The translations under genes and the position numbers were made by a program. Below are positions 1 through 32,705 of a DNA stretch of 32,705 bases, in pieces (the first letter of the stretch is position 1; each line of letters begins with the position of its first letter). The stretch is from a virus. The DNA lies in the IMG/VR virus record IMGVR_UViG_3300028365_000011, positions 1 to 32,705 of that record. One strand, given 5' to 3'. The notes beneath the pieces are model-generated. The model made no database searches. It worked only from the letters and a program-made list of their open reading frames with translations, and was not told the DNA's origin.

Positions 1-1053
1 ACGAGGGCCAAACTCACTACGACCATTAGCAACGCCGCATATGCCCGATCGAACGAGCTCCAAAAGAATTTTGTTAACAGGGTATGTTCCTTCTATGTTA
101 TATCCAAGGTATGGGCCGGGCCATTTGATTTTTTTCTTGTAATGGGCAAGAACTGCACCAATTGCACTGCCGCTGTCGCCTGGATTAGGCATAACCCAGA
201 CATTTTTAAAGTATTCATACGCAATAGAGTTGGCGCTGCAATTTAACGCACATCCTCCCATTAACACTAGATTATTGCTGGGCAGCTTGTTAGCAAATGT
301 GCCAAGTATGTGTCGTAATATATCTTCATACACAAGTTGCGTTGCGGCTGCAATGTCAAAGTAATCCTGTTCGCTGGTTAAATCAGGGCGCCAATCCTTG
401 CAGCCACGATGCAGATTTCTATTGAACTTGACCATAGGCTTGTTGCCAATTTCAACAAAGTCTTGTTTTACGTCATGATAAAGCCTGTTGCCGTCGCCGT
501 ATGCTGCCATGCCCATGAGTATGTATTCATCTTCTTGTGGCTTTAATCCAACACGCTGCGTCATTGCACTATACCACATACCCACGCTATGCGGGTATCG
601 TTGACTGTATACTTTCTTCATTCCGTGATGTGTTGCACTCCAAACAGTTAGAGTTTCAAACTCGCCAACACTGTCAATGCACACCACAGTGGCGTCAACG
701 AATCCGCTTGTGTTAAAACCAGCTGCGGCGTGACTACAGTGATGGTCTACATAGCTAATTTTAGCTGGCTTAATTTCAAACTGACACAAATACTCCTTGA
801 CGTTGTTTTCTTTTGCGTTCCAGCCCTGGCCTGCTAGAAGTTGCCGCATTGTTTTCTTGTATGGATTTTCATACCAGACTACATGTTCGGGTTTGCCAAA
901 CTGCATTGCATAATCGATCAAATCTGTGTGCAAATGCGGATCATTCTTTACTCGGCTAAATCTTTCACTCTGACTTGCAAACTTCAAGTTAATATTTTGG
1001 TCAAATACTGCCAGCGCAGCATCGTGACTGTTTGCACTAATACCCCAAATCAT
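1..1053 (-). CDS. Carbamoyltransferase, NodU/CmcH family (3' end outside window)
   Basis: The 351 codons seen here start MIWGISANSHDAAL, the usual opening of O-carbamoyltransferases that move a carbamoyl group from carbamoyl phosphate to a sugar or antibiotic hydroxyl. The metal-binding segment DHHCSHAAAGF lies near residues 117-127, followed by an ASKHA-type ATPase region with MGGCALNCSAN and PNPGDSGSAIGA. Full family members are usually above 500 residues, so the C-terminal third lies beyond position 1. The ATG at 1053-1051 overlaps the stop of the 29-aa ORF upstream by four bases (ATGA), which suggests coupled translation. Family members occur in marine T4-like phages; the substrate is unknown. 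A role in modifying a surface glycan or nucleotide sugar made by the carbohydrate genes at 10575-16818 is inference. Family call is firm. Confidence 0.93.
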   Translation of the reverse strand, partial: MIWGISANSHDAALAVFDQNINLKFASQSERFSRVKNDPHLHTDLIDYAMQFGKPEHVVWYENPYKKTMRQLLAGQGWNAKENNVKEYLCQFEIKPAKISYVDHHCSHAAAGFNTSGFVDATVVCIDSVGEFETLTVWSATHHGMKKVYSQRYPHSVGMWYSAMTQRVGLKPQEDEYILMGMAAYGDGNRLYHDVKQDFVEIGNKPMVKFNRNLHRGCKDWRPDLTSEQDYFDIAAATQLVYEDILRHILGTFANKLPSNNLVLMGGCALNCSANSIAYEYFKNVWVMPNPGDSGSAIGAVLAHYKKKIKWPGPYLGYNIEGTYPVNKILLELVRSGICGVANGRSEFGPR

Positions 1054-1139
1054 TTGTAAATGAACGGATCTTTTTTGCGAAGTTCCTTCATCTTCTTACG
1101 GTACTTTATCTCATTTCTAATCCATATAAATGGAGACAT
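1050..1139 (-). CDS. Small basic 29-aa ORF coupled to the carbamoyltransferase
   Basis: A short open frame starts MSPFIWIRNEIKYRKK and ends KKDPFIYK. Lysine and arginine dominate, and it has a hydrophobic N-terminal face. It lies 20 bases after the primase stop, and its TGA overlaps the carbamoyltransferase ATG as ATGA, the normal geometry for translational coupling in this genome. Without it, the gap between primase and carbamoyltransferase would be over 100 bases in a genome where gaps are usually a few bases. It could be a real micro-protein or a leader ORF that delivers ribosomes to the next start. No function is assigned. Confidence 0.5.
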   Translation of the reverse strand: MSPFIWIRNEIKYRKKMKELRKKDPFIYK

Positions 1140-1159
1140 GATTATCGTAAATATATTAA

Positions 1160-2146
1160 TTATTTTTTGAACCATTTTTTTGCTTTCAATCTAATCTTCA
1201 GAGGAGAACTTTCTGCTGCGGCAGCAATACTGAATAAGGTATACACCTGACCGTATCGTTGCACAGCTTCTCCTGTGTCTTTGATGTCGTCGTCCCAGTC
1301 GGGCATACTCACTTGCCAGCCGTACTCAATTGCTTCTTCAACTAATCTTTTACCAGAATAATCTCTGTCTGGCAAGAGTATTATATCTTTGTTTAGTCTC
1401 TTCAGCAGCATCACTTGCTGCTCGTTGATCTCTGCTCTTAACAATGCCACACCGTCAATTGGAATAGCGTCCAGTGGACCCTCGACTACAATACAAAATA
1501 TTTTATCTGAAGTTTGTTTGTCCAAGTTGAAAAGATACCCTGGTTGAGAGTCAGTCAAATACTTAGGCTTTTTGTTAGAATTAACAGTCCTTCCTGACCA
1601 GCCAACAATTCTATTTTCGTAATAAAAAGGAATAAACAATCTATCTCGGTATTTCAGTTGTGGCGACCAGTAGTAATTATATCCGTCATCTAGCCAAAGT
1701 TTTCTGCTGGACATATAATCCATAACTTCAACTAGCTTGCCTGTTGCACAAGGGTCTTCTGTTATCACTATTGCATCATCGGGCAGTGGCACACTGGCAA
1801 AGGTAGGCAATTCAATTAGTCGTTCAACTGACTCAAAGCCGTCATTAATCTTTAGGACTTCCAAACTCAACTTGGAAATAATATCGTCTGGCGCGCCTAG
1901 CCATTGAAACAGCTTCTTTAACTTGTACGAAATATGTCTGCCAGGTTGCCAACTGGCTTTATATCCACAGTTGAAGCAATGATAGCTTACTACATCGCCT
2001 TCTTGTATAACACCCCCTCGAGTTCGAGTGTCTGCAGATTCTCCGTTGTGAACACAACACACTCCGTTAAACGACAGCCAGCCACTGGGCGTTTGTTTAC
2101 GCTTGCTCGGCAAGAACGTCAATAATGTTTCTGATACGATGCTCAT
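1160..2146 (-). CDS. gp61: DNA primase (T4 gp61-like)
   Basis: Synthesises RNA primers for lagging-strand replication with the gp41 helicase, which is not in this window. The 328 residues match the size of T4 gp61. The N-terminus has a zinc-binding ribbon: C30/C31 and H33 on one side and C57-x2-C60 (CFNCG) on the other. A TOPRIM-type catalytic core follows, with VVEGPLDAIP (E222) and LLPDRDYSG (D260, D262). The segment DRLFIPFYYENRIVGWSGR near residues 168-186 is typical of DnaG/gp61 cores. It is the last replication gene before the carbamoyltransferase pair. A sigma70-like promoter (TTGACA, 17-base spacer, TATTAT) ends six bases before the ATG, so it may be expressed early from a leaderless message. 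Confidence is high. Confidence 0.9.
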   Translation of the reverse strand: MSIVSETLLTFLPSKRKQTPSGWLSFNGVCCVHNGESADTRTRGGVIQEGDVVSYHCFNCGYKASWQPGRHISYKLKKLFQWLGAPDDIISKLSLEVLKINDGFESVERLIELPTFASVPLPDDAIVITEDPCATGKLVEVMDYMSSRKLWLDDGYNYYWSPQLKYRDRLFIPFYYENRIVGWSGRTVNSNKKPKYLTDSQPGYLFNLDKQTSDKIFCIVVEGPLDAIPIDGVALLRAEINEQQVMLLKRLNKDIILLPDRDYSGKRLVEEAIEYGWQVSMPDWDDDIKDTGEAVQRYGQVYTLFSIAAAAESSPLKIRLKAKKWFKK

Positions 2147-2181
2147 GTCATTATAATAACAGCAACACCATTAAATGTCAA
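2147..2181 (-). promoter_or_regulatory. Sigma70-like promoter of the primase gene
   Basis: On the minus strand TTGACA (2176-2181) is followed by a 17-base spacer and TATTAT (2153-2158), then six bases to the ATG. All six -35 bases match consensus. Transcription would begin at or next to the start codon. Confidence 0.45.
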
Positions 2182-2967
2182 TTAGTTTCTAATAAGAATC
2201 TTGGTTACTGTGCTTGCTGGATCATTGTCCATCTTGAATCTAACAAAACTTACAACACCGTTGAAGTTGAAGGGGACTGCCTCAGTTTCTGTACCATCAA
2301 ACGTCAGTGTACCAACTGTACTCCAGTTGTTGATGCCTGTGATTTGATTGTCGAGAGTTGCTTGTATTTCTACATTGCCAACATATCCGCTGGTGTAAAC
2401 TGCAACTGTGTGCAATGCTTCGTTTCCGTTTAGTCCTGGTTGTGCACCAATCTTGTCGACATCGTCGCTGCCAGCAACCCAGAAGTCTGATACTGCATAA
2501 AAGTCAGTGATTGTTGTGCTGGATTTTGGGCCTGGATAGGCGTTACCGTCAAGATATATTATTCCTGCACTTTCAAAACTGCGGCTAGAATACGTCACAG
2601 TGCTTACGCCATTGTCGCTTTTGTAAACATTGTATTTGAGGTATTGTTGTTTTACATTAAGTAATTCATTGTCTGTAATTGTTACTTCAAACATTCCCCT
2701 AGTTGGCACAGATGAATCATCTGTGACTGTTACAAGCTTGTTGATTATCATATTGTTGGCTTCGTCAAAAACAACAAATACCATATCGGACGTGATTTCC
2801 ACAGGCTTTTGATCTGCGTTTAATAGTCTAAATTGTATGGTATTATCAATACCTCTATATACTTTTAACTGTCTGCTGTACACCGGTCTATACTCCACTG
2901 GGAATCCTGCATCGTTAGATATAACAATTGTTCTCTCATCGACTAAATATCTAGGTATTAGCTGCAT
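2182..2967 (-). CDS. Virion structural protein, possibly baseplate or fibre-associated
   Basis: A 261-residue, beta-rich, Thr/Ser/Asn-rich protein with no catalytic signature. The N-terminal segment VYRGIDNTIQFRLLNADQKP near residues 37-56 resembles the start of phage baseplate upper protein (BppU)-type domains, and the C-terminal half (VEIQATLDNQITG to FVRFKMDNDP) looks like a small beta-sandwich found in virion decoration or fibre proteins. It has a late promoter (GATAAATA at 2992-2999) and an AAGGA ribosome site, unlike its neighbours on both sides, which fits a late structural gene stranded among replication genes. The exact position in the virion cannot be told from sequence. Confidence 0.6.
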   Translation of the reverse strand: MQLIPRYLVDERTIVISNDAGFPVEYRPVYSRQLKVYRGIDNTIQFRLLNADQKPVEITSDMVFVVFDEANNMIINKLVTVTDDSSVPTRGMFEVTITDNELLNVKQQYLKYNVYKSDNGVSTVTYSSRSFESAGIIYLDGNAYPGPKSSTTITDFYAVSDFWVAGSDDVDKIGAQPGLNGNEALHTVAVYTSGYVGNVEIQATLDNQITGINNWSTVGTLTFDGTETEAVPFNFNGVVSFVRFKMDNDPASTVTKILIRN

Positions 2968-2991
2968 ATAGTAGGATCCTTAATTATAGTG

Positions 2992-2999
2992 TATTTATC
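2992..2999 (-). promoter_or_regulatory. Late promoter GATAAATA
   Basis: T4-type late octamer 24 bases before the ATG of the structural gene at 2182-2967, with AAGGA between. One mismatch from TATAAATA. Confidence 0.55.
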
Positions 3000-3002
3000 G
3001 TA

Positions 3003-3371
3003 ATGTTATTAAAAGAAATAGAAGAACAATTTCCATACGTGAGCGTTGTCGCATATGGCGGCAACGAGTATGTTGGAGTGATTGCAAATCAAGATCAGTA
3101 TGTGACAACAATGTTTGTGTACACTGGATTAAAGACCAACGAAGACAAACGTCTGCTGTTGGACATTGCAGAAACATGGTGGTGGGAATCAAATAGACTC
3201 ATACCAGTTAGCACCTTTATGAGGAGAGAGATTGATCCTGTACGTTATTGTATGATGTCAATGAATTCCAAGGATGTAAAAGTTGTTGTTGGGCCTTGCG
3301 TGAATCTCAATAATTTATCACTAAAACGAGTAAAGAGAAAAAGCGTCCAACTTGTTAAGAAAATTAAATAG
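3003..3371 (+). CDS. Conserved hypothetical protein on the plus strand
   Basis: A 122-residue protein starting MLLKEIEEQFPYVSVV with a conserved-looking core TWWWESNRLIPVSTFM and a basic tail (KRVKRKSVQLVKKIK). I recall similar small proteins in marine T4-like phages but know no function. It is divergent from the structural gene at 2182-2967, with 35 bases between the starts, and its stop overlaps the stop of the DnaE-like gene at 3364-3921 by eight bases. There is no clear Shine-Dalgarno sequence before the ATG. It is one of only three plus-strand genes in the window. The basic tail would suit nucleic-acid binding, but that is inference. Confidence 0.65.
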   Translation: MLLKEIEEQFPYVSVVAYGGNEYVGVIANQDQYVTTMFVYTGLKTNEDKRLLLDIAETWWWESNRLIPVSTFMRREIDPVRYCMMSMNSKDVKVVVGPCVNLNNLSLKRVKRKSVQLVKKIK

Positions 3372-3921
3372 ACGCTTCGCAAATTAGGTTCATATGAACC
3401 ATTACTGCCATTGCATAAGAAAACGCATGCGCTTTCTTAAAGAAATATTGATCGGTAGTTGGCTTAATCCACACTTCCTCAAATATATCATCCCAATCTT
3501 TTTCTACTAAGTGTCGCTTTGCAGGACGGATAATTGCAAGGCATGCTGCTAATTTTGCAATAGAATCCGGTTTAAGCTTTTGTAAAATATCATGATGTCC
3601 CGATACATGAAATACTGTATCGCTAAACTCTTTATATTGCAGTAAATCCCACATAGGTTCTTTTTTAACCAATTCGTCCATGTGAGCATTGTTGCGAACA
3701 TCTTTGTATATGCTTACGTTTAAGAAATCTAACTTGAAATATTTTCTGTATTCGGCTGTCTTGTAATCAATCGTAGAAAGATTGTCAATAGGATTGTGCG
3801 GAATCAAAGTAGCATATACCCCAGTATTGTGCTTCTTGCCATTTTCAAGTTTTGCAACATGATGCTGTATCTTGGACAAAATTAAATCTCTGTTTGCAAA
3901 GTCTATGTCAATATCTGGCAT
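3364..3921 (-). CDS. Miniature DnaE-like protein (DNA polymerase III alpha fragment homologue)
   Basis: At 185 residues this is far shorter than bacterial DnaE (about 1,160), yet it keeps several alpha-subunit landmarks in order. PDIDIDF at residues 2-8 matches the PDFDxDF motif holding two catalytic aspartates (E. coli D401/D403). FKLDFLNV at 62-69 matches the KFDFLGL motif with the third (D555). LAIIRPA near 128-134 resembles the LYRPGP finger motif, and FKKAHAFSYAMA near 161-172 resembles NKSHAAAYAL. PHP, tau-binding and OB domains are absent. Similar short proteins occur in marine T4-like phages that encode their own gp43 polymerase. A role in replication is likely from context, but polymerase activity is doubtful at this size. 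Confidence 0.7.
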   Translation of the reverse strand: MPDIDIDFANRDLILSKIQHHVAKLENGKKHNTGVYATLIPHNPIDNLSTIDYKTAEYRKYFKLDFLNVSIYKDVRNNAHMDELVKKEPMWDLLQYKEFSDTVFHVSGHHDILQKLKPDSIAKLAACLAIIRPAKRHLVEKDWDDIFEEVWIKPTTDQYFFKKAHAFSYAMAVMVHMNLICEASI

Positions 3922-3931
3922 TTAGATTCTT

Positions 3932-4624
3932 TCATAGTTTACCTTCTTTTGCAATAGACTTTACAAGTGCTACGTCAGTGGGCTGTCTTTTAAATCTTAT
4001 AGCCCAGTGACTAGGATTTAAAATATGGAAAACCAGCCCCAGCTGTTCGTCGCTGAACTTGGCCAGCAGCGACTTTCCAGAGTTACAATTTAGTAATAGC
4101 CACGGTGATACCTTACCGTCTTTTATATCGTAAACTGCTCTATTTGTTGAAACATGTAAAAAATAATGATTCCACACAGACTGGTTGGATTCAGCCCATG
4201 CTACCATTGTGTTTACCGAGCGCTCTAGTGCAGTTTCAACACCTTCCTTCATTATAAGGTCGGTAGCGTAAGCTTCGTACATTTCGTCTCTGCACCAATG
4301 GTCAAGCTTTACTCCACTGGTTACAACATAATCAACATACTTCTCTGGATACAACGGCTTGACGTTGTTTACAAAACTTCCAAACTTTACAAATGCTTTG
4401 TAAAATGTAGACTTCATAAACTCTTCATACGACTTTTCGGTCTTGTTTCCTGCGCTTAATCTATAGAATCGCTGGAACGTATACAGTCCTAGCTTCACAC
4501 GTTTTTCATCTTTTTGCAACCATCTACGTTTTGGCTCGCACATGTGAACAACAAGAGTACTTTCTTTTGAATAACTCTTTTTGCAATATTCGCAAACAAA
4601 TTTCTTAGATGTTGACTTTGTCAT
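3932..4624 (-). CDS. Conserved zinc-finger protein of the replication region
   Basis: About 230 residues. The N-terminus carries a compact zinc finger, C11-x2-C14-x12-H27-x-C29, followed by a long helical region containing FGSFVNNVKPLYPEKYVDYVV and DHWCRDEMYEAY. The C-terminus has SPWLLLNCNSGK and LNPSHWAIRF. I recall the same architecture as an unnamed conserved protein in marine T4-like phages; no biochemical role is known to me. The start is set at the second of two nearby ATGs (4624; the other is 4630), because AGAG lies about ten bases upstream and translation from 4693 would overlap the upstream gene needlessly. It overlaps the end of the 4605-5066 gene by about 20 bases. DNA binding is inferred from the finger. 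Confidence 0.7.
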   Translation of the reverse strand: MTKSTSKKFVCEYCKKSYSKESTLVVHMCEPKRRWLQKDEKRVKLGLYTFQRFYRLSAGNKTEKSYEEFMKSTFYKAFVKFGSFVNNVKPLYPEKYVDYVVTSGVKLDHWCRDEMYEAYATDLIMKEGVETALERSVNTMVAWAESNQSVWNHYFLHVSTNRAVYDIKDGKVSPWLLLNCNSGKSLLAKFSDEQLGLVFHILNPSHWAIRFKRQPTDVALVKSIAKEGKL

Positions 4625-5066
4625 ATCCATGTTCTCTAGCAAGTGCTTTAATTTCTGCTTTGGTAGATATTTTAACAAGTAATTCGACCTCATCTATCTT
4701 TTTGTTAGGGTAAATTTCTAATAATAAGTTTACCGCTTTGTTGTTCACACCCTTGTGCTGCTTGAGTCCAATCCATTGATGATATTGGATCTCACCTGTG
4801 TTGCCAGCCATGCACAATAATTGCCATTGTAGCTTAGGATGTCTTGCTCCTAACACTTCCCAGTTTTTATTATAGTACTCGTTGGTTTTAAAGACTGCAA
4901 GTTCAGTTTGTATTCTACTAGCTTTTATTATACTACTGACGTAGCGATTTAGCAACCAGAACCTTACTTGCTTGCGCTGGTCTTTGTCTAGCTCGTCCCA
5001 GACGTCTTTTCCGTTTAGATCAATTGCTGCTAGTAGGTCTTTTACAGGAAGCTTGGGTGCTGGCAT
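4605..5066 (-). CDS. Conserved hypothetical protein, weak candidate for clamp-loader small subunit
   Basis: A 153-residue, mostly helical protein starting MPAPKLPVKDLLAAIDL with a core HPKLQWQLLCMAG and a lysine-rich C-terminus. It lies within a tight run of replication-region genes (stop-start overlaps on both sides) and has a purine-rich AAGAGAAGAG ribosome site. The size and helical make-up are like those of gp62-type clamp-loader small subunits in marine T4-like phages, and I have a vague memory of similar proteins being so annotated. I see no diagnostic motif, and the expected partner gp44 is not in this window. Treat the gp62 idea as a guess. Confidence 0.6.
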   Translation of the reverse strand: MPAPKLPVKDLLAAIDLNGKDVWDELDKDQRKQVRFWLLNRYVSSIIKASRIQTELAVFKTNEYYNKNWEVLGARHPKLQWQLLCMAGNTGEIQYHQWIGLKQHKGVNNKAVNLLLEIYPNKKIDEVELLVKISTKAEIKALAREHGYDKVNI

Positions 5067-5302
5067 TTTTTTTTCTCTTCTCTTTTAAGGTAATACAGAG
5101 TTATTAATTTGTCAAACTCTTTTTTAAATATTTCGTCATTGTTGGCCATATCCATCATTGTTATAAATTCAGAATAAGTAAATCCGTCTGCATCCCCGCT
5201 TATTACCCAACGTGGTATATCGGGTCTGCCAAAGTATCTAGCGTATACTACTTTGCCTTGTCTTTCGTAAACTAATTGTTCACCTTCTAATAAGTTTCCC
5301 AT
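5042..5302 (-). CDS. Small conserved hypothetical protein
   Basis: An 86-residue protein starting MGNLLEGEQLVYERQGKVVY, with a recognisable centre YARYFGRPDIPRWVI and a charged helical tail ending in a Lys/Glu-rich stretch. Similar small proteins are common in marine T4-like phages, and no function is known to me. Its ATG shares bases with the stop of the 5302-6018 gene (TAATG), and its end overlaps the start of the 4605-5066 gene by 25 bases, so the three are probably co-translated. The segment resembles a small beta-hairpin domain rather than an enzyme. Confidence 0.65.
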   Translation of the reverse strand: MGNLLEGEQLVYERQGKVVYARYFGRPDIPRWVISGDADGFTYSEFITMMDMANNDEIFKKEFDKLITLYYLKREEKKKCQHPSFL

Positions 5303-6018
5303 TATGCTTCTTTACATTTTTTAAAGTGATCTTGTATTTCTTTAAATAGTTCAATATTATCAACTGCTGATGCATTTTTAGCCCACAATGCTTGTGCCTG
5401 TGAATGCCACAAATCAGATGTAGTATTTTTAGGACTTCTCAATTGTGGTTGATAAGTAGTGTCAACTTTTCCAGTTATTGCATTGTAAAGTAAGAACTTA
5501 TAAAACTTGTTGGTAAATTTATGACAGCTTAAAAATAGTATTAATGGATCTGCAACAAAATCAATTTTAAAAGATTTGTGATGCATGTAATGCGCTGGAT
5601 AAGTATCGTAATTTGTTGGGCCTAGTCCCCTGGATGCTCTGTCTTCTACATTTGCAAGATATCTATTAGAAATTGCAGTAAAGTCAAAAGAAAAGCGATA
5701 CAACACATCACCAGTAGTTTGATCAAATCCGCTTACAATGGTAAGTTCGTTCTTCTGTAACTTTTTCTTGTAAATATCCATCGTAGCGGATCCGTATTTG
5801 CCGCGACCTCGTAACTCGTAATTACCTGAATAGCACTGAGTCTTTATTTCAACATATCTACCGCAGGGCAGTTCAGCGTCTGGTCCGTTAACTTCTGTTA
5901 AGTGCTTTGCTCCTGCTACTTTAGATTCAAATTTTTCTGCCATAGAAGCAGTAATGTCTATATATGCAACTAACTCTTCTTTGGTTAGTGCTAGTAATTC
6001 ATTCTTGTAATTTTCCAT
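5302..6018 (-). CDS. Hypothetical protein with a candidate PD-(D/E)XK nuclease motif
   Basis: A 238-residue protein. After an N-terminal helix pair it shows P46-D47, nine residues, then E57-I-K59, which is the spacing and order of the PD-(D/E)XK nuclease signature. The next stretch, YELRGRGKYGSATMDIYKKK, is rich in Arg, Lys and Gly and could contact DNA. The C-terminal half is aromatic-rich (KFYKFLLYNAITGK) with no motif I recognise. It sits in the replication and repair block, upstream of small conserved genes and separated from them by a TAATG overlap. A nuclease role is an inference from one motif; it could equally be an unrelated phage protein. Confidence 0.55.
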   Translation of the reverse strand: MENYKNELLALTKEELVAYIDITASMAEKFESKVAGAKHLTEVNGPDAELPCGRYVEIKTQCYSGNYELRGRGKYGSATMDIYKKKLQKNELTIVSGFDQTTGDVLYRFSFDFTAISNRYLANVEDRASRGLGPTNYDTYPAHYMHHKSFKIDFVADPLILFLSCHKFTNKFYKFLLYNAITGKVDTTYQPQLRSPKNTTSDLWHSQAQALWAKNASAVDNIELFKEIQDHFKKCKEA

Positions 6019-6068
6019 GTTTATGCCTTTATGCCTATTCTTTTTGTTAATAATTTAGTTTATTCGTT

Positions 6069-6575
6069 TTATAATAATTTGCCGAAGTCGATAATTTCAC
6101 TCTGACGGCTTATGTCTTTTACAAAAAACGCGCAATTTGTATTTGGTTCTTCCTTGAGAGGCACTGCTAGCAATTGGCCATTTCTCATTTTTGGAAAATA
6201 CCACTTGACGTCATTGTAGAAATTTATTATCTCTACCTTTGCGTATTGTGGATGGGTTCCAGTTAGGGGATTGAATACAAATGCTTCAAATCCCCTATCG
6301 TTCAAGCTGGTTAAAGGTAATACCTCTAAGTCGCTGCCCGCTTCGCTGCACCCTACTGCTAGACACCAGTCTAGCGGCATTGTGATCTCGTTGCCGTTTA
6401 TTTCTAGTACAATAGCAGGGCTGTTGAAACTTTCTAGAAATATCAATGGATTGAAAAAGAAATCCGGATCTGCTGGATTACTGTTATCAAGCACTGCAAA
6501 TCGTAATGCTTCGTCAACCGATTCTGGCAATTGATTAAGTATAAACGTTTCGTTTTCCAGTGTTAGTATTCTCAT
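6069..6575 (-). CDS. Conserved hypothetical protein of marine T4-like phages
   Basis: A 168-residue protein starting MRILTLENETFILNQLPESV, with strongly conserved-looking blocks ITMPLDWCLAVG, LNDRGFEAFVFNPL, DVKWYFPKMRNGQLLAVPL and CAFFVKDISRQSEIID. I remember similar proteins in marine T4-like phages in the same kind of neighbourhood, unnamed. No catalytic residues, membrane segments or coiled coils are evident, and the pattern suggests a single alpha/beta domain. It lies seven bases after the UvsW C-terminal gene on the same strand, so it is probably transcribed with it. The 50 bases between it and the next gene hold no clear promoter. Confidence 0.65.
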   Translation of the reverse strand: MRILTLENETFILNQLPESVDEALRFAVLDNSNPADPDFFFNPLIFLESFNSPAIVLEINGNEITMPLDWCLAVGCSEAGSDLEVLPLTSLNDRGFEAFVFNPLTGTHPQYAKVEIINFYNDVKWYFPKMRNGQLLAVPLKEEPNTNCAFFVKDISRQSEIIDFGKLL

Positions 6576-6582
6576 TTTTAAT

Positions 6583-7422
6583 TTAATTCCAATCTATTTT
6601 TTCTATAGTATAAGGATATTGAGCTTCGGCGTAAAATTTCTTGCGAGCAGCAAGGTGCCGTTTGGCAAACTTACATGTGCTGGTGATATCCCATATTTGG
6701 ACAAAGTCTTTGTCCTTTGCTTTTCTTACGCCCCTGCCGATACTTTGAATGACTCTGACAAAACTCTTGCCGGGTTCAAAAAGCACCAAATTAAAGATTC
6801 TCGGAATATTAATACCAACTGCTGCAACACCATATGTTGCAATAATTACCATATCCGTAGCATCTTGCACTTTATCGTAAGTTTCTTTTCTGTTCTTTGT
6901 TTTAACCGCGCCGTTAATAAAGATAGAGCCCGGAATTAGTTCTTGTAGTTTTTGTCCAGCTGCAATTCGATCAACTAGGATTAATGTATTTCCTGAACTT
7001 TTTATCTTAATCATTAACTTACCAAGATATTCAAGGCGTGCTTCGTCTGACACAAGATACTTGAGTTCTTCTTGATAATTTGTAAATGCTTTGACATCCA
7101 TCAACTGACATATATTAACATGACAGTTTGACAATACGCCCTTGTCCTGTAGTTCTTTTGCTGTTACGTTGCCTACGACAGGACCAAGACTTGCAAGTAT
7201 GCTTTGAAATTCAAAGGCTTCTTTAGGAACAGTTCCTGTTAGACCCCAGCGGATTGGCGCATTCTTTAAGTTTTGTGTTAATATATTCTTTAGTACATCT
7301 GCCTTGGCTTGGTGACAGTTTGCCACTACAGCATCATTAGCAATGTAGTTGTGATCGTTCTTAACATGTAAGTTATAGACCTTGTCTGGTTTGTTTATAA
7401 CTGTCTTTTTAACTAATTTCAT
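6583..7422 (-). CDS. uvsW: UvsW helicase, C-terminal part with C-terminal half of a split intein
   Basis: 279 residues. Residues 1-35 are the C-terminal piece of an intein (YNLHVKNDHNYIANDAVVAN), ending in Asn and followed by Cys36, the +1 nucleophile. The remaining 244 residues are helicase: CHQAKADVLKNI completes the DECH box, LTGTVPKE is motif III, and IATYGVAAVGINIP and IQSIGRGVRKAKDK are motifs V and VI. UvsW is a RecG-like superfamily 2 helicase that remodels forks and R-loops and ends origin-dependent replication in T4. This part lacks the Walker A lysine, so it should be inactive until spliced to the product of 8331-9356. The start is the ATG after TAGGAAATTAT, and it overlaps the endonuclease stop by 14 bases. 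Confidence 0.9.
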   Translation of the reverse strand: MKLVKKTVINKPDKVYNLHVKNDHNYIANDAVVANCHQAKADVLKNILTQNLKNAPIRWGLTGTVPKEAFEFQSILASLGPVVGNVTAKELQDKGVLSNCHVNICQLMDVKAFTNYQEELKYLVSDEARLEYLGKLMIKIKSSGNTLILVDRIAAGQKLQELIPGSIFINGAVKTKNRKETYDKVQDATDMVIIATYGVAAVGINIPRIFNLVLFEPGKSFVRVIQSIGRGVRKAKDKDFVQIWDITSTCKFAKRHLAARKKFYAEAQYPYTIEKIDWN

Positions 7423-8317
7423 ATAATTTCCTAATTTTATTTTGTGTATTTTCATCAAAGTTGTCTAAGTTAGTAGGAAACTTTTTGTTAATAAAATATT
7501 CTTTATTTGCTATTATAACAGTATATCCGTTAGTTGTACACCATTCTTTTGCAGCATTAATCTTTGCTTTAGTTTTTTCGTCATACATTAGTTCTTCTGG
7601 TTTTACTTCTATTAATGTCTTTATATCATGATTTACAAAGTCAACAATATAAATATGTTCTTTATTATTATAGACATATGGAATTCTAATAGTTTCGTAT
7701 TCTGCATCTTTATCGAAGTATTGGTATAGTGCTTCCCAAGAACTTCTATATTTTTTATTTTTATAAAATGCATCCCAATGCGTATTTCTATTATTTGAGT
7801 TAGGAGTAAAAGTACCGTTTAATATTTTTTCTTTCATGATATTACTACGATGTAGTTTATCTTCTGCTGACATAACTGTTCCATACATGCCGTTTTTTGA
7901 ACCAATGTTAGCTTGACTAATTTTTTGCTTAGTTTCTGCTGTGACTGTTGTAGAATAAGGATAATTGCCTTTTGTCCCTTTATTCCAAGGAATGCCTGTA
8001 TTTAGATTTTCTTTTATCTTATCACCGTGTATTAGTTGACACGCGGCGCCGCCGATCTTTGAGGTAACTGCCCTTGCTGCTTTTTCAGCATCGACCCTGA
8101 TAGAAACGTCTATACTATATAGTCTGTCAAATGTATTCTTCCATACAGGATGGCCGGTCATTATCCTTCTTTTACATAAACGGATATCTCTTTCTGTAGT
8201 TAATGTTAATCCGTTAGATAACTTTATTTCATTTACTGATATGATTTCCGCAAATAGAGTTTGGTTTAAATTTTTTAGAATATTATTAAAATTAGTAATA
8301 TCAAATATCTTTGCCAT
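7409..8317 (-). CDS. Free-standing homing endonuclease in the uvsW break, gp4-like nuclease core
   Basis: 302 residues lying between the two halves of the uvsW split intein. Residues about 107-165 carry NUMOD3-type DNA-binding repeats (GIPWNKGTKG and TAETKQKISQANIG). The C-terminal nuclease core has RSSWE (E195), IRIPY, IYIVDF (D226), LIEVKP (E237, K239) and a closing AAKEWC block. These five elements appear in the same order in the phage head-completion nuclease gp4 encoded at 27798-28232, so the fold is of the PD-(D/E)XK type. It has its own late promoter (TATAAATA at 8342-8349) and a strong AAAGGAG ribosome site. Expected role: cleave intein-less uvsW alleles to spread the insertion. It is more AT-rich than the helicase genes beside it. 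Confidence 0.88.
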   Translation of the reverse strand: MAKIFDITNFNNILKNLNQTLFAEIISVNEIKLSNGLTLTTERDIRLCKRRIMTGHPVWKNTFDRLYSIDVSIRVDAEKAARAVTSKIGGAACQLIHGDKIKENLNTGIPWNKGTKGNYPYSTTVTAETKQKISQANIGSKNGMYGTVMSAEDKLHRSNIMKEKILNGTFTPNSNNRNTHWDAFYKNKKYRSSWEALYQYFDKDAEYETIRIPYVYNNKEHIYIVDFVNHDIKTLIEVKPEELMYDEKTKAKINAAKEWCTTNGYTVIIANKEYFINKKFPTNLDNFDENTQNKIRKLYEIS

Positions 8318-8330
8318 AAATACTTCTCCT

Positions 8331-9356
8331 TTAGTTGTATGTATTTATATCAATAACATCTAACTCATCAGTTAATAGATCTGCTCTAACCCATCCTTTG
8401 TTGGTTAAAAATTTATGGTTAGCTGTGACTTTAGTAATACTACCGTTATTAAACTCCAACTCTAGCATATCCTCAGAGCTACTGTTGGGTAGATTTTTGT
8501 GTACTTTAACAATAACGTCTTCTTTGTACGTGTTTGTTTTTTCGCATAGATTAATTACTGCGTCTCCAACTCTTAGGTTTTTAATAGCAATCTTTCCTGT
8601 TGGTGTAGTAATTAAGGTGTCGCCGTCAAGACACTCGTCTACTATAACAGTAGTCACACCTTCTAAAAATTCTGCCAAGCTGAGAACTAAAAGTCCTTCT
8701 TTGTTACGCTTGTTGAGTATGTTGAGACTTTGCCAAGTACAGATTGTGTGTGTTTTACCTAGTTCTTTTCTGTCTCCAAAGTAAACGCCTACATCTAATC
8801 CACAGTTGATATAATCCTCTTCTGTTTGCTCAACTAGACTTTTGTTAGGAACAATAATTAAACTCCTGCCGAACACTTCGCACATCTTAGATAATGTTGC
8901 TGTGATAATTGTTTTGCCTGCGCCAGTTGCAATTTGCTGCAAGCTTTGCGGATTTTGTATAAAGTTGTTGATTGCTTCGACTTGATAGTCTCGTAGTATA
9001 ATAGGGTCGCCCTCAGCAGGATGACCTTTTGGCCAAACTGTGGTGCCCCAGTAGTTGGCATCAATGGTTTGAAAATTTAATTCAATCGTTGTTCTCTTGT
9101 CAACAATCTCTGAAATGTTTATCTTATTCTTTTCAAGTATTGGTAATAATACGTCTAAATGGCTTAGATATCCTGCGCCACCTATGCCAAAAAAGCCGAC
9201 TTTGCCGTCCCAGCGACCCAATTTAAATTGCGGCATATGCTTTGCATACGGTACTTCAAATTTTAATGCGTTGGAGAGTTGTCTCCGTACGGCTACTGAC
9301 AATCCTTCAAACTTTATATTTACTTCGTCTTCGATTATTAATTTACATAAACCCAT
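8331..9356 (-). CDS. uvsW: UvsW helicase, N-terminal part with N-terminal half of a split intein
   Basis: 341 residues. Residues 1-241 are the helicase N-terminus: a small N-terminal domain, the LRDYQVEAI Q-type motif near 121, the Walker A motif ATGAGKT (143-149), and VIVDE at the end. Cys242 starts an intein (CLDGDTLITTPTGK) of 100 residues that includes block B, TANHKF, and then stops. The break is therefore inside the DECH box, between VDE and CHQ. Splicing with 6583-7422 would give a helicase of about 485 residues, close to T4 UvsW (503). The start at 9356 is one base after the upstream stop (TAA T ATG); the longer frame to 9383 lies inside the neighbour. The intein N-part has the canonical split length. 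Confidence 0.92.
   Translation of the reverse strand: MGLCKLIIEDEVNIKFEGLSVAVRRQLSNALKFEVPYAKHMPQFKLGRWDGKVGFFGIGGAGYLSHLDVLLPILEKNKINISEIVDKRTTIELNFQTIDANYWGTTVWPKGHPAEGDPIILRDYQVEAINNFIQNPQSLQQIATGAGKTIITATLSKMCEVFGRSLIIVPNKSLVEQTEEDYINCGLDVGVYFGDRKELGKTHTICTWQSLNILNKRNKEGLLVLSLAEFLEGVTTVIVDECLDGDTLITTPTGKIAIKNLRVGDAVINLCEKTNTYKEDVIVKVHKNLPNSSSEDMLELEFNNGSITKVTANHKFLTNKGWVRADLLTDELDVIDINTYN
8342..8349 (-). promoter_or_regulatory. Late promoter TATAAATA of the uvsW-break endonuclease
   Basis: Perfect late octamer lying inside the last codons of the UvsW intein N-part. The predicted leader is about 18 bases and contains AAAGGAG. Confidence 0.65.
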
Positions 9357-9357
9357 A

Positions 9358-10557
9358 TTATCTTTTTCTGTTCTTTGAATCACTGTCTTTGACTAGCTGT
9401 ATTACTAAATCAGAGTGGTCTGTACTGTACGCATCAACATGTGTATTCATTATCGATTGGTTTGATAAATTTAATGTACAGGCTGGCTTCCACTTGCTAT
9501 TGAGCAACACTTTTGGAAGCTTGTTATTATTAATGTACACTATTTTTGTAGTTTCGTCAACCCAGTTGTTGAGAGCTTGCTCGCGTATATAGTCATTAAC
9601 AGTGGGGCCTGGAGTTGATGTTACTCGGAACAGAGCAGATTGCTGCTGGCTGGCAATGTTTGAAAATGCACCATGCACTGAAGAAACTTGATCAAGTGCA
9701 TGTTGTTTGTTAACTATAACCAACATTGGAAATCGATCCAATGTTGTAAGGGCAGCAGCTATATCATTCATGCTATTTGACTCGCAAGTCATGCTCATAA
9801 TTGGGCAATCTCTGCTAAGGATTTCTGAAATTATTCCTTCAGGAACTTCAATGTCAACATGCCCTAGCCCGTATTTAAATCTTCGGTCATAGAGCTTGAT
9901 ATTGCGATTAATGTCAGTAATGTCAATTTCTTGTGTGATCAATTCAACTGCTGCCGATCTTAGATTTAACATTTTGTTGTTGTAAATCCCAGGCACATAA
10001 GCAGACTTATTAGCAGTTATATCTGCAATCTCTTGTGCCATTGCAATGAGTGTGTTATCGATGTTAAAATTCCTATCTCTAAAGGTGTCTACTACAGTTG
10101 TAACACTCGACTCTGTTAGGGCAAAATAATGCGATTTATCGCCCTTTTTATGAAAGTAGCTGGTTGTTCCGTGTTTTCTAATAGCTTCGACTGCTGCAAT
10201 GATTTTTTTGTTAAAAGGAAACGTTATCTTGATCCACCGTGCATGTTGACTATTATTTGTTAAGATTGATGACTCGTTGCCATCTGATTTTTCAATTACG
10301 GTTATAGTTTTTGATCTATCAATGTAACGCAGAGGTTTACCGGTTGTGGACATTGCCATTGTTAAGTCTGTGATTCCCAAGGCAAGTAATTCATCTTGAT
10401 AATTAACCAACTTTTCCTTGGCTAGTTCGTACTGGCGGTCAGTTAGAGAAACGTTTCTCAATAACTGCGAACGTAAGCTCTTTAAGACTGGATTATCAGC
10501 CGGAGAGAGCTCGACCTCATTAATTTTAAAAATTACGTCTTCGATTGTTTGTGTCAT
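9358..10557 (-). CDS. Conserved hypothetical protein upstream of uvsW
   Basis: 399 residues, not assigned. The N-terminal 60 residues contain LRNVSLTDRQYELAKEKLVNY, a pattern I recall from unnamed proteins in marine T4-like phages. The middle has WIKITFPFNKKIIAAVEAI, and the last third has FPMLVIVNKQHALDQVSS and TKIVYINNNKLPKVLL, which alternate strands and helices like a helicase-type RecA fold. I find no Walker A motif, so ATPase activity is unlikely. It ends one base before uvsW and is probably co-transcribed with it. A sigma70-like promoter lies directly before its ATG, suggesting early expression. A role in recombination or repair with UvsW is inference from position. Confidence 0.68.
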   Translation of the reverse strand: MTQTIEDVIFKINEVELSPADNPVLKSLRSQLLRNVSLTDRQYELAKEKLVNYQDELLALGITDLTMAMSTTGKPLRYIDRSKTITVIEKSDGNESSILTNNSQHARWIKITFPFNKKIIAAVEAIRKHGTTSYFHKKGDKSHYFALTESSVTTVVDTFRDRNFNIDNTLIAMAQEIADITANKSAYVPGIYNNKMLNLRSAAVELITQEIDITDINRNIKLYDRRFKYGLGHVDIEVPEGIISEILSRDCPIMSMTCESNSMNDIAAALTTLDRFPMLVIVNKQHALDQVSSVHGAFSNIASQQQSALFRVTSTPGPTVNDYIREQALNNWVDETTKIVYINNNKLPKVLLNSKWKPACTLNLSNQSIMNTHVDAYSTDHSDLVIQLVKDSDSKNRKR

Positions 10558-10592
10558 AATGTAATACTAGCATATTACATATAGTGTGTCAA
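10558..10592 (-). promoter_or_regulatory. Sigma70-like promoter of the 399-aa gene
   Basis: TTGACA (10587-10592), a 17-base spacer, TAGTAT (10564-10569), then six bases to the ATG on the minus strand. The layout is the same as at the primase gene. The -35 lies in the end of the gene at 10575-11420. Confidence 0.45.
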
Positions 10593-11420
10593 GTTATTCA
10601 GTGGGATGCCTTGCTCAATTTCTGCAATGGTATATTCTGTGTGTGCAAGATCGTTTAGCCACTGTTGCCTATCTGGCATTATAGGGTTTTCAATTTGCGT
10701 TAGGTCGTGCAACGCTACGTCCCATGCCAGGCTGTTCGGACCTACAAACGCCGGCACTCCTTCTCTAACAGCCTGGATTCCGGGATTGCTGCTCCAGTTA
10801 ACAACACTCCATGCATCTTTGTAGTGTAAATCGTAGTCGTCGTACGATCCCTTAATCAACCGAGGCTGTTGTATACTTACATTTTTGTATTCAAGATTAT
10901 TATATGATATTGGGCAACGAGGATGAGGCCGGACAACAATTTCTCTATCAGTGTGTTGTCGTATAGTATTGATTGACACCGATAAGTATGTATTAATTGT
11001 CGGTAAATTGACCCATTGTAGGCTTTTATTGTGTTGACAACAAATATAAATAGGGCCGCCGTGGCTGCGCCAGGGTTTTAGATCAAGTCCGAGCTGATTG
11101 GCGCGATTGCTGTTGTTGCCCTTGGGAGAAAAGTATGCCTCCCTGTTTATTCCATTGAGACCTACTTTCCATGTAATGCCTCGTTGCAGGCCGCCAACCT
11201 CGAGTACTATTACATTTCGGCCAGTTTTTCTAAAATAATCCCATATCGGCTTATTGCCAACCATCCTTCCGGCCCACAGAACACTCCATATTACAGCAAC
11301 GTCAGCATGCATATCATCATCCAGTGATCTGTGGCCTGCGTCGATTAGGCTTTTTTCAAACGCATCAAACACAGGTTTGCTGTTGAGTGCGCCATATTCT
11401 CTGAAGAGAGTGAATTTCAT
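10575..11420 (-). CDS. Capsule/glycan biosynthesis-type protein
   Basis: 281 residues starting MKFTLFREYGALNSKP. The C-terminal half carries the pattern of Kdo-transferase-like capsule proteins: REIVVRPHPRCP (near 181-192), a short gap, then DAWSVVNWSSNPGIQAVREGVPAFVGP. The same order (RPHP..., then AWAVVNHNSS...) occurs in 12289-13209, and a looser version in 13196-14014, so the three are paralogues. In bacteria related folds transfer sugars to build capsule. Here the acceptor is unknown; a phage-encoded glycan on the virion, on DNA, or altering the host surface are possible. It shares a bidirectional promoter region with the plus-strand glycosyltransferase at 11459. Confidence 0.72.
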   Translation of the reverse strand: MKFTLFREYGALNSKPVFDAFEKSLIDAGHRSLDDDMHADVAVIWSVLWAGRMVGNKPIWDYFRKTGRNVIVLEVGGLQRGITWKVGLNGINREAYFSPKGNNSNRANQLGLDLKPWRSHGGPIYICCQHNKSLQWVNLPTINTYLSVSINTIRQHTDREIVVRPHPRCPISYNNLEYKNVSIQQPRLIKGSYDDYDLHYKDAWSVVNWSSNPGIQAVREGVPAFVGPNSLAWDVALHDLTQIENPIMPDRQQWLNDLAHTEYTIAEIEQGIPLNNLTHYM

Positions 11421-11421
11421 A

Positions 11422-11448
11422 GTTAAATACCTTACTACTGTATTTAAA
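11422..11448. promoter_or_regulatory. Overlapping face-to-face late-type promoters
   Basis: GTTAAATA on the plus strand (11422-11429) and TTTAAATA on the minus strand (11441-11448) form an 8-bp perfect inverted repeat with a 9-base centre. Both are predicted to start transcription at 11435, driving the genes at 11459 and 11420. Each has two mismatches from consensus. Confidence 0.4.
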
Positions 11449-11458
11449 GGATTTACGC

Positions 11459-12301
11459 ATGAACGATATAACTGTGGTTACTACATTTCACAAAGCTGGA
11501 ATGGACTTGTATGGACAACGATTTTTAGACAGCTTTGCTCAACGAGTAGACAAGAAAGTCAAACTTTTAGTATACACCGAGCATTGTCAACCTGTTAATC
11601 CAGATGAGAATCAAATTACAATTCTTGATGCAGCACTTGCGTTGCCCGACTTAAATGCGTTTAAACTACGATGGAGAGATGATCCAAAAGCAAACGGAAT
11701 TCCGCCTGCTGACATTCGTGCAAAACGGCATCGTGACCGTCACAAAGCATTCAAGTGGGATGCTGTACGGTTTGCCAACAAGACCTACGCGGTATACGAC
11801 GCTTGTAGACGCTGTAAGGACTGGTGTGTGTGGATGGATGCCGACACGTTTGTACACAGTGATTGGAGTTTTGATCAGTTCAAAGGATGCTTGCCTGATA
11901 CCAGTTGGATCACATATGTGGGCAGAGGTAAAGGGTCGCAAACTTGGCCCGAGTGCGGATTCTATGGCATGAATTTAAACAATTTTGATTGCCAAGAATT
12001 TTTAAAAGAATTTGAAAGAGTTTACGCCGATGCCGAAAACGGTATCTTTCTACTCGAAGAATGGCACGACAGCTTTGTGTTCGGCGATATTGTAAACAGA
12101 ATGAAGAAGGTTGCTCCTAATGTGCTAGATTACAGTGCCGAGATGTATATGAAAACAGCAAAGACCGGCGGCGGAGGGCATCCCCTTATCAATACCAAGC
12201 TAGGACAATGGATTGACCACATGAAGGGCAACCGTAAGCACAATGGCAAAAGCTTGACACAGGACATTATAGTAGCACGAAATGAAGGTTATTGGCAGTA
12301 G
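11459..12301 (+). CDS. Glycosyltransferase, GT-A fold
   Basis: 280 residues starting MNDITVVTTFHKAGMDLYG. The sugar-nucleotide/metal motif is WMDADTF (D127-A-D129), preceded by a Rossmann-type N-terminus with beta strands VKLLVYTEH and ITILDAA, and by DAVRFANKTYAVYDA, the usual helix before the DxD strand. The region GFYGMNLNN to LLEEWHDSFVFGDI would form the acceptor side. It is on the plus strand within a minus-strand carbohydrate block, has an AAAGGA ribosome site, and its 3' end overlaps the convergent gene at 12289-13209 by 13 bases. Donor and acceptor sugars cannot be told from the sequence. Confidence 0.85.
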   Translation: MNDITVVTTFHKAGMDLYGQRFLDSFAQRVDKKVKLLVYTEHCQPVNPDENQITILDAALALPDLNAFKLRWRDDPKANGIPPADIRAKRHRDRHKAFKWDAVRFANKTYAVYDACRRCKDWCVWMDADTFVHSDWSFDQFKGCLPDTSWITYVGRGKGSQTWPECGFYGMNLNNFDCQEFLKEFERVYADAENGIFLLEEWHDSFVFGDIVNRMKKVAPNVLDYSAEMYMKTAKTGGGGHPLINTKLGQWIDHMKGNRKHNGKSLTQDIIVARNEGYWQ

Positions 12302-13209
12302 TTTCGCATGTGCTGCCAACACTTGCCTGACGACAGTTCTTCAAAGTTCCAATGAAACATGCTAACACGTTCTAGCCAAGATTGTCTATCAAACCGCCCA
12401 GGGCTTTCAATCTTACTAAAGTCTGTCTCAGCAACTTCCTTGCATTGACTGTTTACTGGGTCTGTTACAAATCCATAATATCCTTGAATTAGTGGGCCAA
12501 CTATAGAACTACTGTTATGGTTAACCACTGCCCATGCCTTTTGCAGATCGACGTCTAATGTTGTGCCAATGCTGACTTTGCAGTTAGCAAGTGTTGTAAT
12601 TCGACTGTTACTTATGTATTCTCTTGCTCTCTTGTCGCCAGGATGAGGTCGTATAATTATCCGCCTGCTGCTGTATTTTCGTATCTCGGTTACAGTTTTG
12701 ACTATCCAATCAGTTACAGATTGTGTTCCCATACTCCAACCTCCGTTTCGCTGACAACAAAGGATAATGTTTAGCCCAACTGTTTTATAATCTTCTAGTT
12801 TTATGCCAGTGTGTCTACTAATTTGTTGCCAACGCTTTACATCAGGAGCAGTGTCGCAATAAATACCAGTAGACGGAAACACATCATTGAAGCTGTATCT
12901 TAAGTAACCATGCGGATTTATTTTGTCTTTGTACAGAAATAAGTTGGCGTCTGCTGCTACTACATATTTCTTATTTTTTATTTGCGTTTTTATTACATTG
13001 CTTCTAAGTTGCAAATGTGCAGTAGAAGTATTGGCGTACACCCATCCTTGTATCACTCCAACATCGCATTCAACTAAATCGTTGCCGGCATGAAGTAATC
13101 CGATATCGCCGGTTTTGTTAGCACCTTCTACAAACTTTTTAAGCAATAATTCTTTTTGCAAGTTAGTGTTTTTTAACGGGACCGATTTAAGATAACTAAC
13201 TACCTTCAT
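12289..13209 (-). CDS. Capsule/glycan biosynthesis-type protein, paralogue of 10575-11420
   Basis: 306 residues. The C-terminal half has RIIIRPHPGDKRAREYI (near 190-206), then LQKAWAVVNHNSSSIVGPLIQGYYGFV, the same order as in the 10575 gene and like Kdo-transferase-type capsule proteins. The N-terminal half includes NLILCC-like strand NIILCCQRNGGWSMG. The gene starts inside the last codons of 13196-14014 (14-base overlap) and ends 13 bases into the opposite-strand glycosyltransferase. The family fold is likely glycosyltransferase B-type; the exact reaction is unknown. Having three diverged paralogues in a row suggests stepwise building of one glycan, which is inference. Confidence 0.72.
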   Translation of the reverse strand: MKVVSYLKSVPLKNTNLQKELLLKKFVEGANKTGDIGLLHAGNDLVECDVGVIQGWVYANTSTAHLQLRSNVIKTQIKNKKYVVAADANLFLYKDKINPHGYLRYSFNDVFPSTGIYCDTAPDVKRWQQISRHTGIKLEDYKTVGLNIILCCQRNGGWSMGTQSVTDWIVKTVTEIRKYSSRRIIIRPHPGDKRAREYISNSRITTLANCKVSIGTTLDVDLQKAWAVVNHNSSSIVGPLIQGYYGFVTDPVNSQCKEVAETDFSKIESPGRFDRQSWLERVSMFHWNFEELSSGKCWQHMRNYCQ

Positions 13210-14014
13210 TTAAAATGTTCCATGCATACCCATTTTTCATTTCAAAATTTGTAAATTGACAGTACGACAAGTGTGCAGCAAATGCAGTCAGTGTGTCCTT
13301 TGATGGAACTGTTGCGCTGTTTATATCGTCAATTGACGTATGACACAGAACAGATGCTGCATTAGGTGCAAGAGCAATTGCCGGAACGCTGTAAAGCAAT
13401 GCTTCGGTTGCCGCAATACTGTTGAACGTTATTAAACAATATGCATTATCTAACGCGCTCCAGATTGTATTGGTTGTTATTCGTTCGTGCCTGTCAGGCT
13501 TTAGTCTAATTTCAATAGGGCGGTCTGTTTGTGTTTTGATTTTGGCAATGGTTTCTTCCATCCATTTGTCTAAGTTTTTGTTATAGAATTTCATTACTTT
13601 TTCACTAGGCGGGCAAACTAATATTGTGTTACCAGACCCTGGTTCTCTATATCTCCACTGTAAACTGGACAGCCTGTCAGTGTTGCGGTCAATGATTGGT
13701 CCTAGGTTTTGAAGAGCACCCTTGGTAATACGATGGTACATCTTTACTTTAGTATTCAGGGGCTGTAGATATCCAGTGTCAATTGAATAAAAGTCTCTAT
13801 TAGTATCTGCACATAGTTTTAATGCTCGCTGGCTTGTACTACCAAGACCTCTAATTACCATTGGCGTAGATGTATCTTTTTCTGTTTCAAGGTCGCTAAT
13901 ATTACCATGTGCACCAATTACAAAGCTTTCGAGGCATGGGTCGTACACCAGTCCTTTTTTGGCTATATTAAAATCGCCTACGTCTGGCGCGATTGCTGTA
14001 ACTTTTATTCCCAT
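13196..14014 (-). CDS. Glycan-related protein, paralogue family; reading frame open further upstream
   Basis: 272 residues from the ATG at 14014, preceded by AAGGAG twelve bases upstream. It opens GIKVTAIAPDVGDFN and includes YHRITKGALQNLGPII, IEIRLKPDRHERI and YCLITFNSIAATEALLYSVPAIALGP-like YSVPAIALAPNAA, the counterpart of the RPHP and VVN segments in its two neighbours. The frame stays open about 50 more codons upstream to 14168, with protein-like composition (EVYISDLLYSDKIK), no ATG or GTG and only one TTG (14047). That extension begins at a run of nine A residues that ends the preceding glycosyltransferase gene. So the true product may be longer, made by frameshifting or from a rare start. 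Confidence 0.68.
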   Translation of the reverse strand: MGIKVTAIAPDVGDFNIAKKGLVYDPCLESFVIGAHGNISDLETEKDTSTPMVIRGLGSTSQRALKLCADTNRDFYSIDTGYLQPLNTKVKMYHRITKGALQNLGPIIDRNTDRLSSLQWRYREPGSGNTILVCPPSEKVMKFYNKNLDKWMEETIAKIKTQTDRPIEIRLKPDRHERITTNTIWSALDNAYCLITFNSIAATEALLYSVPAIALAPNAASVLCHTSIDDINSATVPSKDTLTAFAAHLSYCQFTNFEMKNGYAWNILNEGS

Positions 14015-14136
14015 AACGCTTGGTTTCTCCTTATAATATTTTTGCAAAGGATCGATTATATTATGTAAATAATTCTCTAACGTGGTTTTTATTTTGTCCG
14101 AATATAGTAGATCCGAGATGTATACTTCTGTTTTAG

Positions 14137-14865
14137 TTAACTTTTTTTTTGAGACTCTATGATATTTTTATAATAGCTTGCTTGTGCTCTATACCAATCG
14201 TTTGAATATTCGCAATCTTGATATTGTTCAAACCACGGGCCACCTTCTGTGTAATGAATAAGATCAGGTTTGCCATCAGTGGGTTCGTTGTACCATCCTA
14301 CTAACCAATTCCAGGTGTGACTTATTTTGCCAACTTCGTAATCGTCTAACCAACTAAATCGATGAAGATATGCACCGGTAATAGTTTCGTCATTTACTAT
14401 TTCTTTGTTAAGAACTTTGTTGGAACTGTGCGAACAATTAAACAATACCATACTAGACCAGTTCTTTCGTGGATACTGATGCTGCTGTTGCCCATCCATC
14501 TTGGTACCTTCCTCGGGGGTGTAGTCATGTTGAGCACACATTACAGCATACTGATCGTCAACTTGATCAAATAATTCTTTGATGTCTGTTTTAAAAATCA
14601 TGTCGCAATCAATAAACAATGCCCAACCTTCAAAGTTACAAAGTTCTGGTACTAAAAATCTAGTAAAAGTAAATTCCGTTGATGCAAGAGCATCTATTGG
14701 TCTGCTATACAGCCCCTTCTTCTTTAGCTCTTTTTGTTTTAACGGAATTACCTCAACTGGAACACTGGCTGTATCAAGTATGCTTTGTTTACAAACTTGA
14801 TAAGCAATGTCTTCTCTGCTGTCCCAACCTACAAATATTTTTAATGGTTTAATCTCTTCGTTCAA
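14137..14865 (-). CDS. Glycosyltransferase, GT8-like
   Basis: 242 residues starting MNEEIKPLKIFVGWDSREDIAYQ, a typical opening for GT-A enzymes that act on activated nucleotide sugars. The metal-binding motif is ALFIDCDMIF with D86-C-D88. STEFTFTRFLVPEL just before it is the usual substrate-side helix, and SSMVLFNCSHSSN and LPDLIHYTEGGPWF-like DLIHYTEGGPWFEQ later are family-typical blocks. It overlaps the downstream end of the nucleotidyltransferase gene by 17 bases and ends in nine A residues followed by GTTAA. A slip of one base back there would fuse it to the next gene. The sugar specificity is unknown. Confidence 0.88.
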   Translation of the reverse strand: MNEEIKPLKIFVGWDSREDIAYQVCKQSILDTASVPVEVIPLKQKELKKKGLYSRPIDALASTEFTFTRFLVPELCNFEGWALFIDCDMIFKTDIKELFDQVDDQYAVMCAQHDYTPEEGTKMDGQQQHQYPRKNWSSMVLFNCSHSSNKVLNKEIVNDETITGAYLHRFSWLDDYEVGKISHTWNWLVGWYNEPTDGKPDLIHYTEGGPWFEQYQDCEYSNDWYRAQASYYKNIIESQKKS

Positions 14866-15619
14866 TGTCGCTCTCCGTTAAGTTGTTGCCTAGCCAAACT
14901 TCTATAACTTTAGCAGTATCGCAGCCAGTGTTAGTTGCTTTATGCCACGTATTTTTAGGAATGTCAATGCTCTCGCCTGCAATGTACAGGTTAGTTGTTT
15001 TACGCCCATCTTGATATTCTAAATCCATGCGTATTTGCCCACATACAACATGCCAGTGTTCGCTGCGATTGTAATGACGTTGGTCACTTAATGACATACC
15101 TTTGCAAAACGCAAGTTCTTTAACTTGCCAGCCGTTGTTCTTATCTAGCACTGTGTATGTGCCCCATGCACGTTCAGTAGTAGGACGGCGATACTCTCTG
15201 AGTATTGAACTTGATGAATTTAGTTTAGCAGTTCCGCCAATGCCCCATGCAAATCGAAGGCCATACTGATGTTTGTACATTTTATATTCCGGAGTGTTGT
15301 CATTGGCTCGATCGCCACCGTTTGCAAATATAATAGCAGTATTGTTGCTGTGAGTTGACAACATATGAAATATTGCAAAATTTGCAGTATCATCATCGTC
15401 ATTAAACCCAATGACTTCATCCACCATGTCTAGGTGTTTGATAATATTTGCACGCTCGGCAAACGGCATAAAACGTTTGCCTTTCTTTCTTGCTAACCAC
15501 GCATCACTGTTAACAGCAACTACTAACTTGTCGCCGAGTGCCCTAGCTGCTTTAAAATACTCAATATGACCACTGTGGATTGGGTCAAATCCACCTGATA
15601 CCATTACTACTGTTTTCAT
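14849..15619 (-). CDS. Sugar-phosphate nucleotidyltransferase fused to a cupin domain
   Basis: 256 residues in two domains. Residues 1-145 are a cytidylyltransferase-like (RfaE/TagD-type) domain with SGGFDPIHSGH, where H15-S-G-H18 is the HxGH nucleotide site, and SSSSILREYR near 135-144 is the KMSKS-like element. Residues 155-245 are a cupin: H182, H188 and H190 in HYNRSEHWH and a second motif with H226 in IPKNTWHKATN. That order resembles mannose-6-phosphate isomerase-type cupins. It would activate a sugar or polyol phosphate as a nucleotide derivative, fitting the glycosyltransferases next to it. A perfect late promoter (TATAAATA) lies five bases before the ATG. Confidence 0.88.
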   Translation of the reverse strand: MKTVVMVSGGFDPIHSGHIEYFKAARALGDKLVVAVNSDAWLARKKGKRFMPFAERANIIKHLDMVDEVIGFNDDDDTANFAIFHMLSTHSNNTAIIFANGGDRANDNTPEYKMYKHQYGLRFAWGIGGTAKLNSSSSILREYRRPTTERAWGTYTVLDKNNGWQVKELAFCKGMSLSDQRHYNRSEHWHVVCGQIRMDLEYQDGRKTTNLYIAGESIDIPKNTWHKATNTGCDTAKVIEVWLGNNLTESDIERRD

Positions 15620-15624
15620 GTTTA

Positions 15625-15632
15625 TATTTATA
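15625..15632 (-). promoter_or_regulatory. Late promoter TATAAATA, start at ATG
   Basis: Perfect octamer five bases before the ATG of the nucleotidyltransferase-cupin gene. T4 late transcripts begin six bases after the octamer, which is the A of the ATG. Confidence 0.6.
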
Positions 15633-15637
15633 TCGAA

Positions 15638-16267
15638 TTAGTTCCAGCCAAATATATAGTCTTTTCGAACATTAGTAAGTTCTATAGCACCTAGGCTTTT
15701 GAGGTATTCGCCTGCGCAATATCCAGTGTCCGGATGCTGCTCAACTATAATAATTGGTTTGTAAAAAAGTATTGTTTCGGTTGCGCCTCTCAATACTTCT
15801 AGTTCGTAGCGTTCGCAGTCTATTTTTAGCAATCCAAATCTATCAATATCCAAGTCATCTAGTCTCTTAATGTCTATGCTGCCACTGCCCATACTATCTT
15901 TGTTTACGTAACTTGCACCAGTATTTTCTTTGTTAACTACTAGATCAATTTTGCTATTATGATTGCCCAACGCAAAATGATTTGTTACAACATTTTTTCC
16001 TGCAACATTTAGTTTTAAACAGTTGTATATTTCTTCAATTGGTTCAAATGCTATAACTTGATGAAATTCTTCTGCGAGATGTTTTGTCCACAATCCCACG
16101 TTTGCACCGACATCGAGTGCTCTGTCGAAGTCGCTAACATATTTGTATGCTTCTGTTCTAACATCGTCTTGATATTGTGCAGGGCCACCATTACTTATTC
16201 GTTTAGTAATTAATCTTTCAAAGTGGGTATCAGTGTCGGGCATCCAGTAGTCGTAAACTTTTTTCAT
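15638..16267 (-). CDS. FkbM-family methyltransferase
   Basis: 209 residues. SAM-binding motif I is ALDVGANVGLWT (D52 to G58), followed by IAFEPIEEIYNCLKLN, with the acidic residue that binds the SAM ribose. IDIKRLDDLDIDRFGLLKIDCERYELEVLRGA is the classic FkbM middle, and PIIIVEQHPD closes the fold. FkbM enzymes O-methylate sugars or polyketides. It overlaps the preceding methyltransferase by four bases (ATGA) and precedes the nucleotidyltransferase by 18 bases, so it is part of the carbohydrate operon. A sugar hydroxyl is the probable target. Confidence 0.88.
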   Translation of the reverse strand: MKKVYDYWMPDTDTHFERLITKRISNGGPAQYQDDVRTEAYKYVSDFDRALDVGANVGLWTKHLAEEFHQVIAFEPIEEIYNCLKLNVAGKNVVTNHFALGNHNSKIDLVVNKENTGASYVNKDSMGSGSIDIKRLDDLDIDRFGLLKIDCERYELEVLRGATETILFYKPIIIVEQHPDTGYCAGEYLKSLGAIELTNVRKDYIFGWN

Positions 16268-16818
16268 AATTTTTTTAATACAACAATATATTTAATAACT
16301 TCTAGTTGTGGGCCTTTTTTAACAGTAGCAAGGTATTCCTTGGTGTCGTCAAACACAATGTCCCATCCACTAAGTAATTGAAGTTTATGCTTCCACCATT
16401 GTGGATTTTCAATTATTAAATGTGCATTCCGTCCGTCACTTAGTGACTTTTTAGCAGGATGGCATGCAATTAAATGATATTGGTACTTTGTTGCTCGCGT
16501 ACAAAGGTCTGCTAGTGTTTCGTCAATTAAGTTAGGTTCTATATGCTCTAACACATCGCTGCTATAAATCATGTCAACTGTTGCAGGAAGTGGATTTGGA
16601 AACGTTACTGGATCAAACGTATGCAATTCGATGTCAACGTAGTCTTGTTTAAATTGTTTACTAACGTTTCCTTTTCCTGCACCAAAATCCAAGAAACTTG
16701 TAATGTTTCCAAACTCTAGCAACTCAATGACCTGTTGCGGAAGTTGAGATCCTAATCCAAATGTTTTTTTGTTATGCAGTATTTTTAGTTCTTCTAAGTA
16801 TTGTGCCGAATATGCCAT
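16264..16818 (-). CDS. Class I SAM-dependent methyltransferase
   Basis: 184 residues. Motif I is FLDFGAGKGNVSK (D44 to G50), the ribose-binding acidic residue is in LHTFDPVTF, and DMIYSSDVLEHIEPNLIDE matches the methyltransferase type 11 pattern. The C-terminal strands (QYHLIACHPAKK, IVFDDTKEYLATV) complete the Rossmann fold. The substrate is unknown; the position at the head of the carbohydrate cluster suggests a sugar intermediate. The late promoter TATAAATA at 16823-16830 overlaps the uvsY stop codon and leaves only four bases before this ATG, so the message may be leaderless. There is no Shine-Dalgarno sequence. Confidence 0.85.
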   Translation of the reverse strand: MAYSAQYLEELKILHNKKTFGLGSQLPQQVIELLEFGNITSFLDFGAGKGNVSKQFKQDYVDIELHTFDPVTFPNPLPATVDMIYSSDVLEHIEPNLIDETLADLCTRATKYQYHLIACHPAKKSLSDGRNAHLIIENPQWWKHKLQLLSGWDIVFDDTKEYLATVKKGPQLEVIKYIVVLKKL

Positions 16819-16822
16819 ATTG

Positions 16823-16830
16823 TATTTATA
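16823..16830 (-). promoter_or_regulatory. Late promoter TATAAATA overlapping the uvsY stop
   Basis: Perfect octamer containing the uvsY TAA and leaving four bases before the methyltransferase ATG. It would start the carbohydrate operon. Confidence 0.58.
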
Positions 16831-17281
16831 TTGCTGCGTCGTCTAGGCCAGCAACTCTTAGTCTAATTATATTATTAATAGAAAACCCTTTTGAATCAAG
16901 TCCTTTTAGTACGCCCAGCCATTTGTTTCGTAGTAGTGCAAACTCATTGATTAATTGTTCGTAATCGCAGACTGCTGTCTCGCCGTCTACATACTTTTCA
17001 CAATCGCGACTGGATAATGCACGCTGATAATTTTCTAAATATTTTCTAAAAAACGAGCTACGCAACTTACGTAATTCGATATTTAGATATTCCAGTATTG
17101 CCTCAAGTTCTTGAAGTTGATTAAATCGTTGTTCAACAATTCCAGGCATCATTGCTGCTGCTTTTTCAATACTACCCTTAATCTGAGTTTCAAAGCGAGC
17201 TGTTGCCAGCTCGCTTTCAAAGTATTGTATAGCATTTGGAATTTCAGTAATGTCATTAGTGACTTTGCTGTACCATCCCAT
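16826..17281 (-). CDS. uvsY: UvsY recombination mediator
   Basis: 151 residues, mostly helical. In T4, UvsY loads the UvsX recombinase onto gp32-coated single-stranded DNA. The middle has RSSFFRKYLENYQRALSSRD and EKYVDGE, and the end has LRNKWLGVLKGLDSKGFSINNIIRLRVAGL, which match the UvsY core and its closing helix as I know them from marine T4-like phages. The start follows the stop of the acidic 75-aa gene by two bases. Its own stop codon lies within the late promoter octamer of the next gene. The partner proteins UvsX and gp32 are encoded immediately upstream, so the whole recombination set is clustered. Confidence 0.9.
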   Translation of the reverse strand: MGWYSKVTNDITEIPNAIQYFESELATARFETQIKGSIEKAAAMMPGIVEQRFNQLQELEAILEYLNIELRKLRSSFFRKYLENYQRALSSRDCEKYVDGETAVCDYEQLINEFALLRNKWLGVLKGLDSKGFSINNIIRLRVAGLDDAAI

Positions 17282-17283
17282 GC

Positions 17284-17511
17284 TTAGTCCTCGTCTTCTT
17301 CATCGTTGTCGTCGTCAGTATCTAGATCAAGATAGTAATTAATAGCGTGATCTAAGAACTTGTCAGTTCCGCTAACCTCTCTAAGAGTCATGTCGTTAAC
17401 ACCGTAGTCTGCTAATAAATCAACATACTTTTCTGCTGCAAGTTCGACATGCTTTTTATCAAGATACTCCTTGAATAAATTCCAAATATCGGCTATCTGG
17501 TCTTCGTTCAT
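17284..17511 (-). CDS. Small acidic protein between uvsX and uvsY
   Basis: 75 residues starting MNEDQIADIWNLFKEYLDKKH with a conserved-looking AAEKYVDLLADYGVNDMTL, ending in a strongly acidic tail of Asp and Glu (about twelve in the last fifteen residues). Similar small proteins sit at the same place in marine T4-like phages; no function is known to me. It overlaps the uvsX stop by four bases (ATGA) and lies two bases before uvsY, so it is almost certainly co-expressed with the recombination pair. An acidic tail could mimic DNA or bind the basic surface of UvsX or UvsY, but this is speculation. Confidence 0.75.
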   Translation of the reverse strand: MNEDQIADIWNLFKEYLDKKHVELAAEKYVDLLADYGVNDMTLREVSGTDKFLDHAINYYLDLDTDDDNDEEDED

Positions 17512-18614
17512 TCTTCTTGCTCCTCAACATAATCAGCAGTGTCAACTTCTTCAACTTCGGGTTCGCTTTCTCCGTTGGCCCTGGCTGTTAATGCTGTTTC
17601 TTTCTTAATAAGAAAATCGGCCATTGCACGATCAAGGAGATCGCCTGTCCATCTTTTGCGGAATTCAAGAATCACTTCTCCATCTTCCATGACATACTCG
17701 TACCGGTTTCCCTTTTTTTCAAGTAGACCATTTCCGTCAAACAAGTCAAACAACCCACTGTATGGGTCCATGCCTGTTGCGTAAGGAATGCGCACTTCAA
17801 CGCTTTCAAACGGCTTTGAATACCGTGTTTTCATTATCTTGCACTTGGCACGAATACCATGTACAGTTGCTGATTTAACACCGTTTTCGTCTTCTTTTAA
17901 CTTTAGCTTTTTCATAGCAACAACAATCGATGATGCGTAGATAAAACCTTGGCCTCCAGAAATCTTGTCGTCTGGGTCAAACATATCTTGACTTTGATAA
18001 GTGTGGTTGGTAACAACCATACCTACGTTGTAAGAACCAAACATGTTAACACAGTTAGTAACCAATGCTTTGAGTTGCTTGGCCTTACGACCAAAGTCAC
18101 CTTTCATGTCGCCGGCTTCGAACTGATTAAGTTCTGTTGGCGACATAAGCATGCCCAACGAATCAACAACAAAGAGTACCTTTGGTCGATCTTCCTCTGC
18201 CATGTCTCTGTAGTCTTTCATAAACATATGAATTGTTTTAGCAACATCGTCGATCATTGCCATGTTGAGTTTCAACATTTTACTGTCGTCAGTGTCTACA
18301 TCAAGAGCTTTTAACCAGCTCTCGTCTAGTGCGTTCTCGGTGTCAACAAGAACTACAAAAATTCCTTGCTTCTGTGCTTCACGTACAAGTGTACCAGAAC
18401 AGATGAAAGATTTGCCAGCGCCTGACTCGCCTGCAAAAACACTTACTTTTCCTAGTGGAATACCTTTACTAAAGTCTCCGCTAATTAAATAGTTAAGTGC
18501 AAAGTTTCCTGTTGAGACCCAATCTGTTGGGTCGTGGAATCCCGAACTCATTCCTTGAATAGATTTTGTTAAACTATTGCGAAATTTCGAGGGATCAAAT
18601 GATTTAGTAGCCAT
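17508..18614 (-). CDS. uvsX: UvsX recombinase (RecA-like)
   Basis: 368 residues. This is the strand-exchange ATPase that forms filaments on single-stranded DNA in phage recombination and recombination-dependent replication. Walker A is GESGAGKS (62-69), and VLFVVDSLGML is Walker B. NHTYQSQDMFDPDDKISGGQGF is the L1/L2-type DNA-binding region, and the C-terminus is acidic (SEPEVEEVDTADYVEEQEE), as in RecA proteins. The size is close to T4 UvsX (391). Translation starts at ATG after AGGAGAAATTA. A hairpin between gp32 and this gene probably lowers read-through from gp32. Confidence is high. Confidence 0.96.
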   Translation of the reverse strand: MATKSFDPSKFRNSLTKSIQGMSSGFHDPTDWVSTGNFALNYLISGDFSKGIPLGKVSVFAGESGAGKSFICSGTLVREAQKQGIFVVLVDTENALDESWLKALDVDTDDSKMLKLNMAMIDDVAKTIHMFMKDYRDMAEEDRPKVLFVVDSLGMLMSPTELNQFEAGDMKGDFGRKAKQLKALVTNCVNMFGSYNVGMVVTNHTYQSQDMFDPDDKISGGQGFIYASSIVVAMKKLKLKEDENGVKSATVHGIRAKCKIMKTRYSKPFESVEVRIPYATGMDPYSGLFDLFDGNGLLEKKGNRYEYVMEDGEVILEFRKRWTGDLLDRAMADFLIKKETALTARANGESEPEVEEVDTADYVEEQEE

Positions 18615-18637
18615 TAATTTCTCCTATTAAGCCAAAG

Positions 18638-18677
18638 AATAACAGCCTTGAATATTTCAGTAGACAGGGCTGTTATT
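18638..18677 (-). terminator. Hairpin between gp32 and uvsX
   Basis: A 10-bp perfect stem (18638-18647 with 18668-18677) with a 20-base loop, directly after the gp32 stop. The T-run after it is weak, so it may attenuate or protect the gp32 message rather than fully stop transcription. Confidence 0.6.
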
Positions 18678-18682
18678 TAATT

Positions 18683-19657
18683 TTATGTGTTTTGACGTGA
18701 TCGAATCATTGCAAGGATATCCTGTGCACCGCCTGCGTTTTCTGCCGGAGCAGGAGCAGGTGCTGATTCTTGTGCTACTTCAGCGTTAGACTTGGATGGA
18801 ACGTCTTCGGTCTTAGCTGCTGGAGTAGCTGCTGGAGTAGCTGACGAAGCTTTTGGATCACCTGTGCGCTGTGACATGCCGGCAGGGCGGAAGTATTGGC
18901 CCCAACGATCCGGATCATATGGTTCTCCATCAACACTTGCTTCGAACATTTCAGTCAATACCTTAACTTCAATTTCCGATGGCTTCTTAGGAAGGAAGTC
19001 ACTTAGATCTAGCAATCCATTTTCTGTTACAGCAGCCAATTCTTCGTCAGCAAGGGGGCGGTCTCTACGTGCCCAATTTGAAGTTGAATAGTCTGCATAG
19101 CCGCCCTTGCTGGACTTGGTTAGGCGGAAGTCCACCCCACCAGCATAATCTGTTGGTAGTTCTTCCATGTCTGGATCCATGAGTGCTGCTTTGATGATCT
19201 TAAAGATCTGGGGACCGATAATAAATCTGCGAACTGGGTTCTCGGGTGTATTATCTTCTTTTAGTGCACTGTCTGTTACCAAGCCTTGGAAAATGTACGA
19301 ACGCTTTTTCCAATACTTTCTGCCCATGTCTTCTAAACTTGGGTCTTTGAACCAAGCGCGTACTTCTGCAAGTATCGGGCAACTTTCGTTATACATTTCC
19401 ATGCACGGAACTTGTACCTGCACAGGGCGAGAATCAGTTTCTCCTTTGATGCCTGCAAACGGAAGCTTAATCATCAAACGTTCTGTCCAGAAAAATGTGT
19501 TGTCTGCATTACCGTCTGGTAGGAATCTGATAGTAGAAGTATCACCTTCGTTCATATTCCAAAATGGGTAAATTGCGTTATCGCCCCCGGTTTTATTTCC
19601 ACCTGCGCGAGATTCTTGTTCTTTTAGTTTAGCTCTAATTTCTGCTAGTGATGCCAT
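18683..19657 (-). CDS. gp32: Single-stranded DNA-binding protein gp32
   Basis: 324 residues. It coats single-stranded DNA during replication and recombination and contacts UvsX and UvsY. The N-terminus (MASLAEIRAKLKEQESRAGG) is the basic self-association arm; the core has YPFWNMNEGDTSTIRFLPDG and FFWTERLMIKLPF, typical of gp32. The zinc region is only partly visible (C in VQVPCMEMYNESCPI), so zinc binding may differ from T4. The end is a low-complexity Ala/Pro linker followed by QDILAMIRSR, probably the protein-interaction tip. A consensus AGGAGG lies seven bases before the ATG, the strongest ribosome site in the window, and a long leader suggests translational control, as T4 gp32 is autoregulated. 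Confidence 0.95.
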   Translation of the reverse strand: MASLAEIRAKLKEQESRAGGNKTGGDNAIYPFWNMNEGDTSTIRFLPDGNADNTFFWTERLMIKLPFAGIKGETDSRPVQVQVPCMEMYNESCPILAEVRAWFKDPSLEDMGRKYWKKRSYIFQGLVTDSALKEDNTPENPVRRFIIGPQIFKIIKAALMDPDMEELPTDYAGGVDFRLTKSSKGGYADYSTSNWARRDRPLADEELAAVTENGLLDLSDFLPKKPSEIEVKVLTEMFEASVDGEPYDPDRWGQYFRPAGMSQRTGDPKASSATPAATPAAKTEDVPSKSNAEVAQESAPAPAPAENAGGAQDILAMIRSRQNT

Positions 19658-19664
19658 AGTGATG

Positions 19665-19670
19665 CCTCCT
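19665..19670 (-). promoter_or_regulatory. Consensus ribosome binding site of gp32
   Basis: AGGAGG seven bases before the ATG, the best Shine-Dalgarno match in the window. It fits an abundant protein and settles the start. Confidence 0.75.
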
Positions 19671-19724
19671 GTTAATGCTATTGCCTATGTGTCTTTATTT
19701 GTTCTTAATCGTGTGCCTGTTTGT

Positions 19725-19770
19725 AGTGTAGCACAAGTATTATACTACACTATTTTATTTATCCTGTCTA
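19725..19770 (-). promoter_or_regulatory. gp32 leader: TATAAT element and inverted repeat
   Basis: A TATAAT lies at 19739-19744 and a TAGACA at 19765-19770 (20 bases apart, long for sigma70). A 7-bp inverted repeat (19725-19731 with 19745-19751) flanks the TATAAT. In RNA from the late promoter it could fold at the 5' end. Possible control region for gp32, which is autoregulated in T4. Confidence 0.35.
19756..19763 (-). promoter_or_regulatory. Late promoter GATAAATA upstream of gp32
   Basis: One mismatch from the late consensus. It lies about 100 bases before the gp32 ATG and gives a long leader. Confidence 0.5.
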
Positions 19771-19798
19771 TCTTTATTTTAATTAATCCTAAAGAAAA

Positions 19799-21259
19799 TT
19801 ACATTCCGGATAGCCGTCTTAGCCTTGCTGTGTCGTCTGCCTGTGTGTGTTGTTGTGGTTGTTCTTGTACCGGTGCGTGTTGTTGCGCATGGGTAAAGTC
19901 GGTGCTTTCCACTTTTTGTATAAACTTTGCGGAAGGTTTTACATACTGGTCGCCGTATTCTTTTTGTACCGCAGTTAATACTGCTGTTTCACCTTTTGGA
20001 AATTTTCTAGTCTCTCTGTCAAAGTAGCTAAGGATGAATTCACCCAATGGAGTTTTTGCAGGTTGTTCCTTGCTGATGTTCGAATCGTTGGTAGGAACTT
20101 CATCATCGCGGTCGGGCGACTCGCTCCATTGACCCATTAACTTGTCAAATGCACTTTCGATTGCAACCTCGGCTTTGGACTTTTTGTCCTTGACTGCTTT
20201 TTTAAATGGCTCTTTTTTGTTGCCATCTTTGTCTACATCAAGGAAGTCCGGCTTTGCTTCTGCTACAAGGTCATCATAAGATATTTCTCTGGCCCTTGAT
20301 GCTTCGCCGACTAACCTATAAATGTAAGGAAAAATGTCTGTTAATTCTTCATTAAATTGCTTAATAGTAAGTTGATCAATCCAGTTCTCCGAAACATCGT
20401 CTGGCACATCCTCTATCAATGCCGGTGTAAACTTTGCAATTGCTTCCTTGTAATAGGATTCTTTTTGCAAGCCTATAATTTCTTTTTTAACTTCTGTGAC
20501 TCTGCTCTTAACAATATCTTTGTATCCGCCTAGTGTTTCAGCCATAACCGAACTACGACCGATATATTGGTTGAACTTGCGCAGTTTGGATGCTTCTTCT
20601 GACAGTCCTGAAATATACTTGCCAAAATCGTCGTATGCGTTACCACCTTCGCTAACATGCATTGCCATTGCGCGGGCGCCACTTAGGTGTTTAAATGGAT
20701 ACTTAAATCTCTCACCAGATGGTGATTCAACGTAAATTGCTTTGATTTTTTGGGTTCTGCTATTTACACTCTCTACGTTAATGGGTTGTGAGTGCTTGAT
20801 TGCTAACCTAGCATTGCCTATTTTTTGATAACTGGTATTCAGTGTACCATACATTTTTGATTCAGACATCTGATCATCTCCAGAACGATTTTTTGCTAAA
20901 AAGTAATAATCTTTTTTGTTTAATTGTTTTTTGTTTATATCACGCACCGAAAATGCCATTAATCTCTTTTTAGAAAACATTCGTATTTCTCTTAAAAAGT
21001 TATACCAGGCATCTTGTACAGCTTCGTCTTGATCGGCTACCAAGTCCTTGCTAGTGATAACAGAAATTCCAGTATCATTATCAAGACTTACACTAATTTT
21101 ACCAAGGTCTTCGCCGTTGCTTATGTACGAAAAGTCGTAATAACGGGCGTCATCTGGTATATTTGTTACGTTGCCTTCTTTGTCGCCGATGGTTACGTTG
21201 GGGAAACGTCCGCGGATTTTATTGAATAATTCCGCACCAATGCGATCTAAGTTTTTCAT
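19799..21259 (-). CDS. Conserved structural-type protein between terminase and gp32
   Basis: 486 residues, no enzyme motif seen. It is mostly helical and charged, with KSRVTEVKKEIIGLQKES as a possible coiled coil near the middle. Near residues 348-365 it carries EAKPDFLDVDKDGNKKEPF, a Ca-loop-like tag nearly identical to one in the product of 25696-26685. The tail is Gln/His-rich (QHAPVQEQPQQHTQ). I remember similar proteins at this position in pelagic phages but not a role. A link with the prohead or packaging is plausible from the shared tag and the neighbouring terminase genes. The start is set at ATG 21259; a TTG at 21274 would add five residues. The late promoter GATAAATA sits five bases before this ATG. 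Confidence 0.75.
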   Translation of the reverse strand: MKNLDRIGAELFNKIRGRFPNVTIGDKEGNVTNIPDDARYYDFSYISNGEDLGKISVSLDNDTGISVITSKDLVADQDEAVQDAWYNFLREIRMFSKKRLMAFSVRDINKKQLNKKDYYFLAKNRSGDDQMSESKMYGTLNTSYQKIGNARLAIKHSQPINVESVNSRTQKIKAIYVESPSGERFKYPFKHLSGARAMAMHVSEGGNAYDDFGKYISGLSEEASKLRKFNQYIGRSSVMAETLGGYKDIVKSRVTEVKKEIIGLQKESYYKEAIAKFTPALIEDVPDDVSENWIDQLTIKQFNEELTDIFPYIYRLVGEASRAREISYDDLVAEAKPDFLDVDKDGNKKEPFKKAVKDKKSKAEVAIESAFDKLMGQWSESPDRDDEVPTNDSNISKEQPAKTPLGEFILSYFDRETRKFPKGETAVLTAVQKEYGDQYVKPSAKFIQKVESTDFTHAQQHAPVQEQPQQHTQADDTARLRRLSGM

Positions 21260-21264
21260 ACTAT

Positions 21265-21272
21265 TATTTATC
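21265..21272 (-). promoter_or_regulatory. Late promoter GATAAATA, start at ATG
   Basis: Overlaps the stop of the terminase C-terminal gene and ends five bases before the ATG at 21259. It supports that ATG over the TTG at 21274, which lies upstream of and partly inside the octamer. Confidence 0.55.
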
Positions 21273-22371
21273 AAAAGCTACTGCTGACAAAGATAGGCAT
21301 CGGCTGCTCATAATCTTCGTCGGGTTCAAGATGAATAAAGGTATTATAAATCGAAGGATCCCAATCTTTGATCACAGTAATCATTCGCAGAGCAAGCAAC
21401 GTAGCGCTAACCAAATCGTCGCCGTGTCCTTGCTTTGCTTGAAAACTGGTATTCGACTTTACATAATTTTTTAATTCGGATATAAGCGGTCTGCTTCGCA
21501 ACAACAGTTGATCGTTTTCAATCATTGTTTTTAATCTTGCGCAGATGGTCATTTTTGCGCCATGTGTGGTGTTAAATCCTTTACGAAACTTTCTTACATG
21601 ACCTTTTCTCATGGGTTCACTGATAAACAATCCTGGTATATTTTCTTCGCCATAATCGTTGATTACAATCAGTGCTGCTTCGCCCAATCCATTGTTCTCG
21701 ACGCTCCAGTATATGTTGTCGCCACCGCTCTTGGTTTCGTCAGCAATGTATTGGCAGATATCTTTTAATACACGAACCTGGCCAGGGATTCCGGTTTCGT
21801 TGTGACACCATTCCCCAACTTGTTCATACGTAGGAATTTCATATATTTGTAATGCTGCGTTGTTGCCGCCTGTGCCCATAGCAGGATCTAGTGACACCAC
21901 ATAACTGTATTTCGAGCTTGGCTTTTTGAACCAACGAGTATGACCCATATTTAATAGAGGCGCTTCGCCTTCCATTGTAGCAAGTTTGATCGAATGTATT
22001 AGCGTCTCGTCGAACACAAGGAATTCACAGTTCGAGCTGAGTATTTTGTTTGTATAATATCGGTGGCCGCCATTGACTTCTATAAGATCATAAACCGGTT
22101 CTGAATAACCTAGATCTATTTTGTTGAGTAATTTTATATCGCCTTCGGTTGTAACCACTGTGTTTCCTATTGCAATGTCCTGGGCTTGTTTTGAAGTTTC
22201 CGGGCCTATGTAAAATTTGTGATCGTGGGTGCATTCAACATATGCGCCTTGTTCAAACTCCATTCGGAGCAACGGTTTTATTCCCATCATGCTAACACCG
22301 GCAAAGTCTTGAAACCCTTCCGGTGTTAGCACCTTGTACCCCTTGATGTTCTCTTTAAAAGTCTTTGTCAT
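21271..22371 (-). CDS. gp17: Terminase large subunit gp17, C-terminal part with C-terminal piece of split intein 2
   Basis: 366 residues. Residues 1-114 are intein: block B is ECTHDHKFYI (T48 to H51) and the end is VNGGHRYYTNKILSSN, with terminal Asn114 and +1 Cys115; the penultimate residue is Ser, not the usual His. The remaining 252 residues are the nuclease domain of the packaging motor, with VSLDPAMGTGG, WSVENNGLGEAA and GHGDDLVSATL holding the three acidic catalytic positions of T4 gp17. It cuts concatemer DNA at start and end of packaging. Without splicing it lacks the ATPase domain. The late promoter AATAAATA and AGGA ribosome site lie in the 3' end of the preceding endonuclease region. 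Confidence 0.92.
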   Translation of the reverse strand: MTKTFKENIKGYKVLTPEGFQDFAGVSMMGIKPLLRMEFEQGAYVECTHDHKFYIGPETSKQAQDIAIGNTVVTTEGDIKLLNKIDLGYSEPVYDLIEVNGGHRYYTNKILSSNCEFLVFDETLIHSIKLATMEGEAPLLNMGHTRWFKKPSSKYSYVVSLDPAMGTGGNNAALQIYEIPTYEQVGEWCHNETGIPGQVRVLKDICQYIADETKSGGDNIYWSVENNGLGEAALIVINDYGEENIPGLFISEPMRKGHVRKFRKGFNTTHGAKMTICARLKTMIENDQLLLRSRPLISELKNYVKSNTSFQAKQGHGDDLVSATLLALRMITVIKDWDPSIYNTFIHLEPDEDYEQPMPIFVSSSF

Positions 22372-22388
22372 TTAGTGTCCTATACGAA

Positions 22389-22396
22389 TATTTATT
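22389..22396 (-). promoter_or_regulatory. Late promoter AATAAATA of the terminase C-terminal gene
   Basis: Octamer with one mismatch. The predicted leader is about 12 bases, with AGGA, before the ATG at 22371. Confidence 0.5.
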
Positions 22397-22431
22397 CTCA
22401 AATATCCAAACTTCGTAGTCATACCCTCTGT

Positions 22432-23382
22432 CTACAACAGCTTGGCGTTTTTTAAGGTTGTTAACCAATCTATTCTTATACTTTTCCTTGCCATGGCCGT
22501 TCCACCACCATTGACTCTTGACTCTTGACTCTTGACTTCGATAATTTTATTTTCTTTAGGAATGAAGATATCGGGGTAATATTTTAAGTGATGTCTATTT
22601 TCAGCAACGTACTTAAATACCTCGATAGCGTAGTCTGAATAATCGTCGTGTATAATTATGTCATCTTCGCTGTATTTCAGCTGGTTAAATAATATATCCA
22701 AAGCAAAAGGTTCATGACCGCGTACACCTACAACCTTGCCGCCTGGCATTGTATAGTCTTTTATTGTACAGTTGCCTTTGTTGATCTTGCTAGCTGTTGT
22801 TCCTGACAATAGTACGTTTTCGACACCGTATCTTTCTAAGTTAGTAGCCCGCCTTTGTTGGTTGCTCTTATTCTTTTCTTCAATAGAACGGTTTACTCTA
22901 CTTAAACTAGCCTGCTTGCTGTTGTTGTATTTTTCGTCGCCATATTTTACTAGCTTGGTCTGTCTTGACTTTTCTTTTTGGCTCTCCAACTTTGATCCCC
23001 ACGCAACTCCGTACTTCTTTTTAAACGTAGCTTGCGCTTTGTTAAGTTGTTTTTCTTTTTGTGCATCTGTTCGCAATGCTGCTGCCTTCTTTTTGTTAGC
23101 GGAATCAATTTGTTTTTTGGTTGCAGTCCACTGTGACTTTGTAGTCGACCCACTTACTCCTACGCACTTAGGATCCCCGCAACTGTTGGCATAAGTTTCT
23201 TTGTGTTGATAAAATGAAAGTTTCTCTCCGCATATACACCTAGGACTTGTTCCAGTTGTATACTTTTCGTAGTAATCTCGATACGTTAAGTTATGTGTTT
23301 TTAAATGTCGCGTGAATTGACCATTGGTTTTGCAGTATGTCTTATTATCTAATCTTGATTCGACGTAAATTGCGACGCTCAC
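22432..23382 (-). CDS. Homing endonuclease in second terminase break, PD-(D/E)XK type, frameshifted at its C-terminus
   Basis: From a GTG at 23382 (ACGGAG six bases upstream) the frame gives 316 residues. The N-terminus has a Cys-rich finger region (C49, C51, C68, C73), and the middle has lysine-rich repeats with KKYGVAWGS and NLERYGVENVLL of the kind that bind DNA in phage endonucleases. GHEPFALDIL (E224), YYPDIFIP (D271) and IIEVKS (E282, K284) give the catalytic set. Right after EVKS a 7-bp repeat occurs nearly four times, and the frame becomes unlike a protein. In another frame the sequence continues as QWWWNGHGKEKYKNRL and NNLKKRQAVVDRGYDYEV and ends at 22355, the expected family ending. 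With two repeats, or five, the frame would be restored. Confidence 0.8.
   Translation of the reverse strand: MSVAIYVESRLDNKTYCKTNGQFTRHLKTHNLTYRDYYEKYTTGTSPRCICGEKLSFYQHKETYANSCGDPKCVGVSGSTTKSQWTATKKQIDSANKKKAAALRTDAQKEKQLNKAQATFKKKYGVAWGSKLESQKEKSRQTKLVKYGDEKYNNSKQASLSRVNRSIEEKNKSNQQRRATNLERYGVENVLLSGTTASKINKGNCTIKDYTMPGGKVVGVRGHEPFALDILFNQLKYSEDDIIIHDDYSDYAIEVFKYVAENRHHLKYYPDIFIPKENKIIEVKSQESRVNGGGTAMARKSIRIDWLTTLKNAKLL
22511..22537. repeat. 7-bp tandem repeat inside the second terminase endonuclease gene
   Basis: TTGACTC on the plus strand (AGTCAAG in the coding sense) is repeated 3.9 times. Each added copy shifts the reading frame by one. The copy number present puts the endonuclease C-terminus out of frame. 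Confidence 0.9.
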
Positions 23383-23412
23383 AGTATTCTCCGTTAAATC
23401 GTTCTTGTGCAA

Positions 23413-24150
23413 TTATTTATTAATGGTGCTAAACAGGTTGCCTATTTCTGAGTCAAATATATTACCGTGTATATCCTGGAGGGTGATGATTGTAGGTGCG
23501 CTCACACAACCATACTCGCGCCTGAATCGTTCTTCGCCAATTCGGCCAACCTCACCTTTTTTCCACTCTTCGTCTCTATCTGGGTGATCGTGCCACTCTG
23601 AGATAAAACTACGGAATCCATTGATGCCTAATTCTTGTTCAACGCCATATTCGTCAAATCTCTTTTCGGCATCTTTCCAAATAGTAGCAAATGTATCTTC
23701 ATCTGAGTTTGGTGTGCTTGTGATAATTGCGCGTCCACCAGTTGCTAGTGTAGGCGAAATTGATGCCCAAAATTCTTCAGCAATGTTTGGTTGCACAAAT
23801 GCGAATTCATCACATTGATGAGAGTTAATATTATTTGCAATTATTACATGATTTTCTGCATTAAATATTTCATAAGTGTCTTCTAAAACTACAGATGTTA
23901 GGTCTGCCACAGTTTTAATAGTATTGTGCGAATCTAACCTGTCACCTACAATTATATCATTTACTCTTGTTTCTACACCGTTAATAAAAAACCGGTGTTC
24001 TAACGTTGCAGTAACGAAAGTACCGTCGGTAAATGTTATTTTACAAGATTCTTTATTTGCATTTTCATTTAAGAAAATACCTTCAAATTCTTCCCACCCG
24101 TTAGGAGTTAATATTTCATATTCTGTATTAGGTGCGTATATTTGTTTCAT
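23413..24150 (-). CDS. gp17: Terminase large subunit gp17, middle part flanked by two split-intein pieces
   Basis: 245 residues in three segments. Residues 1-112 are the C-terminal piece of intein 1, with block B in VTATLEHRFF (T49 to H52) and the end NINSHQ, where the last residue is Gln, followed by +1 Cys113. Residues 113-214 are terminase: CDEFAFVQP completes Walker B, and ITSTPNS is the ATPase coupling motif III. Cys215 opens the N-terminal piece of intein 2 (CVSAPTIITLQDIHG), only 31 residues to the stop. So this product must be spliced at both ends. It has an AAAGGA ribosome site, and its start overlaps the HNH endonuclease stop by 23 bases. Confidence 0.92.
   Translation of the reverse strand: MKQIYAPNTEYEILTPNGWEEFEGIFLNENANKESCKITFTDGTFVTATLEHRFFINGVETRVNDIIVGDRLDSHNTIKTVADLTSVVLEDTYEIFNAENHVIIANNINSHQCDEFAFVQPNIAEEFWASISPTLATGGRAIITSTPNSDEDTFATIWKDAEKRFDEYGVEQELGINGFRSFISEWHDHPDRDEEWKKGEVGRIGEERFRREYGCVSAPTIITLQDIHGNIFDSEIGNLFSTINK
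23414..23421 (-). promoter_or_regulatory. Late promoter AATAAATA of the second terminase endonuclease
   Basis: Overlaps the stop of the terminase middle gene. The leader to the GTG at 23382 contains ACGGAG. Confidence 0.5.
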
Positions 24151-25024
24151 TGAATTCCTTTACTAACCTTGCTCCACTAACAGGTGCCGCATGCTGCATG
24201 TCGGTATTAATCATCTTAGCAAATACGTCAAACTCGTACAATGATTTATTAATAGTATAACTAGCGTTAGTTAACAACAAATCTATTGTAATACTGCACG
24301 CACTGTGCTTTGATATGTTTTCTTTCCACGGAAGCATTTGTAAGTTATGTATACTTCCGATAAGCAACGGACTAACACGGTTTTTGTATCCTTGCATAAT
24401 AGAAAATATATGGTCTATATGATGTGCACCTTCAACTCCGGCAAGTCCAGTTTTATAACCCGAGGTTATTGCTAGTCTATGCTGTTCAGTGACATACGTT
24501 ACAACTGACTTATACCGATAAAACTCATTACGCTGCGCCGGATCTAATATAAGACCCTTGGCTGCTTTTGTTGCGTTACCTTTAGTAATTGCAAGAGTTG
24601 CTAATTGCGAATAACCGTTACGGCCGAACTCGTCAACATTGCTCATATGCGTTGCTCTAGTTTTTTGGCCTTTTTTACTATATCCACTAATACCATCGGC
24701 GTCTAGCTTAGATAGCGTTTGTTGGGCAGCAACTTGCGATGTTTCGTAAGCAGTTAGCCCAGTAGCAGAGTCAACTGTACTAAGTCCTTTTTTGATGTTT
24801 GCTTTTCGTGCATTGCTAACTCCCCGAACTCCTGGGTGCAGTCTATCGTACTCTGCCACGCTCATATGTAACACTCGCTCAATGTACGATGTCTTGATCA
24901 TACTAAGACGTTCGTCACTTACAGGACATAATATATAATCTATGCCCGATTGTAATGACGATTCGTACAAATGCGCGTTACGCTTTTGGTTTCGTTTCTT
25001 AAATGCTTGTATTTTTATATCCAT
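24128..25024 (-). CDS. HNH homing endonuclease in the first terminase break
   Basis: 298 residues. The HNH nuclease lies near the C-terminus: GAHHIDHIFSIMQGY (H201, H202, D204, H205), then GSIHNLQMLPW (N227) and ENISKHSAC (N236, K239). This matches the HxIDH...N...N..K pattern of phage HNH homing enzymes. The N-terminal 180 residues are basic and contain repeats with GYSKKGQKTRATHM and GRNGYSQLATLAI, probably for DNA recognition. The start is the ATG at 25024: four bases upstream is a perfect late promoter octamer, and the longer frame to 25054 would overlap the terminase gene and the promoter. It lies between the two pieces of split intein 1, as expected for a homing cassette. Confidence 0.88.
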   Translation of the reverse strand: MDIKIQAFKKRNQKRNAHLYESSLQSGIDYILCPVSDERLSMIKTSYIERVLHMSVAEYDRLHPGVRGVSNARKANIKKGLSTVDSATGLTAYETSQVAAQQTLSKLDADGISGYSKKGQKTRATHMSNVDEFGRNGYSQLATLAITKGNATKAAKGLILDPAQRNEFYRYKSVVTYVTEQHRLAITSGYKTGLAGVEGAHHIDHIFSIMQGYKNRVSPLLIGSIHNLQMLPWKENISKHSACSITIDLLLTNASYTINKSLYEFDVFAKMINTDMQHAAPVSGARLVKEFNETNIRT

Positions 25025-25028
25025 GCAG

Positions 25029-25036
25029 TATTTATA
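25029..25036 (-). promoter_or_regulatory. Late promoter TATAAATA of the HNH endonuclease, start near ATG
   Basis: Perfect octamer four bases before the ATG at 25024, in the gap after the terminase N-terminal gene. Confidence 0.6.
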
Positions 25037-25050
25037 CAAATGCAAACTTA

Positions 25051-25692
25051 TCACCCGATAATTCTTTTAGGGTTGTGTGTCCTGATATACAAATCTCGAA
25101 GAGTTATATCTTCTTCAATAAGTGTATGCTTATTACGAACTCGGACAGTAGTTGTATCGCCATCTAAACAGTATAGTAGCGAGATAGCCAAACCACGTCC
25201 TGTAGTAGGTGTGGTTGTTTGACTGATAATACGCGAGCCGTTTTCAAATTCAATTGAGCCTTTGTTGTAACTGGTTACTCCGGCTCTAATGTGGTCAGGA
25301 CACAATTCGTAAACATACCGGATACGCTGCATAATTTCCTGTGCACCTGTGTATTTGTGTGCTGCAATCAAGATAGTCTGATCCGGCTTGAACATTGCAA
25401 ACCACGCAAGATAGATACTTGCACAAGTTGTCTTACCAGTTTGTCTAGGCATCATATTGATGTTGAATCGATAGTTGTGATACGTGTGCATCAATCCTAA
25501 CTGATAATCATACGGATCATACAACAGCTTTCCCTTAAGGGGATGCTGAATATATGCAAACATCTTAGCAAAGTAAAGATAGCCAACATCAGGATCCATG
25601 CACCCAACTAGTTGTTCAATTTGTTGTTCAGTGAATGTTTCCTGACGGTTGGCTTTCTTAATTAATACGCCGTCTAAGGTAGATGGTGCCAT
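25051..25692 (-). CDS. gp17: Terminase large subunit gp17, N-terminal part with N-terminal piece of split intein 1
   Basis: 213 residues. Residues 1-174 are the ATPase start: DPYDYQLGLMHTYHNY is the adenine-binding region, MPRQTGKTT (81-89) is Walker A, and TTGRGLAISLLY leads into Walker B. There Cys175 begins the intein (CLDGDTTTVRVRNKHT) and the gene stops 39 residues later with KRIIG. Joining to 23413-24150 gives LLY-CDEFAF, which restores Walker B. Adding the third part gives a terminase of about 528 residues, a normal length. T4 gp17 powers DNA packaging into the prohead with gp16. It starts three bases after the preceding stop. Confidence 0.93.
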   Translation of the reverse strand: MAPSTLDGVLIKKANRQETFTEQQIEQLVGCMDPDVGYLYFAKMFAYIQHPLKGKLLYDPYDYQLGLMHTYHNYRFNINMMPRQTGKTTCASIYLAWFAMFKPDQTILIAAHKYTGAQEIMQRIRYVYELCPDHIRAGVTSYNKGSIEFENGSRIISQTTTPTTGRGLAISLLYCLDGDTTTVRVRNKHTLIEEDITLRDLYIRTHNPKRIIG

Positions 25693-25695
25693 GGG

Positions 25696-26685
25696 TTACT
25701 TTCCCTTTGCAGCCTTATCTGTTTTCTTAGCAAACGGATCGGCTTTTTTATCTTTAATTGCTTTTTTCATCGGCTCTTTTTTGTCGCCATCTTTGTCCAT
25801 ATCAAGGAAGTCTGGCTTTGCTTCTGAAAGAGCTTTGTAAAGGCGAGCTTTGATATCTTCAACAGCCATTTTCCTCGACTCCATAGCATCGCGGTCGTCT
25901 TGCCGTTGGTGCATTTTGTGATCGCCGTAATCATCTGCGTTGCGCTGCATCTCGTCTCTGATCATTTCTTGATAATTACGTGTTTGCTTGTCATCTAGAT
26001 CAATTTCGTTGTCGTTTTTGTCAAAGGCAGATATTTCAATTTCGTCGTATGATTCATCATCGTAAACCCAGCTAATTGTTAAGTCAAGATCGTCGTCAAA
26101 GAACTCGCCGGACTTCTCAGGTGTATACTTTTCGGTAACTGCCATTGGATTGTCGCCATCTTCTGCATCTGCATATGCACCTTTTTCACGATTAAGACCT
26201 CCAGCAAGGTCTTTGATCATGTAGTCAGTGTCACGATAATCTTCTTCGGGTTCATTGGCATACTCGTCGGTTATCTTGTCGCCGATTGCGCCGCCTGCTG
26301 CGCCCCCAACGGCGCCGCCAATTGGCCCTGCTAGTGCCGCGCCGCCTGCTGCACCTAGTGCGCTACCTGCTACAGTACCAAGAAGGCCTTCATCGGAATC
26401 TCTATCAAACGGATTGCTGTCTACTCCAGGAATTGCCGGATTGTCCACAGTTGATAAGTTTCTTGTAGTACCGTTTGATTCAATGCTTGCTAACTTTGAT
26501 ATCATAGCGCTAATTGCACCTACATCCCCGGTGATGCTAATTTGGCCACTGGCCGATTCTGCTGGGGCACCCATATCGGCATCTGGCGGGCATTCGTATA
26601 TTGATCTAGATTCGCTTATATTTTTTCTAGTTGAGAGCTTGTTAAAGCCTGCTAGAATTCTTCTCATATCTTCGTTGTTGTCCAT
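25696..26685 (-). CDS. Virion- or prohead-associated protein with glycine/alanine-rich membrane-like segment and Ca-loop-like tag
   Basis: 329 residues, very acidic overall. Residues about 103-138 form a Gly/Ala-rich stretch (GTVAGSALGAAGGAALAG and more) that looks like a glycine-zipper membrane or assembly segment. The middle is rich in Asp and Glu (FFDDDLDLTISWVYDDESYDE). Near residues 287-308 is LSEAKPDFLDMDKDGDKKEP, nearly the same as a segment in 19799-21259, and the end is Lys-rich. LSE-A fits the T4 prohead protease pattern (Leu/Ile-x-Glu before Ala/Gly). A prohead core or internal protein is possible, but this is inference. It lies between terminase genes. Confidence 0.7.
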   Translation of the reverse strand: MDNNEDMRRILAGFNKLSTRKNISESRSIYECPPDADMGAPAESASGQISITGDVGAISAMISKLASIESNGTTRNLSTVDNPAIPGVDSNPFDRDSDEGLLGTVAGSALGAAGGAALAGPIGGAVGGAAGGAIGDKITDEYANEPEEDYRDTDYMIKDLAGGLNREKGAYADAEDGDNPMAVTEKYTPEKSGEFFDDDLDLTISWVYDDESYDEIEISAFDKNDNEIDLDDKQTRNYQEMIRDEMQRNADDYGDHKMHQRQDDRDAMESRKMAVEDIKARLYKALSEAKPDFLDMDKDGDKKEPMKKAIKDKKADPFAKKTDKAAKGK

Positions 26686-26686
26686 G

Positions 26687-27238
26687 TTATTTTCCTATCA
26701 CACTTTTGTTGTTTTCAGCTTCAATTTTTGGTTCTTCGATGCTAAATCCGCTGTCGCCTATGTTGCGTTCATTACGGGCTTTTTCCAGCTCTTTTAATAA
26801 TTCCATAACACGGCTATCACCGACTGAATCTTGTGCAGAATCGCAATCAAGTTCCTCTTTGGTTATTAGAGCTTCATACGGTGAATCGTCACCATCTGGT
26901 TGTTCTTGTCTGTTAACTGGACCAAGTGCGTTTCGTACCATGATGTTAGAATCATGTATAGTGCAAAAGTTTCCTAAATATTGTCTTAGAACTTCGTCAG
27001 TTGTTGGGTAATTTAAAATTGCATCCCAGTATGCTACTTCCATATTTTCCAGCTTTGGAAAATCTAACGGATGTGACTGAATTGGTGTTTTTTTAACGGC
27101 ACTTAACGATTCAAGACCGAACTTTCCAAGAGCATCTTTGAGGGTATTTTCAAAGTCGTTGGTTAATTCTCCTGCAATACCAATCTTAAACGGATACGTC
27201 TTTTTTGATTCTGATAAAAGTTGTTTTAAAGTTTTCAT
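26687..27238 (-). CDS. Conserved structural-type protein between gp16 and gp17
   Basis: 183 residues starting MKTLKQLLSESKKTYPFKIGIAGEL, with TPIQSHPLDFPKLENMEVAYWDAILNYPTT and a central GNFCTIHDSNIMVRN block that I recall from conserved, unnamed proteins near the terminase genes of marine T4-like phages. The second half is acidic and contains VGDSRVMELLKELEKARNER, a probable coiled coil. There is no enzyme motif. The late promoter GATAAATA (27259-27266) and AGGA site precede it, so it is a late gene. A role in the head or in packaging is inferred from position. Confidence 0.7.
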   Translation of the reverse strand: MKTLKQLLSESKKTYPFKIGIAGELTNDFENTLKDALGKFGLESLSAVKKTPIQSHPLDFPKLENMEVAYWDAILNYPTTDEVLRQYLGNFCTIHDSNIMVRNALGPVNRQEQPDGDDSPYEALITKEELDCDSAQDSVGDSRVMELLKELEKARNERNIGDSGFSIEEPKIEAENNKSVIGK

Positions 27239-27257
27239 TTTAGGGTCCTATTACTTA

Positions 27258-27761
27258 TTATTTATCTTTGTTAAGACCTTTGAGACGCTCAAGTAAGCTG
27301 TTTCTGTCTGTTACAACATAACCCTCGCCTTCGGTAAATCCATCAGGGGTGACATTACTGTCGTTGTCCATCTTTTCTTTTTTAAGCTGCAATTCTACCA
27401 TTTTTAGTTTTTTGTCTAATTTGGCTACTTTTGCATCAAGATTTGTCTTTAGCATATTGCCTGCAACTTCAAATATCCTGCCGCTATAACGTGCTTCGAC
27501 ATTCATACCCAAGTCCATTAAATCATCATAAGCTGCCATTGCTTTTTCTGAAACTTCATTTAATTCAGTATCTGCTAGTTCGCCAAGCCCTTTTACTGCA
27601 GGCAACGCTAGACTGATCTTGTCAAATTCTTCAATGTCTCTAAAGGTTTTTGCCTGTTGGTCTATTTTATAAGTTACTTGGTCGTGTTCTTGCTTTTTGG
27701 CCTTTTTGATTACTTCTTTTGAACTCGGTAATCCCAGCAAATCCTCTAATTTTTTTGTCAT
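27258..27761 (-). CDS. gp16: Terminase small subunit gp16
   Basis: 167 residues, close to T4 gp16 (164). It recognises concatemeric DNA and regulates the gp17 motor. The core DLMDLGMNVEARYSGRIFEVAGNML and KLDKKLKMVELQLKKEKM are the central coiled-coil helices typical of gp16 in marine T4-like phages; the N-terminus (LEDLLGLP) and the tail (VVTDRNSLLERLKGLNK) are helical end segments. The start is put at the second ATG (27761), because AGGA is seven bases upstream of it and only two bases upstream of the first ATG (27767). gp17 follows two genes later, a small change from T4, where 16 and 17 are adjacent. Confidence 0.87.
   Translation of the reverse strand: MTKKLEDLLGLPSSKEVIKKAKKQEHDQVTYKIDQQAKTFRDIEEFDKISLALPAVKGLGELADTELNEVSEKAMAAYDDLMDLGMNVEARYSGRIFEVAGNMLKTNLDAKVAKLDKKLKMVELQLKKEKMDNDSNVTPDGFTEGEGYVVTDRNSLLERLKGLNKDK
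27259..27266 (-). promoter_or_regulatory. Late promoter GATAAATA
   Basis: Overlaps the gp16 stop codon. The leader to the ATG at 27238 is about 15 bases and has AGGA. Confidence 0.55.
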
Positions 27762-27797
27762 AACCATATCCTATAATATACTACTATTATTTAGCAA

Positions 27798-28232
27798 TTA
27801 TTTTCTAGTTCCATTGTGAAACATGTCGTGTTCATTTACTACTCTAAATACCAAGCCGCTTTGTTTGCACCAAGCTCTTGCAGCTTCCCACTTGGCCTGA
27901 TTCAACACCCAATGTGCTTGCTGCACTTGACTTTTTGCTTTTTCTTTAATTTGTTGATTTGCAGGCTTTACTTCAATTAGCTCTGCATGTTGCTTCCCTT
28001 TTGCATCAGTATATGCTATGAAAAAATCAGGTACATATATTGTGTTTTTTCCTGTGAACGGATTTTTATAAGGAATACGTATAGCTTCACTTGCCCAGCT
28101 AGTCACATGTGGATTCTCATCGCAAAACTTCATAAAGGCAAATTCCCATCCACTTCGAAACGTAGGAGAATTTTTACCTACGTATTTATCAGGATTTTTA
28201 ATAGTGTATTTGCCTTGTGCATATTTTGCCAT
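27798..28232 (-). CDS. gp4: Head-completion nuclease-fold protein gp4
   Basis: 144 residues, near T4 gp4 (150). It acts after packaging, at the portal side of the head, before tail joining. The sequence opens KYAQGKYTIKNPDKYVG, typical of gp4, then FRSGWEFAF (E30), AIRIPYKNP, TIYVPDFFI (D69), LIEVKPA (E87, K89) and WEAARAWCKQSG, a complete PD-(D/E)XK-type nuclease layout. The start shares bases with the upstream stop (TAATG). The same five-element core is used by the homing endonuclease at 7409-8317. Confidence 0.9.
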   Translation of the reverse strand: MAKYAQGKYTIKNPDKYVGKNSPTFRSGWEFAFMKFCDENPHVTSWASEAIRIPYKNPFTGKNTIYVPDFFIAYTDAKGKQHAELIEVKPANQQIKEKAKSQVQQAHWVLNQAKWEAARAWCKQSGLVFRVVNEHDMFHNGTRK

Positions 28233-28600
28233 TAGACAACAATGTTTCTTGCTTCGAGATTGTCTAGGTTAGGAGACTCTCGGTATCCAAGTTTGCTAAC
28301 TTTACTACGATTAGCATTTAACACAGCCGTTACCAAGTTGCTCAATTTTACCTTGTCAAACCCTTTTAAGCTGTCCAGTAGCTCGAACACGTTTGTTCCA
28401 TCAATCTTTGCTTGTTGTAATAGTACACCTGTGACACTAGTTGATGCAAGTTCGTCAAATCCTCTTTTTTCAAAAAACCCTACTACTGCGTTAACTTGGT
28501 TGCTCGGATACGATAATTGTTGTGTAAAATATCTGTCAAACAGTAAGCGCGTCTTGTCTGCACTGTCTGCAGGTTGTTGTGAATTTCCAATTGTTGACAT
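28232..28600 (-). CDS. Small conserved virion-type protein
   Basis: 122 residues. After a short polar start it has RLLFDRYFTQQLSYPSNQVNAVVGFFEKRGFDELA, then SVTGVLLQQAKIDGTNVFELLDSLKGF, ending NRSKVSKLGYR and ARNIVV. This pattern (mobile helix pair plus YR...RNI end) is one I recall from unnamed structural proteins of marine T4-like phages. Both start and stop share bases with the neighbours (TAATG on each side), so it should be made in ratio with the tube-like protein and gp4. Location in the virion is not known. Confidence 0.7.
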   Translation of the reverse strand: MSTIGNSQQPADSADKTRLLFDRYFTQQLSYPSNQVNAVVGFFEKRGFDELASTSVTGVLLQQAKIDGTNVFELLDSLKGFDKVKLSNLVTAVLNANRSKVSKLGYRESPNLDNLEARNIVV

Positions 28601-29613
28601 TAAAATCTCTTTGCTTCTGCTATAGTCTCACTACCTACTAGTGGTATATTGGCAAACGAATACGCGCCAAATTGTCTTGCAGGTGTCGAAGTGGGTGGGG
28701 CGCCGGGCAGTGGCTGGTCCTTGATGCCTAGATAGAATCTACGTTGAATTTCAGACGCTGTGCTGTTTCTGCCGCGGCGGTTTAATTCCGTTACGCTATT
28801 GGCAGCGCCAAGTATTGATGATTCTGGGCCAGGTGTTGTATGCAACGGTGACGGATATGTATCGTAATGTTGTGGTGTACCGAATCCTTGCGGCGCAGAA
28901 TCAACACTTGTTTGTCCTCTTCCGTACTGCACAGATTCGTAGTTAATTGACATTCTGTTGACTGAAAATTCGGAACCTTCTTGCCGCATTGTATCATGCA
29001 CCAGCGATTCAATATACGGATTAACCAATGTAAAGCTGGTAAATGTAGATCTTCCGTTTTGCGGATGTAATTGATACACTTGAATACTGTTAAGAAAGTT
29101 CTGTGACTTGTTTGGACGATCCAGTCCGTATCTAAAGTTCTGTGTTTCGCTGTTGCCATAACCTCTATTGAGCCCATTTGCAACTTTTTGATAAGCTTCT
29201 GTTGTTGAATTAGGAGCACCCGATGCATCACGAGAAGTATAGCTGCTATCGGTATAATAATACCTAAAATACGCTTCCCAAAACAGACTGGTTAGTCCAG
29301 CATTGTCGTCGTGAAATTCTAAATTAATTGGCACATACTGGATGCCAGTTTGCACAATCTTTTTTCTGTTGTATTGATTAAGCGAAGCTGTCTGCAAATT
29401 GTATCTCGGCAACTCAACACTCTTTGCTAATATGTTTACTTCTGACGCGTCAACTCCGGATAACAATGGTGATTGTAATTTTGCTTGTGAATTAACATTG
29501 AATACAACATGGTATAAATGTTTAAACTTCGGAGCAAGACGCATGTCACCAGAGACATATAATTTTGAAGCATGTGCGTAGTCTTTTACCGTAAGATTGT
29601 CAAAGTTATTCAT
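28600..29613 (-). CDS. Tail tube-like structural protein (gp19/gp54 relative)
   Basis: 337 residues from ATG 29613. The segment ILAKSVELPRYNLQTASLNQ followed by VPINLEFHDDNAGLTSLFWEAYFRYYY is the hallmark of tail-tube fold proteins, in which a beta-barrel module packs into rings. A long linker and TLVNPYIESLVHDTMRQEGSEFSVNRMSINYESVQYGRG completes the module. It is larger than gp19 and could be a tube-initiator or tube-terminator like gp54 or gp3; which one is not clear. The longer frame up to 29688 is not used, because a late promoter GATAAATA (29619-29626) lies five bases before this ATG. Confidence 0.78.
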   Translation of the reverse strand: MNNFDNLTVKDYAHASKLYVSGDMRLAPKFKHLYHVVFNVNSQAKLQSPLLSGVDASEVNILAKSVELPRYNLQTASLNQYNRKKIVQTGIQYVPINLEFHDDNAGLTSLFWEAYFRYYYTDSSYTSRDASGAPNSTTEAYQKVANGLNRGYGNSETQNFRYGLDRPNKSQNFLNSIQVYQLHPQNGRSTFTSFTLVNPYIESLVHDTMRQEGSEFSVNRMSINYESVQYGRGQTSVDSAPQGFGTPQHYDTYPSPLHTTPGPESSILGAANSVTELNRRGRNSTASEIQRRFYLGIKDQPLPGAPPTSTPARQFGAYSFANIPLVGSETIAEAKRF

Positions 29614-29618
29614 ACTAA

Positions 29619-29626
29619 TATTTATC
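29619..29626 (-). promoter_or_regulatory. Late promoter GATAAATA, start at ATG
   Basis: Five bases before the ATG at 29613 of the tube-like gene, just after the gp19 terminator. It restarts transcription for the tube-like, 122-aa and gp4 genes. Confidence 0.58.
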
Positions 29627-29650
29627 TTATATAATTCTATGCGTACATAA

Positions 29651-29683
29651 TAGAAAAGGAGAACAAGTTGTTCTCCTTTTCTA
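29651..29683 (-). terminator. Hairpin terminator after gp19
   Basis: A 14-bp perfect stem (29651-29664 with 29670-29683) and a 5-base loop, about 20 bases past the gp19 stop. On the minus strand the right arm ends in TTTTCT and is followed by ATTA. Confidence 0.82.
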
Positions 29684-29704
29684 AGCAATTATGTGTTGGT
29701 TAGA

Positions 29705-30334
29705 TTAAGTACCAGTTGAAAGAGATCCGCCAGGTCTACCTACTAATGTGCCGACTCCTGCTGCTCCGCCGCTGCCGTCGACTTGAATTGCGTTGTCGTA
29801 CTGCATTGTTAGAGAAACTGTTACAGGTTCGCTGTTTGAATAAGCAAGTGTGTTGTAGTTTGCTTCGCTGACGTAGCAACCGTATACTTCCCATGTTTCA
29901 AGTACAACTGGGACAAACGCGCCGTTGCCGCCGTCTAGGATTTCAATTCTAGTTAAGAACTTATAATCTTGTCCAGATACCGCACTAGCCTGTTCCATAA
30001 AATCAAACTGTTGTTGTAGTTGTTCGCCAACTAGTTTTTGAACGTTGTTGTTCACGTCTTCGCGCAAGTTAAGCGTGATTGGGTTCCAAGTATGCTTGCC
30101 TGCCAAGTTTACCTTTGAGTTATAAACATCAAGTACCATGTTTTCAAAAGTAAGGTTTGGCCTAGTTACATCAATAACCTGTTTGGTTAACTCTGTGCTA
30201 GGTGTACTGGTTCCAAAACCTTCGAGTGTTACACGGAAACGATATTGCAGCTTGGGCATAAGCAAGCCCTGTGCGCTTGCACTGTCGTTTGTTGCCAGAG
30301 GCACTGATAGTTTTGTTAATGATGATATTGCCAT
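29705..30334 (-). CDS. gp19: Tail tube protein gp19
   Basis: 209 residues. Forms the hexameric rings of the inner tail tube. The core PKLQYRFRVTLEGFG, KHTWNPITLNLREDVNNNV, RIEILDGGNG and VVLETWEVYGCYVSEANY, then EPVTVSLTMQYDNAIQ, is the phage tube-protein pattern. The C-terminus is Gly-rich (GSGGAAGVGTLVGRPGGS). It begins after a late promoter (GATAAATA at 30359-30366) with an AAGGAG site, and is followed by a strong hairpin terminator, so it is expressed as an abundant single-gene message. It normally follows gp18 directly in T4; here a plus-strand homing endonuclease sits between them. Confidence 0.92.
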   Translation of the reverse strand: MAISSLTKLSVPLATNDSASAQGLLMPKLQYRFRVTLEGFGTSTPSTELTKQVIDVTRPNLTFENMVLDVYNSKVNLAGKHTWNPITLNLREDVNNNVQKLVGEQLQQQFDFMEQASAVSGQDYKFLTRIEILDGGNGAFVPVVLETWEVYGCYVSEANYNTLAYSNSEPVTVSLTMQYDNAIQVDGSGGAAGVGTLVGRPGGSLSTGT

Positions 30335-30358
30335 TTATTATTAACTCCTTATTACAAG

Positions 30359-30366
30359 TATTTATC
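30359..30366 (-). promoter_or_regulatory. Late promoter GATAAATA of gp19
   Basis: Gives a leader of about 18 bases with AAGGAG before the gp19 ATG. Confidence 0.6.
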
Positions 30367-30435
30367 ATTTAGAGGGTTATATTTCATTTTGCATATTAAT
30401 TGTTAATCATATTTAAAAATTTTCATAAAAAGTTA

Positions 30436-30443
30436 CATAAATA
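30436..30443 (+). promoter_or_regulatory. Late promoter CATAAATA of the plus-strand endonuclease
   Basis: Plus-strand octamer with one mismatch, with AAGGA between it and the ATG at 30474. It faces away from the gp19 promoter 70 bases to the left. Confidence 0.45.
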
Positions 30444-30473
30444 TGTTAGTTGACTGAATAAGGATATCAACAT

Positions 30474-32054
30474 ATGATTAGGTGTAAAATTTGCTTGCAA
30501 GAGTTTTCAAGTATAATAACATGGAAGCATTTAAAATCTCACGGAATATCGACAATTGATTATAAAAAGAAATATGGAGAAGTAGCATCTCCAGAATATA
30601 AAGAGCTAAAAAAACTTCAAAATTCTGGAAAAAGAAATCCTAACTTTAACAATAAAATGTCATCAGAATCCAAAGATAAGATCTCTCAATCTAACAAAGG
30701 AAATATTCCACATAACAAGAACAAGTCAATGAGCCAGAAACAAAAAGAAATACTTTCTGCAAAAGCAGTTGAGCGTAATATTTATTGGCGAGAAACTGAC
30801 AGTCATCCTGTTAAAGGAACTTCACGATCTATGGAAACTAAAAATAAAATTAAAGAAAAGAGAGCAACGCAAGTTATATCCAAAGAACAAGCATTAAAGT
30901 CAATCGAAACTAAAATTAAAAATGGATACAACATTGCATTCTTTAAAGGAAAAACTCATTCAAGTGAATCAAAAGAAAAGATTTCCAATAGTTCCAAAAA
31001 AACAGCATTATTAAAAAAAAACAACAGTATCAAAGATGCATCTGCCAGGCTTGCTGACAACGGGTATACGTTAATTTCAGTTATAGACAACTTATTACAT
31101 ATTAAGTGTAATTTGTGTAATAACAAATTTACACGATCTCGACAATACGCTACTACAAGTAAGATTACTCAAGAAATGTGCAATGTTTGTTATCCGTTAC
31201 AGACCGGAACCAGTAATCAGGAAAAAGAATTAGCTGAGTTTTTATCAAAATATGTACAAATTGAAACCAACAATCGTTCGATCATATCTCCGAAAGAATT
31301 AGATATATTTATTCCTAATCATAGTTTAGCAATAGAATACAATGGTCTATACTGGCATAGTGAAGTATACAAAGACAACAAGTATCATTTAAATAAAAAA
31401 CTACAAGCCGAGGACAAAGGAGTTGATTTAATTCATATATTTGAAGATGAATGGGTCAACAATATAGATATTGTTAAATCAAGATTGTTAATGAGGCTAG
31501 GTAAAATTGAAAATAAAATTTATGCGAGAAAATGCATAATCAAAGAAATTGATGCATCTACAGCTAACACGTTTATAAAACAAAATCATATTCAAGGAGT
31601 AGGAAGATCAAATGTTAGAGTTGGATTGTACTATAACAGTCAACTTGTTAGTGTAATGACCTTTTTAAATGGAGACATTTCGAAGGGTATTAAAGGATGG
31701 GAGTTAAATAGATTTTGTTCTTTAATTAACACGCAAGTTACAGGCGCAGCTGGAAGATTGTTTAAATGGTTTATTAACAATTATGATCCCGAAACTGTAA
31801 TTAGTTTTAGTGATAGGAGGTGGGAAACATCTAGTAGTGTGTATAGTAAAATTGGATTTAAGTATGCTTCGACATCAGTTCCTAATTATTGGTATTTTTG
31901 TAACAATGAAAATCAAAGGTATCATAGATATTCGTTACGTAAGCCAACAGGTTCTATATTATCTGAAAGAGAATTAAGAGAATCGCAAGGCTACCTAAGA
32001 ATATACGATTGTGGTAGTAGTAAATGGATTTGGTCAAAGACAAAGGCGGCATAG
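30474..32054 (+). CDS. Free-standing homing endonuclease, EDxHD/Vsr-like, between gp19 and gp18
   Basis: 526 residues. An N-terminal finger (C4, C7, H19, H23) is followed by NUMOD3-like repeats (SSESKDKISQSNKGN and SSESKEKISNSSKK), a second Cys4 site (C212, C215, C236, C239), then a Vsr-like nuclease: ELDIFIPNHSLAIEYNGLYWHSE (D277, E288, H295) and LIHIFEDEW. The C-terminal 170 residues (RFCSLINTQVTGAAGRLFKWF, SFSDRRWETSSSVYSKIGFKY) look like an acetyltransferase-type or Mom-like accessory domain. A plus-strand late promoter and AAGGA site precede it. It is more AT-rich than its neighbours, and its stop codon lies in a hairpin loop. Confidence 0.88.
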   Translation: MIRCKICLQEFSSIITWKHLKSHGISTIDYKKKYGEVASPEYKELKKLQNSGKRNPNFNNKMSSESKDKISQSNKGNIPHNKNKSMSQKQKEILSAKAVERNIYWRETDSHPVKGTSRSMETKNKIKEKRATQVISKEQALKSIETKIKNGYNIAFFKGKTHSSESKEKISNSSKKTALLKKNNSIKDASARLADNGYTLISVIDNLLHIKCNLCNNKFTRSRQYATTSKITQEMCNVCYPLQTGTSNQEKELAEFLSKYVQIETNNRSIISPKELDIFIPNHSLAIEYNGLYWHSEVYKDNKYHLNKKLQAEDKGVDLIHIFEDEWVNNIDIVKSRLLMRLGKIENKIYARKCIIKEIDASTANTFIKQNHIQGVGRSNVRVGLYYNSQLVSVMTFLNGDISKGIKGWELNRFCSLINTQVTGAAGRLFKWFINNYDPETVISFSDRRWETSSSVYSKIGFKYASTSVPNYWYFCNNENQRYHRYSLRKPTGSILSERELRESQGYLRIYDCGSSKWIWSKTKAA

Positions 32055-32070
32055 AGCCGCCTTTGTCTTT
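32036..32070. terminator. Bidirectional hairpin terminator between endonuclease and gp18
   Basis: A perfect 15-bp stem (32036-32050 with 32056-32070) with a 5-base loop. The end of the endonuclease frame is in the left arm and its TAG is in the loop. The flanks are T-rich and A-rich, so it should stop transcripts from both sides. Confidence 0.85.
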
Positions 32071-32078
32071 GTACTATT

Positions 32079-32705
32079 TTATAGACCTGAAATTTCGCCT
32101 GTGTTCTTCAAGCGCAACGGAATATAAATAAATTCAACTGCCTTAACTGGTTCGATTGCAATATCAACATAAAGTTCATTCCTATCAATCCTTGAAGGTG
32201 TGTTGTTTGATTCGTCACATACTACAAGGAAGTCATATAATGCTCGTAAACTAACTAATTCAATCATCAAGCTTTCGACTTGCTGCTTGAGTTCGTCACG
32301 TGTGATTTTGTCGTTTGGTTCGTAGATGTATGGCTTTGCAACCATCTTCAACTGGCTACGTAAGTATATTACCAGTCTGGCAACATTGACTCTATCCAAC
32401 GAACTTGCATTTCTTGCACGAGTCTTCTGACCAAATATAACAAGTCCTGCTCCATTTAAGAAAGTAATTGGATTAACATTGTTTAGTTGCAATGTGCTTC
32501 GTTGTCCTTCGTTTAGTGCAATGCTTACAAATTCACCTTCGCTGCTGATATAACCTGCTGCTGTTGCGTTGGTTACACCACCACGGCGTGTTCCTGCTGG
32601 TGCAAACCACGGATACGAAACTTGATCGCTGAGTGCAATTGTTCTTAGTGCCATGTGACTTGCTGGGACAACAATGTTGTTGCCTGCGTTGTCGCTTGTG
32701 AATCC
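32079..32705 (-). CDS. gp18: Tail sheath protein gp18, C-terminal part (5' end outside window)
   Basis: The 208 residues visible run from GFTSDNAGNN to the stop. The segment SYPWFAPAGTRRGGV, the LNNVNPITFLNGAGLVIFGQKT region with ARNASSLDRVNVARLVIYL, and the end AIEPVKAVEFIYIPLRLKNTG are diagnostic of T4-type tail sheath C-terminal domains, which link the contractile sheath subunits. The gene continues past position 32705, so the start is unseen. Its transcript should end at the perfect hairpin that also covers the stop of the convergent endonuclease gene. Confidence 0.93.
   Translation of the reverse strand, partial: GFTSDNAGNNIVVPASHMALRTIALSDQVSYPWFAPAGTRRGGVTNATAAGYISSEGEFVSIALNEGQRSTLQLNNVNPITFLNGAGLVIFGQKTRARNASSLDRVNVARLVIYLRSQLKMVAKPYIYEPNDKITRDELKQQVESLMIELVSLRALYDFLVVCDESNNTPSRIDRNELYVDIAIEPVKAVEFIYIPLRLKNTGEISGL

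What the first reader, a model, noticed from the sequence alone, without database searches (positions are those of the whole stretch)
22355..23382. 7-bp tandem repeat switches an endonuclease gene out of frame
Directly after the catalytic EVKS, AGTCAAG occurs 3.9 times. The frame then becomes atypical and stops at 22432, while another frame continues as a family-like ending (QWWWNGHGKEKYKNRL, KKRQAVVDRGYDYEVWIF) to 22355. Two or five copies would restore one long protein. This is either a recent slippage knockout of a homing enzyme inside a working split-intein locus, or a phase-variable switch.
Basis: partly seen in the sequence, partly recalled or inferred. Interest (0 to 1): 0.78.

Follow-up and report, generated by a model that had tools for sequence, protein, structure and literature searches.

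The report
Slippage-broken phage homing endonuclease gene
A selfish DNA-cutting gene, lodged between the pieces of a virus's split DNA-packaging gene, has been knocked out of frame by extra copies of a 7-letter repeat, and related assemblies suggest that working and broken versions coexist in nature; this is a clear snapshot of a known kind of decay, not a demonstrated genetic switch.

Summary
In a T4-like phage contig, a 27-nt perfect array of AGTCAAG (3.86 copies, 22511-22537, minus strand) puts the endonuclease gene between two pieces of a split-intein terminase gene out of frame just after the catalytic E-x-K. The open frame stops at 22432; a family-like C-terminus continues in another frame to 22355. 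No homologue ends at 22432. About 20 distinct intact orthologues at the same site run EVK[S/A/G]xWWW without a gap, the length a two-copy allele would encode. Two near-identical contigs from other metagenomes carry the same four copies. Two more break exactly at the repeat, one ending after two copies and one starting with two copies. In a simulated assembly graph, only mixtures whose shortest allele has two copies give both ends. So an in-frame and an out-of-frame allele very probably coexist. At least five other lineages of this endonuclease are broken in other ways, and no other lineage has a repeat. Best reading: a recent slippage knockout in the ordinary decay of a homing endonuclease, still polymorphic and in principle reversible. 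Adaptive phase variation is not excluded but lacks support. Read-level copy counts would decide.

The parts
22511..22537 (-). Heptamer tandem repeat, (AGTCAAG)3.86, the frame-breaking lesion
22432..23382 (-). Truncated endonuclease ORF as it reads here (GTG start; 316 aa, last 30 off-frame), Pfam DUF7487
22355..22510 (-). Displaced C-terminal coding tail (WWWNGHGKEKYKNRL...YEVWIF...), last helix and strand of the nuclease fold; its stop overlaps the next ORF's start
25051..25692 (-). TerL N-terminal piece plus N-half of split intein 1 (CLDGDTTTVR...)
24128..25054 (-). Open HNH/endonuclease-VII-like ORF inside split intein 1
23413..24150 (-). C-half of split intein 1 (ends NSHQ|C), TerL middle piece, short N-half of split intein 2 (CVSAPTIITLQD...)
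21271..22371 (-). Long C-half of split intein 2 (ends SSN|C) plus TerL C-terminal piece; has its own AGGA ribosome-binding-site-like sequence

Best explanation
This is a free-standing PD-(D/E)XK homing-type endonuclease gene sitting between the two halves of an atypical split intein that fractures the phage terminase large subunit. In this lineage, slipped-strand mispairing during replication expanded a pre-existing two-copy heptamer (the codons for E-V-K-S-Q) to four copies. The 14 extra bases shift the frame right after the catalytic E-x-K strand, so the protein loses the last helix and strand of the nuclease core and is presumably dead. The terminase pieces and intein halves are open and unbroken, so terminase trans-splicing should still work and the phage survives. 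The intact two-copy allele most likely still circulates in the same populations. This is the decay phase of the homing cycle, caught early and with a lesion that can revert. Shown: the array, the frameshift, the intact orthologues, the conserved tail, the four-copy allele in three contigs, and other broken lineages. Inferred: slippage as the cause, loss of cutting activity, the two-copy allele (from contig ends) and terminase splicing.
For: Orthologues at the same terL site: in a survey of 78 sequences about 20 distinct members are open through EVKxxWWW...YEVWLF and overlap or abut the start of the IntC-TerL ORF. The nearest intact sister L057/L058 reads EVKSQWWWDGHGKEKYKNRLVNNLKKRQAV with no gap. 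dN/dS against it is about 0.13 upstream (0.19/1.46) and 0.14 in the shifted-frame tail (0.057/0.41), so the tail was selected as protein until recently. Four copies also occur in contigs 3300028370_000004 and 3300012263_000019. Contig 3300012272_000034 ends exactly at ...GAAGTCAAGAGTCAA and 3300035034_000156 starts exactly at AGTCAAGAGTCAATGG. Simulated graphs give both ends only when the shortest allele has two copies; four copies alone give no break at k>=31. Other broken lineages: L093 and L097 (small shifts at homopolymer runs), L068/L070/L071 (early TAA), L015 (deletion plus shift), L098/L099/L101 (truncations). AlphaFold model of an intact orthologue (pLDDT 87.8): strand 276-282 carries E279 and K281; helix 292-310 and strand 314-320, lost here, follow. 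Structural neighbours include Vsr, TnsA and the homing enzyme I-Bth0305I.
Against: No contig with an assembled two-copy repeat was found, so that allele rests on two contig ends. Contig ends also recur for other reasons: two assemblies share a break at window 16895. Slippage is inferred from the repeat, not observed. No activity of the enzyme was measured.
Confidence: 0.77

Rival explanations
1. Phase-variable switch: the heptamer array is kept because reversible slippage turns the endonuclease on and off, for example limiting its toxicity while keeping the option to home.
For: A heptamer is out of phase with codons and the two alleles probably coexist. A phage-borne precedent exists: neuO of phage CUS-3 switches by slippage of an AAGACTC heptamer (PMC13001214).
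Against: neuO carries 3-53 repeats, most often 20, in the 5' region of the gene; here there are 3.9, mid-gene, next to the active site. No other member of the family has an array. The rest of the genome sampled shows no similar frame-breaking array. Other family members are broken by lesions of other kinds.
Confidence: 0.08
2. Artefact: the four-copy state is an assembly or sequencing error and the gene is intact.
For: Two assemblies break at this point, so the region is hard to assemble.
Against: Three contigs from separate assemblies carry exactly the same four copies with near-identical flanks. A 27-nt array does not branch in graphs at k>=31, and short-read chemistry rarely adds 14 bases (own knowledge).
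Confidence: 0.06
3. Recoding: a programmed +1 shift, or transcriptional slippage, within the repeat makes full-length enzyme from the four-copy allele.
For: 0-frame and target frame overlap across the array, so a shift there would join them.
Against: No known slippery or stop-codon motif was seen by eye; intact orthologues need no shift; the product would carry about five extra residues after the catalytic strand. Recent DNA expansion explains the data more simply.
Confidence: 0.03
4. The four-copy product is a new, shorter functional protein (natural end at 22432).
For: The ORF is open to 22432 and the allele is found in three contigs.
Against: The 30-residue off-frame tail has no similarity to the family, and no homologue ends there; it lacks the last core helix and strand.
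Confidence: 0.03

Closest known systems
Fractured genes with split inteins and intervening homing endonucleases (Dassa et al. 2009, NAR 37:2560; cited in PMC3229294 and PMC10448857; the paper itself could not be read here)
   Same: Gene split into pieces joined by split inteins, with a free-standing endonuclease gene between the pieces
   Different: The Dassa enzymes are, from my own knowledge, Vsr-like EDxHD nucleases; this one keeps an E-x-K site and belongs to Pfam DUF7487, and here it is frameshifted
Atypical TerL split inteins (AceL-TerL, GOS-TerL, consensus Cat)
   Same: Terminase host gene, short N-half and long C-half; the C-half matches Cat at E 3.3e-10 (PMC11766414)
   Different: Not shown to splice here; a second split intein interrupts the same terL upstream
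Decaying phage homing endonuclease genes, e.g. in phage ICP1 (PMC10448857)
   Same: Frequent frameshifts, variable stops and deletions among close relatives
   Different: Here the lesion is a heptamer expansion, so reversion is possible in principle, and the locus is a split intein
neuO of prophage CUS-3 (phase variation by heptamer slippage, PMC13001214)
   Same: Phage gene, heptamer unit, frame set by copy number
   Different: Long 5' array with measured copy-number variation there; four copies in mid-gene, no evidence of repeated switching here

Membership tests
Pfam DUF7487 (PF24308) | Score above the curated cut-off | tested here: met
   Window 101.5 bits (cut-off 27), homologues 95.6-126.1 bits
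PD-(D/E)XK nuclease | Conserved D ... E-x-K active site | tested here: met
   YYPD (D268) and E279-x-K281 invariant in 20 intact members
PD-(D/E)XK nuclease | Characteristic core fold | tested here: inconclusive
   Model residues 205-335 align with Vsr (Z 7.8, rmsd 3.5, 102 aligned), TnsA (Z 7.7, 3.1, 106), I-Bth0305I (Z 6.6, 2.7, 79) and Hjc (Z about 5.9), but Foldseek gave nothing at E<=0.001 and such Z values are middling
EDxHD (Vsr-like) homing endonucleases | D-x-H in place of E-x-K (definition from own knowledge) | tested here: not met
   All 20 intact members keep E-x-K
Fractured gene with split intein and endonuclease | Host gene pieces carrying IntN and IntC halves around an endonuclease gene | tested here: met
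   Three TerL pieces cover contiguous parts of phrog_36964; IntN/IntC flank the endonuclease in the window and in relatives
Atypical TerL split intein | Cys1, terminal Asn, Cys+1, short IntN and long IntC, sequence similarity | tested here: met
   CVSAP... (31 aa) and 114-aa IntC ending SSN|C; Cat 3.3e-10. Splicing itself not tested
Homing endonuclease | Cuts the empty site and drives its own copying | not testable with these tools
   No biochemical data
Decaying homing endonuclease gene | Independent inactivating lesions among relatives while the host gene stays open | tested here: met
   At least five other lineages broken in different ways
Phase-variable contingency locus | Long repeat array conserved across the lineage | tested here: not met
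   3.9 copies, in this lineage only
Phase-variable contingency locus | Several copy-number alleles in one population | tested here: inconclusive
   Four copies seen; two-copy allele inferred from contig ends

The most novel reading that the evidence does not exclude
A phase-variable homing endonuclease: reversible slippage of the heptamer lets a phage population keep the endonuclease mostly off, avoiding its cost, while regenerating active copies that can home. That would be a way for a homing gene to escape the usual one-way decay.
Probability: 0.07. Interest if true: 0.75.

Novelty: new member of a known kind. Interest (0 to 1): 0.38.

Why it matters
Models of homing assume that an endonuclease, once broken, does not come back (PMC3229294 neglects the reverse step). 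This locus offers a naturally occurring, reversible lesion with both states probably present in the same waters, so the rate of loss and regain could be measured from existing reads. It also shows intact, newly broken and eroded versions of one endonuclease family at one terminase split-intein site; in sample 3300035034 alone intact (L005, L058), nonsense (L070) and repeat-broken or polymorphic (L045) lineages co-occur.

Tried and rejected
No match in isolated phage genomes and no sequence relative among solved structures for the endonuclease. The metagenome ids are not mentioned in the held papers, and the Dassa 2009 paper is not held. A search for the left flank hit one unrelated contig by chance (L043). 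The idea that a sister phage caused the contig breaks was rejected: L057/L058 lack AGTCAAGAGTCAA. The idea that the array alone breaks assemblies was rejected for k>=31. Similarity to the UvsW-locus endonuclease was not found. A copy-number hot spot across the family was looked for and not found.

Full report
What is in the sequence. The window is a 32,705-base virus contig of a T4-like phage. On the minus strand the terminase large subunit gene is in three pieces: 25051-25692, 23413-24150 and 21271-22371. They match successive parts of one terminase profile (phrog_36964: 432-522, 516-631, 626-862), and intein halves sit at both cuts. Each gap holds an endonuclease gene. The upstream one (24128-25054) is open. 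The downstream one (start GTG 23382, GGAG upstream) contains a perfect AGTCAAG array of 27 nt at 22511-22537, longer than any array of period 4-14 in 200 shuffles.

The frame is broken. In the 0-frame the protein reads IIEVKSQ and then 30 foreign residues, stopping at 22432. The family-like tail lies in another frame and ends at 22355. Against the tails of five intact homologues the displaced tail scores 178-207, while the 0-frame tail scores 18-27, as shuffles do. The displaced reading frame overlaps the start of the next terminase piece, an arrangement shared with relatives. That next piece has its own AGGA sequence, so its translation probably does not depend on the endonuclease.

Homologues. 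A scan with the window protein gave 39 loci, and one with an alignment of intact members gave 76. The close members whose flanks were read lie between the same terminase pieces. About 20 distinct sequences are intact. At the repeat position they read EVKSQWWW, EVKSRWWW, EVKARWWW or similar with no extra residues. So two heptamer copies, GAAGTCAAGAGTCAATGGTGG, is the ancestral length, and four copies is a gain of 14 bases. The nearest intact sister (L057, L058) is 72% identical in protein before the repeat and 86% after it, with dN/dS about 0.13-0.14 in both parts. The break is therefore recent.

Population evidence. Four near-identical contigs exist in other metagenomes. Two carry four copies. 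A third (3300012272_000034) is identical to the window over 10,181 bases and ends exactly after two copies. A fourth (3300035034_000156) starts exactly with two copies and shares two SNPs with the 151-kb four-copy contig. I simulated assembly-graph ends for mixtures of copy numbers. Only mixtures whose shortest allele is two copies give these two ends; four copies alone give no break for k of 31 or more, and 3+4 or 4+5 mixtures break elsewhere. If the five known contig ends in the region fell at random, two of them hitting both predicted bases would have a chance of roughly 1 in 10^8 (my estimate). Ends are not random, however: two assemblies also share an unexplained end at 16895. I take coexistence of an in-frame and an out-of-frame allele as very likely but not shown.

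What the enzyme is. It is Pfam DUF7487. A 20-sequence AlphaFold model of an intact orthologue (pLDDT 87.8) has a C-terminal domain whose structural neighbours are mostly nucleases of the PD-(D/E)XK kind, including Vsr, TnsA and homing endonuclease I-Bth0305I; the scores are moderate. The invariant D268, E279 and K281 fit a canonical active site. The frameshift removes the helix and strand that follow the E-x-K strand, so loss of activity is the natural inference.

Decay or switch. Other members of the family are broken in unrelated ways: small shifts at homopolymer runs (L093, L097), an early stop seen in three metagenomes (L068, L070, L071), a deletion plus shift (L015) and truncated remnants (L098/L099, L101). 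None has a tandem array. Frameshifts and deletions in phage homing genes are well known, for instance in ICP1 (PMC10448857). Known heptamer switching in the phage-borne neuO uses 3-53 repeats in the 5' region (PMC13001214). The simplest account is ordinary decay with an unusual, reversible first lesion. A maintained switch gets about 7-8%.

The inteins. The C-half of split intein 2 matches the consensus atypical intein Cat at 3.3e-10, placing it with the AceL-TerL/GOS-TerL group described in PMC11766414. The arrangement with an endonuclease between the halves is the known fractured-gene type. Nothing here is a new class of system. The value is the probable coexistence of working and broken alleles at a readable, reversible site.

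Noticed in passing
window 6583-9383 (-): The UvsW-type helicase gene is also fractured by a split intein, with an open TnsA-like/NUMOD3 endonuclease ORF (7409-8317) between the pieces.
   Followed up: partly
window 30474-32054 (+): A 526-aa free-standing homing endonuclease (phrog_3339) on the opposite strand to its neighbours, with a stretch matching Pfam Mom near its C-terminus.
   Followed up: no
window 16895: Two contigs from different metagenomes (3300028370_000004 and 3300035034_000156) both end at exactly this base; possibly strain variation or a genome end.
   Followed up: partly
L015 474-914: A related locus with the endonuclease largely deleted and an independent frame shift close to the same catalytic motif, while the intein halves remain.
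   Followed up: partly
L068, L070, L071: A relative with an early TAA stop in the endonuclease, seen in three metagenomes and otherwise open.
   Followed up: partly
L086 2456-5367: Two related endonuclease ORFs (341 and 596 aa) lie in tandem at one terminase split site.
   Followed up: no
window 1-1053 (-): A carbamoyltransferase-like ORF runs off the contig end; glycosyltransferase- and methyltransferase-like genes lie further in (judged by eye only).
   Followed up: no
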